A stretch of 64,000 bases of DNA, taken from NCBI GenBank assembly GCA_030690895.1, contig JAUYFQ010000001.1, positions 1 through 64,000 of the forward strand, given 5' to 3'. The translations under genes and the position numbers were made by a program. This DNA is from Sulfuricellaceae bacterium. GTDB taxonomy: Bacteria; Pseudomonadota; Gammaproteobacteria; Burkholderiales; Sulfuricellaceae. Positions 1-64,000 of the stretch are shown one piece after another (position 1 is the stretch's first letter; each line of letters opens with the position of its first letter). The notes below the pieces were generated by a model that ran no database searches, had not been told where the DNA came from, and saw only the letters and a program-made list of their open reading frames with translations.

Positions 1-755
1 GCGACGGTCGGCCTGGTCTTGTCCGGCCTGACCGGCCTGTGGTGGAATGCCAACGAATCCGGCTGGGGAATGAGCATCACCCGCGCGGATCCATGAATTT
101 TGCCGCCTGGTACACCTACGATGCCAGCGGGAAGCCGACCTGGTATGTCATGTCGTCGTGCCCGATGGTGGACAAGGCTTGCGCCGGCGATATTTATGAA
201 GTCAAAGGCGGCACTCCCTTGGGCGTAGCGTGGAAAGGCGGCTTGGCAGTCACCAAAGTGGGAACGGGCACGCTTGCCTTTACGGACACCGAAGTCGGTG
301 CGTTCAACTATACGTTGAATGGCGTCAGCGGCAGCCGCAACATCGCCCGTCAGCCCATCACGACACCACTGGATTCGTGGAACATGGATTATTCCGCGCT
401 GTGGTATGCCGCTCCTGCTGAATCCGAAGCAGGCTGGGGGATTGCGTTTACACACCAGAAAGGCGTGATTTTCGCCACCATGTTTACCTATGACGCCAGC
501 GGCAACCCGGTTTGGTATGTCGCTTCCAATTGCGTTCTAACGGGAAATACTTGTGCTGGCGACCTGTATCACGTCACCGGCGGAACTGCGCCGACCGTGA
601 CCTGGGCAGGCAAGCCTGCAGCCACCTCGATTGGCAATATCCGTGTCCGCTTCAACATCAATGCGGATGGCCTGAGCAGCGATCAAGGCGGCACGATGGA
701 TTACACCATCAATGGCGTATCGGGCAGCAAGGCGATTACCAAGCAGTTGTTTTAA
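1..755 (+). pseudogene. Secreted repeat-domain protein, 3' part, with an apparent frameshift
   Basis: This is the 3' part of a gene that begins before the window. The protein is built of about 110-residue repeats, each with W-containing ESGWG and YDASG-P-WYV motifs followed by a CAGD segment. Frame 1 reads through the first ESGWGMSIT up to about base 90 and then hits a stop. Homology to the second repeat (near bases 400-560) continues in frame 3 from about base 86 to the stop at 755. A single-base loss near 81-92 explains both frames, so the gene is either broken or carries a sequencing error at a GGATCC-containing spot. I know of no assigned function for this repeat type; it is common in predicted secreted proteins. 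Frame 3 alone offers an ATG at 39 but that removes half of the first repeat. Confidence 0.6.
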
Positions 756-763
756 GCGGCCTG

Positions 764-805
764 TTAGGTGCGAATACCCATGGGCACAAGTAAATTCGCA
801 CCTAC
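764..805. repeat. REP-like palindrome, family A (TAGGTGCGAAT)
   Basis: The inverted arms TTAGGTGCGAAT and ATTCGCACCTAC surround a short spacer. The same family recurs at 24163-24224, 51855-51933 and 58223-58283. The internal spacer of this copy matches that of the 51855 copy more than the other two, suggesting two sub-types. It sits in the tail of the preceding gene just before its terminator. Confidence 0.8.
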
Positions 806-833
806 AAAGCCCCGGCCTGAAACCGGGGCTTTT
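806..833 (+). terminator. Rho-independent terminator
   Basis: A GC-rich stem (AAAGCCCCGG pairing with CCGGGGCTTT) with a short CCTGAAA-type loop runs directly into a T-tract. It ends transcription of the repeat-domain gene that stops at 755. Confidence 0.85.
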
Positions 834-930
834 CTCATGATGGTGTTATACCTGTCTATTCCCCATGGTGATAATATGGCGAATGAACCTGGCCGAACTC
901 ATCTCCACTAATCGCTTTTTCGGGATCATC

Positions 931-2949
931 ATGAATTTTTCCTTCTCCCTTTTTTCATCCGTCTGGCTTCGCCCTCTACTGGCCGGATTGGCTTTCTTTT
1001 TATCCTCGCTGGCGACCGCCGAGGAAATCGCTTTTGACCACACGCTCAAGGATGGAATGACCGTCATCAACACGGTGCGCATCGTTGGATGGGCAAAGAC
1101 GCCATCATCGACAGGCAGTGTTGAGGTTTCCATTGATGGGGCATACATAGGCAAGGCGGCTTACCCGCTACCGCGCACGGATGTGCCAAATTCCGGGTTC
1201 ATTCTTGAGTTTGATAGCCTGGCGTTCAGCAATGGCCTGCGGACGGTCAAAGTGACATCCATGGATGCGCAGGGTAAAAAGATTGCCGACGCCTCGATCA
1301 AGCTCAATGTTGCCAATACGCCAGCCAAGGGCATGATCGAATCCCCTCTGTGGCGTGACCCGGCTTCCGGTGAAATCGGCGTCACAGGCTGGGCGCTGGG
1401 AAAGGGCGGGTTCAAAAAGCTTGAAGTGCTGATCAATGGACGCTACGCCGCTGATGCCGCATACGGCCTGCCCCGGAGCGACATTCAAAAATCATTTCCG
1501 GAGTATGGCATAGCAAACAGTGGCTTTCGCGCCGTGGTCAATCTGGATACGCTTGGCTTGGCTCGCGGTTATCATCGCATGACATTGGTTGGACTGGATT
1601 CGGAAGACACCCGCCTGCAAGTGGCCGAAAGTGAATTTTTCTATACCAGGGGTCATATCGGTCGCAATTATCTTGACCTTCCCACAATCAATGGCACGGC
1701 TTCAGGAGTTGGAAATTTGCGCGTAGCCGGGTGGTCGGAGGGCGAATCCCCCGCTGCCCGTGTTGATATATACATCGATGATCGACATGTTGGCGGGGCA
1801 GACAAAGTCAACATTGCGCGCCCGGATGTGCCGCCTGTCTATCCTGGAGCCGTCAATGTCGCTGCTTTTGATGTTTCCATTCCCACTACGCAGCTTGCCT
1901 CTGGCAAGCACCGCATCGTTGCCATCATTACGGACAGAAATGGACAACGCGCCAACGTGGACGTATTCACAGGGCCAGTCAGCTTCACGATCGACAAGTC
2001 TGACAAGTTATTCGGGGTTCACCTCAGGCCGACCAACACCTACGGCAGCACAATTGCCGACTACACCAGAGATATTGGGATCGCGCCAAAAATCGTGATG
2101 TATTTTCAGCCTTGGCGCATTGTAAACGGGAGTTGCTCGACTTTTAACGAGTTCCCATACCTGCCGGGCAGTGTTGCAAACGCCAATGCCATTCCGATGA
2201 TTACCTGGGAGCCGCATCAGGATGGACTTGGCGCGGGTAATGCAGCCAAATTTTCGTATGCCAGCATTCTGGCGGGCGCGCATGATGACTGCATCAATCT
2301 AACTGCCAGAGAAATCCGTAATTTTGGCAGCCCGGTCATGATTCGGTTTGCTCATGAAATGAACGGTCAAAGCAACACCTGGACGGGCATCATCAACGGC
2401 AATAACCCTGCCGGCTATGTCCAGGTTTTCCGCAAAGTGGTCGATATGTTCAAGGCCGCAGGCGTCACCAATGCCCGCTTTCTCTGGTCGCCCGATCATG
2501 CATCGCCACCTGAAGTGGCTGCTCCATCCAACGAGATCCGCAACTATTATCCTGGAGACGGCTATGTGGATTTGATTGGCGTATCAGGCTACAACTGGGG
2601 TAATGATCCATTGCGAGGCGGCGGTTGGGTAAGCGGTGAACAGGTTTTCAAAAACTTCCTGCAAACCATGGTTCGTACTTACCCTGGAAAGGCAGTTATG
2701 GTGACAGAAATTGGAAGCGTGCCGAGTTATGGTAGCAATAGTCGGAGCCAGTGGTACAGCGACACGATTCGCTACCTGGCGAGTCGTCCAGAGGTTAAAG
2801 GACTGGTTTGGTTTAATGATTATGCCTTCGCGCAAACGAACCAGGCTGACTTCCGTTTCTCTGATACGGCAGGCTTTCCCGCTGTAAACTCGGCGGAAAA
2901 AACCTTGATGAAACAACTTATTGGCGAATATCAAGGCACTCAAAATTAG
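931..2949 (+). CDS. Secreted glycoside hydrolase family 26 (beta-mannanase-like) protein
   Basis: The protein of 672 residues begins with a signal peptide ending near LATA-EE. About 370 residues of repeated beta-sandwich-like modules follow, each with a 'V-GWA/S...V-V-IDG-Y-G-A...R-DV' pattern, and then a C-terminal TIM-barrel of the GH26 type. The acid/base is expected at E476 in RFAHEMNG, and the nucleophile at E593 in VTEIGS. Family members cleave beta-1,4-mannan or related glucans outside the cytoplasm. An upstream in-frame ATG at 865 exists, but 931 places the hydrophobic signal correctly. The N-terminal module resembles those in the 988-residue protein at 46623-49589. Exact substrate is unknown; bacterial GH26 domains also occur in exopolysaccharide turnover. 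Confidence 0.8.
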   Translation: MNFSFSLFSSVWLRPLLAGLAFFLSSLATAEEIAFDHTLKDGMTVINTVRIVGWAKTPSSTGSVEVSIDGAYIGKAAYPLPRTDVPNSGFILEFDSLAFSNGLRTVKVTSMDAQGKKIADASIKLNVANTPAKGMIESPLWRDPASGEIGVTGWALGKGGFKKLEVLINGRYAADAAYGLPRSDIQKSFPEYGIANSGFRAVVNLDTLGLARGYHRMTLVGLDSEDTRLQVAESEFFYTRGHIGRNYLDLPTINGTASGVGNLRVAGWSEGESPAARVDIYIDDRHVGGADKVNIARPDVPPVYPGAVNVAAFDVSIPTTQLASGKHRIVAIITDRNGQRANVDVFTGPVSFTIDKSDKLFGVHLRPTNTYGSTIADYTRDIGIAPKIVMYFQPWRIVNGSCSTFNEFPYLPGSVANANAIPMITWEPHQDGLGAGNAAKFSYASILAGAHDDCINLTAREIRNFGSPVMIRFAHEMNGQSNTWTGIINGNNPAGYVQVFRKVVDMFKAAGVTNARFLWSPDHASPPEVAAPSNEIRNYYPGDGYVDLIGVSGYNWGNDPLRGGGWVSGEQVFKNFLQTMVRTYPGKAVMVTEIGSVPSYGSNSRSQWYSDTIRYLASRPEVKGLVWFNDYAFAQTNQADFRFSDTAGFPAVNSAEKTLMKQLIGEYQGTQN

Positions 2950-2960
2950 GGAAGTTTGTT

Positions 2961-3022
2961 GATCGCGGGTAAATCCGCTCTTACAAAATCAATGGGTTGT
3001 AGGAGCGGGTTTACCCGCGATG
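2961..3022. repeat. REP-like palindrome, family B (GCGGGTTTACCCGCGAT)
   Basis: The inverted arms GATCGCGGGTAAATCCGCTC and GAGCGGGTTTACCCGCGATGG are separated by a short spacer containing TTGTAG. It occupies the gap between the GH26 gene and algH. It is followed by CAGCGTCTCCCTAAA, which is also part of the element at 31588-31703. Confidence 0.75.
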
Positions 3023-3112
3023 GCAATAAAACAGCGTCTCCCTAAATCCGCAGCTCCTTCTGCTCTTGCCGGCATCTCGCGTCTGGATGGAATATCCGGG
3101 ATAATGCGAGTC

Positions 3113-3673
3113 ATGCAAAGCATCAACCTCACCCACCATTTTCTGATCGCCATGCCGGCCATGGCCGATCCGAATTTTGCCCGGACGCTGATCTACATCT
3201 GCGAGCACAATGAGCAGGGCGCGCTGGGGGTTGTTATTAACCGGCGTATCGAGCTGGATTTCAAGACCTTGTTTGATCAGATCAAGATTCCCCTGGAGTC
3301 TGCCGAACTGGCCGAGATGTCGGTTCATTATGGTGGCCCGGTGCAGATGGATCGCGGCTTTGTTCTGCACCAGCCCTGCGGTGACTGGAGTTCCAGCCTC
3401 AAGGTGACGGATGGGATTGCCTTGACCACTTCCAGGGATATTCTTGAAGCCGTCGGGCGTGGAGAGGAGCCGCACCGGCTATTCATGACACTCGGCTATG
3501 CCGGGTGGGATGCTGGCCAGCTTGAACATGAGTTGGTTCAGAATGCCTGGCTGACCGTCCCCGCCGATTCCCGGCTGATTTTTGATGAGCCGGTCGAAAC
3601 GCGATTCGCCGCTGCCATGGCGATGCTCGGTATCGATTTTGCCAGCTTGTCGGATGTGGCGGGTCATGCCTGA
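3113..3673 (+). CDS. algH: YqgE/AlgH family protein
   Basis: This 186-residue protein matches the UPF0301/AlgH family along its length, with the typical opening [15 protein letters not shown], the [16 protein letters not shown] segment and a conserved HYGGPV. The biochemical role of the family is not settled; in Pseudomonas, algH was linked to transcriptional control of alginate genes. I chose the ATG at 3113 because family members begin MQS-NLT; ATG 3104 and an upstream start at 3020 are also open in frame. The stop overlaps the start of ruvX, the usual betaproteobacterial arrangement with the pyr genes next. Confidence 0.9.
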
Positions 3674-4142
3674 ACCTCTTCTTGATTTACCCGCTTCGTC
3701 TCACCACACTGCACTGGCTTTTGATTTCGGCCTTCGCCGCATTGGCGTGGCGGTGGGCGATACTCTGGTCGGTGTGGCACACCCTGTGCAGACAATAGAC
3801 GGCGAGGGCAATGCACTTCGATTCGGCATCATCGAGACGCTGATTCGGGAGTGGCAACCGAGCGTGCTGGTGGTGGGCGTTCCGTTTCACCTGGATGGCG
3901 CCGAACATGAAATGACGCTGCGGTGCCGTCGTTTTTCCCGGCAACTGGAAGGACGCTTCAATCTCCCCGTGGTGCTGGTGGATGAGCGTCTGAGCTCTGA
4001 CGCTGCCAGTCTGGTGCTGGCAGAGTCCGGCATTAAAGGCAGGCGACAGAAGCCGGTGCTGGATCAGGTGGCGGCGCAGTTGATACTTCAAACTTATCTG
4101 GACGAACAACACAAGGGCATCTCTAGAAATTCAAAGTTCTAA
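3666..4142 (+). CDS. ruvX: Putative pre-16S rRNA nuclease / Holliday junction resolvase-like RuvX (YqgF)
   Basis: The protein has the RNase H-like fold signature of Yqg[16 protein letters not shown] with the first catalytic aspartate, a central [10 protein letters not shown] segment, VDERLSS, and a late [13 protein letters not shown]. The family takes part in 16S rRNA 5' maturation. ATG 3666 overlaps the algH stop. The last residues (KGISRNSKF) and the stop codon are encoded by the left arm of the MITE-like element at 4113-4314, so the natural C-terminus has been replaced or extended by roughly nine residues. The catalytic core is intact, so function is probably retained. Confidence 0.92.
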
Positions 4143-4314
4143 GTAAGACAAGGCGCGAGCAAAAAATTGCGACGCCGTCGCGCCACTGTTCCGGCTTTAG
4201 CCGGTTACAGTGGCGGTGATGCCCTTCACGGGTGCATATGTTTGATATGTAAGGAGTGATTTTTTGTGCGCAAAGCAGTATTACAACGAAATTTGGATTT
4301 TTAGAGGTGCCCTC
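4113..4314. mobile_element. MITE-like element between ruvX and pyrR
   Basis: The outer arms AGGGCATCTCTAGAAATTC (from 4113) and its near reverse complement ending TTTTTAGAGGTGCCCT (to 4314) match at about 19 of 22 positions. Weaker pairing continues for roughly 50 bases on each side. Inside is a hairpin at 4182-4214 (GCCACTGT pairing with ACAGTGGC, plus CCGGC with GCCGG). There is no room for a transposase, so it would have to move in trans. The left arm supplies the end of ruvX, and the right arm supplies the GAGGTG just upstream of the pyrR ATG. No clear target-site duplication was seen. Confidence 0.7.
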
Positions 4315-4315
4315 A

Positions 4316-4810
4316 ATGCAAAACCTTGATGCGGAGCGTTTGGTGCTGGAGATGGCCGAGCGGCTCAGGCCTTTTGTGACCGATAAAAGCGCGATAGTAG
4401 GCATTCACACTGGCGGCGCATGGCTGGCGGAAAAACTGCGCCCTTTGCTGGGTGCATCGCTTCCCATGGGGATGCTGGATGTCTCGTTTTATCGCGACGA
4501 TTTTGGTCGCGCGGGTCTGCACCCGGATATTGAACCCTCTGAAATTGCTTTCGATGTAAGCGGTCGGGACATCATTTTGATTGACGATGTCCTGTTCACC
4601 GGACGCAGCGTGCGCGCCGCCATGAATGAATTATTCGATTATGGACGACCGGCCAGCATCATCCTGGCAGTGCTGGTGGATCGTGGCGGACGAGAACTGC
4701 CCATTTCGGCTCAGGTCACGGGCATGACCATGGCGCTGGATGCTTCTCAGAACATCAAGTTAAGTCGCAACGATCAGGGTGAGCTTGCGCTCACTTTGTT
4801 TGATAAATAG
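4316..4810 (+). CDS. pyrR: Bifunctional pyr operon regulator / uracil phosphoribosyltransferase PyrR
   Basis: The 164-residue protein has the PRPP-binding motif IILIDDVLFTGRS and the MLDVSFYRDDF and VLVDRGGRELPI segments of PyrR. In Gram-positives PyrR attenuates pyr mRNA when bound to UMP; in many proteobacteria only the phosphoribosyltransferase activity is certain. The ATG at 4316 is preceded by GAGGTG, which lies in the repeat arm of the MITE-like element, so that element now provides the translation signal. pyrB follows nine bases downstream. Confidence 0.93.
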   Translation: MQNLDAERLVLEMAERLRPFVTDKSAIVGIHTGGAWLAEKLRPLLGASLPMGMLDVSFYRDDFGRAGLHPDIEPSEIAFDVSGRDIILIDDVLFTGRSVRAAMNELFDYGRPASIILAVLVDRGGRELPISAQVTGMTMALDASQNIKLSRNDQGELALTLFDK

Positions 4811-4819
4811 GGGTAGAGG

Positions 4820-5785
4820 ATGGCATTTTTGAACCAGAATCCACAGCTCAACCAGCACGGCGAGTTGCAGCACCTGCTGACCATTGAGGGCTTGAATGCA
4901 TCGATTTTGCGCCATATTCTCGACACGGCGGAATCCTTTGTCAGCGTCTCCGAGCGCGAAGTCAAAAAGGTCCCCTTGCTGCGCGGCATCTCGATCTTCA
5001 ATCTGTTTTTTGAGTCCAGCACCCGCACCCGCACCACCTTCGAGATCGCCGCCAAACGGCTCTCGGCGGACGTGTTCAACCTGAATATCAGCGCATCTGC
5101 CCAGTCCAAGGGGGAAACCGTGCTGGATACCGTCGATAACCTGGCGGCCATGCAGGCGGACATGTTCATCGTGCGTCACGCCCAGTCCGGCGCGGCGCAC
5201 TTCATCGCGAAGCATGTCGCCCCCCATATTCACGTCATCAACGCCGGAGATGGCCGTCACGCGCATCCCACGCAGGGTTTGCTGGACATGTTCACGATCC
5301 GGCATTTCAAGAAAGAATTCCATAATCTGCGCGTGGCGATCGTGGGTGATGTCCTGCATTCTCGCGTGGCGCGCTCCCAGATTCACGCCCTGACCACCCT
5401 GGGCGTGCCCGAGGTCCGGGTGATTGCGCCCAAGACCCTGCTGCCGAGCAAGGTCGAGCGCATGGGTGTGCAGGTGTATCACGACATGGCGCTGGGCCTC
5501 AAGAATGTGGACGTGGTCATCATGCTGCGTCTGCAGAACGAGCGCATGCGCGGTGCGCTGTTGCCCTCGGCGCAGGAATATTTCAAATCCTATGGTCTGA
5601 CCATGGACAAACTGTCGCTCGCAAAACCCGATGCCATCGTGATGCACCCTGGCCCCATGAACCGTGGCGTGGAAATTGACTCCGACGTAGCTGATGGCGC
5701 GCAGTCCGTCATTCTGCCCCAGGTCACCTTCGGGATTGCAGTGCGCATGGCGGTGATGAGCATTCTGGCGGGGAACAAGCAATGA
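4820..5785 (+). CDS. pyrB: Aspartate carbamoyltransferase catalytic subunit
   Basis: This enzyme condenses carbamoyl phosphate with aspartate in pyrimidine synthesis. The 321-residue protein shows the carbamoyl-phosphate motif [13 protein letters not shown], the loop with SAQSKGET, the [11 protein letters not shown] motif and the late [21 protein letters not shown] sequence precedes the ATG. No pyrI-type regulatory subunit is present. Instead the downstream dihydroorotase homologue at 7153 is the expected structural partner, as in Pseudomonas-type ATCase. The stop overlaps the start of the restriction enzyme gene by four bases (ATGA). Confidence 0.96.
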
Positions 5786-6462
5786 GCGATGAGTTCAAGC
5801 GATATATCCCGCAAGATATTCTGGCTTTGTACGAAGTGCATAATTTTCGTCACGCCGCAGAAGTTTTGGCTACAGGATGTGCCGCAGAATTAGATGAAAT
5901 ATTCGATGCCTTGCGGAATTTCAAATTAAGCACGGCTGATATTTTGAAACCTGGCGGCAATGAATCTGATATTCCCAAGCGTATTTCCGCGCTGTTGCGA
6001 CCCAAAGGGTGGTACGAAACACGGATCAGGGGGGATTTGGTCATTACCAGCGAAGTGCATTTGGATGGTGTTGGCACAGACGGTCGCAGTCAAGAGAGGA
6101 AAATCAAGACTGAAACGCTGACGCGCGAAAATTTTCTGGATGGCCATAAAGTTGACTATGTAAAAAATGCAGTGGCTTTCGATTTGGAGTGGAATAGCAA
6201 GGATCAAACTTTTGATCGGGATTTGTATGCATTCAGGGCATTTTCCGAGTGCGGTTTGATTAGTGCAGCCATATTGCTGACTCGTAGCGCCGAGTTAAAC
6301 AAGGTCTTTGATAGCCTGGGTGTCAAGACCAAGTATGGGGCAAGCACTACCTGGATGGGCAAGCTATTGTATCGACTCAATGCAGGACGCCATGGCGGTT
6401 GTCCTGTGTTGGTTTTTGGCATAACGCCAAGGCTGATTACCGATTGGAAAAGTGATGAGTAA
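5782..6462 (+). CDS. BglII/BstYI-family type II restriction endonuclease
   Basis: The 226-residue protein matches the BglII-type restriction enzyme family best. The key stretch is residues 125-150, with VDYVKN, the acidic [10 protein letters not shown] and [11 protein letters not shown], which is the core carrying the metal-binding acidic residues. A GTSR-like late segment ([18 protein letters not shown]) fits the same family. Family members cut AGATCT or RGATCY; the exact site here is not deducible by eye. The gene overlaps the end of pyrB and the start of the methyltransferase, forming a restriction-modification pair inside the pyr operon. Codon and base use look more AT-rich than in pyrB, which suggests acquisition. 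Confidence 0.8.
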
Positions 6463-7138
6463 ACCCCAGAATGACGCAGCTCAAGACCTTCTTGCCAAAT
6501 ATGCGGGGCAAAAATTCAAGACGATCCTGGCTGATCCTCCATGGCAATTTCAAAACAGAACCGGAAAAATGGCGCCGGAGCATAAGCGTCTGAATCGGTA
6601 TAGCACGATGAATTTGCCCGATATTCTGAATTTGCCAGTCGGAGAATTAGCGGATGAAACTGCGCACCTTTATCTCTGGGTGCCCAATGCGTTGCTGCCA
6701 GAAGGAATCAAAGTTCTGGAAGCTTGGGGGTTTGCTTATAAAACCAACCTGGTTTGGCACAAGGTGCGCAAAGATGGTGGGCCGGATGGTCGAGGGGTGG
6801 GATTTTACTTCCGCAACACGACAGAGCTGATTTTATTTGGGGTGCGCGGGAAGAATGCCAGAACGCAGGCTCCTGGACGAACCCAGGTAAACATCATCCG
6901 AACTCAGAAACGCGAGCACTCGCGCAAGCCGGATGAAACTTACGAAATCATCGAGGCATGTAGCCCTGGCCCCTATTTGGAATTGTTTGCCCGTGGCGCC
7001 CGGCAGGGGTGGTCAGCTTGGGGCGATCAGTCGGACGACTATTTTCCTGACTGGCCAACTTATTCGAATCATTCAATGGCTGACGTGGCTCAAACAACGC
7101 TATTTTCCAATGTCGGCGAATATTGTTGTATCAAGTAG
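6455..7138 (+). CDS. MT-A70 family DNA N6-adenine methyltransferase (partner of the BglII-like enzyme)
   Basis: The 227-residue protein has the DPPW catalytic motif (ILADPPWQF, near residue 30), and the later HLYLWVPN, NLVWHK and NTTELILFGVRG segments of the MT-A70 family. It transfers a methyl group from SAM to adenine N6. Its overlap with the endonuclease gene makes it the likely protective methylase for the same site. ATG 6455 is preferred over GTG 6452. It ends 14 bases before the dihydroorotase-like gene, so the pyr operon probably reads through the pair. Confidence 0.88.
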   Translation: MSKPQNDAAQDLLAKYAGQKFKTILADPPWQFQNRTGKMAPEHKRLNRYSTMNLPDILNLPVGELADETAHLYLWVPNALLPEGIKVLEAWGFAYKTNLVWHKVRKDGGPDGRGVGFYFRNTTELILFGVRGKNARTQAPGRTQVNIIRTQKREHSRKPDETYEIIEACSPGPYLELFARGARQGWSAWGDQSDDYFPDWPTYSNHSMADVAQTTLFSNVGEYCCIK

Positions 7139-7152
7139 CGGAATCAATAAAT

Positions 7153-8433
7153 ATGAAAATCCATATCAAGAATGGTCGACTGATCGACCCCGTGGCAGGC
7201 ACAGAAACCAGTCAGGATGTATTTATTGCTGCTGGCAAGGTGGTCGGAATGGGCGGCATGCCCGGCGACTTTCATGCGAATCGGGTGATCGATGCCAGCG
7301 GTCTGGTGGTGTGTCCGGGGTTTGTCGATCTGTCCGCGCGTCTGCGCGAGCCGGGCTTTGAATATCTGGCCACGCTGGAATCTGAAATGCAGGCCGCTGT
7401 GGCCGGTGGCGTCACTTCGCTGGTGTGCCCGCCGGATACCGACCCGCCATTGGACGAGCCGGGTCTGGTGGAAATGCTCCGCCATCGGGCCAAGAACCTC
7501 AACCAGGCGCGTGTCTTCCCGCTGGGCGCCTTGACGCAGAAACTGGAAGGGCAGCGCCTGACCGAAATGGCAGAACTCCACGATGCAGGCTGCGTGGCTT
7601 TTTCGCAAGCCGATGCACCCTTGACGGACAGCAATGTCATGTTGCGTGCCATGCAGTATGCCTCGACCTTCAATTTCACCGTCTGGCTACGCCCGCAGGA
7701 CTCCTTCCTTGCCCGGGATGGCGTGGCACACGACGGGGAGGTTGCCTCCCGGCTGGGCTTGTCAGGCATTCCGGCGTGCGCGGAAACCATTGCCATCTCC
7801 AAAATCCTGCTCCTGATGAAGGAGACGGGTGCAAAAGTCCACTTGTGTCGCCTGTCAACGCACGATGGCGTGGAGATGGTGCGCGAGGCGAAAAAAGGCG
7901 GCCTGCCGCTTAGTTGCGATATCGGCGTGCACCACGCGCACATGTCCGAAATGGATATCGGCTATTTCGATTCCAATTGCCACCTGATTCCCCCATTCAG
8001 AAGCTTGCGGGATCGCGATGCCCTGAGAGCAGGCTTGGTGGATGGCGCCATTGACGCCATTTGTTCGGATCACTCGCCCGTGGACGACGATGCGAAACTG
8101 TTGCCCTTCGCCGAGGCCGAGGCGGGGGTGACCGGTTTGGAATTGCTGCTGCCCCTGACCCTGAAATGGGCCAGGGAAATGGGGGTCGGTTTGCCCCAGG
8201 CCATCGCCAGAATCACCACCGAGCCTGCTCGCATTCTGGGGCGCAACAAAGGCGTGCTGGCTGTGGGACTGAATGCCGATCTGTGCATTTTCGACCCGGA
8301 CGAATACTGGAAAATCCTGCCGAAATCCCTCAAAAGCCAGGGGAAAAATACGCCTTTTTTGAATGCCGAATTGGCAGGACGGGTTCGCTATACGCTGGTG
8401 GAAGGGCATGTGGTTTACGAGCGAAGCGCGTAG
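7153..8433 (+). CDS. pyrC: Dihydroorotase-like protein PyrC' (likely catalytically inactive ATCase partner)
   Basis: The 426-residue protein aligns with type I dihydroorotases over its length (amidohydrolase fold, CPGFVDL...LREPG, DHSPVDDD, NADLCIFDP). The first metal-binding His-x-His that normally follows CPGFVD is replaced by S61-A62-R63, and the usual His in the VHLC-LST strand is changed too. Family knowledge: such pseudo-dihydroorotases (PyrC'/PyrX) assemble with PyrB and are needed for ATCase structure, while a separate active pyrC supplies the reaction. The location downstream of pyrB fits this. Only the R-M pair separates the two genes. ATG 7153 gives the family-like N-terminus MKIHIKNGRLIDP. 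Confidence 0.9.
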   Translation: MKIHIKNGRLIDPVAGTETSQDVFIAAGKVVGMGGMPGDFHANRVIDASGLVVCPGFVDLSARLREPGFEYLATLESEMQAAVAGGVTSLVCPPDTDPPLDEPGLVEMLRHRAKNLNQARVFPLGALTQKLEGQRLTEMAELHDAGCVAFSQADAPLTDSNVMLRAMQYASTFNFTVWLRPQDSFLARDGVAHDGEVASRLGLSGIPACAETIAISKILLLMKETGAKVHLCRLSTHDGVEMVREAKKGGLPLSCDIGVHHAHMSEMDIGYFDSNCHLIPPFRSLRDRDALRAGLVDGAIDAICSDHSPVDDDAKLLPFAEAEAGVTGLELLLPLTLKWAREMGVGLPQAIARITTEPARILGRNKGVLAVGLNADLCIFDPDEYWKILPKSLKSQGKNTPFLNAELAGRVRYTLVEGHVVYERSA

Positions 8434-8507
8434 GCGCTCACTTCTGTTTTTTAGCCCGCGCTTGCATATATATGGGGCGACAGGCGAAAATATCCCACCT
8501 CTCATAA

Positions 8508-10030
<1,523 letters not shown>

Positions 10031-10044
<14 letters not shown>

Positions 10045-10125
10045 CGAGCCAGCGTCCCTCTCTCCCTCTGGGAGAGAGTTAGGAGAGAGGGAAACTGTCG
10101 CACCCAAAGGGTGTGACAGTTGGAA
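10031..10125 (-). repeat. Composite palindromic element, family C, reverse orientation
   Basis: On the minus strand the order is an outer inverted pair (AACTGTC...CACCC and GGGTGCGACAGTT), a pyrimidine/purine stem (CTCTCCCAGAGGGAGAG) and a terminal GGCTCGCTACGCGAG palindrome. The same three-part layout is seen at 21341-21462, 22564-22680 and 30855-30997, and partly at 50190-50285. Together with about 25 more bases it fills the gap before slmA. Confidence 0.75.
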
Positions 10126-10150
10126 AAATTAAAAATGAGAGGAATGTGAC

Positions 10151-10729
10151 ATGGCGGCAAAACCCGGAGAGCGCAAATTACAAATCCTGCAGGTGCTGGC
10201 AGAAATGCTGCAGCACCCGCAGGCAGAGAAAATCACCACCGCAGCACTCGCCGCCCGGCTGGCTGTTTCTGAAGCTGCCTTGTACCGGCACTTCGCCAGC
10301 AAGGCGCAGATGTTTGAAGGCTTGATCGAATTCATCGAACAAAGCCTGTTTGGTATCATCAACAAGGTCTCCAGCGACGAGCAGGATGGCGCGAGACAAC
10401 TGGATGCCATGCTGTCGCTGCTGCTCGGCTTCGCCCAGAAAAACCCGGGCATGACACGGGTGCTGATCGGCGATGCGCTGGTCAACGAGAATGAACGCTT
10501 GCAGGTCAGGATCAACCAGATCCATGACCGCCTTGAAGCCAGTCTTAAACAATCCCTGCGTATCGCCGCCACTCAGGGTGAAACCTGGGTTTCCTCCGAC
10601 CCGGCTGCTCAGGCCAATTTGATCATGAGCTTCATTGTCGGCCGCTGGCACCAGTTCGCAAAAAGCGGCTTCAAGCGAGAGCCAATGGCATTTCTGGAGG
10701 CGCAGAAAAAGATGTTGTTTGGAGTGTAG
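10151..10729 (+). CDS. slmA: Nucleoid occlusion factor SlmA (TetR-type)
   Basis: The 192-residue protein has the SlmA opening (KPGERKLQILQVLAEML) and the TetR helix-turn-helix TTAALAARLAVSEAALYRHFASKAQMFEGLIEF. Its C-terminal half matches SlmA (FIVGRWHQFAKSGF). SlmA binds DNA sites over the nucleoid and blocks FtsZ assembly there. It converges on the moeB-like gene. The 63-base gap contains a weak hairpin (CTCATTTT pairing with AAAATGAG). Confidence 0.93.
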   Translation: MAAKPGERKLQILQVLAEMLQHPQAEKITTAALAARLAVSEAALYRHFASKAQMFEGLIEFIEQSLFGIINKVSSDEQDGARQLDAMLSLLLGFAQKNPGMTRVLIGDALVNENERLQVRINQIHDRLEASLKQSLRIAATQGETWVSSDPAAQANLIMSFIVGRWHQFAKSGFKREPMAFLEAQKKMLFGV

Positions 10730-10792
10730 ATTGTGCTGCGTGCCCTCATTTTGAAAAATGAGATAAAGCGTAAGCAGGGACAAATTTACTTT

Positions 10793-11563
10793 TCACGAAT
10801 CTGATTTCTTACGCTGCGCATCGCTACAAACCGGGCAATCCGGGTCTTTTTTGAGTTTGATTTGCCGCCATTCCATCGTCAGGCCGTCGATCAGCAATAA
10901 CCTGCCCTGCAAGGTCTGGCCGATGCCTGTCAGGCACTTCAGTGCTTCGGCAGCCTGAATCGAGCCTACGATTCCGACCAGTGGGGAAAATACGCCCATC
11001 ACGGCGCAACGTTCGCCCTCATCTTCTGCATCTTCTGGAAACAGGCAGTGGTAACAGGGACTGGATGAGTTGGAGAGGTCAAAAACCGTGACCTGACCAT
11101 CGAAGCGGATCGCGGCGCCGGATACCAGCGGTTTTCTGTATTGTTGGCAGGCGCGATTGATGGCGTGGCGGGTGGCGAAGTTGTCGCTGGCATCCAGCAC
11201 GATGTCGGCCTGGGCAATCTGTTCCTTCAGATCGTCCCCTTCCAGTCTGTGCTGAATGGCGGTCAGTTCGATTTCGGGGTTCAAGGCAGCCATCGTGTCG
11301 CTGGCTGATAAGGCCTTGTTGCGGCCCAGCGAGTGGGAGAAGTGGGCGATCTGGCGTTGCAGATTGGTCAGGTCGACGCTGTCTCCGTCGCAGAGGGTAA
11401 TGTTTCCTACCCCCGCTGCGGCCAGATAAAGCGCCACCGGGGAGCCGAGACCACCGGCGCCGACGATCAGCGCGCGCGATGCCAGCAGTTTTTCCTGCCC
11501 TTCCACCCCGATTTGCGGCAGCAGGATGTGACGGCTGTAGCGCAGGAGCTGATGGTCGTTCAT
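10793..11563 (-). CDS. moeB: HesA/MoeB/ThiF family sulfur-carrier adenylyltransferase
   Basis: The 256-residue protein has the E1-like opening (LLRYSRHILLPQIGVEGQEKL), the nucleotide-binding GAGGLGSPVALYLAAAGVG, the DLTNLQRQ segment and two CxxC zinc motifs (CYHC and CPVC). It adenylates the C-terminus of a small sulfur carrier (MoaD or ThiS). Family members of this layout are named moeB or thiF, and the sequence alone does not separate them. It follows ctpA closely in the gpmI-envC-ctpA gene string. Confidence 0.88.
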   Translation of the reverse strand: MNDHQLLRYSRHILLPQIGVEGQEKLLASRALIVGAGGLGSPVALYLAAAGVGNITLCDGDSVDLTNLQRQIAHFSHSLGRNKALSASDTMAALNPEIELTAIQHRLEGDDLKEQIAQADIVLDASDNFATRHAINRACQQYRKPLVSGAAIRFDGQVTVFDLSNSSSPCYHCLFPEDAEDEGERCAVMGVFSPLVGIVGSIQAAEALKCLTGIGQTLQGRLLLIDGLTMEWRQIKLKKDPDCPVCSDAQRKKSDS

Positions 11564-11584
11564 ACCCTTGAGCCGGGTGGTGAT

Positions 11585-13015
11585 TTAGCGCTTTTTCAGA
11601 ATATCCAGCCCCTTGAGCAGGTTCACTGCCTGGTTGAGCTGATAGTCGTTTTTGGAAACGACTTCGCGGGTCTCTGTTTTCGCGTCGGACTTGGGATCAC
11701 CTTTGGACGTCCCCTTCTTGTCTTCCTTGGCATCCTTTTTCGGGGTGCTGGCAGGCGGCGTCGGAGACTCGCTTTCCTTGTTGCCATTGCTCAGGTGGCG
11801 GTCTAGGTCGGCTTCTCGCAGATTGAAGGCGGCTTCCTTGTCCACGCCATTGACCGTGGCTTCTTCAGCCAGGATATCCGGCGTAATGCCCTTGGCCTGG
11901 ATGGAGCGGCCGTTGGGAGTGTAGTAACGCGCTGTGGTCAGTTTGATGGCTGTGCCATTACCCAGCGGCAGAACCGTCTGTACCGAACCTTTGCCAAATG
12001 ACTGGGTGCCCAGAATGATGGCGCGTTTGTGGTCTTGCAGCGCACCCGCGACGATTTCTGAGGCCGAAGCGGAGCCACCATTGATCAACACTACCATTGG
12101 GACCGATTTGATGCCGTCCGGCAGGTTTTTCAGGTAATCGGTTTCGCGTGGGCCGCGCAGGTAGTTTTCCTTGCTGGCGGTCAGTTTCATCTTCGCGTCT
12201 TCGCTGCGTCCCTCGGTATAGACCACCAAGGCGTTTTCCGGCAGGAAGGCGGCGGATACGCCAACCGCGCCGTTCAGCAAACCACCGGGATCATTGCGCA
12301 AATCCAGCACCAGACCATTAAGCGCAGCCTTGTTTTCCTTGTAAAGCTGATCCAGCGCCTTGGCCAGATTTTCCCCGGTGTGTTCCTGGAACTGGGTCAC
12401 TCTGACGTAGCCGTAGCCGGATTCAAGCAGTTTCGACTTGACGCTCTTGACCTTGATGACAGCGCGGGTCAGGGTGATGACCAACGGCTTGGTTTCGCTC
12501 TTGCGCAGGACCGTGAGCGTGATCTTGGTGTCGGGTTTGCCGCGCATGCGCTTGACTGCATCGCTAAGCGTCATGCCCTTGACGGGCGTATCGTCCAGCT
12601 TGATGATCAGGTCGCCGCTCTTCATGCCGGCGTGAAAAGCCGGCGTGTCCTCGATGGGGGCGACGACCTTGACGAAGCCGTCTTCCATGCCAACCTCGAT
12701 GCCCAGACCGCCAAATTCACCCTGGGTGCCGACTTGCAGATCCTTGAATGCTTCGTTGTCCAGATAAGCAGAGTGCGGATCGAGGCCGGACAACATGCCG
12801 TTGATGGCTTCACTGATGAGCTTCTTGTCTTCCACCGGTTCGACATAATCGGCCTTGATTCGCCCAAATACCTCGGCAAAGGCGCGCAGTTCGTCCACCG
12901 GCAAAGGCGAGGCAACAGGCTGCTTTTCTGCAACGGCCGAGTAATTCAGGCTTAACATCACTCCGAATACCGCGCCCAGCGCGATCAGGCCGACTTTTTG
13001 CAGTTTGCTGCGCAT
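11585..13015 (-). CDS. ctpA: Periplasmic C-terminal processing protease (S41 family)
   Basis: The 476-residue protein has an N-terminal hydrophobic signal (VGLIALGAVFGVMLSL), a PDZ domain (about residues 90-180, GLGIEVGMEDGF...VVAPIEDTPA) and the S41 catalytic core. The serine lies in GGSASASEI, and the lysine lies in TQSFGKGSVQT. A charged, low-complexity SPTPPASTPKKDAKEDKK tail follows. The enzyme trims periplasmic proteins from their C-termini. ATG 13015 has a GGAG at good spacing; in-frame ATGs at 13027 and 13030 are alternatives. Adjacent to envC, it may act on cell-wall hydrolase systems. Confidence 0.92.
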   Translation of the reverse strand: MRSKLQKVGLIALGAVFGVMLSLNYSAVAEKQPVASPLPVDELRAFAEVFGRIKADYVEPVEDKKLISEAINGMLSGLDPHSAYLDNEAFKDLQVGTQGEFGGLGIEVGMEDGFVKVVAPIEDTPAFHAGMKSGDLIIKLDDTPVKGMTLSDAVKRMRGKPDTKITLTVLRKSETKPLVITLTRAVIKVKSVKSKLLESGYGYVRVTQFQEHTGENLAKALDQLYKENKAALNGLVLDLRNDPGGLLNGAVGVSAAFLPENALVVYTEGRSEDAKMKLTASKENYLRGPRETDYLKNLPDGIKSVPMVVLINGGSASASEIVAGALQDHKRAIILGTQSFGKGSVQTVLPLGNGTAIKLTTARYYTPNGRSIQAKGITPDILAEEATVNGVDKEAAFNLREADLDRHLSNGNKESESPTPPASTPKKDAKEDKKGTSKGDPKSDAKTETREVVSKNDYQLNQAVNLLKGLDILKKR

Positions 13016-13055
13016 AGATTTCTCCATCATGTTTTCCTGGGACTTAAACAGTCCC

Positions 13056-14297
13056 TTATCCTGTTTTGCACCAGGTCATCGGATCGAATGGCCGACTCTG
13101 GTAGCGAAGTTCGAAGTATAAACCGGTTTCCGCATTGCCGCCGCTATTGCCCGTGCTGGCGATGACTTCCCCCATGTGCAGCGTTTCGCCTGCCTGCTTG
13201 AAAAGCGATTCGTTGTATCCGTACAGGCTCATGAAACCATCGCCATGATCGACGATGATCAGGTTTCCGAAGCCACGCAGCCAGTCAGAAAAAACCACCC
13301 GGCCGGGGGCGATAGCATGAACCTCCTGTCCCGACCCGGTGCGAATGAACAGGCCGCGCCAGGCCGCGCCGCTGTCCTGGCGCGCTGCGCCAAAACGCCC
13401 GGCCAGCTCACCCTTGACTGGCAGGGGCAGTTTGCCTTTGAGCTTTTTGAAAGACCCGTCGGCCAGACTCAGGTCTGGTTGCTCAGGCGCTGCGGTAGGC
13501 GCATCCCTGGTTCGGGGTGTTTTCTCCGTCCTGGTCGTTTTGACAGGGCGTTTTTCCTGTTTTTTTCGTTCCTGCTCGATTTTGGCCAGACGCTCGATCA
13601 ACTCGGTCAGCCGCTTTTCGTTTTTCTGCAACTGTGAGAGTTCGTTGCGCTGCTTGCCGATCTGCGCGGAGATCTTGGTCAGAAGCTGTTTTTTTGCCTG
13701 CTTCTGAGCCAGCAGTTCCTGCTTGTCTTTATCCTGCTCGGCCTTGATCCTGTCGATGTCAGCCTGTTTTGCTTCCGCTGCCGTGCTCAACTGGTGAAGC
13801 TTGAGCAAGTGGGCGCGCAAGTCTTCCAGCATGTCGTTGCGCGCTTTCGCCAGATAGGTGTAGTAGCGTAGCTGGCGGGCTGCCTGGTTGGGATTTTCCT
13901 GGTTGAGCAATATCCGGAACTGGTCCTGCTGGCCCGAGCGATATTGTTGATAGAGCAGTCGGCCAAGCAGCAACTGGTCATTGACTATGCGCTGGTTGAG
14001 GGAAAGCTGCTGCTTTTCGATGCTTTCCAGGTTGTTGCGGGCAACTGCCTGTTGGCCAGAAAGCTCTCGCAGGGAGAGATTAAGCTCGCTGATGGCCTGT
14101 TCGGACTCTTTCAGGGCATCGGCGGCGCTGGCTTTGGCGTCTTCCTTGCTGTCCAGCTCCTTCTGCAAGGCTTCAATCCGGTTGCGAACGTCCTGCAACT
14201 CTGGCTTCGGTGCAGCCACCGCTACCGGGGCCAGGCATGTCAGCAGGAATATGCCAGCCAGGGAACGAAAATAATGGATGAGCTGCGCCCGCGTCAC
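13056..14297 (-). CDS. envC: EnvC-like murein hydrolase activator (coiled coil plus degenerate LytM)
   Basis: The 413-residue protein has a signal peptide, a long coiled coil (about residues 35-250) and a C-terminal M23/LytM domain (about 285-413). The zinc-binding residues of active LytM enzymes are absent: the domain reads GLFIRTGSG where an H-x3-D is expected and LYFELR where HxH is expected. That is the EnvC pattern, in which the domain activates an amidase rather than cutting murein itself. The GTG at 14297 overlaps the gpmI stop (GTGA), which places the signal peptide at the N-terminus. Confidence 0.9.
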   Translation of the reverse strand: MTRAQLIHYFRSLAGIFLLTCLAPVAVAAPKPELQDVRNRIEALQKELDSKEDAKASAADALKESEQAISELNLSLRELSGQQAVARNNLESIEKQQLSLNQRIVNDQLLLGRLLYQQYRSGQQDQFRILLNQENPNQAARQLRYYTYLAKARNDMLEDLRAHLLKLHQLSTAAEAKQADIDRIKAEQDKDKQELLAQKQAKKQLLTKISAQIGKQRNELSQLQKNEKRLTELIERLAKIEQERKKQEKRPVKTTRTEKTPRTRDAPTAAPEQPDLSLADGSFKKLKGKLPLPVKGELAGRFGAARQDSGAAWRGLFIRTGSGQEVHAIAPGRVVFSDWLRGFGNLIIVDHGDGFMSLYGYNESLFKQAGETLHMGEVIASTGNSGGNAETGLYFELRYQSRPFDPMTWCKTG

Positions 14298-15820
14298 TCG
14301 AATTCGATCAGCGGGTGCCCGGTCATTTCTCTGGGTTGGGGCAGCGCCATTATCTTGAGCAGGGTTGGGGAAACGTCTTCCAGTGCGCCCGTCGCCGCCA
14401 GCTTTGCCGGTCGTCCGATATACAGGAAAGGCACGACATTGAGCGTGTGCGCCGTGTGCGAGTGCTGGGTGCCTTCGTCGAACATTTTCTCGGCATTGCC
14501 ATGATCGGCCGTGATCAGAATTTCGCCGCCGGTTTCCTGCATGGCAGGGACGATTTTTCCCAGGCATTCGTCGATGGTCTCGATCGCCTTGATGGCGGCG
14601 GCCAGATTGCCGGTGTGCCCTACCATGTCAGGATTGGCAAAGTTGCAGATAATGACGTCGAATTGCCGACTGCGAATCGCCTCCACTAGCTTGTCGGTTA
14701 CTTCGTGGGCGCTCATCTCCGGTTTCAGATCATAGGTGGGCACATCAGGAGATTTCACCAGGATTCGGCTTTCACCAGGGTAACTGGTTTCTTCGCCGCC
14801 ATTGAAGAAAAATGTGACGTGCGCATATTTCTCGGTTTCCGCGATACGCAACTGGCGTAGCCCTTGGTCGGCCAGGTATTCGCCCAGTCCATTGCGGAGG
14901 CGCTCCGGGGGAAATGCCACTGGCACCTTGAAATCGGCGCTGTAACAGGTCAGGGTGCAGTACACGCTCAGTTTTGGCAGGTACTCGCGCTCGAACCCGT
15001 CGAAATCCGGTTCGATAAACGTGCGCGTCAGTTCGCGTGCCCGGTCGGAGCGGAAATTCATGAAAATGATGCCGTCTCCATCCTGCATCTTGACCGGCTC
15101 GCCAATCACCGTGGCTTTGACGAACTCATCCGTTTCTCCCCTGGCGTAGGCATTCTGCAGGCCTTCGATGGAGGTTCTGGCGCTGAACTCAGCCTTGCCC
15201 TGAGTCAGCAGGTCATAGGCGGTCTTGACGCGCAACCAGCGATGATCCCGGTCCATGGCGTAATAACGGCCAACGATGGTGGCGATCTTGCCGATTTTTA
15301 TGCCGTCAATCTTGTCCTGCAGGCACTGCAGGTAGGTTTCCGCACTTTTCGGCGGGGTGTCGCGCCCGTCCAGAAAGACGTGGACATATATTTGCTTGAT
15401 CCCGAAGCGACCCGCCATGTCCAGCATGGCATGAATGTGGTTTTCGTGGCTGTGGACGCCGCCATCGGAAAGCAGCCCGAAAATATGCAGGGCGCCCTGA
15501 TGCTGCTTGATCGCCTCAAGCGCGGCGGTGAGTTCGTGATTGAGGAAAAAATTGCCGTTCGAGATGGCGCGGTTGATGCGGGAGATTTCCTGATAGACGA
15601 CCCGGCCTGCGCCGATGTTGAGGTGGCCTACTTCAGAATTGCCCATCTGGCCGGCGGGTAATCCTACGGCGGCTTCAGAGGCGTGAATGGTGGTATGGGG
15701 ATAGGCATTCCACAGCCTGTCCCAGTTGGGTTTGCGAGCCAGGGCAACGGCATTGTCGGGCCCCGGGGCGCGGCAGCCGAAACCGTCCAGAATCAGTAAT
15801 AGCGCAGGTGTAACCTTCAT
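14294..15820 (-). CDS. gpmI: 2,3-bisphosphoglycerate-independent phosphoglycerate mutase
   Basis: The 508-residue protein is full length for iPGM. It has the metal-binding LLILDGFG, the serine-containing MGNSEVGHLNIGAGR loop, HVFLDGRDTPP, and the late NFANPDMVGHTG and TADHGNAE motifs. It interconverts 3- and 2-phosphoglycerate. It is transcribed divergently from the ArsR-type regulator, with 106 bases between them, and begins the gpmI-envC-ctpA-moeB string. Confidence 0.97.
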   Translation of the reverse strand: MKVTPALLLILDGFGCRAPGPDNAVALARKPNWDRLWNAYPHTTIHASEAAVGLPAGQMGNSEVGHLNIGAGRVVYQEISRINRAISNGNFFLNHELTAALEAIKQHQGALHIFGLLSDGGVHSHENHIHAMLDMAGRFGIKQIYVHVFLDGRDTPPKSAETYLQCLQDKIDGIKIGKIATIVGRYYAMDRDHRWLRVKTAYDLLTQGKAEFSARTSIEGLQNAYARGETDEFVKATVIGEPVKMQDGDGIIFMNFRSDRARELTRTFIEPDFDGFEREYLPKLSVYCTLTCYSADFKVPVAFPPERLRNGLGEYLADQGLRQLRIAETEKYAHVTFFFNGGEETSYPGESRILVKSPDVPTYDLKPEMSAHEVTDKLVEAIRSRQFDVIICNFANPDMVGHTGNLAAAIKAIETIDECLGKIVPAMQETGGEILITADHGNAEKMFDEGTQHSHTAHTLNVVPFLYIGRPAKLAATGALEDVSPTLLKIMALPQPREMTGHPLIEFE

Positions 15821-15855
15821 AACAATATTAGTCTTTAATTATCTTTTGATGGAGT

Positions 15856-15869
15856 AATGATGTATCATT
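15856..15869. promoter_or_regulatory. Possible operator in the gpmI / ArsR divergent region
   Basis: The perfect palindrome AATGATGTATCATT (six-base arms, two-base centre) lies in an AT-rich gap between the two divergent genes. A second imperfect palindrome around ATTCAAGCATGAAAT sits near 15897-15911. Either could be the binding site of the ArsR-type protein encoded next to it. This is inference from symmetry and position only. Confidence 0.35.
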
Positions 15870-15926
15870 TTATTATGTTTTGGTTATGTACGCACTATTC
15901 AAGCATGAAATGGAAAATATCTCGGT

Positions 15927-16247
15927 ATGTTGAATTTTGAACGGGTCGAATTGATAAACAAGGACGAGCATATCGAGCAGGCCTCGCGTGCGATGAAGGC
16001 GATGTCGCACCCGTTGCGGCTGAAAATTCTGTGCGTTCTTGGCGACCGTGAAATCAGCGTGCAGGATATTGTTGAAAATGTCGGCACTTCTCAAAGCAAT
16101 ATCTCCCAGCATTTGGCCATCTTGCGCGACAAGGGCGTCCTGCGTACACGCAAGGACGCCAACCGTGTTTTTTATCGCGTTGGCGATACGCGCACCCTTC
16201 AGCTCATCAGCATGATGCGCGATGTTTTTTGCGGTTTTACGAAATAA
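15927..16247 (+). CDS. ArsR/SmtB-family regulator with SqrR/BigR-like cysteine pair
   Basis: The 106-residue protein has a winged-helix ArsR fold (MKAMSHPLRLKIL, then the recognition helix SQSNISQHLAIL and the wing DANRVFYRV). The metal-binding CxC of ArsR/CadC is missing. Two cysteines, C36 in KILCVL and C102 in DVFC, are 66 residues apart. That is the spacing of the persulfide-sensing cysteines in SqrR (C41/C107) and BigR (C42/C108). The likely signal is therefore sulfane sulfur rather than metal. The adjacent RND pump, rhodanese and glutaredoxin genes fit a sulfur-stress operon. Confidence 0.85.
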   Translation: MLNFERVELINKDEHIEQASRAMKAMSHPLRLKILCVLGDREISVQDIVENVGTSQSNISQHLAILRDKGVLRTRKDANRVFYRVGDTRTLQLISMMRDVFCGFTK

Positions 16248-16359
16248 AACGGGCTGATCCGCTTTTATTTTCTTCTCGCCATGAATTCCAAATTGGCACT
16301 TGTAATCCGTAGCTGCCCATTCTATCTTGTTGGAACTCCTTCATAACGCGGAGAATGCT

Positions 16360-17427
16360 GTGTTGAAGTCTGTGCTACTGAGCATGAGCATCCTGTTTGT
16401 GCCCCCCATCTTTGCCGCTGAGCTTCCTTTTTCGACCGCACCGGTTACGTTGCGCGAACTCGATGAGACCTATGCTGCCGAGGCCTCGGTCGAGGCTGTT
16501 CGCCAGGCTACGGTTTCCGCGCAGATTTCCGGGCGGATTGTCGAAGTCAATTTCGATGTGGGTGACCGGGTCAAAAAAGGGCAGATCCTGGCGCGCATCG
16601 ATGAAAGCGAGGTGCAGCAGTCCGAAGCCGGGAGCGAGGCCCGCGTCGCCCAAGCCAGGGCCAGTCTGCTGAATGCCCGGCTGGCTTACGAACGTAGCAA
16701 GAAACTCCTGGAGAGCAAGTTTATCAGCCAGGCGGCGGTCGATCAGTCGCAGGCGGAGTTTCTGGCCGCAGAGGCCCAGTTAAAAGCTGCGCAGGCAGGC
16801 GCCGGGCAAGCCAGTACGACCAGAAGTTTCGCCACCGTCCTTGCACCTTATAGCGGGATTGTCTCGGTGCGTCATATCGAGCTGGGAGAAATGGCCGCTC
16901 CCGGCAAGCCTTTGATGACCGGATTTGATCCTGGCGGTCTGCGCGTGGTGGCCAGCATCCCTCAATACAAGCTGGAGCGGATCCGGCAGTCTGCGAAGGC
17001 CCGCGTCGAGTTTCCCGAAGTCAAACGCTGGGTGGATGCGACGGCGGTGGTTGTGCAACCGGTTGCCGATCCCCGCACACATACTTCCCGCGCCCGCGTG
17101 AGCCTGCCGGACGGTCTGGAAGGCGTCTATCCCGGCATGTTTGCCAGAGTGCATTTTTCAGTGGGCCGCGCTCAGCGCCTGACGATCCCCTCAAGCGCCG
17201 TGGTCAATCGCAGTGAGGTGACGGCGGTCTACGTGGTCGACAGCAAGCAGCAGGTGAGCCTGCGTCAGGTTCGACTGGGTGAACCGACCGGCCCGCAGGA
17301 GGTGGAAGTGTTGTCCGGACTGACCGAGGGGGAGCGCATTGCGACTGAGCCGGTCAAGGCGGGCATCTTTCTGAAGGGACCCGCGCTGAAAGGCTCCACG
17401 CCCAAGAGTTCGGGAGCCGCAAAGTAA
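16360..17427 (+). CDS. RND efflux membrane fusion protein (periplasmic adaptor)
   Basis: The protein (about 355 residues) has a signal peptide, a split biotinyl-lipoyl domain (VSAQISGRIVEVNFDVGDRVKKGQ and APYSGIVSVRHIELGE), an alpha-helical hairpin between the halves (about residues 85-145) and beta-barrel and proximal domains. It would bridge the inner-membrane RND pump to an outer-membrane channel that is not encoded here. I chose GTG 16360 because GGAG precedes it by six bases and it starts the signal peptide; TTG 16327 is also open. The stop overlaps the pump start by one base. Confidence 0.88.
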   Translation: MLKSVLLSMSILFVPPIFAAELPFSTAPVTLRELDETYAAEASVEAVRQATVSAQISGRIVEVNFDVGDRVKKGQILARIDESEVQQSEAGSEARVAQARASLLNARLAYERSKKLLESKFISQAAVDQSQAEFLAAEAQLKAAQAGAGQASTTRSFATVLAPYSGIVSVRHIELGEMAAPGKPLMTGFDPGGLRVVASIPQYKLERIRQSAKARVEFPEVKRWVDATAVVVQPVADPRTHTSRARVSLPDGLEGVYPGMFARVHFSVGRAQRLTIPSSAVVNRSEVTAVYVVDSKQQVSLRQVRLGEPTGPQEVEVLSGLTEGERIATEPVKAGIFLKGPALKGSTPKSSGAAK

Positions 17428-20400
17428 TGGGTGTTTCCGGCAGTATCGCCAGGTTTTTCATGAAATCGCAGATGACGCCGCTCATCGCGCTGATCGCTCT
17501 GCTGCTGGGCGTTTTTGCTGTGCTGGTGACACCGAGGGAGGAAGAGCCTCAGATTAACGTGACCATGGCGAATGTCCTGATCCCCTTCCCCGGCGCGTCG
17601 GCCAGGGATGTCGCGGACCTGGTCGCGACGCCAGCCGAGCAGGTGCTGTCCAAAATATCGGGCGTTGAACATATTTTTTCCGTCTCTCGTCCCGGCATGG
17701 CCATTCTGACCGTTCAGTACAAAGTCGGGGAGGACAGAATTCAGGCGCTGGTGCGCCTGTACGACACGGTGCAATCCCAGCGTGACTGGGTGTCCCCCAG
17801 TCTGGGCGTGCAGGAGCCGACCATCAAGCCGATCGGCATCGACGATGTGCCTATCGTCGCGGTGACGCTCTGGACGCACGATCCCGCGCGTGGCGCTTAC
17901 GAACTGGAACAGATCGCTCACGCGGCAGAAATCGAGCTCAAGCGCGTCAAGGGCACGCGAGAAGTCAGCACCATAGGCGGCCCCAAGCATGTCGTGCGCG
18001 TGGTCATGGATGCGGAACGCATGAAGGCTTTTCAAGTGACGGCCCAGGATATCCGGGACGCACTGCAAGTCAGCAATGCTTCTCAGCCATCGGGCAAACT
18101 GGTCAGCCAGAATCAGGAAATTCTGGTGCAGACCGGTACCTTTCTGTCCAGCGCGGCAGACGTGGAAAAACTGGTGGTGAGCGTGCAGGGCGGCAACCCG
18201 GTTTTCATGACGGATGTCGCCCAGGTTCTGGACGGCCCGGATCAGCCTGGGCGTTATCTGTGGATGGGGACAGGGCCGGCGGCGGACAAAATTGGAATCG
18301 AACGACAAGGAAGCTTTCCTGCCGTCACGATCGCCATCTCCAAAAAACCAGGCGAAAACGCAGTAGAGGTTGCCAACCGGGTGGTTCAGCGCGTCCAGTC
18401 GCTGCATGGCAGCGTGATTCCAGAGGGCGTCACGGCAACCGTTACACGCAACTATGGCGTGACAGCCAACGACAAGGCCATGAAACTGATCGGCAAGCTG
18501 GCGTTTGCCACGGCTTTTGTGGTGTTGCTGGTGCTGGTAGCGCTCGGCAGGCGAGAGGCGCTGATCGTGGGCGTGGCAGTGATGCTCACCCTTGCCGCCA
18601 CCCTGTTTGCCTCCTGGGCATGGGGCTTTACCCTGAACCGCGTTTCGCTGTTTGCGCTGATTTTTTCCATCGGTATTTTGGTGGACGATGCCATCGTGGT
18701 GGTGGAAAACATTCACCGCCGCCGTGTACTTGATAGCCATAAAACCCTGGATGAAGTCATTCCCGAAGCGGTGGATGAAGTCGGCGGCCCGACGATTTTG
18801 GCCACCTTTACCGTGATTGCCGCGCTCTTGCCGATGGCCTTTGTCACCGGCCTGATGGGGCCCTACATGAGCCCCATCCCGATCAATGCCAGTATCGGCA
18901 TGCTGATTTCCCTTGCTATCGCGTTTGTCGTTACACCCTGGCTGGCGCTGAAGTTGTTAAAGCAGGATCACCATGACCATGACGACTCGGGAAAAGAGGA
19001 CAAGCTGGCCGGGTTTTTCAGCCATCGGCTGACCCCTTTCCTCAATCGGGAGCAAGGCCGGGGTGCACGGCGCAAACTATGGCTCGCGGTACTGGCCATG
19101 ATCGTGTTTGCCCTGATGCTGGCAGTGGTCAAACTGGTCATCCTGAAGATGCTGCCTTTTGACAACAAATCCGAATTTCAGGTGGTGGTCGATATGCCGG
19201 TCGGCACGCCACTGGAGCAGACAGCGCGGTTGATGCGGGAAATTGGCGCCTATCTTGCCACCGTTCCCGAAGTGACTGACTACGAGGCGTATGTCGGCAC
19301 CGCTTCGCCGATCAATTTCAATGGTCTGGTGCGTCAATACTATTTACGTGCCAGCCCGGAAATGGGGGATTTCCAGGTCAATCTGGTGGACAAGCACCAG
19401 CGCGACCGCAAGAGCCATGAGATTGCGCAGGCTGCCCGGGCTCCGATCGAAAGCATTGCGGAGAAATATGCGGCCAATGTCAAAGTGGTCGAAGTGCCGC
19501 CCGGCCCACCCGTAATGTCGCCTATCGTGGCCGAGGTTTATGGCCCGGATTATGAGGGGCAGATGAGCGTTGCCAAGAAAGTGGGACTGAGCTTCGCCAA
19601 AACGCCAGACATTGTCTCCATCGACGATAGCATCGAGGAAGTCTCGCGGAAATTTGTGTTGCGCGTACAGCAGGGCAAGGCGGCACTGCTGGGCGTGGCG
19701 CAAAAGGATATCGTCCAGGTCATGAAAATGGGCCTGGCTGGTGAAGATGTGACTCCCGTCCACACGGGGGAGAGCAAATATGAAATTCCTGTTCGCGTTA
19801 CCCTGGCGGCCGAGCGCCTGAACAGCCTGGACGAGTTGCTGAAACTGACGGTACGCGCCCGCGACGGCGCCTTGGTGCCGCTCTCTGAACTGGTGCAGAT
19901 TCAACCCAGTTTTGGTGAAAAAACCATTTACCACAAGGATTTGTTGCCGGTGGTGTACGTCTTTGGCGATATGGCGGGCAAGCTGGATAGCCCCCTCTAC
20001 GGCATGTTCTCGATCCGCACTTTGTTGAACGGGATTCAGTTGTCGGAGGGCGGTGTGCTGGGTGATTATTTCATCCGTCAGCCCGAAGATCACTATGCAG
20101 AATATGCCATCAAATGGGACGGCGAGTGGCAGGTGACGTATGAAACTTTCCGCGATATGGGTATCGCCTATGCGGTCGGATTGCTGCTGATTTATCTGCT
20201 GGTGGTCGCGCAGTTCAAGTCGTATCTGGCGCCGCTCATCATCATGGCGCCCATTCCGCTCACCATCATTGGCGTCATGCCGGGTCACGCCTTGCTGGGG
20301 GCGCAATTTACGGCTACTTCGATGATTGGTATGATTGCGCTGGCCGGGATCATTGTTCGCAATTCCATTCTGTTGGTCGATTTCATCAACATGCAGACTG

Positions 20401-20630
20401 AAGCAGGGATGCCGTTTCAGGAAGCGGTGATCAATTCGGCGGCGACCCGCGCCAAACCGATTGTCTTGACCGGGCTGGCAGCCATGTTGGGGGCATTGTT
20501 CATTCTGGATGACCCGATTTTCAATGGCCTGGCAATATCCTTGATTTTCGGGATCCTGGTCTCCACTTTACTGACACTGGTAGTCATTCCGGTTCTGTAT
20601 TACGCCGCCATGTATAAAAAGTTTTCGTAA
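17427..20630 (+). CDS. RND-family efflux transporter, inner-membrane pump (AcrB/HAE1-like)
   Basis: The 1067-residue protein has the RND layout: a first transmembrane helix, a large periplasmic loop, helices 2-6, a second loop and helices 8-12. The proton-relay pair of aspartates is visible in helix 4 (GILVDDAIVVVENI). The segment GMIALAGIIVRNSILLVDFIN fits helices 10-11. It exports an unknown substrate using the proton gradient. Its partner adaptor is immediately upstream. The downstream rhodanese and upstream SqrR-like regulator suggest a role linked to reactive sulfur, which is inference. Confidence 0.9.
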   Translation: MGVSGSIARFFMKSQMTPLIALIALLLGVFAVLVTPREEEPQINVTMANVLIPFPGASARDVADLVATPAEQVLSKISGVEHIFSVSRPGMAILTVQYKVGEDRIQALVRLYDTVQSQRDWVSPSLGVQEPTIKPIGIDDVPIVAVTLWTHDPARGAYELEQIAHAAEIELKRVKGTREVSTIGGPKHVVRVVMDAERMKAFQVTAQDIRDALQVSNASQPSGKLVSQNQEILVQTGTFLSSAADVEKLVVSVQGGNPVFMTDVAQVLDGPDQPGRYLWMGTGPAADKIGIERQGSFPAVTIAISKKPGENAVEVANRVVQRVQSLHGSVIPEGVTATVTRNYGVTANDKAMKLIGKLAFATAFVVLLVLVALGRREALIVGVAVMLTLAATLFASWAWGFTLNRVSLFALIFSIGILVDDAIVVVENIHRRRVLDSHKTLDEVIPEAVDEVGGPTILATFTVIAALLPMAFVTGLMGPYMSPIPINASIGMLISLAIAFVVTPWLALKLLKQDHHDHDDSGKEDKLAGFFSHRLTPFLNREQGRGARRKLWLAVLAMIVFALMLAVVKLVILKMLPFDNKSEFQVVVDMPVGTPLEQTARLMREIGAYLATVPEVTDYEAYVGTASPINFNGLVRQYYLRASPEMGDFQVNLVDKHQRDRKSHEIAQAARAPIESIAEKYAANVKVVEVPPGPPVMSPIVAEVYGPDYEGQMSVAKKVGLSFAKTPDIVSIDDSIEEVSRKFVLRVQQGKAALLGVAQKDIVQVMKMGLAGEDVTPVHTGESKYEIPVRVTLAAERLNSLDELLKLTVRARDGALVPLSELVQIQPSFGEKTIYHKDLLPVVYVFGDMAGKLDSPLYGMFSIRTLLNGIQLSEGGVLGDYFIRQPEDHYAEYAIKWDGEWQVTYETFRDMGIAYAVGLLLIYLLVVAQFKSYLAPLIIMAPIPLTIIGVMPGHALLGAQFTATSMIGMIALAGIIVRNSILLVDFINMQTEAGMPFQEAVINSAATRAKPIVLTGLAAMLGALFILDDPIFNGLAISLIFGILVSTLLTLVVIPVLYYAAMYKKFS

Positions 20631-20641
20631 GGAGTTTCATA

Positions 20642-21055
20642 GTGCAATTTGTTCAGAATAATCTCAGTATCTTTGCCTTGATGGTCGTCAGCGGCCTGAT
20701 GTTGCTATGGCCGATGATCAACCGTCGGGTCAGCGGCATCAAGGAAGTGGGCACGCTGGAGGCGACCCAGTTGATCAACCATCACGATGCGCTGATTCTG
20801 GATGTGCGTGAAGATCGTGAATGGTCTGGCGGCCATGTGCCCAACTCAAGGCATATTCCGTTAGGGCAGCTTGCTGGCCGGATTAAGGAGTTGGAAAAAT
20901 TCAAGGACAAACCCATTATTGCCATTTGCCGCAGCGGTGCGCGTTCCGGGCATGGATGCGGCATGTTGCGCAAAAACGGGTTCGAGCAGGTTTATAATCT
21001 CAGCGGCGGCATGATGGCCTGGGAACGCGCCAATATGCCTGTCGAACGCAAATAA
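20642..21055 (+). CDS. Membrane-anchored rhodanese-domain protein
   Basis: The 137-residue protein has one N-terminal membrane helix (about residues 8-24) followed by a rhodanese domain with LDVREDREWSGGHVPNS and the active-site loop CRSGARSG, where the cysteine carries persulfide. It would move sulfane sulfur near the membrane. The GTG at 20642 has a good AAGGAG upstream, only 11 bases after the RND gene. The order rhodanese-glutaredoxin-secB-gpsA is common in betaproteobacteria, so the link to the pump may be secondary. Confidence 0.9.
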   Translation: MQFVQNNLSIFALMVVSGLMLLWPMINRRVSGIKEVGTLEATQLINHHDALILDVREDREWSGGHVPNSRHIPLGQLAGRIKELEKFKDKPIIAICRSGARSGHGCGMLRKNGFEQVYNLSGGMMAWERANMPVERK

Positions 21056-21085
21056 TCCCAGTCAATGCTTATTTCAGGAAGAACC

Positions 21086-21343
21086 ATGCCAAACATCACC
21101 ATGTATTGCACCGGAGTGTGCCCTTACTGCACCATGGCCGAAAAGCTGCTGAACAAGAAGGGCGTGACCGCGATCAACAAGGTCCGCATCGACACAGAGC
21201 CCGGCCGCAAGGAAGAAATGATGGAGCGCACCGGTCGTCGTACCGTGCCGCAGATCTATATCGGCGATTTTCATGTTGGCGGATTTGACGATCTTTCGGC
21301 ACTGGATACCGCAGGCAAGCTCGATCCGCTGCTGGCGGCCTAA
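21086..21343 (+). CDS. grxC: Glutaredoxin 3
   Basis: The 85-residue protein has the dithiol active site CPYC at the end of the first strand, the TVPQIYIG cis-proline motif and the GGFDDL glutathione-binding segment. It reduces disulfides with glutathione. AGGAAG precedes the ATG. The TAA stop is the first base triplet of the composite repeat that follows (TAACGGGCATGGC), as is also seen after secB and mshC. Confidence 0.95.
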   Translation: MPNITMYCTGVCPYCTMAEKLLNKKGVTAINKVRIDTEPGRKEEMMERTGRRTVPQIYIGDFHVGGFDDLSALDTAGKLDPLLAA

Positions 21344-21462
21344 CGGGCATGGCAGACGTGTTCCCTCATATGACGAAACTTGCCATGCCCGTTTTTCCCT
21401 CCCCTGCCCTCCCCCGAAGGGAGAGGGGGATGCAGGCTCGCTGCGCGAGTTTCGCGTTAACA
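21341..21462 (+). repeat. Composite palindromic element, family C, copy 1
   Basis: Three nested palindromes occur in order: an outer pair GGGCATGGCA / TGCCATGCCC, a C-rich/G-rich stem around CCCTCCCC...GGGAGAGGGGG, and a terminal GGCTCGCTGCGCGAG. It starts at the grxC stop codon and ends three bases before the GTG start of the thioredoxin gene. The element therefore fills the entire gap between two genes. Confidence 0.8.
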
Positions 21463-21464
21463 TC

Positions 21465-21893
21465 GTGAATATCGTTTGCCCGGCTTGCCAGGCGATCAAT
21501 CGGGTGCCTGACGAGCGGCTGGCTCAGGAACCCAAATGTGGAAAATGTGGTTCGCCCCTGTTGCAGGGAAAACCGCTGGAGTTGAATGGAGCGAGTTTCC
21601 CCCGCTTTGTCGCCAAGAATGACTTGCCGGTGGTGGTTGATTTCTGGGCGCCCTGGTGTGGCCCCTGCAAGATGATGGGGCCGGTTTTTGCCCAGGTTGC
21701 CAGCGAGTTGAAGACCCGTTTCATCTTCGTCAAAGTGAACACTGAGGTAGAGCAGGGGGTGGCGCAGCAGTTTGGCATCCGTAGCATCCCGACGCTGGCC
21801 ATATTCAAGAACGGCAGCGAAGTCAATCGCGTTGCCGGCGCCATGGACGCCAGCGGACTCAAAAACTGGTTATTGAGTCAAAAAATAGATTAA
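21465..21893 (+). CDS. trxC: Thioredoxin 2-like protein with N-terminal zinc motifs
   Basis: The 142-residue protein has two CxxC motifs (CPAC and CGKC) in its first 30 residues, like the zinc ribbon of TrxC, and then a thioredoxin fold with the WCGPC active site and a late SIPTLAIF cis-proline. It reduces protein disulfides. The GTG at 21465 gives a family-like N-terminus. No ATG is available after the repeat. Its TAA stop is part of the next repeat (TTAACCACGGGG). The gene is therefore bounded on both sides by palindromic elements. Confidence 0.9.
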   Translation: MNIVCPACQAINRVPDERLAQEPKCGKCGSPLLQGKPLELNGASFPRFVAKNDLPVVVDFWAPWCGPCKMMGPVFAQVASELKTRFIFVKVNTEVEQGVAQQFGIRSIPTLAIFKNGSEVNRVAGAMDASGLKNWLLSQKID

Positions 21894-22028
21894 CCACGGG
21901 GGCACGGGGGAATGCCATGGGACTTAAATTTGCTCACGCCTCGCCCAATGGGTAATGGGTGACAGGTAAAAATATCGTAACACATTGATTTTTCTTGATC
22001 CCCGTGTCCCCCGCGCTCCCCGTGGTTA
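21890..22028. mobile_element. MITE-like element, family D (CCACGGGG arms), copy 1
   Basis: The left arm TTAACCACGGGGGCACGGGG (21890-21909) pairs with a right arm of 30 bases (21999-22028) ending CCCCGTGGTTAA. The interior carries CCATGGGA, a CCCAATGGG stretch and AACACATTGATTTT, all of which recur inside the copy at 46353-46551. Shared arms plus shared interior indicate a dispersed non-coding mobile element. Confidence 0.75.
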
Positions 22029-22110
22029 AAAACAAGATTTTTTAGAGAGCGCAATTTTTCAGTCCGCGCAGGTTCGCGTTACAATCACGCTTTTTTTAGA
22101 GAATATCCCC

Positions 22111-22566
22111 ATGAGCGAAGAACAAAAGCCATCCGTTTTCGGTATCCAGAAAATTTACGTCAAGGATGCCTCACTCGAAATTCCCAATGCACCCCAGATT
22201 TTTCTGGAGCAGGGAAATCCCGCCATTAGCGTGGAAGTCCACTCCAAGGCCGAGCAGATCGGAGAGTCCATGTATGAAGTGGTGCTGACCGTGACCGTGA
22301 CATCCAAGCTGGAAGACGAGAAGACGGTATTTTTGGTGGAAGTCGGTCAGGCTGGCATTTTCCAGATCGAGAACGTCCCGCAAGGCGATATTGAGCCGTT
22401 GCTGGGTGTTGCCTGCCCCAACATTCTGTTCCCCTATGTCCGCGAATCGATTTCCGACCTGGTGAACCGTGCTGGTTTCCCTCCTGTGATGCTGCAGCCA
22501 ATGAATTTTGAAAGCATCTACCAGCAACAGAAGCAGATGCAGGCGCAATCGGAAACGACGCACTAA
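22111..22566 (+). CDS. secB: Protein-export chaperone SecB
   Basis: The 151-residue protein matches SecB along its length (FGIQKIYVKDASLEIPNAP, GIFQIENVP, GVACPNILFPYVRESISDLVNRAGFPPVMLQPMNF). SecB is a tetrameric chaperone that holds preproteins unfolded for SecA. An AGAGAATATCCCC leader precedes the ATG. The stop codon is the first triplet of the following composite repeat. Confidence 0.97.
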   Translation: MSEEQKPSVFGIQKIYVKDASLEIPNAPQIFLEQGNPAISVEVHSKAEQIGESMYEVVLTVTVTSKLEDEKTVFLVEVGQAGIFQIENVPQGDIEPLLGVACPNILFPYVRESISDLVNRAGFPPVMLQPMNFESIYQQQKQMQAQSETTH

Positions 22567-22680
22567 CGGGCACGGCGAATCGTCGGCTCAAATTATGAAG
22601 CTCGGCCTGCCTGTTTCCCCCTCCCCAGCCCTCCCCCGCAAGCGGGAGAGGGGGGAGTCAGACTCGCTGCGCGAGAACCG
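22564..22680 (+). repeat. Composite palindromic element, family C, copy 2
   Basis: It begins TAACGGGCACGGC at the secB stop, continues with a CCCTCCCCCGCAAGCGGGAGAGGGG stem and ends ACTCGCTGCGCGAG. The outer inverted pair is weaker than in copies 1 and 3. The next gene appears to initiate inside this element (ATG 22595) and to translate the remainder of it. Confidence 0.75.
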
Positions 22681-23122
22681 TATAATAGGCTGGCGTTATC
22701 TTCTGCTCCTTGCCGCCGTATTTCCATCGGTGACTTGGGCGCTGGAGTTCCGCTCCATCGCGGCAGATCGTACCGTGATGTATGACGCCCCCTCGCTCCA
22801 AGCCAAGAAAAAATTTCTTGCCAGCCGCTTCTGCCCGGTCGAAGTGATTGTCGAACTGGCAGATTTCGTCAAGGTTCGCGACATGGCGGGAGACCTGCTC
22901 TGGGTGGAAAAAAAGAGCCTCAGCGCAACCCGCACGGTGCTGGTTTCCGTGCCGCTGGCCGATGTGTTGCAAAAACCAGAATCAGGCGCCACCCAGGCTT
23001 TTCAGGCAGAACGTGGCGTCGCGCTGGAAGTGCTGGAAAAACCCAGCAATGGCTGGCTGAAAGTCCGCCATCCTGACGGCTCCAGCGGATACCTTCAAAC
23101 ATCCCAGGTCTGGGGCGCATGA
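22595..23122 (+). CDS. SH3-like domain protein with repeat-derived N-terminus
   Basis: After a hydrophobic signal ([15 protein letters not shown]) come two SH3-like modules (about 55-110 and 115-175) with typical DGSSGYL and GWLKVRH strands. Such proteins often bind cell-wall peptides, but the role here is unknown. Between the repeat and the signal there is no ATG or usable GTG/TTG. The nearest in-frame start is ATG 22595 inside the composite repeat, which would put about 30 residues of repeat-encoded sequence ([19 protein letters not shown]) before the signal. The stop overlaps gpsA (ATGA). Confidence 0.7.
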
Positions 23123-24105
23123 AAATTGCCGTCCTCGGCGCTGGAGCGTGGGGAACCGCGCTGGCGGCCAGTCTTTGCGAACGTCACGAGACCGTCCTGT
23201 GGGCCAGAAGCGCGACTCAGGCGACCGAGTTGACCAACTTGCGCTGCAACTCGCGCTATCTTCCCGATATATCCCTTCCTGAAACGCTTTCCTATACCGC
23301 CGATTTGTCTGCTGCCCTGAGAGGCGCAAGCCTGCTATTGGCTGTCGTGCCCAGTGGCGCGCTCAGGCCGTTGCTGAGGGAATCGGCAATGCTGGGTTCG
23401 GGGCGGCTTCCCCTGGTCTGGGCTTGCAAGGGCTTTGAATCGGGTAGTCACAAACTTCCGCATGAGGTGGTCGCAGAGGAATGGTCACCGGATGCACCCA
23501 GAGGCGTACTGTCCGGGCCGAGTTTTGCCAGGGAAGTGGCGCTGGGTTTGCCAACCGCGCTGACGCTGGCTTCCCCGGACCAGGCGTTCGCCCAGGCGAC
23601 GGCGCAGGCGCTGCACGATCATCATTTGCGCGTGTACGCCAGCAGCGATCTGGTCGGCGTCGAGCTGGGCGGGGCGGTCAAGAATGTGCTGGCCATTGCC
23701 GCAGGCATTTCGGACGGGATGGGGTTCGGGCACAACGCACGCGCAGCCCTGCTGACGCGCGGTCTGGCCGAGATTGTTCGGCTAGGTCTGGCGCTGGGCG
23801 GGCGACAGGAAACCTTCATGGGTCTGGCCGGCATGGGCGACCTGATTCTGACCTGTACCGGCGATCTCTCCCGCAACCGCCAGGTTGGCCTGCAACTGGC
23901 GCAGGGGAAGTCGTTGGAAACAATACTGCACGATCTGGGTCATGTGGCCGAGGGTGTCAATACCGCCCGTGAAGTCAGGCAACTGGCACGCGAACACCAA
24001 GTTGAGATGCCGATCTCTGAAGCGGTCTATCAAGTGCTGTACGAAGGTGTGCCGCCACGCGATGCGGTAGTGGGTTTGCTCAACCGTTCACCTAAAGCGG
24101 AGTAA
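23119..24105 (+). CDS. gpsA: Glycerol-3-phosphate dehydrogenase [NAD(P)+]
   Basis: The 328-residue enzyme makes glycerol-3-phosphate for phospholipids. The dinucleotide-binding motif is [12 protein letters not shown] at the N-terminus; the catalytic lysine region [17 protein letters not shown] and the [22 protein letters not shown] motif are intact. It overlaps the SH3-like gene by four bases. Confidence 0.97.
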
Positions 24106-24162
24106 ACCCAGAAACCCCTGTTGGCATTGAATACCATTATTTTTCAATTTGTTGCGCCGAAC

Positions 24163-24224
24163 TTGTAGGTGCGAATTTATTCGCACATAAACGCCTGATC
24201 GTGCGAATAAATTCGCACCTACAA
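24163..24224. repeat. REP-like palindrome, family A, copy 2
   Basis: Two halves, TTGTAGGTGCGAATTTATTC and GAATAAATTCGCACCTACAA, surround an ACGCCTGATC-type spacer. Each half is itself palindromic around GTGCGAAT/ATTCGCAC. It lies between the convergent gpsA and trmL genes and could act as a bidirectional terminator, although no T-tract follows. Confidence 0.8.
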
Positions 24225-24255
24225 TCACATCGACCGAGGTTTCCAGAGTAGGCGC

Positions 24256-24720
24256 TCATACTCCACCGGCAAACCCGTTTTGCCGCCAGGCCTCAAACAG
24301 CGTCACCGCAACGGCATTGGATAAATTCAGGCTGCGGCTGTTGGCCTGCATCGGCAAGCGAATGCGTCGGTCGGCAGGAAAACTGGCCAACATTTCTGCG
24401 GGAAGCCCCCGGCTTTCCGGCCCAAACAGAAACACATCGTTTTCCTCGAATTGAACATCCGCATATCGCGTGGCACCCTTGGTCGTGGCCGCGAACAGCC
24501 TCCGTCCGTCAAAATGCGTCAGACATGCCGCCCAGTTTGGATGGACTTTTAGTGTGGCGTATTCGTGGTAATCCAGACCGGCGCGTTGCAACTGCTTGTC
24601 TTCCAGGGTGAAGCCCAGCGGTTCCACCAAGTGCAGGGCAGCGCCGGTGTTGGCGCAGAGGCGGATGATGTTGCCCGTATTGGGGGGGATTTCCGGCTCG
24701 AAAAGCACGATTTCAAACAA
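24256..24720 (-). CDS. trmL: tRNA (cytidine(34)-2'-O)-methyltransferase
   Basis: The 154-residue SPOUT methyltransferase has the full family signature: [18 protein letters not shown] at the N-terminus, [11 protein letters not shown] in the SAM-binding knot and [10 protein letters not shown] near the C-terminus. It methylates the wobble base of tRNA-Leu species. It converges with gpsA. Confidence 0.95.
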
Positions 24721-24783
24721 TTTCTTGTGTCCTGGTTGGAAAAACGTTAATTTAACACTATCAACCTAAAAACCGCATTTCGA

Positions 24784-24910
24784 CCACGAAATACACGAAA
24801 TACACGAAATAAAACAATTGGTTGAACATGAATATCCATTCACCCACCAAGTGATGCGCAGTCATCTTGTATCTGTATGAATTTTTTCGTGTTTTTCGTG
24901 TATTTCGTGG
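24784..24910. repeat. Inverted repeat, family E (CCACGAAATACACGAAA)
   Basis: The left arm CCACGAAATACACGAAA (with one more CACGAAA unit) at 24784-24809 mirrors TTTCGTGTATTTCGTGG ending at 24910. The arm architecture, CCACG followed by spaced CACG units, is like family D with A in place of G. It fills most of the 262-base gap between trmL and mshE; the remaining 72 bases hold the mshE leader. Confidence 0.75.
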
Positions 24911-24982
24911 TTCAACTAAGTTTTTAAGGATCAATGAGATGTGTTTCAATTATGACAAATAACATGAGAAACCGGGGCGACA

Positions 24983-26686
24983 ATGGCCAAACCTGAAAAA
25001 ATCCGGCTTGGCGAGGTATTGATCCAGCAGAATCTGCTCACGGAAGATCAGCTGAAGCAGGCGCTGGCCGAGCAGAAAAGCAGCGGGCGCAAGCTGGGCC
25101 GTATTTTCATCGAGAATGGCTTTGTCACCGAGGAAGGGATTGCCGAGGCGATTGCGCGCCAGTTGCAGATCCCTTTCATCAATCTCAAGTTTTACAACAC
25201 CAACGCCGAGCTGATCAACAAGCTGCCGGAAACCCAGGCGCGCCGTTTCCGCGCCCTGGTGCTGGAAGACCGGGACGCTACGCTGCTGGTTGGCATGGCC
25301 GACCCTTCCGATCTGTTTGCCTACGATGAGCTGGCGCGCCTGCTCAAACGTGATATTGATCTGGCCGCAGTGGCGGAAAGCCAACTGCTGCAAACCATCG
25401 ACCGCGTGTATCGCCGCACTGACCAGATCAGCGGCCTGGCCCAGGCGCTGGAAGAAGAACTGGGCGACACCGTGGTGGATTTTGGCGGCCTCGGCGCTAC
25501 CACCAATCTGGAAGAAGCGCCGGTTGTCAAGCTCTTGCAGACCATGTTCGAGGATGCCACGCAGGTGCGCGCTTCCGATATTCATATCGAGCCGCAGGAA
25601 GCCAAGCTGCAGATCCGTTTTCGCATCGATGGCGTGCTGCATCTGCAAACCGAGGCCGACAACAAGATCGCAGCTTCCTTGGTGCTGCGCCTCAAACTGA
25701 TGTCCGGACTGGATATTTCCGAGAAGCGCCTGCCTCAGGATGGCCGCTTCAATATCAAGGTGCGCGGCCAGTCGGTGGATGTGCGTATTTCCTCCATGCC
25801 TACACAGCATGGCGAATCGGTGGTGATGCGCCTGCTTAACCAGAGCGGCGGTATTCTGACACTGGACAAACTGGGCATGCCGCCGGAGATGCTGGAGCGA
25901 TTCCGCAAGATTCTCCATCGTCCCAATGGCATGGTGCTGGTGACCGGGCCGACTGGCTCGGGTAAGACAACGACCCTGTATTCCGCTCTGTCTGAACTGA
26001 ACTCCATCGAATCCAAGATCGTGACCGTGGAAGACCCGGTGGAATATCGCCTGCCTGGCATCAACCAGGTGCAGGTGAACGAGAAAATTGAACTCTCCTT
26101 CGCCCGTGTACTGCGTTCCACCTTGCGCCAGGATCCGGACATTATTCTGGTGGGCGAGATCCGTGACCAGGAAACCGCGCAAATTGGCCTGCGTGCCGCC
26201 ATGACCGGGCACATGGTGCTCTCCACGCTGCACACCAATGATGCCATCAGCACCCCGATCCGCCTGATTGACATGGGCGTGCCGCGCTTTATGGTGGCGA
26301 CTTCGCTACAGGTCGTGCTGGCCCAGCGCCTGGTGCGCCTGGTGTGCGAAAGTTGCATTGAGACCTATACGCTCAAGCCTTTCGAGCATGAATGGATGCG
26401 CATCGAATTAAAGGACGCCGTGGATCAGCACCAGTACAAACATGGTCGCGGCTGCACCAACTGCAATGGCACTGGGTATCAGGGGCGTATGGGCATTTAT
26501 GAAATGCTGGAAATGAATTTCGAAATGGTCGAGGCAGCCAACCACCACGACCCGCAGCACTTCATGAAAATGGCGCGCCAGCAGATGGCGGGCAAAACCC
26601 TGCGCAGCCAGGCCGTGGGCGAAGTCATCAAGGGGCGCACGACAGTGATGGAAGCGATGCGGATCAGTAATCAGTTTGATGAATAA
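24983..26686 (+). CDS. mshE: MSHA pilus extension ATPase MshE (c-di-GMP-binding type)
   Basis: The 567-residue GspE-type ATPase powers pilus assembly. The N-terminal MshEN domain shows the two-part c-di-GMP motif: RLGEVLIQQNLLTEDQLKQAL and, after a short linker, KLGRIFIENGFVTEEGIAEAI. The Walker A GPTGSGKTTT, Walker B region PDIILVGEIRD and a four-cysteine zinc site (CESC and CTNC) follow. It heads the msh locus. The domain implies that pilus extension responds to c-di-GMP, as shown for Vibrio MshE. Confidence 0.96.
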   Translation: MAKPEKIRLGEVLIQQNLLTEDQLKQALAEQKSSGRKLGRIFIENGFVTEEGIAEAIARQLQIPFINLKFYNTNAELINKLPETQARRFRALVLEDRDATLLVGMADPSDLFAYDELARLLKRDIDLAAVAESQLLQTIDRVYRRTDQISGLAQALEEELGDTVVDFGGLGATTNLEEAPVVKLLQTMFEDATQVRASDIHIEPQEAKLQIRFRIDGVLHLQTEADNKIAASLVLRLKLMSGLDISEKRLPQDGRFNIKVRGQSVDVRISSMPTQHGESVVMRLLNQSGGILTLDKLGMPPEMLERFRKILHRPNGMVLVTGPTGSGKTTTLYSALSELNSIESKIVTVEDPVEYRLPGINQVQVNEKIELSFARVLRSTLRQDPDIILVGEIRDQETAQIGLRAAMTGHMVLSTLHTNDAISTPIRLIDMGVPRFMVATSLQVVLAQRLVRLVCESCIETYTLKPFEHEWMRIELKDAVDQHQYKHGRGCTNCNGTGYQGRMGIYEMLEMNFEMVEAANHHDPQHFMKMARQQMAGKTLRSQAVGEVIKGRTTVMEAMRISNQFDE

Positions 26687-26701
26687 TCCTCGGAAAAATG
26701 T

Positions 26702-26828
26702 TTAACCACGGGGAGCACGGGGAAAGCAAAGGAGTTTTTGTCTCTCAATATCTTCTCGGCCTCCTGTGAATGCGCATATTTGCGTAGCAATTTGGTTACC
26801 CCGTGCTCCCCGTGTGCCCCGTGGTTAA
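26702..26828. mobile_element. MITE-like element, family D, copy 2
   Basis: The left arm TTAACCACGGGGAGCACGGGG (26702-26722) pairs with the right arm at 26799-26828. The interior does not obviously match copies 1 and 4. The 30-base right arm is identical to the one at 27264-27293, which closes the next unit. Confidence 0.7.
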
Positions 26829-26857
26829 TTTGTTTTTTCTAGGCTTAATTACGATTG

Positions 26858-27293
26858 CCCACGGGGAGCACGGGGTTTGAGGGATTGCGACGAAAGTTTG
26901 ATTGATGCGGTTTTGACCGCAGCAACCACCGTTCACAAGGAATTGGGGCCGGGGTTGCTGGAATCGGTATATGAATTGGCGCTGATGGTGGAGCTTGCCG
27001 ATCTTGGTATTCAGGCAAAGCGACAAGTGGAAATTCCGGTAAATTACCGTGGTCAGGATCTGGGAATCGGCTTTCGCGCCGATATTATCGTGGCAGATTG
27101 TTTGCTGCTCGAAATCAAGGCGATAGAGGATTTCAGTGCAGCGCACCTGGCTCAGATCATGACCTATCTGAAATTGTCGGGACTAAAGAGAGGCTATTTG
27201 CTCAACTTTCACAAAAAATTGTTAAAGGATGGAATTAAACGTGTCTCGTTATAAAAAGGTTTTCCCCGTGCTCCCCGTGTGCCCCGTGGTTAA
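26858..27293. mobile_element. Repeat-bounded unit carrying a GxxExxY gene
   Basis: CCCACGGGGAGCACGGGG (26858-26875) and the inverse arm at 27264-27293 enclose a single gene, with only a few bases between the arms and the coding sequence. Both arms belong to family D. The unit lies between mshE and mshG, where other msh loci have no extra gene. Whether it moves as a unit is not known. Confidence 0.6.
26877..27254 (+). CDS. GxxExxY family protein
   Basis: The 125-residue protein has the family signature GLLESVYELAL, then RADIIVADCLLLEIKAIE, which looks like a restriction-nuclease-type core (acidic residue, then E-x-K), and ends LLKDGIKRVSL. The family has no established function; the fold suggests a PD-(D/E)XK-like domain. 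The first codon would be TTG at 26877, directly after the repeat arm; TTG 26898 is another choice. It sits in an inverted-repeat-bounded unit inside the msh operon. Confidence 0.85.
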   Translation: MRDCDESLIDAVLTAATTVHKELGPGLLESVYELALMVELADLGIQAKRQVEIPVNYRGQDLGIGFRADIIVADCLLLEIKAIEDFSAAHLAQIMTYLKLSGLKRGYLLNFHKKLLKDGIKRVSL

Positions 27294-27307
27294 TAGGGTT
27301 TCCTGAA

Positions 27308-28537
27308 TTGCCATTTTTCTCCTACAAAGCCCGCAATGCACGCGGCGACCTGATCGAGGGTATCCAGGAGGGTTCCGACAGCGCGGCGGTGGCCGACCTG
27401 CTTTTCAATAGCGGAGTGACCCCGGTGGAAATCAATCCTTCCGCCAGGGGGCCGGGTACAGGGCAGGAAAGCCTGTTGGATCGCATGCAGCGGCAGAAGA
27501 TCACCCCCGTCGATGTCATGCTTTACTCGCGTCAAATGTACACCTTGCTCAAGGCTGGCGTACCCATCATGCGCGCCCTGGCAGGTTTGCAGGAGTCCTC
27601 CCATAACAATTCCATGAAAAAAGTGCTGCAGGATATGCGCGAAAGCCTGGACAGCGGGCGCGAGCTTTCCGCCGCCATGCGGCGCCATCCTGATGTGTTC
27701 AACCCGTTTTACGTCAGCATGGTGCGGGTGGGCGAGGCGACCGGCATGCTGGAGGAAATCTTTCTGCGCCTGTTCTACTACCTGGAATTCGAGAAAACCA
27801 CCAAGGACAAAATCAAGGCGGCAATGCGTTATCCCAGCTTCGTGATTATCGCGATGGCGGTGGCGATCGGTATTATCAACCTGTTTGTGATTCCAGCTTT
27901 TGCCCAGGTTTACAAGGGGTTAAACGCCGAGTTGCCGTTGATGACCCGGATTCTGGTCGCCAGTTCCGATTTTACGGTGCAGTACTGGCCGCTCATGCTC
28001 GTGACGCTCGCTGGTGCGTTTTACAGTTTCCGCCTCTATGTGGCTACGCCTGTCGGACGTTACCAGTGGGACAGAATCAAGTTGCGTCTGCCAGTGGTGG
28101 GCAGTATCGTCGAAAAAGCCACGCTCGCCCGCTTTGCGCGCAGTTATGCCCTTACCAGTCGTAGCGGCGTGCCCATCGTGCAGGGGCTGATCGTAGTGTC
28201 ACAGGTCGTTGACAACGATTTTATTGCAAAAAAAATCGATAGCATCCGCGAAGGAGTAGAGCGCGGCGATAGTATTTTGCGCACCGCTTCCGCTTCCGGC
28301 GTGTTCACCCCGGTGGTGTTGCAAATGATCGCAGTGGGGGAGGAAACCGGCGAACTGGACGACCTGATGCAGGAAATCGCCGAGATGTACGAACGCGAGG
28401 TGGCATACGAAGTAGATAACCTTTCCGCCAAGATCGAGCCGATCCTGATTGTCGGCCTGGGGATATTGGTGCTGATTCTGGCGCTGGGCATCTTCCTGCC
28501 GATCTGGGATCTGGGCAAGGTGGCGCTGAAGAAGTGA
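27308..28537 (+). CDS. mshG: MSHA inner-membrane core protein MshG (GspF/PilC family)
   Basis: The 409-residue protein has two GspF domains (about residues 70-195 and 275-400), with membrane helices near 172-195, 220-240 and 378-400. It is the platform on which MshE acts. The start codon appears to be TTG at 27308, close to the repeat at 27264-27293, so the original leader region may have been replaced. Its stop overlaps mshF (GTGA). Confidence 0.94.
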   Translation: MPFFSYKARNARGDLIEGIQEGSDSAAVADLLFNSGVTPVEINPSARGPGTGQESLLDRMQRQKITPVDVMLYSRQMYTLLKAGVPIMRALAGLQESSHNNSMKKVLQDMRESLDSGRELSAAMRRHPDVFNPFYVSMVRVGEATGMLEEIFLRLFYYLEFEKTTKDKIKAAMRYPSFVIIAMAVAIGIINLFVIPAFAQVYKGLNAELPLMTRILVASSDFTVQYWPLMLVTLAGAFYSFRLYVATPVGRYQWDRIKLRLPVVGSIVEKATLARFARSYALTSRSGVPIVQGLIVVSQVVDNDFIAKKIDSIREGVERGDSILRTASASGVFTPVVLQMIAVGEETGELDDLMQEIAEMYEREVAYEVDNLSAKIEPILIVGLGILVLILALGIFLPIWDLGKVALKK

Positions 28538-29064
28538 GGCGCGAAGATAAGGCAGGCTTTACCTTGCTGGAGTTTTCTGTGGTGGCCGTCATACTCTCTA
28601 TTCTGGCGGCGGTTTTGCTGGAACGCTTGGTGTATTACCAGGAAGTGGCTGAAAAAATAAATATGGAAGCCACCGCCAGCGCACTGAGAAGTGCGCTACG
28701 CCTGAAGGTGGCCGAATACATGATGGCCGGCCAGAAAATCGAATACGAGCAGCTTGCGCGGGAAAATCCAGTGGATTGGCTGGAAATAAAACCGCCCAAT
28801 TATGCGGGCGCATTCAGTGGATCGCAGCCAGACGCGCGGCCAAGCGGCAGTTGGTATTTCGATCAGTCCGGGCGTATGCTGATATACCAGGTTGGCCATG
28901 GACAAAATTTCGTGCCAGACAGCCTCGATCTGAGGCAGGTGCGGTTCCGGCTGGTTTTGTCGTATGCTGAAACTCAGGGCGGCGAAGTATTAGGGGATTC
29001 CCCTAGGCAGGCATTAGGGATTAAACTAGAGACAGTAGAGCCTTATCGCTGGTTCATGCCATAA
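28534..29064 (+). CDS. mshF: MSHA minor pilin-like protein MshF
   Basis: The 176-residue protein begins with a short type IV prepilin leader (RREDKA-GFTLLEF) and a hydrophobic N-terminal helix. Conservation is otherwise low, as usual for MshF, and the call rests on the leader and on its place between mshG and mshA. The start is a GTG overlapping the mshG stop. Confidence 0.8.
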   Translation: MRREDKAGFTLLEFSVVAVILSILAAVLLERLVYYQEVAEKINMEATASALRSALRLKVAEYMMAGQKIEYEQLARENPVDWLEIKPPNYAGAFSGSQPDARPSGSWYFDQSGRMLIYQVGHGQNFVPDSLDLRQVRFRLVLSYAETQGGEVLGDSPRQALGIKLETVEPYRWFMP

Positions 29065-29181
29065 TGGCAGAAAACGTCGATGGTTTTTAGTCGTGACGCG
29101 TCCAAGCTCAAGTCTTGCTGGCGGGCGCCGCTAACAGAATATGTCAAAGCGAATTTTGAAATGAAAAAAGGAAAGGCGATC

Positions 29182-29748
29182 ATGAACAGGAAACAGGCAG
29201 GCTTTACCCTAATCGAGTTAGTGGTGGTCATTACCATTATCGGCATTCTGGCGGCGGTGGCATTGCCTAAATTCACCAACCTGCAAAGGGATGCGCGCAT
29301 TGCCAAACTAAATGCGGCGCGGGGTGCGGTTGGTGCCGCTGCGGCCCTTGTTCATGCCACCTATCTTCCTCGTGCCGGTATCCCGGATGCTGCCGCTTGT
29401 CCCGGTGGCGGTGGTACAGCGACTAATGCAGTGAGCGGCACCCTGTGTACAGAAGCGGGCATAATAAATCTGACTAATGGTTACCCCGCTAGTTCAGCGC
29501 TTGGCACCGCAGGTATTATTTCTGCCGCTGGTCTTACTTTCGTATTTAACCCTAATTTGGCGCAGCTCAACGCGGAGGGTTTTGGGGCTGCTGTGGTTGG
29601 TACAGCGACAACAATTTCCGTGATCGGTGGACCTGGAACTGTTGGTGCTGCGGGTGCTCAAACCAATGCGACCTGCTCTTTTTCCTATACGGCCGCAGTC
29701 GCCAATGCGACACCTGTTTTCAATGTCGCGACAGTTACTGGTTGCTGA
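29182..29748 (+). CDS. mshA: MSHA-type pilin, copy 1
   Basis: The 188-residue prepilin has the leader [31 protein letters not shown], an alanine-rich body with glycine/threonine-rich loops and a C-terminal cysteine (VTGC). Cysteines near residues 80 and 95 could form a disulfide loop. AAGGAAAGG precedes ATG 29182; ATG 29161 is also open. A second, shorter pilin follows, and the sequence does not show which is the main subunit. Confidence 0.88.
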
Positions 29749-29810
29749 TGCCGAGTCGATTTTTTGTGACTTAAATGCGTTGTTTTGATTATTTTTTAGA
29801 GGATATTCCC

Positions 29811-30266
29811 ATGAAAAAGCAGAGTGGTTTTACGTTGATTGAGTTAGTGGTAGTAATCGTGATTCTCGGTATTCTGGCCGCGACAGCGTTGCCTAAGTTT
29901 GTGGATTTAAGTAAGGATGCAAGGTCCGGTGTGATGGGGGGGGTAGAGGCGGCCATGCGTGGCGCGGATACCATGATTTATGCCAAGGCAGCCGCAGCAG
30001 GGGTGGCGAACCTTGCGCCAGGTGCGACAGCGACAGTCACAATTAATGGAACCGCTGTTCTCTTGGGATACGGTTACGCTCGGGATGTGGTGGAGTTGAA
30101 TAAAGTGCTGTCCCTGAATCCTGTTGCAGATTTCACGGTAGCGATTGGGACTAATGACATTCGTCATGCCGGCGCAGTTACAGTGGCCAACTGTGCGGTA
30201 GTTTACACGGCCTCGACAGGTGCAAACGTGCTCCCGACCTATGTGTTGACTGATACCGGCTGTTAA
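29811..30266 (+). CDS. mshA: MSHA-type pilin, copy 2
   Basis: The 151-residue prepilin ([38 protein letters not shown]) is closer to Vibrio and Shewanella MshA in its first 40 residues and in length than copy 1. Two cysteines near the C-terminus (VANCAVVY and TDTGC) can form the D-loop disulfide. TAGAGGATATTCCC gives a strong ribosome-binding site, stronger than most in the locus. It probably encodes the major subunit. Confidence 0.88.
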   Translation: MKKQSGFTLIELVVVIVILGILAATALPKFVDLSKDARSGVMGGVEAAMRGADTMIYAKAAAAGVANLAPGATATVTINGTAVLLGYGYARDVVELNKVLSLNPVADFTVAIGTNDIRHAGAVTVANCAVVYTASTGANVLPTYVLTDTGC

Positions 30267-30287
30267 TGTGCTTTTCAAGTATGGGAA

Positions 30288-30334
30288 GGCATAGTCTCCA
30301 CGCCCGATTGGTTTAAAACGGGGGGCGCTATGCC
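30288..30334 (+). terminator. Intra-operon hairpin after the second pilin gene
   Basis: GGCATAG (30288-30294) pairs with CTATGCC (30328-30334), and CGCCC (30301-30305) with GGGCG just inside. There is no T-tract, so it is more likely an mRNA-stabilising or attenuating structure than a full terminator. Such structures after pilin genes can raise pilin output above that of the assembly genes. This role is inference. Confidence 0.5.
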
Positions 30335-30365
30335 CATTCCTTGCTTCTGGGCCGGGGGGTGTGTC

Positions 30366-30857
30366 ATGAAACGGGTAAGCAGGTGTAAAAGCAGCCATGC
30401 AGGCTTTACCCTGGTTGAGCTGGTTGTCACCCTGGTCATGATCGGCATCCTCGCTGCATTTGCTGCGCCGCGCTTTTTCGGTACGCATGGCTTCGAGGAG
30501 CGCGGATTTTATGATGAAACCTTGTCCGCCCTGCGCTATGCGCAGAAGGCCGCTATTGCCCAGCGGCGACTGGTTTGCGTGGAATTCCCGGATGCCAAGA
30601 CGGTCAGGCTTCGGATCGCCTCTGCGAATCCTGCCGCAGCCTGTAATACCGATCTGACCGGCCCGGATGGAAAAACGCCCTACACCATCGATGCTACTGC
30701 GGACACCAAGTACCGCAACGCGGACGTTAAATTTTCCCCCGTTCCTGCAACCATCTATTTTGATCCATTGGGTAAACCTGGTGCGGGGGCGACGATAAAC
30801 GTGGCAAACTTTGCTTCACCCATTAAGGTAGAGGCTGAGACCGGCTATGTGCACTAA
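30366..30857 (+). CDS. mshC: MSHA minor pilin MshC
   Basis: The 163-residue prepilin-like protein has the leader KSSHA-GFTLVELVVTLVMIGILAAFAAPRFF and a GspH-like body with an AAACNTDLTGPDGKTPY loop. ATG 30366 is preferred; ATG 30330 would add 12 residues. The TAA stop is the first triplet of the composite repeat at 30855. Confidence 0.88.
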   Translation: MKRVSRCKSSHAGFTLVELVVTLVMIGILAAFAAPRFFGTHGFEERGFYDETLSALRYAQKAAIAQRRLVCVEFPDAKTVRLRIASANPAAACNTDLTGPDGKTPYTIDATADTKYRNADVKFSPVPATIYFDPLGKPGAGATINVANFASPIKVEAETGYVH

Positions 30858-31566
30858 CTGGCATGGCGATACCCAAAAGGGCACAAGAGCGCCGCCCAAA
30901 ATCATGAAACATCGCCTCGCCATGCCAGTTTCCCTCTCTCCTAACTCTCTCCCAGAGGGAGAGAGGGACGTAGGCTCGCTGCGCGAGTTTCACGCTAATC
31001 AGGCCATCGATCGCCAGTCCGGCATTTCCCTGGTGGAAGTGATTATCTTTATCGTGGTTGTCGGCATTGGCGTGACGGGGCTAATGTCGGTCATGAACTC
31101 CACCACCAAGTACAGCGCTGATCCCATGATCCGCAAGCAGGCGATTGCCGTGGGCGAGTCTCTGCTGGAGGAGATCATGTTGCACCCTTTTACCTATTGT
31201 GACCCGGATGACCCCAGCGCCCCGACCGCAGCCAATTCCGCCGGATGCACTACGGCGGAAGGACTGGGGGTTGAGGGGGCAGAGACCCGTTACTCCAACG
31301 CCACCCCTTTTGATAATGTGAATGACTATTCCGGTTTTTCCATGGCAGCCGGAATTTATCCGGTGAATGATGGAGCGACTCTAGTTGCTGGCTTGGGAGG
31401 CTATAAGGCGAGCGTCGCAATGACATCGTCGAATGCCACTGCTTTCGGTTTTCCATCCGATGCGGACGCGGTGCTGAGAATCGATGTGACGGTAACCGAT
31501 GCCAACGGGAATGACGTCACCCTGACTGGCTACCGTTTCCGCTACGCGCCGAACGCCACCTTGTGA
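30847..31566 (+). CDS. mshD: MSHA minor pilin MshD with repeat-encoded leader
   Basis: The mature part starts at the prepilin motif G-ISLVEVIIFIVVVGIGVTGLM, followed by a typical MshD body with CDPDDPSAP. Between the repeat and the prepilin motif there is no ATG, GTG or TTG in frame, so translation must begin inside or before the repeat (ATG 30847, overlapping mshC, or 30904 or 30922). The cleaved leader therefore includes PEGERDVGSLREF-type repeat sequence. Prepilin peptidase would remove it, which may explain tolerance. The start is uncertain. Confidence 0.82.
   Translation: MCTNWHGDTQKGTRAPPKIMKHRLAMPVSLSPNSLPEGERDVGSLREFHANQAIDRQSGISLVEVIIFIVVVGIGVTGLMSVMNSTTKYSADPMIRKQAIAVGESLLEEIMLHPFTYCDPDDPSAPTAANSAGCTTAEGLGVEGAETRYSNATPFDNVNDYSGFSMAAGIYPVNDGATLVAGLGGYKASVAMTSSNATAFGFPSDADAVLRIDVTVTDANGNDVTLTGYRFRYAPNATL
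30855..30997 (+). repeat. Composite palindromic element, family C, copy 3
   Basis: It begins TAACTGGCATGGCGA at the mshC stop and closes its outer pair at TCGCCATGCCAGT. It continues through a CTCTCTCCCAGAGGGAGAGAG stem and ends GGCTCGCTGCGCGAG. The layout matches copies 1 and 2 at grxC and secB. It overlaps the coding start of mshD. Confidence 0.8.
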
Positions 31567-31579
31567 TGAAATTTTGACG

Positions 31580-32536
31580 ATGACAGCTAAGGAATCTCTG
31601 ATTAAGTCCTTCGACAAGCTCAGGACGAACGGTAACTATTTGATTCCGTTCGTGGTGAGCTTGTCGAACCACCAGCAAAACCGAATAAATCAGCGTCTCC
31701 CTAAAAATCTACATGGTTTTACCTTGGTGGAAATGATCGTGGCGATCGTGATCACCGGCATCGCGGCGGCCATGGTAGGCATGTTCATTCGCAGCCCGAT
31801 CCAGAGCTATACTGATTCAGTCAATCGGGCGGAACTGACGGACACTGCGGATACCGCCTTGCGGCGCATGGCCAGGGATTTGCATCTGGCAGTGCCGAAC
31901 AGCGTCCAGGTGAACGTCTCTGGCGCCACTTCCTACCTGGAATTCCTGCAAACCCGGACCGGCGGACGCTACCGCTCCGAGGACGACTGCCCCGGAGGAG
32001 TTTGTGCCGGAAAAGACATTCTGAGCTTTGACGCCGCCGACACCAGTTTCGAAGTGCTGGGCGAATTTCCCGGGTCGCTGCCGGTGGCCGGTGACAGAGT
32101 GGTGATATTCAATACCGGCCAAGCCGGCGCCGACGCCTACAACGGCGACAATACCTCGACTGTTTCAGCGGCCAGTGCTGCGACGATTACATTCGCCTCC
32201 AAACTGTTCCCTTTCGACTCCCCCAGCAAGCATTTTCAGGTCATCGAGACGCCGGTGACCTACGTCTGCACGCCGGGTGCGGTGGATGCGGTCGGCAACG
32301 CCACCGGAACGCTCACGCGCTATTCCGGCTATGCCATTCGCACGCCTGCCGCCAGTGCGCCTGCTGGTGGAACGGGAGCGACCCTGCTGGCGAACAATGT
32401 TCTTGCCTGCACGATCACCCAGCCCGAGGCACTGCCGCAGCCGGGTTATGCCCTGGTGACGATGCGGCTCGTGCTGACGCGCAATAATGAGTCTGCCACC
32501 CTGTATCATGAGGCCCATGTCAACAATGTGCCGTAA
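31580..32536 (+). CDS. mshO: MSHA minor pilin MshO, leader formed by a palindromic element
   Basis: The prepilin motif LH-GFTLVEMIVAIVITGIAAAMVGMFI is intact, and the body (about 270 residues) matches the MshO family. Everything N-terminal of it is encoded by the nested repeat (SFDKLRTNGN...VVSLSNHQ). Start options are ATG 31580, TTG 31574 or one of two GTG codons inside the repeat near 31652. Any of these produces a leader that prepilin peptidase would remove. The stop lies inside mshP. Confidence 0.83.
   Translation: MTAKESLIKSFDKLRTNGNYLIPFVVSLSNHQQNRINQRLPKNLHGFTLVEMIVAIVITGIAAAMVGMFIRSPIQSYTDSVNRAELTDTADTALRRMARDLHLAVPNSVQVNVSGATSYLEFLQTRTGGRYRSEDDCPGGVCAGKDILSFDAADTSFEVLGEFPGSLPVAGDRVVIFNTGQAGADAYNGDNTSTVSAASAATITFASKLFPFDSPSKHFQVIETPVTYVCTPGAVDAVGNATGTLTRYSGYAIRTPAASAPAGGTGATLLANNVLACTITQPEALPQPGYALVTMRLVLTRNNESATLYHEAHVNNVP
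31588..31703. mobile_element. Nested palindromic element at the start of mshO
   Basis: The outer pair TAAGGAATCTCTGATTAAG (31588) and GAATAAATCAGCGTCTCCC (31683) are imperfect inverse copies. Inside lies a stronger pair, TTCGACAAGCTCAGGACGAA and TTCGTGGTGAGCTTGTCGAA. The latter is a type of repeat seen in many proteobacterial genomes. The element covers the whole leader-coding region of mshO. Confidence 0.7.
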
Positions 32537-33020
32537 TCGTATCTGCGCCGGTTTCGCACTGGTCTCCGCAATCTTCCTGTTGCTGCTGATGGCGGCGCTG
32601 GGGGCTTTCATGGTGAGTTTTACTTCCACCCAACATGCAAGCTCCACCATGGACATGGAAAGCTCTCGTGCGTATTGGGCGGCGCGTGCGGGGCTGGACT
32701 GGGGGCTATATCAGGTGCTGGATCCACTCAATGCTACGGTTGTGCCGCCTGGCAGTGGAACCTGGCCAAATTTCCCCGCCTGTGCTGCGGGCTCACCCGT
32801 TTTCAGCGGCTTGCTGGATGGGTTTGCCGTTACCGTGACATGCACTTTTTTTGACTACACCGAGGGCGTCAAATCGGTGCGGGTGTACCAGTTGCAGGCG
32901 ACCGCGAACAAGGGGGGCGTGGCGGGAAACCCGCATTTCGTGGAGCGCCAATTAACGGCAACGGCGGGCAAGTGTCGGGCTTTGGATGGCGTGGCATCGG
33001 CAGGGTATGAGTGTCCGTGA
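32517..33020 (+). CDS. mshP: MSHA biogenesis protein MshP
   Basis: The protein of about 167 residues has a PilX-like N-terminus (AGFALVSAIFLLLLMAALGAFMVSF) and cysteines around LLDGFAVTVTC that are typical of MshP. ATG 32517 overlaps the end of mshO; ATG 32526 is also possible. A fragment resembling its GFAVTVTC region follows directly after the stop. Confidence 0.83.
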   Translation: MSTMCRNRICAGFALVSAIFLLLLMAALGAFMVSFTSTQHASSTMDMESSRAYWAARAGLDWGLYQVLDPLNATVVPPGSGTWPNFPACAAGSPVFSGLLDGFAVTVTCTFFDYTEGVKSVRVYQLQATANKGGVAGNPHFVERQLTATAGKCRALDGVASAGYECP

Positions 33021-33123
33021 CGCAGCGAAATGGCCGGCCAGCCCCACGGCATTTGCTCTCGACGGTTTTTCTGTCTCGGTGACCTGCGCTTCAAATTCAG
33101 AAAAGGAAGGCCCTGCGTGTTAA
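33021..33123 (+). pseudogene. Remnant of a second mshP-like gene
   Basis: Read in one frame, this stretch gives AAKWPASPTAFALDGFSVSV followed by TC. That resembles the WPNFPA...LLDGFAVTVTC part of mshP just upstream. It has no start of its own beyond a short overlap (ATG 33007) and ends at 33123. It looks like the remains of a duplicated or recombined mshP left at the edge of the toxin-antitoxin insertion. Confidence 0.4.
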
Positions 33124-33209
33124 AAACTATTGAAGTCGAAATTGACAAGAGCGGACACATCCAGCCACTTGAACTTTTATCCTTTTTGAGGAACCGCTAT
33201 GCGGCTTAA
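33117..33209 (+). CDS. Small protein (30 residues) upstream of the MntA gene
   Basis: GTG 33117 is preceded by AAAAGGAAGG and encodes LKTIEVEIDKSGHIQPLELL plus ten more residues, resembling the start of small antitoxin-like proteins that often accompany nucleotidyltransferase genes. It overlaps the mntA start by 11 bases, so it may be translationally coupled or be a truncated relic. No function can be assigned. Confidence 0.4.
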   Translation: MLKTIEVEIDKSGHIQPLELLSFLRNRYAA

Positions 33210-33498
33210 GCCCTCTGAGGCGATAGCCATCAAGGAAGCGGCGCGCGAGGTGTTTGGGGAGCGTGTCGCGGTGTGGCTTTTCGGCTCGCGTGCGGATGAT
33301 GCAAAAAAAGGCGGGGACATTGACCTATACGTCGAACTGCCGGCTGAGGAGTACGCCTACGCCAAAAAAGCCCGTTTCTGGTGTGCGTTGGTTAACAAGC
33401 TCGGGGATCAAAAGATTGACATTGTGGTCAATAAAATAGGGGCGTCACGTCATTTGCCCATCCATGATGTCGCAAGGATCAAAGGGGTGAGGCTGTGA
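33199..33498 (+). CDS. mntA: MntA-type minimal nucleotidyltransferase (antitoxin)
   Basis: The 99-residue protein has the polymerase-beta-like motif LFGSRADDAKKGGDIDLY: G29-S30, then D40 and D42 for metal binding. In MntA-HepT systems such proteins inactivate the HEPN toxin by adding AMP to its tyrosine. The stop overlaps the start of the HEPN gene (GTGA). Both are inserted between mshP and mshQ. Confidence 0.85.
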   Translation: MRLKPSEAIAIKEAAREVFGERVAVWLFGSRADDAKKGGDIDLYVELPAEEYAYAKKARFWCALVNKLGDQKIDIVVNKIGASRHLPIHDVARIKGVRL

Positions 33499-33977
33499 AT
33501 CTGCTCCACGAAAAAACGAAATCCGCCCTATCCGAGCAAGATCTGAATCTTCTTCACATTTTCCATGCGCTGGGAAAACTCAGGCCTTATCTGCCTGTAA
33601 TGCCAGAGCATCTGGATGATAAGGATGTCGTGGAGCATATTGATCAGCTGATCCTGCGTTTCATGAAAACGCAAGATGGCATCGGACGGCGGTTGATTCC
33701 TTTGATTGTCGAGGCGATCGAGCCTGATACGGCGGAAATGACCTTTATCGACAAGCTGAACAGACTGGAAAAATTTGGGCTGATCGAATGCGATGAGTGG
33801 AATCTGTACCGGAAGCTTCGCAATGATTTGACGCATACCTATCCTGAAGAAAAGGAAGAGTTGGTCGCCGCAATTAATGAGGCAATCAATGTCGTCCCGA
33901 AACTTGAAATGACTTATCGGAAGATGAAATCTTTTTGCCAGGCGAAAATATTATCCACGGGAACAGAAAATGGCTGA
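33495..33977 (+). CDS. hepT: HepT-like HEPN-domain toxin
   Basis: The 160-residue, largely helical protein carries the HEPN RNase motif in its toxin form: R109, four residues, H114, one residue, Y116 (RNDLTHTY). R and H form the RNase centre, and the tyrosine is the one AMPylated by MntA in studied systems. It is a little longer than typical HepT. The gene order antitoxin-toxin and the overlap support a functional pair. A role in plasmid-style stabilisation or phage defence is possible; none is demonstrated here. Confidence 0.82.
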   Translation: MNLLHEKTKSALSEQDLNLLHIFHALGKLRPYLPVMPEHLDDKDVVEHIDQLILRFMKTQDGIGRRLIPLIVEAIEPDTAEMTFIDKLNRLEKFGLIECDEWNLYRKLRNDLTHTYPEEKEELVAAINEAINVVPKLEMTYRKMKSFCQAKILSTGTENG

Positions 33978-34049
33978 TGACATCCGTTGTCGGAATGGAT
34001 TGCCCCTTTTATGTCGAGGGGTGTGTCCCTCTTGTCGTCTCACTGGGTG

Positions 34050-34287
34050 ATGGAGAACGTTATGGCTAACCGTGGTCTCTGATGATTCTGTGGGAGCGGC
34101 GCCCTCGCCGCGATTTACGTCCGCATTCGCGCCGGGGGCGGCGCTCCTGCATGCACGTGCATTCCAATGGACAATTGGGGTTAAATTTCGCAAGATGGGC
34201 AGTGTTGGTCGCAGGATGGAAAAAACAGGCAATGCCCCTGTTTTCTTGATTACGCAAAGATTAATGGAGAGCGTTATGGGTAACCGT
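34050..34287 (+). repeat. Duplicated mshQ start flanking a REP-like palindrome
   Basis: TGGAGAACGTTATGGCTAAC (34050) and TGGAGAGCGTTATGGGTAAC (34264) are near-identical, and both continue CGTGGTCT. The first copy reads MANRGL and stops; the second opens mshQ. Between them lies a palindrome (34089-34151) with arms GGGAGCGGCGCCCTCGCCGC and GGGGGCGGCGCTCCTGC. The rest of this 298-base gap after hepT shows no gene. Confidence 0.7.
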
Positions 34288-37200
34288 GGTCTGTCCCTTT
34301 TGGCCAACGTCGTTCGTTCGGTCATGATCTGGGTTGCGTGTCTCGCCCTTGGCGCCCTGGCTGTTGTCGGGAATGCCAGTGCCGCCCTTGTGGTCAATTC
34401 CGTCACGCTGAATGGCGGAGCGAGCGTTACCGTGTTGCCCGGCGCGACCATTTCCGTGGCTGTTTCCGAGACCAATACGGCGGGGTCAATCTGGAGGTCT
34501 ACCCAGATCAGGACGACAGAGACTACTACCGGCACTGAAGTTACAACCTGTATTAACACTCCAGATCACAGCGGGAACGGAACCTACAGCGAGACCTTCA
34601 ACATTACGGCTCCTGCTACTGCCGGAACCTATGACGTTCGTGTTCGCGCCTACGAAAATAGTGACTGCAGTGGATCCAGAGGTACGCTCACGCTTGCCGA
34701 CGGCATAATCGTGGCTACGCTGGCTGCTCCGCCATCCGTGTTATCCATCAACCGTTCCAGTTTTGACCCGACCGAAGCCAATACATCTGTGACCTGGAGC
34801 GTGGTCTTTGATAAATCGGTGACGGGGGTGGATATCGCGGATTTTGCACTGGCGCAGGCTGGCGGGGTGAGCGGCGCAAGCCTTACCTCGGTGACGGGTA
34901 GCGGAACGACCTGGACGGTCACGGCGAATACCGGCACAGGTACGACAGGCACCCTTAGACTCGATCTGGTCGACAACGATACGATTGTGTCCAGCGGGTT
35001 GCCGCTGGGCGGCCTCGGCCTCGGCAATGGGAACTTCAGCGGACAATCATATACTCTGGCGCTGCCATACTGCGCGACCGTTCCGAGCGCGATTTATTGT
35101 GACGATTTCGAGCGTACTGCCCCCGGCGTGGTGGGGAACGGATGGACGATTACGCCTGCCAACGTGGCAAATTGCACATCGACTGATCCAGCCAATACGA
35201 ACTGCGCGGGTATCGATCGGGATATTGCCCCTTTCAATAATTACACTGTTCCGCACGCCACCAATACCCGTTCGATGTTTACTCGCTGGAGCATTGTGTC
35301 AGTGGATAGTCAGACCATTGATCTGTCGACTCGACCTGCCGCCTTGCTCAGCTTCTGGATGCGGCGCGGTGGCGACGCCTTTAGCGAGTATCCAGAGGCG
35401 GTCGGCGAGAATTATCTGGTGCAATACTGGGACGGAGCAGCCTGGCAAATATTGGCGCAATATCCTTCCGGTGTGATGCAGGGTGAGGTCTTCACACCGG
35501 TCATCCAGTTGCCGCCAGGCGCCCTTCATGCGAACTTCAAACTGCGTTTCTATCAGCCCAGCGGCAGCGGAAAAACCGGTTCTGGCGGCGCGCCGGGGGT
35601 GGTGGGCTATGACTATTGGCACGTGGATAACGTGGTTGTCACCGAGGCGCCGGCGAGTAGTTATGTCGGGGCATTCTGCGATAATTTCGAGGGTGGTCTG
35701 GGGCGCTGGAGTCTCACTGCGGAAGGCGCGCCCACGGGTTCCAGTATCGGTGATGCCAGGCTGGGCACGACCGATTTCAGTTCGGCCAGTCACGAACTGG
35801 ACATGCGCTGGGGCTATGTGGTGGCCTCTACCCTGCGTACCGACATGCGGGGCGTGGGCGGCAATATCAGCTACTGGGTCAAGAGCGGGGGCGGAACCAC
35901 CAACCGTGCTCCTGATGCCGGGGAAAATCTGGTTGCTGAATACTACAATAGTTCAGGTTCATGGACGCAACTGGCGACATACCTGGCCAACGGCAGCACG
36001 ACCAGCTCGATATACAACGCCAGCTTCCTGCTTCCCGCCGACGCAAAACATGAGGGCTTCCGCCTGCGCTTCCGCCAGTTGGCCGGTAGTGGTTATGACC
36101 GGGATTACTGGCATGTGGATGACGTCTGCGTCGGGGCGGGTCTGCCCACCGCCGATCTGTCCCTGTCAATGACACGAGGCGGCGCACTGGTGCCGGGCGC
36201 GAATGTACCGTACACGCTCACCGCCACCAACAATGGGCCGGGCACCCTGGCGGGTTCCCTGCAAATCGTAAATACCTTGCCGGCGGACTTGAGCTTTTTT
36301 TCCGCCTCCGGCACGGGCTGGACCTGCGGTGTGGCTGGTCAGACGGTCACTTGCAGTTGGGTCGGCACACTGGTCAGTGGCGCCAGCGCACCAGCCTTGA
36401 CGTTGACGGCCACCGTTGCCCTGAGTGCCTCGGGCACGATCACCAATACTGCGACGGTGACGGGAACAGTGACGGACAACAGTCTGGCCAACAACACCGC
36501 GAGCAATACCGGCAGCGTTGATACGGCCACTCGGGTGGCGGAATATCATCTCGATGAAGCGAGTTGGAACGGCACATTGGGCGAGGTCAAGGATACTGCC
36601 GGCTATGCCGGCGGGCCATTTGACGGTTCGGCGCTGGCGAGCAGCAGCCCGTTGCCTACGCCGACTCTGACTAGTCCGGCAATTTCTGGCAGCCCCGGCA
36701 CATGCGGCTATGCGACCATGCCTGGACCAGCCGCCAATGGCGGCGCCTTCACCCTTTCCGGCTTGCCCGTTGCCACGACCGCAGGCAGCAAGAGCAGCGT
36801 TGCCTTCTGGATGTATTGGGACGGAGTCGAAAATGTCATGCCCATTGGCTGGAGCCAGCACGGCTTGCTTTTTTCGGGCGGATCCTTTGGTTTCACCACG
36901 AATAATAGCGATATTTACGGCGTCTCCTCGGCAGGTCTTGCCAGCGGCTGGCATCATGTGGCGGCCGTGTTCACCAACGGCAGCGTGACCTCCAACCAGT
37001 TATACATTGACGGGGCTCTCCAGACACTTAGCCAGCGACTGGGCAGCCCCAATCTGGCCAATGCCATGGTGGGATCGACATTGCAGGTGGGCGGTTGGCT
37101 GCAAAATAGCGGGTATCGCTTCTCGGGGCTCATGGATGAAGTGCTGGTATACCGGAACGTGCTTAGCCCGGCAGAGGTGGTGACAATTTATGGCGTGACC

Positions 37201-39411
37201 CACCCTTGCCCGCCGATGCTTAACCATATCCGCATCGAGCACGATGGCGAGGGACTGACCTGTACGCCGGAGCCAGTGACAGTCCGGGCTTGTTCGAATG
37301 TGAACTGCACCTCGGAATACACCGGCAGCGTGACGACGACGCTTTCCCCAAGCGGCTGGGTGGGCGGGAACACCATCACCTTCAGTGGTGGCCACACCAC
37401 GGCTCAACTGAGCTACCCCACGGCAGGAGCTATCACACTGGGTGCGTCATCGACCACTCCAATTCCCAGTGTGGCGGCGCGCTGCTTCAATGGGGCGACA
37501 GAAACGTGCAGCATGAATTTCGTCAACACTGGCTTTATTTTCTCCACCACGGGTGCATCCCCGTTCAACCAGATAATTCCTACCCAAACTGCGGGCACAA
37601 GCTCGGGTAATCTGTATCTGGTGGCGGTGCGCACGGATACCACGACAAAATCCTGTGAGGCCGCAGTGCAGGGGGCCAATTCGGTTGATTTGGCTTATGA
37701 GTGCCTCAACCCCGCAACCTGTTACGGCGCCAACTTGATGAGTATCAATGGCGGCAGTGGCGCCACCACCATTTCTCGCAATAATAGCGGCAGCGTGACC
37801 AGCTATGCCTCCGTCAACATGACTTTCGATGCCAATGGCGCTGCACCCTTCACCATGGTCTACAGCGATGTGGGTGAACTGAGGTTGCATGCCCGCAAGG
37901 TGGTGAATGGCGCGACCTTGACCGGTAGTGGCGGAGGCGCGGGCGGCAATGGCGGATTCGTGGTCAAGCCGGCCGAGTTTGTGCTGTCCGCCATTGAACA
38001 GACGGCGTCACCGAATTTGGCCAATCCGGCGGCTGCGGACGCTGGCGGCACAAAATTCGTCAAGGCGGGTGAAGCCTTTTCCGTTACTGTCAAGGCCGTG
38101 ACTTCGACCGGGAGTACGGCGTATAGCTATGGCCGGGAAACCGTTGCCGAGGGCGTGAAGCTGACGTCTGCGCTAAAGCCGGGCCTTGCCGGGTTGATCA
38201 ACAACCCGGCGCTTGTCAACAGCGCCGCATTTGGTTCATTCACCAATGGTGTGGCAACGGGAACGACATTCAGTTGGGACGAGGTCGGCATCATCACGCT
38301 TACGCCCAGCGTTGCAGACGGCAGCTATCTTGGCGTGGGAAATATCACGGGCACGACTACTGGCGATGTCGGGCGCTTCTATGCGGCCAAGTTTGCACTC
38401 TCTGCGGGTGCCATCACCAATCGTGCCGATCTGTGCCCCAACCCGCCCGCAGTGCAACCCGCTGGATGCCCCTCGGTATTTACCTATATTGGGGAGTCGA
38501 TGAATGCGCTGTTTACCCTGAAGGCACAAGCAGTGGGTGGGGCAACGTTGCAGAATTACACCCACGATTCGGTTACAGCTGCGAATGATTTTGCCAAACT
38601 CGATCCGATGGCCGCCGTAATCGCAGGAACTGGCGGCCCGCTCGTGATGGGTGCGGTAAACAGTGGTGCACCCCGAACCCCGTTCCCGCCCTGTGGCGGA
38701 ACGCCAGCGCATCCTTGCTTTACGCCATCGCAAGCGACGGCAGGCACTTTTTCGGTCGGTGTGGCAGACATTGTCGTGCCCTTCTCGATTTATCGGGGCA
38801 ATACGCCGGTCGGTCCTTATGCAGCCATGGAAATAGGCATTGCGCCACAGGATAGCGATGGGGCGATTTTGTCCGCTTATGATCTGGACACCGTGAATGT
38901 TGTGGCAGGTACTAACAATCATGCCAAAGTGGGGAGCAATACCGAAGTCCGTTTTGGTCGCCTGAAGACCGCCAATGCCTATGGCTCGGAACTGCTGGGC
39001 TTGCCGACCCCCTTGCAGGCGCAATACTGGAACGGCACCGGCTGGAAGGTTAACCTGGACGACAATGCAACCACTCTAGCAGCGGGAAGCATCATCATGA
39101 GTGCCTACACGGGGAACCTCGCCGCTGGTGAGACGACGCTCTCGCCCAGTGGAAGCGTAACATTCACGGCCGGACGGGCGCCCCTCGGGCTGACCAGTCC
39201 AGGCGCAGGCAATAACGGCAGCGTGATTCTGACTGTGGATGTGCCGCCGTGGCTGCGTTACAACTGGGGAATCACGGCCAACGATACTTCGCCCTATATC
39301 CAGGCAGGGTGTAGCAATGGTGTCGCGCCGCCAAATAATGATTGTCCCGTTTTCCGTGCTACCTTCGGTATCTACAAAACCCCCATCATCTACATGCGAG
39401 AGAATTATTAA
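34276..39411 (+). CDS. mshQ: MshQ-like large secreted protein of the MSHA locus
   Basis: The 1711-residue protein has a signal peptide (ALGALAVVGNASA) and a chain of extracellular modules: Ig-like segments (about 30-270), two beta-sandwich modules with FWMRRG and YWHVDDV motifs (270-640), a DUF11-like module (LTATNNGPG, about 640-760), a LamG-like concanavalin domain (about 760-970) and the conserved C-terminal MshQ region (about 1000-1711, ending YIQAGC...FRATFGIY). ATG 34276 has GGAG upstream. MshQ is thought to be a surface or pilus-associated protein; its exact role is not known. Confidence 0.88.
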   Translation: MGNRGLSLLANVVRSVMIWVACLALGALAVVGNASAALVVNSVTLNGGASVTVLPGATISVAVSETNTAGSIWRSTQIRTTETTTGTEVTTCINTPDHSGNGTYSETFNITAPATAGTYDVRVRAYENSDCSGSRGTLTLADGIIVATLAAPPSVLSINRSSFDPTEANTSVTWSVVFDKSVTGVDIADFALAQAGGVSGASLTSVTGSGTTWTVTANTGTGTTGTLRLDLVDNDTIVSSGLPLGGLGLGNGNFSGQSYTLALPYCATVPSAIYCDDFERTAPGVVGNGWTITPANVANCTSTDPANTNCAGIDRDIAPFNNYTVPHATNTRSMFTRWSIVSVDSQTIDLSTRPAALLSFWMRRGGDAFSEYPEAVGENYLVQYWDGAAWQILAQYPSGVMQGEVFTPVIQLPPGALHANFKLRFYQPSGSGKTGSGGAPGVVGYDYWHVDNVVVTEAPASSYVGAFCDNFEGGLGRWSLTAEGAPTGSSIGDARLGTTDFSSASHELDMRWGYVVASTLRTDMRGVGGNISYWVKSGGGTTNRAPDAGENLVAEYYNSSGSWTQLATYLANGSTTSSIYNASFLLPADAKHEGFRLRFRQLAGSGYDRDYWHVDDVCVGAGLPTADLSLSMTRGGALVPGANVPYTLTATNNGPGTLAGSLQIVNTLPADLSFFSASGTGWTCGVAGQTVTCSWVGTLVSGASAPALTLTATVALSASGTITNTATVTGTVTDNSLANNTASNTGSVDTATRVAEYHLDEASWNGTLGEVKDTAGYAGGPFDGSALASSSPLPTPTLTSPAISGSPGTCGYATMPGPAANGGAFTLSGLPVATTAGSKSSVAFWMYWDGVENVMPIGWSQHGLLFSGGSFGFTTNNSDIYGVSSAGLASGWHHVAAVFTNGSVTSNQLYIDGALQTLSQRLGSPNLANAMVGSTLQVGGWLQNSGYRFSGLMDEVLVYRNVLSPAEVVTIYGVTHPCPPMLNHIRIEHDGEGLTCTPEPVTVRACSNVNCTSEYTGSVTTTLSPSGWVGGNTITFSGGHTTAQLSYPTAGAITLGASSTTPIPSVAARCFNGATETCSMNFVNTGFIFSTTGASPFNQIIPTQTAGTSSGNLYLVAVRTDTTTKSCEAAVQGANSVDLAYECLNPATCYGANLMSINGGSGATTISRNNSGSVTSYASVNMTFDANGAAPFTMVYSDVGELRLHARKVVNGATLTGSGGGAGGNGGFVVKPAEFVLSAIEQTASPNLANPAAADAGGTKFVKAGEAFSVTVKAVTSTGSTAYSYGRETVAEGVKLTSALKPGLAGLINNPALVNSAAFGSFTNGVATGTTFSWDEVGIITLTPSVADGSYLGVGNITGTTTGDVGRFYAAKFALSAGAITNRADLCPNPPAVQPAGCPSVFTYIGESMNALFTLKAQAVGGATLQNYTHDSVTAANDFAKLDPMAAVIAGTGGPLVMGAVNSGAPRTPFPPCGGTPAHPCFTPSQATAGTFSVGVADIVVPFSIYRGNTPVGPYAAMEIGIAPQDSDGAILSAYDLDTVNVVAGTNNHAKVGSNTEVRFGRLKTANAYGSELLGLPTPLQAQYWNGTGWKVNLDDNATTLAAGSIIMSAYTGNLAAGETTLSPSGSVTFTAGRAPLGLTSPGAGNNGSVILTVDVPPWLRYNWGITANDTSPYIQAGCSNGVAPPNNDCPVFRATFGIYKTPIIYMRENY

Positions 39412-39489
39412 CCCCACAAAGAGAGATAATCTATTGACAACAATGGCTTATTCATTTAACTTCAAGCTGATTGTTTAATCGGTCGACTT

Positions 39490-40425
39490 ATGTCTCTTTT
39501 TACCAGAAAAAAACAGGAACCCGGCTGGGCGGCCATGCAGTTCACCTCGGAAGGCGTGAGCCTGGTTCATGTACGCCAGGTGATGGACGGCAGGCCGCTG
39601 GTAACGCTTTGTGTGGCGTCTCCGGCAAGCGCGGTGGATGTGCCCGTTCTGGAGAAACTGCTCAAGGAGCATCGTCTCAACCGCTATAAATGCAGTTTTC
39701 TGCTTAATTCCGGCGAGTACCAGATGCTGGTGGTCGATGCACCCAACGTTCCTGCTGCCGAGATGAAAACGGCGGTGCGCTGGCGCATCAAGGATATGCT
39801 GGATTTTGCTGTTGACGGCGCGATGGTAGACGTACTTGATATTCCCGCCGACAAGAACGCACAGTCGCGCAATCGCTCGATATTTGCCGTGGCAGCGCCC
39901 AGTGCTGCGATCAAAAAATGCGTGGTGGATTTCGATGCTGCCAAGCTGCCTGTCAGTGTGATTGATATCCCCGAACTGGCGCAGCGCAATATAGCCACTC
40001 TGCTGGAGGATAAAGGGCGCGGCATGGCCTTGCTGTCTTTTGACGAAAGCGGCGGTTTGCTGACCTTTACTTTCGAGGGCGAACTGTATTCATCACGTCA
40101 TATTGACGTTTCACTGTCGCAGTTGAACCAGTCAGATAGCGAGCAGCGGCAGCGCCATTTCGACCGGATCACGCTGGAATTGCAACGTTCGATGGATCAT
40201 TTTGAACGCCAGTTTGCCTTTATCACCATCAGCAAATTGATGTTGGCGGCCCTGCCAGAGGCGGTCAACCTCGAAGCATATCTGTCCAGTAACTTGTATA
40301 TTCCAGTGGCGACGCTGAGTCTGGATGACATATTTGATTTCTCCAGATTGCCGGGCGCCTCGCCGGATATTCGCCAGCATTGTTTTTATGCCTTGGGGGC
40401 GGCTTTGCGGGACGAGTCAGTATGA
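39490..40425 (+). CDS. mshI: MSHA biogenesis protein MshI (PilM-like)
   Basis: The 311-residue protein matches MshI with an actin-like fold (WAAMQFTSEGVSLVHVRQV at the start, LLSFDESGGLLTFTF in the middle) and no membrane helix. It would form the cytoplasmic part of the alignment complex, like PilM. The 78 bases before it contain an AT-rich stretch but no recognisable repeat. Confidence 0.88.
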   Translation: MSLFTRKKQEPGWAAMQFTSEGVSLVHVRQVMDGRPLVTLCVASPASAVDVPVLEKLLKEHRLNRYKCSFLLNSGEYQMLVVDAPNVPAAEMKTAVRWRIKDMLDFAVDGAMVDVLDIPADKNAQSRNRSIFAVAAPSAAIKKCVVDFDAAKLPVSVIDIPELAQRNIATLLEDKGRGMALLSFDESGGLLTFTFEGELYSSRHIDVSLSQLNQSDSEQRQRHFDRITLELQRSMDHFERQFAFITISKLMLAALPEAVNLEAYLSSNLYIPVATLSLDDIFDFSRLPGASPDIRQHCFYALGAALRDESV

Positions 40426-40468
40426 GAGTAAAAAATGGATTTATCCGGTTTGTCAGCGTGGTGACACA

Positions 40469-41125
40469 TTGAGCCAGCAGATCAATCTGCTTGATCCTGC
40501 GTTTCGAAAGAAACCGGGCAGGGGCGCTGCTGTCAGGTTGACACAGGCAGTAGCTGTCATGCTGGTGGTGCTGGCGGGATTTTATGCCTGGAATTTTTAC
40601 AAGGTGAAGGAACTGAACCAGCAGGCGGCAGAAACCGAGATGTTGCTGGAGAGTGCGCAAGCTCAACTGATCCAGGTGACGGCCGCTCATGCTGAACTAC
40701 CCAAAGATTTGCAACTGGAACAGAAAGTTGGTCAGCTTGAGTTGCAGTTGAAAGGGGAGGAAGCTGTGCTGGCCGTACTTAATAGCGGCCAGTTGGGAAA
40801 TACCGAGGGATATTCAGCCTATATGCGCGCGTTTGCCCGGCAGATTGTCGGCGGACTGTGGCTGACGAATTTCAGCATACAGGGGGCAGGGATGAATATG
40901 CAGATCGGCGGGCGGACAATGCGCGCCGAGAACGTGCCGCTCTATATTCGCCACCTGAATCAGGAGCCATCCACCAGGGGACGTGTTTTTACGGCACTGG
41001 AAATGCGGGCGCCGAAAGCCGATGCATCGACTCAAACCGGAGTGACATCCGGCACGCCCTCGCCCGCAAAAGTCCCCGCATACCTTGAATTCAGGCTGCA
41101 TTCGGGCGTGGAGGAAGTTAAGTGA
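40469..41125 (+). CDS. PilN-like MSHA alignment protein (MshI2)
   Basis: The 218-residue protein has the short PilN-type N-terminal motif LSQQINLLDPAFRKK, one membrane helix (about residues 24-44) and a coiled-coil plus ferredoxin-like periplasmic part. In PilM-PilN systems this N-terminal motif binds the cytoplasmic partner. The only start that leaves the motif at the N-terminus is TTG 40469. Confidence 0.82.
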   Translation: MSQQINLLDPAFRKKPGRGAAVRLTQAVAVMLVVLAGFYAWNFYKVKELNQQAAETEMLLESAQAQLIQVTAAHAELPKDLQLEQKVGQLELQLKGEEAVLAVLNSGQLGNTEGYSAYMRAFARQIVGGLWLTNFSIQGAGMNMQIGGRTMRAENVPLYIRHLNQEPSTRGRVFTALEMRAPKADASTQTGVTSGTPSPAKVPAYLEFRLHSGVEEVK

Positions 41126-41853
41126 AAAAATATTGGCAGATGCTGTCCGATCGGCTGAATGCCAGAAATCAGCGCGAACAGATGCTGATTTCCGTTACGG
41201 TGCTGGCGCTAGTCTGGACATTGGTTTCCACGTCGCTGCTTGATCCGCTGCTGGCGCGTAAAAAGAAGATAACAACCGGGCTGACTGCGCAGCAGGAGCA
41301 ATTGGCCGCGCTCGAGAGTCAGATACAGTCCATCCAGACAACTGGACGGCCTGATCCCAACATCCCAACCCGGGTGCGCATGTCGGCGCTGGAGCAGAAG
41401 CTGACTCAGACACAATCCGCTTTGCAGGCTCTACAGGAAAACCTGGTTCCCTCGGACAAAATGGCGCAGTTGCTGCAGGATGTATTGGAGCAGCAGCGTG
41501 GGTTGAAGCTGGTGTCGCTCAAGACGCTGCCCGTAAGCGAATTGCTGGATGGCTATGAACCCGCCAAGACGGGTCGCGCTTTGCCGCCGGGAACGCCGCC
41601 AAACAGCGCACCAGTGAAGGCAGGGTCAGCAGGGGCCGCCGCGCCGAGCGGACCGGTTATTTACCGGCACGGGGTCGAGATTTCTGTCTCGGGTAACTAT
41701 GCCAATCTGTTGCAGTATCTGACTTCCATGGAAGAATTGCCCTGGCGCGTGTTGTGGGGTAAGGCTGAAATGCATGTCGAGACCTGGCCAAACGCCACGC
41801 TGACCGTCACCCTGTATACTTTGAGTATGGAAAAGACATGGCTCAGCGTTTAA
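41122..41853 (+). CDS. mshJ: MSHA biogenesis protein MshJ (PilO-like)
   Basis: The 243-residue protein has one membrane helix (about residues 22-42), a coiled coil (50-120) and a C-terminal fold ending MEELPWRVLWGKAEM. It matches PilO-type inner-membrane alignment proteins. The GTG start overlaps the stop of the preceding gene. Confidence 0.87.
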   Translation: MKKYWQMLSDRLNARNQREQMLISVTVLALVWTLVSTSLLDPLLARKKKITTGLTAQQEQLAALESQIQSIQTTGRPDPNIPTRVRMSALEQKLTQTQSALQALQENLVPSDKMAQLLQDVLEQQRGLKLVSLKTLPVSELLDGYEPAKTGRALPPGTPPNSAPVKAGSAGAAAPSGPVIYRHGVEISVSGNYANLLQYLTSMEELPWRVLWGKAEMHVETWPNATLTVTLYTLSMEKTWLSV

Positions 41854-42251
41854 TCCCGATGGCGGTGTTTCTGGCTGGATCGATTTCGATCCCGGCGTGG
41901 GGGGAAATGCTGCCCGATCCGACACGACCCGCTGCCGAAGCCGAGATGCTGGCCGGAGGCATGGCTGCTCCGATTGTTGGCCCGGTCTTGCAGTCTGTCA
42001 TAATGTCAGCTGGTCGCCGGAATGCGGTGATCAGCGGTCAGTTGTTGTCGGAGGGCGAGCGGTTTGGAGAGGCCTCATTGATCAGGATCAGCGAAAATGA
42101 AGTGGAATTGAGCGGCCCGGAGGGGAAACAAATCCTCAAGCTCTTCCCCGCTGTGGAAAAACTGCCGGTTGAGAAGAAGGAAACACTTCATCTGCCGCCG
42201 GAAAAAACCGGAAATCCGCGAAAATCGGAATCAAAAGTTAAGGCGCCATAA
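41838..42251 (+). CDS. mshK: MSHA biogenesis protein MshK (PilP-like)
   Basis: The 137-residue protein has a signal peptide (IPMAVFLAGSISIPAWG) followed by MLPDPTRP, which is the PilP/MshK hallmark, and a small beta-domain (VLQSVIMSAGRRNAVISGQL). It would link the inner-membrane complex to the MshL secretin. It overlaps mshJ, and its stop overlaps mshL by one base. Confidence 0.86.
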   Translation: MAQRLIPMAVFLAGSISIPAWGEMLPDPTRPAAEAEMLAGGMAAPIVGPVLQSVIMSAGRRNAVISGQLLSEGERFGEASLIRISENEVELSGPEGKQILKLFPAVEKLPVEKKETLHLPPEKTGNPRKSESKVKAP

Positions 42252-44197
42252 TGCGTACCAAAATGCAAATTCATCAATTTTTCTGGCTGGGATTGTCGCC
42301 CTTGCTCCTGGTTGCCTGCTCAGCCACGCCGCCCAGAAATGGCACGACCTATGACAAGATCAATGCCGAGTTGATAGCGGCGAGCCAAAGTAAAGCCAAC
42401 CAAAGCAAGGCCGATGCAAGTGCGCAAGAAGCCGTCAATGCTGCGCTGCTGCCTCCTCTCAGGGTCGGACTTCCAAATGGAGAAGGCAAGACAATCGAGC
42501 AGCGTTTCGATCTGAAAGTTAGCGGCGCACCGGTTGATCAGGTGTTCATGGGTATTGTGAGTGGCACTAAGTACAGCATGCTGGTTCACCCCGAGGTTAC
42601 GGGCGCCATTTCAGTCAATTTGCGAGATGTAACCGTATTCGAGGCGCTGGACGCCATTCGCGATATGTATGGTTATGGATACAGCGTCAATGGCAACCGC
42701 ATCCAGATTCAACCGCTGACCATGCAGACGCGTATTTATAAAGTCAACTATCTGACCGGGCGGCGCACGGGGGGGTCGGATCTGCGCGTCAACTCGGGTT
42801 CTATCAGTTCTTCTGGGGCTGGGAGTTCTGGCGGGACTAGCGGGACTGGCAGTGCAGGCGGCGGGCAGACTTTAACGACAGTGGAAAGCAGCAATGTCTA
42901 TACCGTTTTCAGAAGTGATTTCTGGGGCGATATGGAAAATGCGCTTCGCACTGTAATCGGTTGCCAGGTGACACGCAGTTCTGTGGCGGGCGGAGGGACA
43001 ACATCCGGCATATCCGGCGCGCCGACCGCAACGCAACTTATCGCGGGTGGCGCGGTGTCCGGACGGGGCGTGGAAGGTTGCGAGGGCGGGCGCAGCGTCA
43101 GCGTCAATCCGCTTTCCGGCGTAGTGGTGGTTCGGGCGCTCCCCTCCGAGCAACGCGAGGTCAGCACCTTTCTCAAGCTATCGCAGGTTTCCGTCGACCG
43201 GCAGGTGATTCTGGAAGCTAAAATTCTGGATGTCGAGCTGAGTGACAGCTATCAGGCTGGCGTGAACTGGGCAGGGATCGCGAACAGCGGTAGAAACTCC
43301 ATGGCGCTGGGCCGATCATCAAGTGGCTTTACGGCGGGCCACCAGGGAACCAATACCGGCATCAATCTCAATACATCGGTTTATGGTGTTAACGGGAACG
43401 GTATCAATACGGTCACTTCCCAGCCTAGCGGTGCGCTGGATGGCGCTACGCTGAATCCGCTGGTGGCCATGACTAGCGGCGTGTTTGGCATTGCATTTGC
43501 GAACCAGAATTTTGCCACGATGATCGAATTCTTGCAGACGCAGGGTAATGTTCAGGTTTTGTCCAGCCCGCGAATCTCGACCTTGAATAACCAGAAAGCG
43601 GTGCTGAAGGTTGGGATAGACCAGTTTTTTGTCACCAATGTCAGCTCAACCAGCACGTCAGTTGGAACCACATCAACTTCAACGCCTTCCGTGACGCTGC
43701 AGCCGTTCTTTTCCGGAATAGCGCTCGATGTGACGCCTCAGATCGACGATAACAACAACATCATTCTGCATATCCATCCCTCAGTCAGTAACGTGGAAAC
43801 AGTGAGTACGACCATCGATCTTGGCGCCATGGGACAACTCGTGCTGCCGCTTGCCGCAAGTAACGTATCAGAGACTGATAGCGTGGTGCGTGCAAGGGAT
43901 GGCCAGATTGTCGCCATTGGCGGCTTGATGAAGCAAGTAATGGTGGAGAACCGCAGTGGCGTGCCAGGCGTGAGCGATGTGCCTTATCTGGGTGGGCTGT
44001 TGCGAAATACGGCACAGGGATCCGTCAAGAAAGAACTGGTCATCCTGCTCAAGCCGACCGTCATTCAAGGTGATGACGGCTGGGTGCAGGATATTGCCGA
44101 TGCTCAGGGTCGAGTAGAGACCATGAACCGGGGATTTTCCTATGGCGGCCGGTCGCAAGTATTTGGGGTGGGCGCAGAGAGACAGAACGCTCCGTGA
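42251..44197 (+). CDS. mshL: MSHA outer-membrane secretin MshL
   Basis: The 648-residue lipoprotein has a lipobox ending LLVAC (C23), a secretin N-domain (about 70-150, with VTGAISVNLRDVTVFEALDAIRDMYGY), a serine/glycine-rich linker (about 180-205) and the secretin pore domain (about 320-620, with VQVLSSPRISTLNNQKAVLKVG and VPYLGGLLRNT). It forms the channel through which the pilus passes. Confidence 0.95.
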   Translation: MRTKMQIHQFFWLGLSPLLLVACSATPPRNGTTYDKINAELIAASQSKANQSKADASAQEAVNAALLPPLRVGLPNGEGKTIEQRFDLKVSGAPVDQVFMGIVSGTKYSMLVHPEVTGAISVNLRDVTVFEALDAIRDMYGYGYSVNGNRIQIQPLTMQTRIYKVNYLTGRRTGGSDLRVNSGSISSSGAGSSGGTSGTGSAGGGQTLTTVESSNVYTVFRSDFWGDMENALRTVIGCQVTRSSVAGGGTTSGISGAPTATQLIAGGAVSGRGVEGCEGGRSVSVNPLSGVVVVRALPSEQREVSTFLKLSQVSVDRQVILEAKILDVELSDSYQAGVNWAGIANSGRNSMALGRSSSGFTAGHQGTNTGINLNTSVYGVNGNGINTVTSQPSGALDGATLNPLVAMTSGVFGIAFANQNFATMIEFLQTQGNVQVLSSPRISTLNNQKAVLKVGIDQFFVTNVSSTSTSVGTTSTSTPSVTLQPFFSGIALDVTPQIDDNNNIILHIHPSVSNVETVSTTIDLGAMGQLVLPLAASNVSETDSVVRARDGQIVAIGGLMKQVMVENRSGVPGVSDVPYLGGLLRNTAQGSVKKELVILLKPTVIQGDDGWVQDIADAQGRVETMNRGFSYGGRSQVFGVGAERQNAP

Positions 44198-44198
44198 T

Positions 44199-45032
44199 AT
44201 GTATGAAAAATACTTCGGCCTGACCGAGCAGCCTTTTGGCATTACGCCCGATACCAGTTATTTCTTTGCTTTTGCCAGTTATCAGGAGGCGCTGAATACG
44301 CTGCTGGTTGCCGCCAGAACCGGGGAGGGTTTCATCAAGATAACCGGCGAAGTCGGAACGGGCAAAACCCTGCTGTGCCGCAAGTTCATGGCCAGCCTTG
44401 GCGGAGATTTTGTCACCGCCTACATCCCTAACCCCTACCTGGAACCCAAAGCCTTGTTGCAGGCCGTGACCGAAGATCTTCGCATCCCTATCGAAGCGGA
44501 TATTGACCAGCATCATTTGCTCAAGAGACTGACAATCGGACTGCTGAATTTTGCCCGCGATGGCAAGCGCGTCGTACTGTGCCTGGATGAGGTGCAGGCC
44601 ATGCCGCCTGAAACACTGGAGGCGTTGCGGCTGCTGACCAATCTGGAAACGGAAAAACGAAAATTACTGCAGATCGTGCTATTCGGCCAGCCTGAACTGG
44701 ATGCCAAGCTCGATCAGCCATCGGTGCGTCAACTCAAGCAACGCATCACCTTTCACTACCAGTTGGGGCTGCTGAGGCGTGATGAACTTGATCTGTATAT
44801 TTCCCATCGTCTGGCGATTGCCGGATTCAATGGTGGGCGGCTATTCTCGCCACGGGCGATGAAACATTTGCATCGGGCAAGCAGCGGGGTGCCCCGGCTG
44901 GTCAATATTCTTGCCCACAAGGCGCTCATGCTCACGTATGGAGAGGGAAAATCCCAGGCGGATGCCAAGCAAATGCGCGCGGCCATTGTCGATACGCCCG
45001 CAGCGAAACAGCCCCCTTGGTGGTTGTTCTGA
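44199..45032 (+). CDS. mshM: MSHA biogenesis ATPase MshM (ExeA/GspA family)
   Basis: The 277-residue AAA ATPase has the family opening MYEKYFGLTEQPFGITPD, Walker A GEVGTGKT (residues 50-57), Walker B VVLCLDEVQ and a lid domain with RLVNILAHKALMLTYGEG. Relatives (ExeA) help insert the secretin into the cell wall. It begins two bases after the mshL stop. Confidence 0.92.
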   Translation: MYEKYFGLTEQPFGITPDTSYFFAFASYQEALNTLLVAARTGEGFIKITGEVGTGKTLLCRKFMASLGGDFVTAYIPNPYLEPKALLQAVTEDLRIPIEADIDQHHLLKRLTIGLLNFARDGKRVVLCLDEVQAMPPETLEALRLLTNLETEKRKLLQIVLFGQPELDAKLDQPSVRQLKQRITFHYQLGLLRRDELDLYISHRLAIAGFNGGRLFSPRAMKHLHRASSGVPRLVNILAHKALMLTYGEGKSQADAKQMRAAIVDTPAAKQPPWWLF

Positions 45033-45085
45033 AAACAATTGACCCGGTGAAACTGGGCGTTAAACAAACGGGGTCTTAACTGGTC

Positions 45086-46126
45086 ATGAGCCTGATCAAC
45101 CAGATGTTGCAGGAACTCGAGCAGCGGCAAACAACCAGAGGCACGGTGGCCGCGCAGGTGCGCGCGGTTGATGCGTCGCATCGTTCAGGATTTTGGCGTT
45201 GGGTGGGATGGGCGGTAATCGGTCTGCTGGTAGCCTCTGTGCTGGGTGCCGGGGTCTATTATTATCAAGGCCGTGAACAACGCCCCATTGAAATTGCCGT
45301 ACAGGTATCGCCGGAGCAGCCCGCACCTGTATTGGTTCAGCCAGAAAGTCCGCTGGAAACGCTGCCTTCCGTACTTCAATTGGCATCCGAGCTCGGCAGT
45401 GTGCCGACAAGCGGACCGCTTCCTGTTGCCGATAGCAAGCTGGTGATTCCGGGTGTAGCTGTAAGCGGAAATCGTCAGCCTTCACCGGCAAATTCTACTG
45501 CCAAGCCAATTCCGCCAAAAGAAGATGCGGTGATCAACAAGGAAGTTCGTCAGTTGTCCGCCAGGCAGCGAGCCGAAAATCTATATCAGCAAGCCTATGC
45601 CGGGTTACAGCAGGGTCGGCTTGGCGAAGCGGAGGAAAACCTGAAACAGGCCTTACAGCAGGATGCAGGACATGCCGCTGCGAGGCAGGCCTTATCGGCG
45701 CTGCTCATTGAAACCCGCAGGATGGAACAAGCCGAGAAGGTTTTACAGGATGGCTTGTCCTTGCAGCCAGAGAATGCCGCTTTTGCCATGACACTTGCGC
45801 GTATTCAAGTCGAGCGCGCCAATCTTTCCGGGGCGCTGGCTACCCTGCAACGTTACCCTCCTGCGGTTGATAACCCGGAATTCCACGCCTTTCTCGCCGC
45901 CCTGCTGCAGAAGTCAGAGCAGCACAAGGGGGCCATCGAACATTATCAGGTCGCGCTCCGATACAACCCGACAGCGGGTTCCTGGCTGATTGGGCTGGGA
46001 ATTTCCTATCAGGCTGACCAGCAAAATACCAAGGCGCTGGAGGCCTTTCAGCGCGCCAAACAAAGCAATACGCTGAGCCCGGAGTTGCAGGCTTTCGTTG
46101 ATCAGAAGTTGAGGCAGTTGCAGTAA
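45086..46126 (+). CDS. mshN: MSHA biogenesis TPR protein MshN
   Basis: The 346-residue protein opens MSLINQMLQELEQR (MshN hallmark), has one membrane helix (about residues 38-60), a proline-rich stretch and TPR units (about 155-340). It is the last gene of the msh locus. The following tRNA is on the other strand and no clear terminator hairpin lies between. Confidence 0.9.
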   Translation: MSLINQMLQELEQRQTTRGTVAAQVRAVDASHRSGFWRWVGWAVIGLLVASVLGAGVYYYQGREQRPIEIAVQVSPEQPAPVLVQPESPLETLPSVLQLASELGSVPTSGPLPVADSKLVIPGVAVSGNRQPSPANSTAKPIPPKEDAVINKEVRQLSARQRAENLYQQAYAGLQQGRLGEAEENLKQALQQDAGHAAARQALSALLIETRRMEQAEKVLQDGLSLQPENAAFAMTLARIQVERANLSGALATLQRYPPAVDNPEFHAFLAALLQKSEQHKGAIEHYQVALRYNPTAGSWLIGLGISYQADQQNTKALEAFQRAKQSNTLSPELQAFVDQKLRQLQ

Positions 46127-46153
46127 AACAAGAGGGATGTTGCTGAAAAAAGA

Positions 46154-46227
46154 TGGAGCGGGTGAAGGGAATCGAACCCTCGTCGTAAGCTTGGGAAGCT
46201 TCTGCTCTACCATTGAGCTACACCCGC
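46154..46227 (-). tRNA. tRNA-Gly (CCC anticodon)
   Basis: The minus strand folds into a standard cloverleaf: a seven-pair acceptor GCGGGTG/CACCCGC, D-arm GCTC...GAGC, anticodon loop TTCCCAA giving anticodon CCC (Gly), and T-arm GAGGG-TTCGATT-CCCTT. CCA is encoded at the 3' end. It is convergent with mshN. Confidence 0.95.
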
Positions 46228-46352
46228 AAGGGAAGCCGAATTCTACGTGGCTTATGCCCTTTACTCAACAGCCTGATGCTATCGATGATGTGGATAATTG
46301 CGGAAAGGGCCGCACTGGATGGAACAAGCGCTGATTTCACCGGATCGCTAAG

Positions 46353-46551
46353 AACCGTATTTGAACCACGGGGACCAAAAGTAGGCGCCTCTAGGCGACA
46401 CGGGGATCACGGGGAAAGCCATGGGATTTGGCGCTTGACATGGCTCACCCATTTGGTGATAGGGAAAAATCGTGTAACACATTGATTTTGCCCCGTGATC
46501 CCCGTGTCGCCTAGAGGCGCTACTTTTGGTCCCCGTGGTTCAAATACGGTT
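46353..46551. mobile_element. MITE-like element, family D, copy 4, with 61-62-base arms
   Basis: The arms 46353-46414 and 46491-46551 are perfect inverse copies except for one extra G in the left arm. They contain the AACCACGGGG and CACGGGGATCACGGGG units of family D plus a nested ACCAAAAGTAG...CGCCTCTAGGCG segment. The 76-base interior shares CCATGGGA and AACACATTGATTTT with copy 1 at 21890. It fills most of the 395-base gap after the tRNA; nothing else is visible there. Confidence 0.85.
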
Positions 46552-46622
46552 TTTAGCAACCTGGAATCATCAGAAGGCGAAGCTGTAGAATGCCAAATGG
46601 GCAATCTGGGGTTATTCGTATA

Positions 46623-49589
46623 TCAGCGCGTGGCCACTAAAATTTGATCAATGCTTATTACCTCATGGGCAGAGATTTTATGTGGGTGGTTTCCCCACTC
46701 CAGACCTATCATTTTTAGGCCTCTTTGCGAACCAAACCTAAACGTGGCCGAACCTGAACTGGCGCGAGCAGGTCGAATATTTTCGCTACCCCCATCAAAA
46801 TAATATAAGCGTAGCTCGGGCACAGAATGTCCAGACCAACTACCACGAACCTCCAACTGTGAACCTGACAGAGCCTGCTTGTCCAAGACAGGGGAAACCA
46901 GGCTTAATTGCCGCCCCCTCCCGGAAAGCGTGACGTGACCTGGCTGTAATTCGATCATGGCGCCCTTTCCTGCCAGCCAACCGTCCGAAGACTTCACTTG
47001 AGCATTTCCGAAGGGGTAAAACAAGTTGCCCACTGGAAATGCCCGCATTTCTCTCAGCCACCAGACAAACTGGTACTCGAAAGCGCTGCCTTCCATCGCG
47101 TCGTAAGCCTTGAAATGCTCGGGATGCACCGTTCTGTCACCGGCATAACTTCCCCACATGGGAGAAAGGAAATGTGCGCCGCCATTGATCAGGTTTAGCA
47201 GGGTGGAATAGGACTCGGCATGGGTAGGCAACTTGTCAGGCAGAGCAAAGGAGGCAGGATGAAACTCCACCACACCCCATTCCGGGTCGGCATCCCGAAT
47301 ATTCTGAATCAGGGAACGGCCTGAACGGGGCGTTCCCTCATTACGGCTGGCCGGGCCATAGAGAATGGCACCCAGGCGACCCTTGCGCGGCTTGGCGCCT
47401 TCGATGGAAACACCGGCCTGATCCGTCCAGCCCGTAGCAGGATCATTGACCTTGCTTGCGACATCGGTCTGAATAAAGGTCTGGCTGGTGAAAATGCGAT
47501 CCTCCGGCAACCCAGCCTGGGTCGCCCATTCCGCGAGGTCGTCGTAATGGCGAGCCACTAGATGTCGCTTGAACTGAGTCCAAATCTGTTGCCATGGATC
47601 CTGATAATTTGGCGTGCCGCGCGGCGGGTCGACCTCCGCGATGGTTTTCCAGTTATTTTTTGCCAGTTGATTGACCTGAGCGAGCGTTAACTTAGGCTCA
47701 TGTCGGCGAGATGCCATCTCGGCATCATCGGCATAGGCTTCCAGATGAAACAGCCATTCGCGGAACTGGCGCAGGGTGTCCGGGTTGTAGTCATACCATT
47801 GGGTTTGGTAGAACCAGGGATTGATGTATTGATCGGGGTCGAGATTCACTGCGATATAAATTTGCGGGTGCTTGCGCATAAACTGCACGATTTCCCTGAT
47901 GGCAGCCTGTAAATTGCGCTTTTTGTACCCCATGAATTTCCGGTTATAGCGATTGAGGCTCATCATGCGCGCCAGTTGCGGGCTTTTTGTCGCACCGGGC
48001 AAATGCTCCAGCGCATCATCCGCTTCGGGGCGACCAAACTGGTTCCACTGCACGGTGGCAGGATCGGTTTCCAGGAAATCCACTACATCCACTTCCGGGT
48101 AGGAAAACTTGGCATCGGCCCACACGCCGCCATCGAGCGTAATCAGCATGGGCGCTTTGTAGCGCAGCGCGGTAGCCAGCAACTCGCGCAGCCCACCGCC
48201 CGTCATGGTCAGGTCGCCGCCCCGGTCACGCAAACGGTCGGGAAAGGCTGGGTCGAACAGGAAATCCTTATCCCGCCCCAGCGTGGTGCGCAAATACTCG
48301 GTTCGAGCGCGTATCCCGACCTCTACACAACCGCCCTGCACCATTTTCTGAAAATCGACCATCTGCACGAATCCGGTGCGAAAGAACGCGACCTCGCCGG
48401 GATAGAACACTCTCAGTTTTCTGCCGCCACATGTGATCACGGGTCGGTTTTCTTTCAACACCAGCGGCCCCGTGGAGAGCAGAGATTCGTTTCCAGACTT
48501 GTCCCGAACGCGCACCGACACGCGAGAGAGTCCGCCCGGCAATTGTTGCCGGGGCAGTTTCACCTCAAACAAATCCCCAGACTTGAGCGGAATGGCCTTG
48601 CTGGGCAAGGCATTCATGCGGGGATCATCTAGACGGGAAATGGGCACATCGCTGGCCATGCGCTGCATATCGCCCAGCACCAGGCCTGATTCGGTCTCGA
48701 CGCGAGCCGATGCGATGCCATCCTCATCCGCCAGCCAGGCTTCAAGCCGGAGTTCGGAAAGGTTGGTCAAGCGGTCGGCCTGCCCGATCACCTTGCCGAT
48801 CGGCGAGTCGTTGATGACCTCCGGCCCCCGTACAGTGGAAACGTGACCCGCGCCATCGTCAAAACGAATCGCCAGCGGGTAACGCCCCCTCGGCAAATCC
48901 ACCATCCGAACGGTGACATCGAATGCAGAATGCTTCGCGCCCGACCAATTTGGAAACAGCTTGCCCACATCATCGCGCAAAGACTTGGCTTTGGTGGATG
49001 CGAGCACTCGCTTCTCCAGCATGACGGAGACCTTGACCGGACTGTTCCACGAGAATGCCCAGCCACTGATGCGATTCAAGCCATCCCATGTCAGCGACGA
49101 AAATTCCTCAAAAGCAGAGATGGCGGGGAACAGGTTGGATGGAACCGCGCCTATCCGGTAGTTATACCCATCGGATCGAATGGCGCGCAATTCCAGATTT
49201 TGATTAGCCGACCCCAGCTTACGCGCATCCAGCGGCATGATAAAACCCTTGGCGCTGGATGCAGAACAGGCCGGAAACACAGCCAGTACATCGTTTCGCT
49301 CCTGGTCAGGCCGCGCCGATGCCAGTACGTGCTGACCGCTGACCAGATCGATGCGGACGACACCGGTTCTGTCCCCCACCCACCCCACCAAGCTGGCAAG
49401 ATATTGGGACTCGCCACTGACCGAGTTGTCGATTCCGCTCAAAACCGTGCAGGTTTTAACGCGGTAAGCGTACATGGCTTTGGGGTACGACTGCCAGCCT
49501 AGCGTGCCAAGCCAAGCCAAGCCGCCGACAAACATAAGTGCCAGAGCCAGCTTGGTTTGATTGGCTAGACGGGAGTCAGGCAGTCTCAT
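46623..49589 (-). CDS. Membrane-anchored glycosidase-like protein of the glycan cluster
   Basis: The 988-residue protein has an N-terminal membrane helix or uncleaved signal (about residues 13-33), beta-sandwich modules (about 50-390, e.g. ISGWAFSWNSPVKVSVMLEK) that resemble those of the GH26 protein at 931, and a probable TIM-barrel (about 420-880) with IYIAVNLDPDQY, YDYNPDTLRQFREWL and VVEFHPASF. The barrel is weakly reminiscent of beta-galactosidase-type (GH42-like) enzymes, but I cannot name the family or catalytic residues with certainty. A beta-sandwich tail follows. The start overlaps the upstream TPR gene (ATGA), so it belongs to the glycan operon. Confidence 0.7.
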   Translation of the reverse strand: MRLPDSRLANQTKLALALMFVGGLAWLGTLGWQSYPKAMYAYRVKTCTVLSGIDNSVSGESQYLASLVGWVGDRTGVVRIDLVSGQHVLASARPDQERNDVLAVFPACSASSAKGFIMPLDARKLGSANQNLELRAIRSDGYNYRIGAVPSNLFPAISAFEEFSSLTWDGLNRISGWAFSWNSPVKVSVMLEKRVLASTKAKSLRDDVGKLFPNWSGAKHSAFDVTVRMVDLPRGRYPLAIRFDDGAGHVSTVRGPEVINDSPIGKVIGQADRLTNLSELRLEAWLADEDGIASARVETESGLVLGDMQRMASDVPISRLDDPRMNALPSKAIPLKSGDLFEVKLPRQQLPGGLSRVSVRVRDKSGNESLLSTGPLVLKENRPVITCGGRKLRVFYPGEVAFFRTGFVQMVDFQKMVQGGCVEVGIRARTEYLRTTLGRDKDFLFDPAFPDRLRDRGGDLTMTGGGLRELLATALRYKAPMLITLDGGVWADAKFSYPEVDVVDFLETDPATVQWNQFGRPEADDALEHLPGATKSPQLARMMSLNRYNRKFMGYKKRNLQAAIREIVQFMRKHPQIYIAVNLDPDQYINPWFYQTQWYDYNPDTLRQFREWLFHLEAYADDAEMASRRHEPKLTLAQVNQLAKNNWKTIAEVDPPRGTPNYQDPWQQIWTQFKRHLVARHYDDLAEWATQAGLPEDRIFTSQTFIQTDVASKVNDPATGWTDQAGVSIEGAKPRKGRLGAILYGPASRNEGTPRSGRSLIQNIRDADPEWGVVEFHPASFALPDKLPTHAESYSTLLNLINGGAHFLSPMWGSYAGDRTVHPEHFKAYDAMEGSAFEYQFVWWLREMRAFPVGNLFYPFGNAQVKSSDGWLAGKGAMIELQPGHVTLSGRGRQLSLVSPVLDKQALSGSQLEVRGSWSGHSVPELRLYYFDGGSENIRPARASSGSATFRFGSQRGLKMIGLEWGNHPHKISAHEVISIDQILVATR

Positions 49590-51946
49590 CGGTTGAATAA
49601 GGACAGTAAAAACCGCTCCAGCTCTCGAATCGGCGCACTATTACCAAAAAGACGGTCAACTTTCTTCGCCATTGACGTTCTGATCTGCGCATTCCATTCC
49701 GCATCCGTACCCAAACGCAGGGCGATCCGCAAATAATCCTGCCTGTCCTGCGCAATCAATTCAGGCATTCCGATTTCCTGCAACATGGCCGCAGTTTGTC
49801 GGCCACGCATGAAGCTGCCCGGCAAGGTCACGACTGGGAGATGGCTTGCCAGCGCATCCAGCGAAGTATTTCCACCCGACCAGTGCAGGGTATCGAGCAT
49901 GACATCGCAGGAGCGATTCACTTGGAGATAATCCTGACGATTCAGGCGGGGCAGGAACAGCACCCGTTTTGCTGCCGGAATAGCACGTTCCTTCATGCCC
50001 TGCTCCAGGCGAGCCATGAATGCTTGCGTGACCTGTGTGAACATGCCGGCAAAGAAGACCAGAACCGAGCGCGCATCCTGTTGCAGAATGTCCAGCAGCA
50101 ATGCGTCGTTGTCGGGATGTATCTTGTAGAGCGACTGCGGGCACAGGTACAAGGTCTTGTCCGGTGGTAGCGAAAACCGCTGTCTGTCTTTAACACGAGA
50201 CTCGCGCGGCGAGTCCGTCTCCCCCCTCCCTTTATGCCCTTCAGGGTGCGACCCGACCCCAAAGGGAGAGGGGGAAAGCGGTTTTTCATAGCAGGTTCCG
50301 ATGCCGCTCAGGCGAACCAATTTCTCCAAATAGTGTTCGTCGGCATTTTCCGGCTCCATCGATGCGCAGGACAGGTAATAGTCGATATTGGCTTGCCCCG
50401 TCGTCTCGGGATGCCCCCAGGCTGCGCATTGCACGGGTGCCAGGCGCATGGATGCCAGCACGTTCATGGCGCCATCCATGCCGATTTCCGGATAGACCAG
50501 CACATCCAGACCGTCGCCTTTTACCTGTCTGGCGATTTCCGCGATAGGTTTTCCATTCAGGGCAGCATAGTGCGAGGCCACGGATTGAATTTCTCGCGTC
50601 ACTGCGTCGCGCCAGTGGCCGGTGTAGTAGACAAACACTTCAAACCGATCCGTATCCAACATGCCGATCCAGCTCTTGAAATACGCGCCCACCGTGCATT
50701 CGCGGAGAAAGCTGGAGAGGAATCCGACCTTGACTCGCCGCCGATCCGCAGCGCCGACATCGCGTGGCATGGCCGTGTAGAGATCCGGGTTTGAAGGCTC
50801 GGCCACTTCCCTGACGAATCTGGCGAAGCTTTGTTGCAAACGGAGATCGTCTTCGCCCTGATAAGCGAGATAAAAATTGTTCCATTGCAAAGCTTGTAAA
50901 ACAGATGCCGCTGATAAGGATTTGAAATGTCCTGCCTGCGTCAGCAGCTTCGCCAACCCGGCTTCATAACCAACGCGCGCGGCAGCAAGATGAGCAGTAT
51001 CGCGGTAAATCGGTGGCAGCCCCAGGTTGGCGCCGAGAAAAGCTTGCAGATTATTAGGATCCAGCGAGACCGCATGCTGATACACGGCACGGCTTTCCTC
51101 GGTTTTGCACAACTCCCGCAATGCGTAGGCCGACAAGTTCAGCGCAGGCTGGGTATCGGGCTTCAGCGCCAGAATTCGGCGCAACAGGCTCTCTGCCTCC
51201 TCCATGCGAATCTGGTCGATCATCATGAAAGCCAGTTCCTGTAGCGCCGGAAGATGCTTGGGGTCGCGCTGCAAGAGTGCGGTGAAGCACTGCTCCGCGC
51301 CAGTCTGATCGCCCGTTTCCTTCAGCACTTTCCCCAGATTGAACTGAGCCAGGTCGTATTGCGGGTTCAGGCGAATGGCCTCGGTAAAGCTTGCAATCGC
51401 GCCTGCCGTATCCCCCTCCTGTTTGAGCAGGTTGCCCAGGTTGTTGTGTGCGCGCGCATAATCGGGCTGCGCCTGGATCGCCTGACGGAAACATTGGCTT
51501 GCCTCCTGCAATTGCTGGCGACTTTGCAACACGATGCCGAGGAGATTCCATGCAGCAGCCATGCCGGGGGCGATCAATAGCGCGGCGCGATAGCTGCATT
51601 CGGCTGCCGGGGTATCGCCCTTGTCCTGAAACACCTGCCCCAGCCCGTAATGGTAGAAAGCGTTTGTGCCGTCCATCTGGATGGCCTGCCCCAGATAGTC
51701 TGCCGCCTCGTCCAGCTTACCCTGATGATGCGCGATCAGCCCCAAGCGATGCAAGGCTTCGGCGAATTGCGGCTCCATCTGCAAAATTTCCAGATACGCA
51801 TGGCGCGCCTCATCCAGCGAACCCGCGCGGTGCAACTGGGTGGCGCGTTCCATCTGTAGGTGCGAATTTACTTGTGCCCGTTTTGTGGGTATTCGCACAA
51901 TCAACCGCTCATGTGCGAATAAATTCGCACCTTCAGGGGGCTTCAT
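49586..51946 (-). CDS. TPR-GT41 (OGT/SPINDLY-like) protein with two repeat-derived segments
   Basis: The 786-residue protein has about ten TPR units (roughly 35-330) and a GT41-like catalytic region (about 395-786) with VKVGFLSSFLRECTVG, CAAWGHPETTGQ, LYLCPQSLYKIHPDND and GGNTSLDALASHLPVVTLPG. Relatives move a sugar from UDP-sugar onto Ser/Thr or other acceptors. In the SSFLREC motif the usual histidine is a cysteine. Residues 6-31 are translated from a family A repeat, and about 554-586 from a family C repeat inserted in frame between CYEKP and RFSLPPDKTLYLCP. ATG 51946 overlaps the upstream stop; ATG 51853 would omit the first repeat. Confidence 0.85.
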   Translation of the reverse strand: MKPPEGANLFAHERLIVRIPTKRAQVNSHLQMERATQLHRAGSLDEARHAYLEILQMEPQFAEALHRLGLIAHHQGKLDEAADYLGQAIQMDGTNAFYHYGLGQVFQDKGDTPAAECSYRAALLIAPGMAAAWNLLGIVLQSRQQLQEASQCFRQAIQAQPDYARAHNNLGNLLKQEGDTAGAIASFTEAIRLNPQYDLAQFNLGKVLKETGDQTGAEQCFTALLQRDPKHLPALQELAFMMIDQIRMEEAESLLRRILALKPDTQPALNLSAYALRELCKTEESRAVYQHAVSLDPNNLQAFLGANLGLPPIYRDTAHLAAARVGYEAGLAKLLTQAGHFKSLSAASVLQALQWNNFYLAYQGEDDLRLQQSFARFVREVAEPSNPDLYTAMPRDVGAADRRRVKVGFLSSFLRECTVGAYFKSWIGMLDTDRFEVFVYYTGHWRDAVTREIQSVASHYAALNGKPIAEIARQVKGDGLDVLVYPEIGMDGAMNVLASMRLAPVQCAAWGHPETTGQANIDYYLSCASMEPENADEHYLEKLVRLSGIGTCYEKPLSPSPFGVGSHPEGHKGRGETDSPRESRVKDRQRFSLPPDKTLYLCPQSLYKIHPDNDALLLDILQQDARSVLVFFAGMFTQVTQAFMARLEQGMKERAIPAAKRVLFLPRLNRQDYLQVNRSCDVMLDTLHWSGGNTSLDALASHLPVVTLPGSFMRGRQTAAMLQEIGMPELIAQDRQDYLRIALRLGTDAEWNAQIRTSMAKKVDRLFGNSAPIRELERFLLSLFNR
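50190..50285 (-). repeat. Composite palindromic element inside a GT41 gene, family C, copy 5
   Basis: On the minus strand it reads TTTCCCCCTCTCCCTTTGGG, a GGGTGCGA...GCACCCTGAAGG centre, AAAGGGAGGGGGGAG, and a closing ACTCGCCGCGCGAGT. These parts match the family C elements in gaps elsewhere. Here the element lies wholly within an open reading frame and adds a multiple of three bases. Confidence 0.75.
51855..51933. repeat. REP-like palindrome, family A, copy 3, overlapping the GT41 gene start
   Basis: It has two tandem units: TGTAGGTGCGAATTTACTTG with a matching ATTCGCAC, and ATGTGCGAATAAATTCGCAC. It lies between two in-frame start codons of the minus-strand GT41 gene (51946 and 51853) and is open in that frame. 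Confidence 0.8.
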
Positions 51947-54900
51947 AAGACACCAAGGACTTTCAAATAAACCGCTTCCAGATTGCGCGTATGGGCATCC
52001 ATGTCGACTAGCGGCGAGTGCTTCAGTCCGGTCTGAATACTGTTTCTGACTTGCTCGTAAAACGCCTTGTCGGTCGCCAGCTTCACGACCAGATCGACAT
52101 ATTCGCGCCCGCTCTGGGCAATGGTTTCCGTCACGCCCAGGTTGCTCAGGATACTGAACGAAGAGCGCTCGCCATGACGTTTGCCGCACAGGGTGACGAC
52201 CGGCACGCCCATGTCCAGCGCCTCCAGCGTGCCGTTCGCACCGCCGTAGGGGAAGGTGTCCAGCACCATATTGATCACGCTGTAGCGCGCCTGATTCTCG
52301 GACTCGTTCGCGCCGGGTGGCAGGAATCGGACTCGGGCGGGGTCGATGCCCGCTTCTCTGAGGCGTCGCAAATAATACGGCTGAGCCTGTGGGCGCAAGG
52401 GGGAAAAGACCAGATAGGCCAGGGGCAATTTTTCCAGCACGCTGCGCCAGATCTGCAAACAACGCGGAGAGAGCTTCATCAAGGTGACAAAAGCACCCAA
52501 GCTTACGGCCTGATCGGGCAGACCCAGACTTTGGCGGTTGTAGGCGTGCTGTTCCGCTGCTGGAATCCGGCGGTAGGGATACACGCAGCCTTCCATGGGC
52601 AGCAGCTTCTCGATCATTTCTACCTGATTTTCAGGCATATCCGCGTAATGGTCGGTCAGCTTGTAATCAATCGCCTCGCACCCGACCGAACCGGCGCTGG
52701 CGATATGGGTGATCTGGACGCGCGCAGGTTTCATGGCCAGCACGCCGGTTGAAGCGCCGCGCGTGTGGGTCGAGAGGTCAACCAGAATATCCAGTTCATC
52801 TTCTGCAATCCGGTGCGTGGCCGCCACGTCATCCAGTCCGTGCAGGCTGACAAACTTATGGCTGGCTTCGACAAATTTCTGCGTCCACGCATCCCGAACA
52901 GCAGACAGGGAATAGCAGTAAATCTCGAAAACCGACTGGTCATGGCGGTTGATGAATTGATACACCATCTTGCCCATGACATGGTCGCGCAAATCCCCGG
53001 AGAGATAACCCAGACGGATTTTTCCAGGCTTGCGCGTGGCGGGCAGCGCGACTCGCTCGGGGAAAACCTGCTTCAAGGCCTGATTGTAGGCCTGGTACAG
53101 ATCCCGCATTTGCCGCGCTTCCACATCGAAGAAGAGCAGCAGATAGAGTAATTCCGACAAACCATCCAGCAAATCAACCGTGTCCTGGTGCGGGTAAGTG
53201 TTTTTCAGCACGCCTTCCAGATATTGGCCGCGTTTTTTTCCATCCCCAAGGTATTGATAGGCCTCGATCGCGTAACAAGCCATTTGCAAACTGGGCGCGC
53301 AATGCTTTTCATACTGGCGGAAATTTTCCAGCCAGGCATCGATTTCACCCTTGTGCTGCAAAATCTCGCCCAGCGCGCGGTAGGCCGCTTCACGGTCGGG
53401 CTGTCGCGCCAGCACGCGACGAAAACAGGTTTCGGCATGGTCATGGCGTCGCGCATCCTGCATGACAATACCCAGATTGAACAATGCCTCCAGATGATCT
53501 GGTTGCAGCACGATAGAGTGGTCATAGGCTCGCGCTGCTTCACCCAACAGGCCCTGTTTTTGATACGCCACGCCCAGATTGAAATGGCTCTCCGCGCCCC
53601 TTGTGTCAGCGGCAACCGCCTGACGAAGTGTGTCAATGGCCTCTTGAGTCTGCCCGCCATTCAGCAGCAACAGCCCCAGGTCATTCAATACATCGACCGA
53701 ACCGGGCGCGGCTTCCAGTGCTTGACGCAGTGCCGCGACGGCTTCTGCGCTTTCGCCGCTGTCGCGCCTCATCCGGCCAATTGCCGTCCAAGCCTCGGCG
53801 TAACGTGGCGCGGCACTGACCGCCGCCGCCAGGTTTGCCTGCGCCTGATCGGTCGCGCCCTGCGCCCGGCAAACCATGCCCAACAAATACAAGGCGGGCG
53901 CATAGGTGGCTTGTTCTTCCAGCACCTGCCGATATAAAGTTTCCGCAGCCGACAAATCACCTGACTGATGCGTTTGCACGGCATTCTGGAAAAGCGAACG
54001 CGTGTCCGTCGCACTCAAGCGGGAAGCGGTGTCCAGCCGAATGCCCTTTTCCTCCAGCGCATGAACATAAGCCCGCTCAAGATGCCGGACATGCCCGGCC
54101 ATATCCGTCAAAGGCGAGTGTTTCAGGCCATTCTGAATCGCCTCCCGGACTTGTGTATTAAAAGTCTTGTCCATAGCCAATCGGCAGGCAATCTCGACAA
54201 ACGCAGGTTCATCCGCAGCGATGGCCGATTCGACCCCCAGATTTTTCAGGATGCTGAAAGAGGTTCTTTCGCTATGCCGCCGCCCCGCCAAGGTCACCAC
54301 CGGCACACCCATATCCAGTGCCGCCAGCGTGGTGTCGCCGCCACTATAAGGAAAGGTATCCAGCACGACATCAATCAAGCGGTAACGCGCCCGCGCCGCG
54401 CTCTCGTCCTTGGATGGCGGGATGAAGGCGATTTTTCCTTCCGCGATGCCTGCCGCTTTCGCTTGCCGAATAAAGCCCGGGTGTTCACCCGCATCCAGAG
54501 GAGAAAAAGCCAGCATCGCACCCGGAACCTGATCGATGATTTGTTTCCAGGCAGCCAAGCAGCGCGGACTCAACTTCATGATGTTGACGAATACGCCGAA
54601 TACGACCTTGCCATCCAGCCCCAGCGCCGTCCGGTCATAAGTCTGCTGTTCCGATGCCGCCACGTGACGGAAGGGAAACACGCAACCCTCCATGGGAAGC
54701 AGACCTTCGATCTGAAAAGACGCATTCTCAGGCAAATCGGCATAAAGGTCAGTCATCTTGTAATCGACCGCATCCAGGCCGATCGCACCGTGGTAGCCTA
54801 GGTGCGTGATTTGGAGTCGCGCCGGTTTATAGGCCAAAATTTCGGGTCTGGCAAAGGCGGCATGGCCGCCCAGATCGACCAGAATATCCAGATCGTCCAG

Positions 54901-55908
54901 AGAGATTAGCCTCGCGGCCTCCTGCGGGCTCAAACCCGCCACATTGACGAACTTGTGGCTTAGTTGCTTGAACTCGTTGGTCACGCCATCATCGAAGCGT
55001 GTTTCCGCCAGAGAATAGGCGTAAATCTCAAAACGCTCGGTATCGTGCTGGCCGAATACATCGCGCATCAGCAAGCCCATGACATGATGCCGAAAATCAG
55101 GCGACAGGTAACCAACCCGAATTTTGTCTCCAAGCGTGCGCCGTGGCAGCATCAGCGGCACATTGACCACATGGTTCTGAGCCATCAGCCGGTTGTACTG
55201 CTGATAAAGCGCGAGCAAGCGGCTAGTCTCAACATCAAAATACTGAATGATGCCGAGTAGCTGGGACACCAGACCAAGCTCCCTGGCATCGAACTGCCAG
55301 GCGAGCGCGCCATCCAGATAGCGTTGTTCGCGCTCAGGATCCCCCAGATAACGACAGGTCAGCAAACCCGTCAGGATTGCAAAGGCGGAGGGCGTGGCGG
55401 CCGTCTTTTCATAGCTCAGAAAAGCCTGCAACCATTCTTCCTTGCGTTTCAACACCAGCAACAGCCCGCACAGGTTTTCCCAGGCTGCTTCATAAGCTGG
55501 CGCCAACTGGCACGCAGCTTGAAACTGCGTGACCGCTTTCGACAAGGCCCCCTGTTTTTTGAGTACCAGCCCCAAGTTGAAACAGGCCTGCACCAGGCTG
55601 GGTTTGGCCGCCAGCGCGCGTTCGTAGGCGGTTTGCGCCTCGGCCAACTGCTCGCGCATCTGGTAGATATTGCCAAGGTTATTGAACGCCTCGCCAAAGT
55701 TCGGATTCAATTGGGTCGCAAGAAGGTAGTGCCCAATCGCCTCATTGTCCTTGCCGGTTGCCTGCAGGGCAAAACCGAGGTTGTAGTGAAGTTCGGGCGA
55801 CCTTCCACCCAGCGCAATCACCCGGCCATAGCAGGCAATGGCGGAAAAAAAATCCCCGGCATTCTGCCGTTCGACACCCTGTTGGAACAACTCGGCAACT
55901 GTACTCAT
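51943..55908 (-). CDS. Double TPR-GT41 protein (two complete OGT-like modules in tandem)
   Basis: The 1321-residue protein contains two full copies of the same layout. Module 1 has TPRs (about 1-130) and a catalytic region (about 265-635) with RVGYLSPDFRHHVMG, DILVDLGGHA and LDTFPYSGGDTTLAALDMGVPVVTLAG. Module 2 has TPRs (about 655-870) and a catalytic region (about 960-1321) with RLGYLSGDLRDHVMG, DILVDLSTHTRG and LDTFPYGGANGTLEALDMGVPVVTLCG. Both keep the histidine after the S-D motif. A typical bacterial OGT-like protein has one module, so this is a tandem duplication and fusion. A glycosyltransferase role on protein or lipid acceptors is inferred. Confidence 0.88.
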   Translation of the reverse strand: MSTVAELFQQGVERQNAGDFFSAIACYGRVIALGGRSPELHYNLGFALQATGKDNEAIGHYLLATQLNPNFGEAFNNLGNIYQMREQLAEAQTAYERALAAKPSLVQACFNLGLVLKKQGALSKAVTQFQAACQLAPAYEAAWENLCGLLLVLKRKEEWLQAFLSYEKTAATPSAFAILTGLLTCRYLGDPEREQRYLDGALAWQFDARELGLVSQLLGIIQYFDVETSRLLALYQQYNRLMAQNHVVNVPLMLPRRTLGDKIRVGYLSPDFRHHVMGLLMRDVFGQHDTERFEIYAYSLAETRFDDGVTNEFKQLSHKFVNVAGLSPQEAARLISLDDLDILVDLGGHAAFARPEILAYKPARLQITHLGYHGAIGLDAVDYKMTDLYADLPENASFQIEGLLPMEGCVFPFRHVAASEQQTYDRTALGLDGKVVFGVFVNIMKLSPRCLAAWKQIIDQVPGAMLAFSPLDAGEHPGFIRQAKAAGIAEGKIAFIPPSKDESAARARYRLIDVVLDTFPYSGGDTTLAALDMGVPVVTLAGRRHSERTSFSILKNLGVESAIAADEPAFVEIACRLAMDKTFNTQVREAIQNGLKHSPLTDMAGHVRHLERAYVHALEEKGIRLDTASRLSATDTRSLFQNAVQTHQSGDLSAAETLYRQVLEEQATYAPALYLLGMVCRAQGATDQAQANLAAAVSAAPRYAEAWTAIGRMRRDSGESAEAVAALRQALEAAPGSVDVLNDLGLLLLNGGQTQEAIDTLRQAVAADTRGAESHFNLGVAYQKQGLLGEAARAYDHSIVLQPDHLEALFNLGIVMQDARRHDHAETCFRRVLARQPDREAAYRALGEILQHKGEIDAWLENFRQYEKHCAPSLQMACYAIEAYQYLGDGKKRGQYLEGVLKNTYPHQDTVDLLDGLSELLYLLLFFDVEARQMRDLYQAYNQALKQVFPERVALPATRKPGKIRLGYLSGDLRDHVMGKMVYQFINRHDQSVFEIYCYSLSAVRDAWTQKFVEASHKFVSLHGLDDVAATHRIAEDELDILVDLSTHTRGASTGVLAMKPARVQITHIASAGSVGCEAIDYKLTDHYADMPENQVEMIEKLLPMEGCVYPYRRIPAAEQHAYNRQSLGLPDQAVSLGAFVTLMKLSPRCLQIWRSVLEKLPLAYLVFSPLRPQAQPYYLRRLREAGIDPARVRFLPPGANESENQARYSVINMVLDTFPYGGANGTLEALDMGVPVVTLCGKRHGERSSFSILSNLGVTETIAQSGREYVDLVVKLATDKAFYEQVRNSIQTGLKHSPLVDMDAHTRNLEAVYLKVLGVL

Positions 55909-55949
55909 TCAACACCCTGTTTGATTGTTTGAAGGAAAAAATGCACAAG

Positions 55950-58220
55950 TCAGGCGGGCGGCAAGCCCAAAAGACGGCGTTTGACGCGTTGTTGCCAGTG
56001 AACGGGAACCACCTTATACAACCATCGTCCCAAGAAGGTGTAGCGAATTCTCAAGGCGGCATGGGCAAAAACCAGAAACCAGCGCTCTTGTCTCGAATTC
56101 CGCTGGGTGGCGGCCTCGCCGTTTTTGCCCAGCGCCGTTTTCATGGCATCGAGCAAGCGACGATTGGAAAGTGGAGCAAGGCTTTGCTTACCCAATACGG
56201 CAGGATAGGCAGCTTCCGTTTTTCTGGCCATGTCATCTATCGTGAACACTGGCACTGCAACAGCCGCCTTGGCCACGCGTTCAAAATCAGCGCTATTTTC
56301 GGGATGCAGAATGGACAAAATCTGGTCGAGAATGCCGTCCTCATTCTGCCAGTCGTCCATCAGCCAACCCGCGCCGCTGGCTGACACGCGCTCGCCCAAT
56401 GCGCCGATGGGGGGAACCAGCGCCGGTTTCCCAGCTTCCCAGGATTCCGTCAGGGTAAAGCAATAAGTTTCCGGCCCTGCAGAGGGAAATACCGTCAAGC
56501 GGGAACGGTAGTGATCCAGAAGCAGCCCGACATCTTCAGGATGATAGTGCCCGTGAATGGTCAATACTTTGTCTTTATCCTGATGTGGGTTGAACTGGCG
56601 GTCCAGGTATCCGACCACGACCCACCGCAAGGCCAATTTGCGCTCCCGCGTGCGCGCCACCAGCTTTTCCAGCCGACGCGCGCCCTTGACCGGGCCGATG
56701 GCGCCCAGCACTGCAATATGCGCCACGCCATCATTTGGCAACAACAGCGCTGAGCAGGGCGCGTCATCCTGAATTTCACCCTGATGCCCTGAACCATGGG
56801 GAATGACTTGTATTTTTGTGCTGGAAAAATAGCGGGCGAACGTCGTGCCTGCCCATGCCGATGGCGCGATGACAAATGCAGCCTTATCCAGAAAATGTTG
56901 ATGCGCCCGACGCCACTCAGTAATCTCCACTCCAGCATAATCCTTCTGCTTTTCCAGACAGCGCTGACAATTGCCTGGGTCAGTCTGCGCATCGCAAAAT
57001 TCCCCTTCACCGTTCAGCAAATTGATGCTCGGACATGCCAGGTAGAAATCGTGGACAGTAAAGCCATAAGGGATATTTGACGCGCCGAAGGCTTCCAGCA
57101 AACCGATTCTGCAACCCGCAAGGTGATGGACGTGGCAGAACTGAATGTCAAAGGCGGCGCAAATCCCTTCCAGTAGCGAAGCCCAGAGTTCATCCTGCTC
57201 ATGCTTGAAATGATAGCTTGCCAGTTGCTCTCCAGCTGCGTCCTCCAGGATCCAGACATCATCGAATGTCGCCAGCAAATACTGTCGAAAGCGCTCATTC
57301 CCAGCCGCCATCAGGTGGCGAATGTGATTCTCTGTCCCGCCTTTACGACCGTGAAGGACATGCAGCACACCCGATTTTCTGTCCGGATTTTCAACTGCCA
57401 GAAAGGAGCGCGCCACTTCGCGTATGGGTCGAATCGGATCCGCAGCGATAAAACTGGTAACAATTTTCAGATAATCCGGGTGTTTCCTTACCAGATGCTG
57501 CATATTTTCCTGCGCCAGCACCTGTTTCTTGCTGTCGAACGAGCTGTTGCCCACATGCAGGATGTAGGTGTCGTCGCATAACACATTGCGGTAACCCGTC
57601 TGCATGGCACGCATGCAAAAATCATTTTCTTCCCCATAACCCAAGCCAAAGGTTTCCGCGTCAAACAACCCGATCCTGTTCAGCAGGGCGCGCCTGATAA
57701 ACATGCAAAACCCGACCCCAGTCGGAATATCCGGATAAAGCGGCGCCGCAGCTCGTTCGATGGCGCGGTTGATGGCTTCAGCATCCAGACCGGGCGGCAG
57801 CGGATTATTGACGCACATGTCTGGAAACGAGCAAATTTCGGCGTTATTGGAAAAGGGGGTAATCGTGCCTATGGATGAATCTGACTGGGCGCACCGCCGC
57901 AGTTTTTCCAGCCAACCTGCAGTAACAATGGTATCCGAATTCAGTAGCACCACGTCATTGCTGCTCAAGGACATGGCCCGGTTAACCGTGCCGACAAAAC
58001 CCAAATTCTCAGGGTTTTGCAACAGGGTTATCAAGGAGTCATTCTCGGCGCTCAATTCCTCGAAATACTGAGCAATCCGGGGATCTGGAGAAGCATCATT
58101 GATCAGCACCAGGCGGCATTGCTCTCCTGCATGACGCCGAACGCTGTTCACGCAGCGCCTCAAATCCTCATACGCATTGTAAACAGGGATAAGGATATCG
58201 ATCACTTCGGTAGTGGTCAT
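55950..58220 (-). CDS. Two-domain glycosyltransferase (GT2 plus GT4)
   Basis: The 756-residue protein begins with a GT2 domain (about 5-270) containing IDILIPVYNAYEDLRRCV, LLNSDTIVTAGWLEKL and GYGEENDFCMRA. A GT4-type domain follows (about 285-640), with HVLHGRKGGTENHIRHL, YGFTVHDFYLACPS and the late GPETYCFTLTESWEAGKP. A basic tail (LGRWLYKVVPVHWQQRVKRR) may touch the membrane. It probably adds two sugars of the exported glycan. A family A repeat lies directly upstream of the ATG, where a ribosome-binding site would be expected. Confidence 0.87.
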   Translation of the reverse strand: MTTTEVIDILIPVYNAYEDLRRCVNSVRRHAGEQCRLVLINDASPDPRIAQYFEELSAENDSLITLLQNPENLGFVGTVNRAMSLSSNDVVLLNSDTIVTAGWLEKLRRCAQSDSSIGTITPFSNNAEICSFPDMCVNNPLPPGLDAEAINRAIERAAAPLYPDIPTGVGFCMFIRRALLNRIGLFDAETFGLGYGEENDFCMRAMQTGYRNVLCDDTYILHVGNSSFDSKKQVLAQENMQHLVRKHPDYLKIVTSFIAADPIRPIREVARSFLAVENPDRKSGVLHVLHGRKGGTENHIRHLMAAGNERFRQYLLATFDDVWILEDAAGEQLASYHFKHEQDELWASLLEGICAAFDIQFCHVHHLAGCRIGLLEAFGASNIPYGFTVHDFYLACPSINLLNGEGEFCDAQTDPGNCQRCLEKQKDYAGVEITEWRRAHQHFLDKAAFVIAPSAWAGTTFARYFSSTKIQVIPHGSGHQGEIQDDAPCSALLLPNDGVAHIAVLGAIGPVKGARRLEKLVARTRERKLALRWVVVGYLDRQFNPHQDKDKVLTIHGHYHPEDVGLLLDHYRSRLTVFPSAGPETYCFTLTESWEAGKPALVPPIGALGERVSASGAGWLMDDWQNEDGILDQILSILHPENSADFERVAKAAVAVPVFTIDDMARKTEAAYPAVLGKQSLAPLSNRRLLDAMKTALGKNGEAATQRNSRQERWFLVFAHAALRIRYTFLGRWLYKVVPVHWQQRVKRRLLGLPPA

Positions 58221-58222
58221 GA

Positions 58223-58283
58223 TGTAGGTGCGAATTTATTCGCACAATCAGGCGTCGGCGTGCGAATAAATTCGCACCTACAA
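58223..58283. repeat. REP-like palindrome, family A, copy 4
   Basis: TGTAGGTGCGAATTTATTCG and CGAATAAATTCGCACCTACA surround an AATCAGGCGTCGGC spacer, nearly the same as copy 2. It ends three bases upstream of the glycosyltransferase ATG (minus strand), so it occupies the normal ribosome-binding position. Confidence 0.8.
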
Positions 58284-58321
58284 GTGTATTTCAACATATT
58301 TGGATTATTTTGATTTCCCGC

Positions 58322-59434
58322 TTAACGGACAAGTCCAAGTGCGTGTTTGATCCACCAGCGCCAGGAGGAGCGATTACTCAGTGCTTGCTTCAATTCTTCA
58401 AGGTGTACTTCATTTTCGGCTGTAAGCCTGTTCAGTACATCGATCTGCTCTGCACGCAAAATCAGCAAGCCATCTCGCGCCTCGATCAGGCCTTCCTGCT
58501 CAGTCATTTGAGCGGTTCTCAAATCAAGCAGGGCATCGCGCTCGGCAATCATATTTTCGCGTTCAAGCAGTTGCGTGGTTCGCATCTCAAGTTGACGGTC
58601 ACGTTCAACGATCAATCGCTCCCGTTCCAATAGTAGCGTATCCAGATGAAGAGTCTGGCGGATGGATTTCTCATAATCTCGATAGACCACATCGGCAGAG
58701 TCGAGCAGCAAGGAGGTTTCAGTCTCCTTAGCTGGAAGAGCCATCTGGTTCTGGCCACAGAATACAAGAAAATACATCGCTTCCGCCGGGAAGGACTCCA
58801 TGCGTTCAATGCCCGTTTCCCCTGCTTGCAGCCAGTCCGTGCAATTCCCAAGCTCGCCCTCATCCGGCCAGATGACGGAATTGAAGACCAGCTTTTGCCC
58901 CAGCCAGCGCGTTGCTGGAAAATACGGACTCAACAGGCTATCCAGCTCATCCCGGTACAGTTCCTTGAGATGAAACTCATTATGATATTGTCTATCGTCA
59001 GAGTAGGTCTTCTTGTTTGGGGAAGATAAAATAAACAGGCCGCCAGGCTTGAGCACCCGGCGAATCTCGGCCAGCATGCGTTCCTGATCTTCAGCAGAAA
59101 TATGTTCTATCGTCTCGAATGAAACCACCCGATCAAAACTCTGATCCGGAAATGGCAATACAGCGCAGGAGCCGACAATAAAGCTGGCACGGTCGCCATA
59201 TCGCGAACCCGCATGACACGCTGCGGCAGGGGAAATATCAACCCCCACGACCATTTCAGCACCCTGTTGCGCCAGTAAATGACTGCCATATCCCTCGCCG
59301 CAAGCCACGTCCAGAACGCGCAATCCGCTCGCATACTGGCTGGCGAAGGCATAGCGATGCCAATGCTCCAGCCAGATTTCACCGGAACAGGTGGGCAGGA
59401 ATCGTTCCCCGGTAAAGGATAGGGGTTCAGACAC
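58322..59434 (-). CDS. SAM methyltransferase with coiled-coil tail (WbdD-like ruler candidate)
   Basis: The 370-residue protein has a class I methyltransferase domain (about 35-230; motif I VLDVACGEGYG, then GVDIS, and the motif-IV region FDRVVSFETIEHI). It is followed by a long coiled coil containing three 21-residue repeats at 274-294, 295-315 and 316-336 (e.g. IVERD, IAERD, IEARD) and a basic, tryptophan-rich end (SSWRWWIKHALGLV) that could bind membrane. In O9a-type O-antigen systems, WbdD caps the chain and its coiled coil sets length. This protein has the methyltransferase and ruler-like parts but no kinase. Confidence 0.8.
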   Translation of the reverse strand: MSEPLSFTGERFLPTCSGEIWLEHWHRYAFASQYASGLRVLDVACGEGYGSHLLAQQGAEMVVGVDISPAAACHAGSRYGDRASFIVGSCAVLPFPDQSFDRVVSFETIEHISAEDQERMLAEIRRVLKPGGLFILSSPNKKTYSDDRQYHNEFHLKELYRDELDSLLSPYFPATRWLGQKLVFNSVIWPDEGELGNCTDWLQAGETGIERMESFPAEAMYFLVFCGQNQMALPAKETETSLLLDSADVVYRDYEKSIRQTLHLDTLLLERERLIVERDRQLEMRTTQLLERENMIAERDALLDLRTAQMTEQEGLIEARDGLLILRAEQIDVLNRLTAENEVHLEELKQALSNRSSWRWWIKHALGLVR

Positions 59435-60662
59435 CCGGCAACTCCGGTTTTTTCAGGGTAAAGAATGCATCTTCCACTGCCAGATCCAGAACGCTATGAG
59501 ACTGCAATTCAGTGCTGTATTCCACCATTTCGCTGGCGCGGATAGCCGCTCTGACAATGGTATAGCCATAGCCCTTCAATTCCGCTTCGAATTCGGCAAC
59601 GCGAATAATGTTCAACTCCTTGTAGAAGCGCCAGTAATCCGCGTTGCTGACATCAAAACCAGCGCGATCCATGATGTCTGGACGCGAGTTCATCACCAGA
59701 TCGCGCAATTTTTCCTCTGAGATTTTCAGGTGCAGATGAGGCTCCTGGCTGAACTCGCCAAGGTGGCTGCCATAAGCAGAATAAAACAGCCCAGGGTTCA
59801 CAAAAAACAATCCACCCGGCTTCAGCACCCGCCACACTTCATCCAATGCACGCCGGTATCCTCCGACGATATGTTCCAGCGAGCCCCAGGAAAGGACAAT
59901 ATCGAAACTGGCATCGTCATAAGGCACGTTCTCACAGCTTCCTTGCACAAAGGTCAAGCCCTCGGGCAAGGCATCCAGCGGCAAATCGTTTTCTCTCGCC
60001 ACGCGCGGCAGGGATTCAAAATAATCCACAATATCCATTGCCACCAGTTCGCTGGGACGGTAGCGCAAGAACAAGCCAAGGTCAGTAATCCCCTCGCCCG
60101 CGCCTATATCCAGAATTCGCCCTTGCAGTTGAGGTGTTTTGGCAAGGAATGACTCGCCAATGACTAGCGCAGCATGACAGAAGTGGCGATGAAACCAGTT
60201 GGACATCCCCTTTTGCCATGACAAGGCATTGATGCGCGACTTCGAATTCTCATCGGGATACCAGGTCGCAGCAAGAACCTGATTTATTTCCAGCTCCCCC
60301 TGTACCTGAATCGGCAGCACGACATCGGGCTGCCGAACTTCGTCAACTGACCCCCATCCTATGCACAACTCATAGCACCCTGCCGGAAGAGAAACTGGCC
60401 AGGAAAAGTTGAATCGGTATTCTCCACAGGGAAGCCAGGGATAAAAAAGTTGGCTTTCGTGCGTATCCGATCCAAACAAGTGCATCTCTCCACCCGGATG
60501 ACGAATGGAAAGTCTGAGAACCGGATTGAACAAGCAAATATCCCGAATACTCAGGTTCAGCGCCAAGCTCAGCAACTGTCCAGACGCAAAGACAGCCGTA
60601 GGGGCGTCAACGGTTAAAACAGGGAGGCGCATCGAATGCAACTGAACATCTTGATTACTCAT
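59427..60662 (-). CDS. Wzt-C-like domain fused to a SAM methyltransferase
   Basis: The 411-residue protein has an N-terminal beta-sandwich (about 10-120) with [23 protein letters not shown] that resembles the C-terminal glycan-binding domain of Wzt (compare VYGTHSNES in the neighbouring ABC protein), then a methyltransferase (about 165-350; [27 protein letters not shown]). The fusion suggests an enzyme that recognises the glycan end and methylates it. It overlaps wzt at its start and the next methyltransferase at its end. Confidence 0.82.
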
Positions 60663-61914
60663 CGCTTCTCCACCAGGGGAGTGCCCGTCTTACCCCATCC
60701 CCACCCCAACCCTCCCCTTGAAGGGGAGGGAGCTCGCCCGGCAACCACTGATGCTCCAGACGACACAAGCCATAATCGCGAGTTTGCCCGGTCACGCGTA
60801 CCGTCGTTTCAAGCGTATCGAACAGGCGCAAACCTTCTGGATCCATGGCATGCGCACGAACGGTATATTTTCCCGGCAACAGTTGCAGGTTTGTCAAATT
60901 CACGCAAAATCCATACAAACCGAATTCTATCCGGTTAGGGTTGTAGGCCGATTCATTGGAATGCGTGCCATATACCGGCGTGCCATCCGCGCGAACGATG
61001 CCTATCAACGCCACCGGAATCCGGTCATCAGGCGAATGAAGCGTACCGCAAATTTTCAGATTGCCGCCCAGCGCAGCTGATCCAGTTGACAATCCTGCGT
61101 CATTTTCCAGCCACAATTTCAGCAATCGGTATGCGCCAACAGGCAAAGGCATGTTTTCTTCGTGGACGGCTTGCGCATTTTTTTCCTCGTGATAAGTCAG
61201 GTACTCTCGCGTCACCTCAAAACTATCACCCATCATGTGCGGACGCCCTTCATGTATCCACAACGCTTTCTGGCATAGCGTCTGGATGTGGAACATGCTG
61301 TGCGAACATAACAGCAAAGTACCGCCGCCATTCAGGTAGGACTCCATCCAGTGAATGCATTTTTTCTGGAATGATTCATCGCCTACAGCCAGGACTTCAT
61401 CTGTCACCAGAATATCCGGTCGCATCGCTGTTGCCACAGCGAACCCCAGACGAACCACCATACCAGACGAATAATGCTTGATCGGTTGATCGATATGCTC
61501 GCCAATATCGGCAAAATCGATGATCGCATCCAGGCGGGACTCGGTTTCCTTGCGGGATTGCCCCATCAAGGCGGCGGCAAGATAAATATTCTCTCGCCCG
61601 GTATATTCGGGATGAAATCCACTGCCCAGTTCCAGCAAGGCGCCGATGCTACCATTCACCTCAACCGTGCCGGATGATGGCTTGACGACACCGGAAATGA
61701 TTTTCAGCAGGGTAGATTTACCCGCGCCGTTTTCTCCGATCAGACCCAGCGACTCGCCTTTTTCCAGTGTCAGCGAGACGCCTTGCAAGGCAGTGTACTT
61801 TTGCCCACTTTCCCTGCCCATAAGCAGCGAGGCAACCGTGCGCAAACGCCCCAGGCTACTAGAAACTAGAGGATAGTTTTTACCAACGCCGTCGAGATGA
61901 ATCAATGATGGCAT
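60655..61914 (-). CDS. wzt: O-antigen/polysaccharide ABC exporter ATPase Wzt
   Basis: The 419-residue protein has an ABC domain (about 1-235; Walker [10 protein letters not shown], signature [12 protein letters not shown], Walker [14 protein letters not shown]) and a Wzt-C glycan-recognition domain (about 255-385; [22 protein letters not shown]). With Wzm it exports undecaprenyl-linked glycan. The C-terminal 29 residues ([17 protein letters not shown] and onward) are encoded by a palindromic repeat, extending the protein past the normal domain end. It starts directly after the wzm stop. Confidence 0.92.
60680..60745 (-). repeat. Palindromic element at the 3' end of wzt, family C-related
   Basis: On the minus strand CTCCCTCCCCTTCAAGGGGA begins a G-rich palindrome continuing GGGTTGGGGTGGGG. 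It is a simplified relative of the C-rich stems in family C. It is open in the wzt frame and encodes the last residues of that protein. Confidence 0.65.
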
Positions 61915-62691
61915 TTACAGATAGTCCTCAAAATGCGGCGCTAGGCGATTGAAGAACCATCTTCCAAGGAAAAACACTGCCACTGCACCTAACAAGGCGA
62001 GGGCATCCGCAGGAACCGCTCCGCCGCCATGTATCAGCAGCTCCCTGATCCGGTCAACGAAATAAGCCAATGGATTTAGGTGCATAAAGAATTGAAGCTC
62101 TGCTGGAATCATGCCGGCCGAGTACAAAACCGGGGTCGCATAAAACCAGATCATCATCAATGGGGAGAGGAAGTGTTCGACATCTTTCAGCAGCACCTGC
62201 AGCGCCGAGAGCACCAAGGCCAAGCCCATGGACAGGAGCCACTGAACAAGCAGCAGCGCCAGAACCCAGGGCATGGCGCTAACAACCAGGTCAGTACCGG
62301 TTATAGCCAGAACCAGCAGAGCCGCCAGGAATCCTGCACCATGCACGATATAGCTCGCGCTTACCGCGCCAAAAACCAGCAGTTCATTCGGAAAAGCCAC
62401 TTTTCTGACCAATGCGCCATTGGCTTGAATCGCCATTGCGCCGCGCTGTACGCCCTCAGAAAAAGCCAGCCAAGGCCACAAGGCCAGCGCAACGAAAGCT
62501 GTAAAACCAATACTTGAATCGCTCAGGCCAACTCTAAAAATAACGGTAAAAACAACGCTGTAAATCCCCAGCAAAGCCAGAGGGTGAAGCAGAATCCAGA
62601 ACAAGCCGGTGACGCTGCCAACATAACGACCAACCACCTCGCGCTGCAAAAAATTCAGAGCGAGGTGGCGGTGAGTCCAGAGAGGGGTCAA
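61915..62691 (-). CDS. wzm: O-antigen/polysaccharide ABC exporter permease Wzm
   Basis: The 258-residue membrane protein has about six transmembrane helices and the ABC-2 pattern (LNFLQREVVGRYVGSVTG, PLALLGIYSVVFTVIF, WFYATPVLYSAGMIPAELQ). It forms the channel of the exporter powered by Wzt. It is first in the minus-strand glycan cluster, 30 bases after the PPIase gene. Confidence 0.92.
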   Translation of the reverse strand: MTPLWTHRHLALNFLQREVVGRYVGSVTGLFWILLHPLALLGIYSVVFTVIFRVGLSDSSIGFTAFVALALWPWLAFSEGVQRGAMAIQANGALVRKVAFPNELLVFGAVSASYIVHGAGFLAALLVLAITGTDLVVSAMPWVLALLLVQWLLSMGLALVLSALQVLLKDVEHFLSPLMMIWFYATPVLYSAGMIPAELQFFMHLNPLAYFVDRIRELLIHGGGAVPADALALLGAVAVFFLGRWFFNRLAPHFEDYL

Positions 62692-62721
62692 AACAGATTC
62701 AGGCGTATGAACGGTATGCGG

Positions 62722-63642
62722 TCATTTTCCCTCGGCAGGGTTTTTCTTGGCAACCGCCTCTAAATCCACATAAAACTTGTTGATCTCTTGTTCATTTAAC
62801 TTGAGCGATGGATCATTTTTTACCTTGTCGACCAATCCTTGTCGATAGGCCAGTTTATGCTGGCTCACCAGGCCATCAATAATTTCCGCCTTAACTTCAT
62901 CATAGGGTTTTATTTTAGCGGATTTGGCACCGTGAAACTGGATAAGGTGATAGCCAAAGTCACTCAGCACCGGCTCGCTGATCGACCCAGGCTGACTCAT
63001 GGCAAAGGCCGTGTCGGCAAAGGGCTTGACCATTTTATTTGCTTCAAAGAAACCCAAATCGCCTTTGTTATTTTTGGCGCCTGGGTCATCCGACAACGCT
63101 TCCGCCAATTTCTCGAAAGATTCCCCTTGCAACAATCTGGCACGAATTGCCTGGGTTTTGAGCAACGCATCCTCTTTTGCCCCGCCTTTGATTTTGACCA
63201 GAATATGAGACACATGAACTTGTCCCGGTATCTCATACTTCTTCTCATTCAGACGGTAAAGCTCCTTGGCGCGCGCATCAAAATTAGGGAGTGCGATTGC
63301 ATTGACTTGCTTGTCCGTCCATTCCCTGGACAGAATGCCATCCTCCAGCAACTCGACCTGTTTGCGGAATAGGGGGGAGCGATCCATTCCTTCCTCCCGA
63401 CCGTGCAGTGCCAAGCCACGGTTAACCGCCATGCCCTCCAGCATTTTGGCAATTCGCGCCTTGCTGCCTAGCACCTCTACCCTGTTTTCAGCTGGAATGC
63501 GCGTCAGACTGGCTTCAAAATCCTTGCTGGTGATTTTGAATTTCGCGGTTTCCAGAAGAACCGCATCTTCTGCCAAGACAATTTTTGAACTGCATGTTGC
63601 GGCAAATATCGACGCAATAAAACACAACTTCATGTAACGCAT
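62722..63642 (-). CDS. Parvulin-type peptidyl-prolyl isomerase
   Basis: The 306-residue exported protein has a signal peptide (LCFIASIFAATCSSKIVLA) with a cysteine that is not in a good lipobox, a SurA-like helical N-terminal part and a PpiC parvulin domain (about 140-240; VHVSHILVKIKGGAKED, FEKLAEALSDDPGAKNNKGDLGFF). It assists folding of exported proteins. ATG 63642 has AAGGAAAAG upstream. Some exopolysaccharide clusters contain an EpsD-like member of this family; that is possible but not shown. Confidence 0.87.
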   Translation of the reverse strand: MRYMKLCFIASIFAATCSSKIVLAEDAVLLETAKFKITSKDFEASLTRIPAENRVEVLGSKARIAKMLEGMAVNRGLALHGREEGMDRSPLFRKQVELLEDGILSREWTDKQVNAIALPNFDARAKELYRLNEKKYEIPGQVHVSHILVKIKGGAKEDALLKTQAIRARLLQGESFEKLAEALSDDPGAKNNKGDLGFFEANKMVKPFADTAFAMSQPGSISEPVLSDFGYHLIQFHGAKSAKIKPYDEVKAEIIDGLVSQHKLAYRQGLVDKVKNDPSLKLNEQEINKFYVDLEAVAKKNPAEGK

Positions 63643-63675
63643 TTCTTTTCCTTGCATTTTTAGATTATTTTCAGA

Positions 63676-63714
63676 ATGCGGTACGGACTTGTTTGCTGCA
63701 GGTCCGTACCGCAT
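63676..63714 (-). terminator. Strong hairpin after the last gene
   Basis: ATGCGGTACGGAC (63676-63688) pairs perfectly with GTCCGTACCGCAT (63702-63714) around a 13-base loop. On the minus strand it follows the stop of the partial gene at 63719. The following bases are A-rich rather than a T-tract, so it may terminate weakly or protect mRNA. Confidence 0.55.
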
Positions 63715-63718
63715 CTCT

Positions 63719-64000
63719 TTACCAGGCAAGGTAAAACCTGCACGCCGTTCCCTCGGGACAACCCGGGTAACGCACATTGAAATAGTATGTCTGCCCTGCT
63801 TCTAGTACGCATGGTGCCGAGCCAGGCTGATCTGATGTCTTGTTATAGACGATTGGATCACTATCCAGTCTTGTACACTGCTTAGCCGTGAGATCCGGGG
63901 TTCCCCACTCGCAAGCATTGGTCGAAATGGATAGATCACCGGGTTGACTGGTGCCGTAATAAAGGCCAGAGAATGTACTGGTTCGAGACGGCATAGTAAT
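63719..64000 (-). CDS. C-terminal part of an unknown, probably secreted protein
   Basis: The frame is open to the window end, so the gene is probably partial; an ATG at 63994 is also present. The visible 93 residues contain five cysteines (NACEWG, KQCTRL, APCVLE, PGCPEG, ACRFYL) and tryptophans, and read like the end of a disulfide-rich exported domain. I do not recognise the family. Confidence 0.55.
   Translation of the reverse strand: MTMPSRTSTFSGLYYGTSQPGDLSISTNACEWGTPDLTAKQCTRLDSDPIVYNKTSDQPGSAPCVLEAGQTYYFNVRYPGCPEGTACRFYLAW

Follow-up and report, generated by a model that had tools for sequence, protein, structure and literature searches.

The window considered here, a stretch of 64,000 nucleotides from a Sulfuricellaceae bacterium (contig JAUYFQ010000001.1), carries a gene for a protein with TPR repeats and a GT41 (O-GlcNAc transferase-like) catalytic domain. 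Within the part that encodes the catalytic domain lies a palindromic repeat that leaves the reading frame open. The locus raises the question of whether a dispersed DNA element has supplied part of an enzyme, or whether a natural loop of the enzyme happens to resemble a repeat. The features and copies that bear on this question are collected in Table 1.

Table 1. Features of the window by position, followed by copies in other genes by locus; "Pfam match spans it" stands for an element within one match or between two matches of one protein
Feature	Position or locus	Strand	Remarks
Repeat copy (model seed)	10027..10094	-	83.8 bits
Repeat copy (model seed)	21392..21458	+	70.7 bits
Repeat copy (model seed)	22613..22684	+	68.3 bits
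Repeat copy (model seed), left unit ahead of it	30929..30996	+	Repeat model
TPR + GT41 (O-GlcNAc transferase-like) gene	49586..51946	-	786 aa counted from first ATG
Palindromic repeat, in frame	50190..50277	-	Residues 557-586, 30 codons (LSPSPFGVGSHPEGHKGRGETDSPRESRVK)
Second hairpin of the repeat (GACTCGC..GCGAGTC)	50199..50215	.	Sequence and RNA folding
Nested small palindrome in main-hairpin loop	50229..50247	+	PEGHKG encoded on opposite strand
Different palindromic repeat	51855..51936		Overlaps residues 4-31 of longest GT41 ORF
Element in PFOR	L073		Pfam match spans it
Element in DUF1800 protein	L090		Pfam match spans it
Element in epimerase	L091		Pfam match spans it
Element in UvrD	L095		Pfam match spans it
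Element in Memo-AMMECR1 protein	L108		Pfam match spans it
Element in FGGY kinase	L115		Pfam match spans it
Element in CREG/PNPOx-like protein	L121		Pfam match spans it
Element in PD-(D/E)XK protein	L123		Pfam match spans it
Element in HlyD	L124		Pfam match spans it
Element in RisS-type histidine kinase	L133		Pfam match spans it
Element in GlnD	L140		Pfam match spans it
Element in FAD-binding flavoprotein	L146		Pfam match spans it
Element in GatB	L162		Pfam match spans it
Probable intragenic elements	L107, L135, L169		Two stretches of one family each
gatB with family-like insert	L231 (G000)		32.5 bits
gatB with family-like insert	L229 (G015)		30.6 bits
gatB with family-like insert	L227 (G001)		22.7 bits
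gatB with family-like insert	L188 (G004)		Weak, 18.2 bits, E 0.007
gatB with family-like insert	L234 (G012)		Hardly matched, 13.7 bits, E 0.095

The repeat within the GT41 gene and its protein

The host protein belongs to the GT41 family by both profile and fold. Its reading frame, counted from the first ATG at 51946, is free of stop codons over 786 codons. In a Pfam profile search the product matches PF13844 (E 6.9e-39) as well as TPR families, and the top Foldseek match of its predicted structure, a model of moderate quality, is 5djs, the OGT of T. terrenum (E 1.4e-21). Residue K608 of the SLYKIHPD motif aligns with the lysine of the LYKI stretch of human OGT. A catalytic role is described for this lysine, K842 in the human and K341 in the T. 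terrenum enzyme, in the available part of the source (PMC4683255). This motif and other GT41 landmarks are retained. The different palindromic repeat at the 5′ end of the longest ORF has related copies at 782-806, 24163-24224 and 58223-58283, and the true start of the protein may be Met32, directly after that repeat.

The sequence-only reading of this DNA had proposed that a family repeat encodes about 33 residues of the catalytic domain (around 554-586, from 50190-50285) and leaves the frame open. Both proposals hold, and the start at 50190 stands; the extent is refined to 50190-50277, residues 557-586, across which the ORF has no stop. At the DNA level, a BLAST search with positions 50170-50310 finds 9 further places in the same genome at E≤0.001. 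The small palindrome at 50229-50247 occurs exactly in 8 places of the genome, its own included, and the 19-base core has 22 matches at up to three mismatches, 8 of them exact, compared with 1 for the reversed control; several of the three-mismatch matches are probably unrelated. A covariance model with the GT41 copy among its seven seeds (R1) scores that copy at 61.2 bits, and a leave-one-out model from the remaining six seeds (R2) still gives 41.7 bits (E 5.4e-9). The membership of the GT41 copy in a dispersed repeat family is thus beyond chance. At the RNA level, the coding strand of the repeat folds into two stems (-49.8 kcal/mol, z -4.8). An inverted repeat around the GT41 element, some 8-9 bases long, was also considered and is attributed to chance, as 8-base matches number 1 among 61 copies with 0.37 expected.

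Relatives of the GT41 protein lack the added residues. Between the conserved ends P556 and L599 there are 42 residues in this protein and 15-22 in 38 of 39 relatives, with a median of 19; in the seven relatives that share 50-55% identity across the catalytic region, the linker counts 18-19 residues. The 39 comprise 20 of 22 chosen earlier as matches that reach across the linker and 19 added later; the other two, L010 and L011, duplicate L201 and L199. A search of genome contigs with the GT41 protein gave two distant loci, of which one was used. The exception (L211) has an unrelated Ser/Gln-rich linker of 33 residues at the same junction. The residues on either side of the insert continue the family alignment, as the sequence-only reading had claimed, and the check it had suggested, alignment with relatives, shows the repeat to be an insertion with respect to them. 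A loop of equal length encoded by unrelated DNA, which would have spoken for coincidence, was not found among these relatives. Linker lengths and the leave-one-out model together rule out a chance resemblance between a natural loop and the repeat. With the repeat model, none of 19 homologous GT41 loci gave a match above noise (a single match, 9.6 bits, E 0.84). Measured against the median of 19, the 42-residue linker is longer by about 23 residues, which is fewer than the 30 repeat codons; either some codons of the native linker have gone, or that linker was short to begin with. Since identity to the best relatives in the genomes searched reaches only about 55% across the catalytic region, the insertion junction is approximate and not base-exact.

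In a search of the PDB, human OGT aligned in two pieces, with query residues 393-545 and 576-784, and about 120 human residues fall between them. The alignment places the insert where the two catalytic lobes join, at the site of the human intervening domain, and the insert ends 22 residues before K608. Eukaryotic OGTs have an intervening domain at this junction, and the bacterial OGTs compared with them in the available part of the source do not (PMC4683255). What is alike is an added segment that separates the two lobes of GT41; however, the human domain has about 120 residues and the segment here has 30 repeat-coded residues, mostly predicted to be disordered. This prediction comes from an AlphaFold2 model built from 4 sequences, which is moderate (mean pLDDT 67; its residue numbers are shifted by 330). 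Residues 546-579 have pLDDT below 50, and within the insert residues 557-579 show no secondary structure whereas 580-586 enter the start of a predicted helix; values below 50 also occur outside the insert, at 394-402 and 527-542. The flexible loop suggested earlier agrees with the disorder predicted for most of the insert. Its proposed location near the nucleotide-sugar site is better worded, on the alignment, as an inter-lobe linker 22 residues ahead of the putative catalytic lysine.

The repeat family and its copies in other genes

The core of the element, about 68 bp long, consists of TTTCCCTCTCTCC, an inner arm, GGGAGAGAGGGA, and then a hairpin of GGCTCGCTGCGCGAG, with an end resembling TTTCACGTTAA. 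In 32 copies, with up to 7 mismatches allowed, the core is preceded by a left unit about 57 bases long, which starts near CTAAC and by eye is mostly inverted repeat. The full unit seems to be composed of three hairpins that extend from TAAC to GTTA, and longer copies of 124-137 bp exist. The loop of the middle hairpin holds smaller palindromes, and the one that reads PEGHKG is present in the GT41, PFOR and GatB genes. In the sense frame most used within genes, a stop codon is found in only 7 of 94 copies that score at least 40 bits. Elsewhere in the window, inverted repeats that contain CACGGGG units are nested at 46331-46573 (arms 46331-46384/46520-46573 and 46385-46417/46488-46520), and related CCCCGTG repeats are found near 21999, 26798 and 27263.

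With the seven-seed covariance model, the genome has at least 127 matches at E≤1 and at least 108 at E<1e-3, these being lower bounds in that 150 of 395 candidates were scored. Removal of 6 matches that overlap one on the opposite strand and 6 weak ones (E 0.006-1) leaves the 115 copies studied here. Among 80 genomes, scanned with stricter filters and at most 56 candidates scored per genome so that counts are again minimal, the repeat is found at E≤1e-4 in at least 27, its own genome included. These are at least 7 of 8 in the genus, all 14 others of the family, and at least 6 of 58 others of the order. One genus member, G003, has no match at that threshold among the candidates scored; G010, G018, G019 and G055 are rich in the repeat. 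A plasmid search returned only matches of 56% coverage, in two Neisseria records.

Thirty-eight of the 115 copies lie in frames that extend without a stop for 60 codons or more in each direction, in 37 different ORFs including GT41. Sense phase 1 is used by 18, antisense phase 0 and sense phase 2 by 7 each, and other frames by 6. A common peptide of 19 letters recurs in approximate form: both its LSP and its RE are found in 13 of 28 sense copies, with others plainly related by eye, and 7 of 10 antisense copies share the motif of NVKLAQRACVPLSPWERVRREGN. Dispersed, present in several unrelated ORFs and encoding a recurrent peptide, the repeat behaves as an in-frame palindromic coding element. 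The expectation that such an in-frame element would be rare was not borne out, given these 38 copies and the cases described in the available parts of two published sources (PMC10969869; PMC3733652). Random sites in the same loci passed the open-frame test far more often (1192 of 1806 vs 38 of 115), which means that the elements either stay out of genes or are removed after insertion; the deficit fits a loss of gene-breaking inserts. Copies that are within genes keep the frame.

Pfam tables for the 36 other ORFs, sorted by reading, show the element within one Pfam match, or between two matches of the same protein, in 13, and probably in 3 more. Among the remaining ORFs, 10 have no Pfam match and 9 are matched on one side only. 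In LspA (L166), one of the 38, the domain begins after the element, so that this copy probably precedes the true start and is not coding there. Gene breakage was looked for at 24 non-spanning elements between ORFs of the same strand, of which 19 were scanned as pairs. None of the 19 has the same family on both sides; 12 pairs have different families (e.g. TatA_B_E/TatC and FeoA/FeoB) and 7 are uninformative. At L116 (G000:C45:8460-8527), one of these 7, the LppC match of the downstream ORF begins only at profile position 220, and the upstream ORF gave no match; judged from these profiles, this is possibly a gene broken by the repeat. Two copies also lie within about 550 bases of each other (L091 and L083, G000:C121:39606-40152). 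The first is in frame in the epimerase gene, and the second overlaps the last codons of that ORF, before a racemase gene.

Filled and empty sites in uvrD and gatB

Sites that are filled in one genome and empty in others are observed in two conserved genes. The UvrD insert is absent from all six genus orthologues with a full gene (79-82% identical); G001 has a fragment only. The second gene, gatB, is a core gene of protein synthesis and often essential. It was recovered from 20 of 22 family genomes, 14 of which have no insert, although the G011 gene, counted among them, exceeds the others by one residue. Five have a family-like insert at one place, scored with a repeat model that contains no gatB seed. 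The twentieth, G006 (L230), has another 17 extra codons at the same place, which the repeat model did not match.

On the gatB gene tree, branches of 98-100% support join filled G004 to G007 and G005, which are empty, and filled G015 to the empty G017. The inserts are scattered on this tree, which points either to several separate fillings or to an early filling with several losses. The filled genes of G000, G001, G004 and G015 resemble one another in the outer repeat and differ in what the loop contains, which suggests nested growth. Perhaps growth within working genes takes place in two steps, in which a base hairpin that keeps the frame is inserted, repeatedly so at one place in gatB, and small frame-keeping palindromes are then added in its loop. 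By such steps selfish DNA might lengthen the linkers of conserved enzymes, the GT41 lobe junction included; this scheme is tentative, and somewhat more doubtful than probable. At gatB, where most relatives lack an insert and others have one, the site provides a natural series for the effect of the insert and for the timing of gain and loss.

Origin of the insert and relation to known elements

The best explanation of the GT41 locus, with a probability of about 0.86, is that a REP/MITE-like element inserted into the inter-lobe linker and is tolerated there. A dispersed palindrome with one frame free of stops in most copies would have been moved by a transposase acting in trans and entered the linker. 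It is proposed to have been retained because the frame was kept and only a loop was added, and the protein with the insert would be made and would work. Copies within genes would be sifted by selection and not aimed.

The open frame could instead be a matter of luck in a decaying pseudogene. The distance to the nearest relatives and the second repeat at the 5′ end of the longest ORF would suit such decay, which is nevertheless unlikely in view of a stop-free frame of this length, the retained GT41 landmarks with the lysine motif among them, and the presence of the same element in frame in many conserved genes. An adaptive insert, retained for changing the enzyme as eukaryotic OGT may be changed by the segment added at this junction, would account for its location at the place of the human intervening domain and, in addition, for the unrelated longer linker of L211. 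Similar repeat-coded peptides in unrelated proteins, the disorder predicted for most of the insert and the lack of such an insert in 38 of 39 relatives make adaptation quite improbable. The assembly itself is fragmented (186 contigs, contamination 6.37%), and an error of assembly or binning might have placed the repeat inside the gene. Frame-keeping is not expected of an artefact, however, and family-like in-frame inserts at one gatB site come from separate assemblies (G001 and G015, and more weakly G004 and G012); an artefact is therefore hardly credible. Insertion of a tolerated REP/MITE-like element remains the preferred reading, and the copies taken together indicate that palindromes that code for protein have repeatedly supplied added linker sequence in another bacterial lineage, including in the conserved GatB and UvrD. 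For annotation, a peptide that recurs in unrelated proteins can be repeat-coded and need not be a conserved domain.

The phenomenon is already known, from Rickettsia palindromic elements (RPEs), which have a counterpart in Wolbachia, and from REPs within genes; the repeat described here is a further case of that kind. As described in the available part of the source, RPEs are in frame in unrelated genes and encode a recurrent peptide, which is the likeness to the present repeat; they are set apart by their description as ten families of about 150 bp (PMC10969869), whereas the core of the present repeat measures about 68 bp, is preceded by a left unit in some copies and holds smaller palindromes in its loop. 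GTAG and CGTC REPs are also found inside ORFs, more than half of them as dimers or groups coding 20-30 amino acids, and their hosts include a UvrD/REP helicase, UvrD being a host here as well; recB in two Xanthomonas species has different REPs at about one site (PMC3733652, available part). By eye, there is no GTAG at the hairpin foot of the present repeat, whose unit runs from TAAC to GTTA. CGTC REPs have a CGTC tag, a stem of 8-9 bp that nearly always has AT in the first and second position, and a short tail that is mostly CCA (PMC3733652, available part); here, also by eye, the stem foot is C/G, and some copies have a tetramer similar to CGTC next to the middle hairpin on one of the strands. 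The repeat is thus not assigned to either class. Small mobile sequences of enterobacteria are likewise read as peptide where they are intragenic, but their units of 103-168 bp and their occurrence in other bacteria set them apart, by the description in the available part of the source (PMC2759123). The search of open-licence literature turned up no account of this repeat family, of nested intragenic loop palindromes or of a gatB hot spot.

Concerning mobility, flanking direct repeats of 4-9 bases, as expected of a target-site duplication, are not in excess at the model edges of 61 copies, the true left end often being farther out. For a RAYT as the mover there is no support in the own genome, where none of the four Y1_Tnp loci holds the repeat. 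Three Y1 transposase-like genes (L063, L064 and L065) have, by eye, other palindromes beside each of them, for example GTAGGAGCGAGCTTGCTCGC units near the gene of L064.
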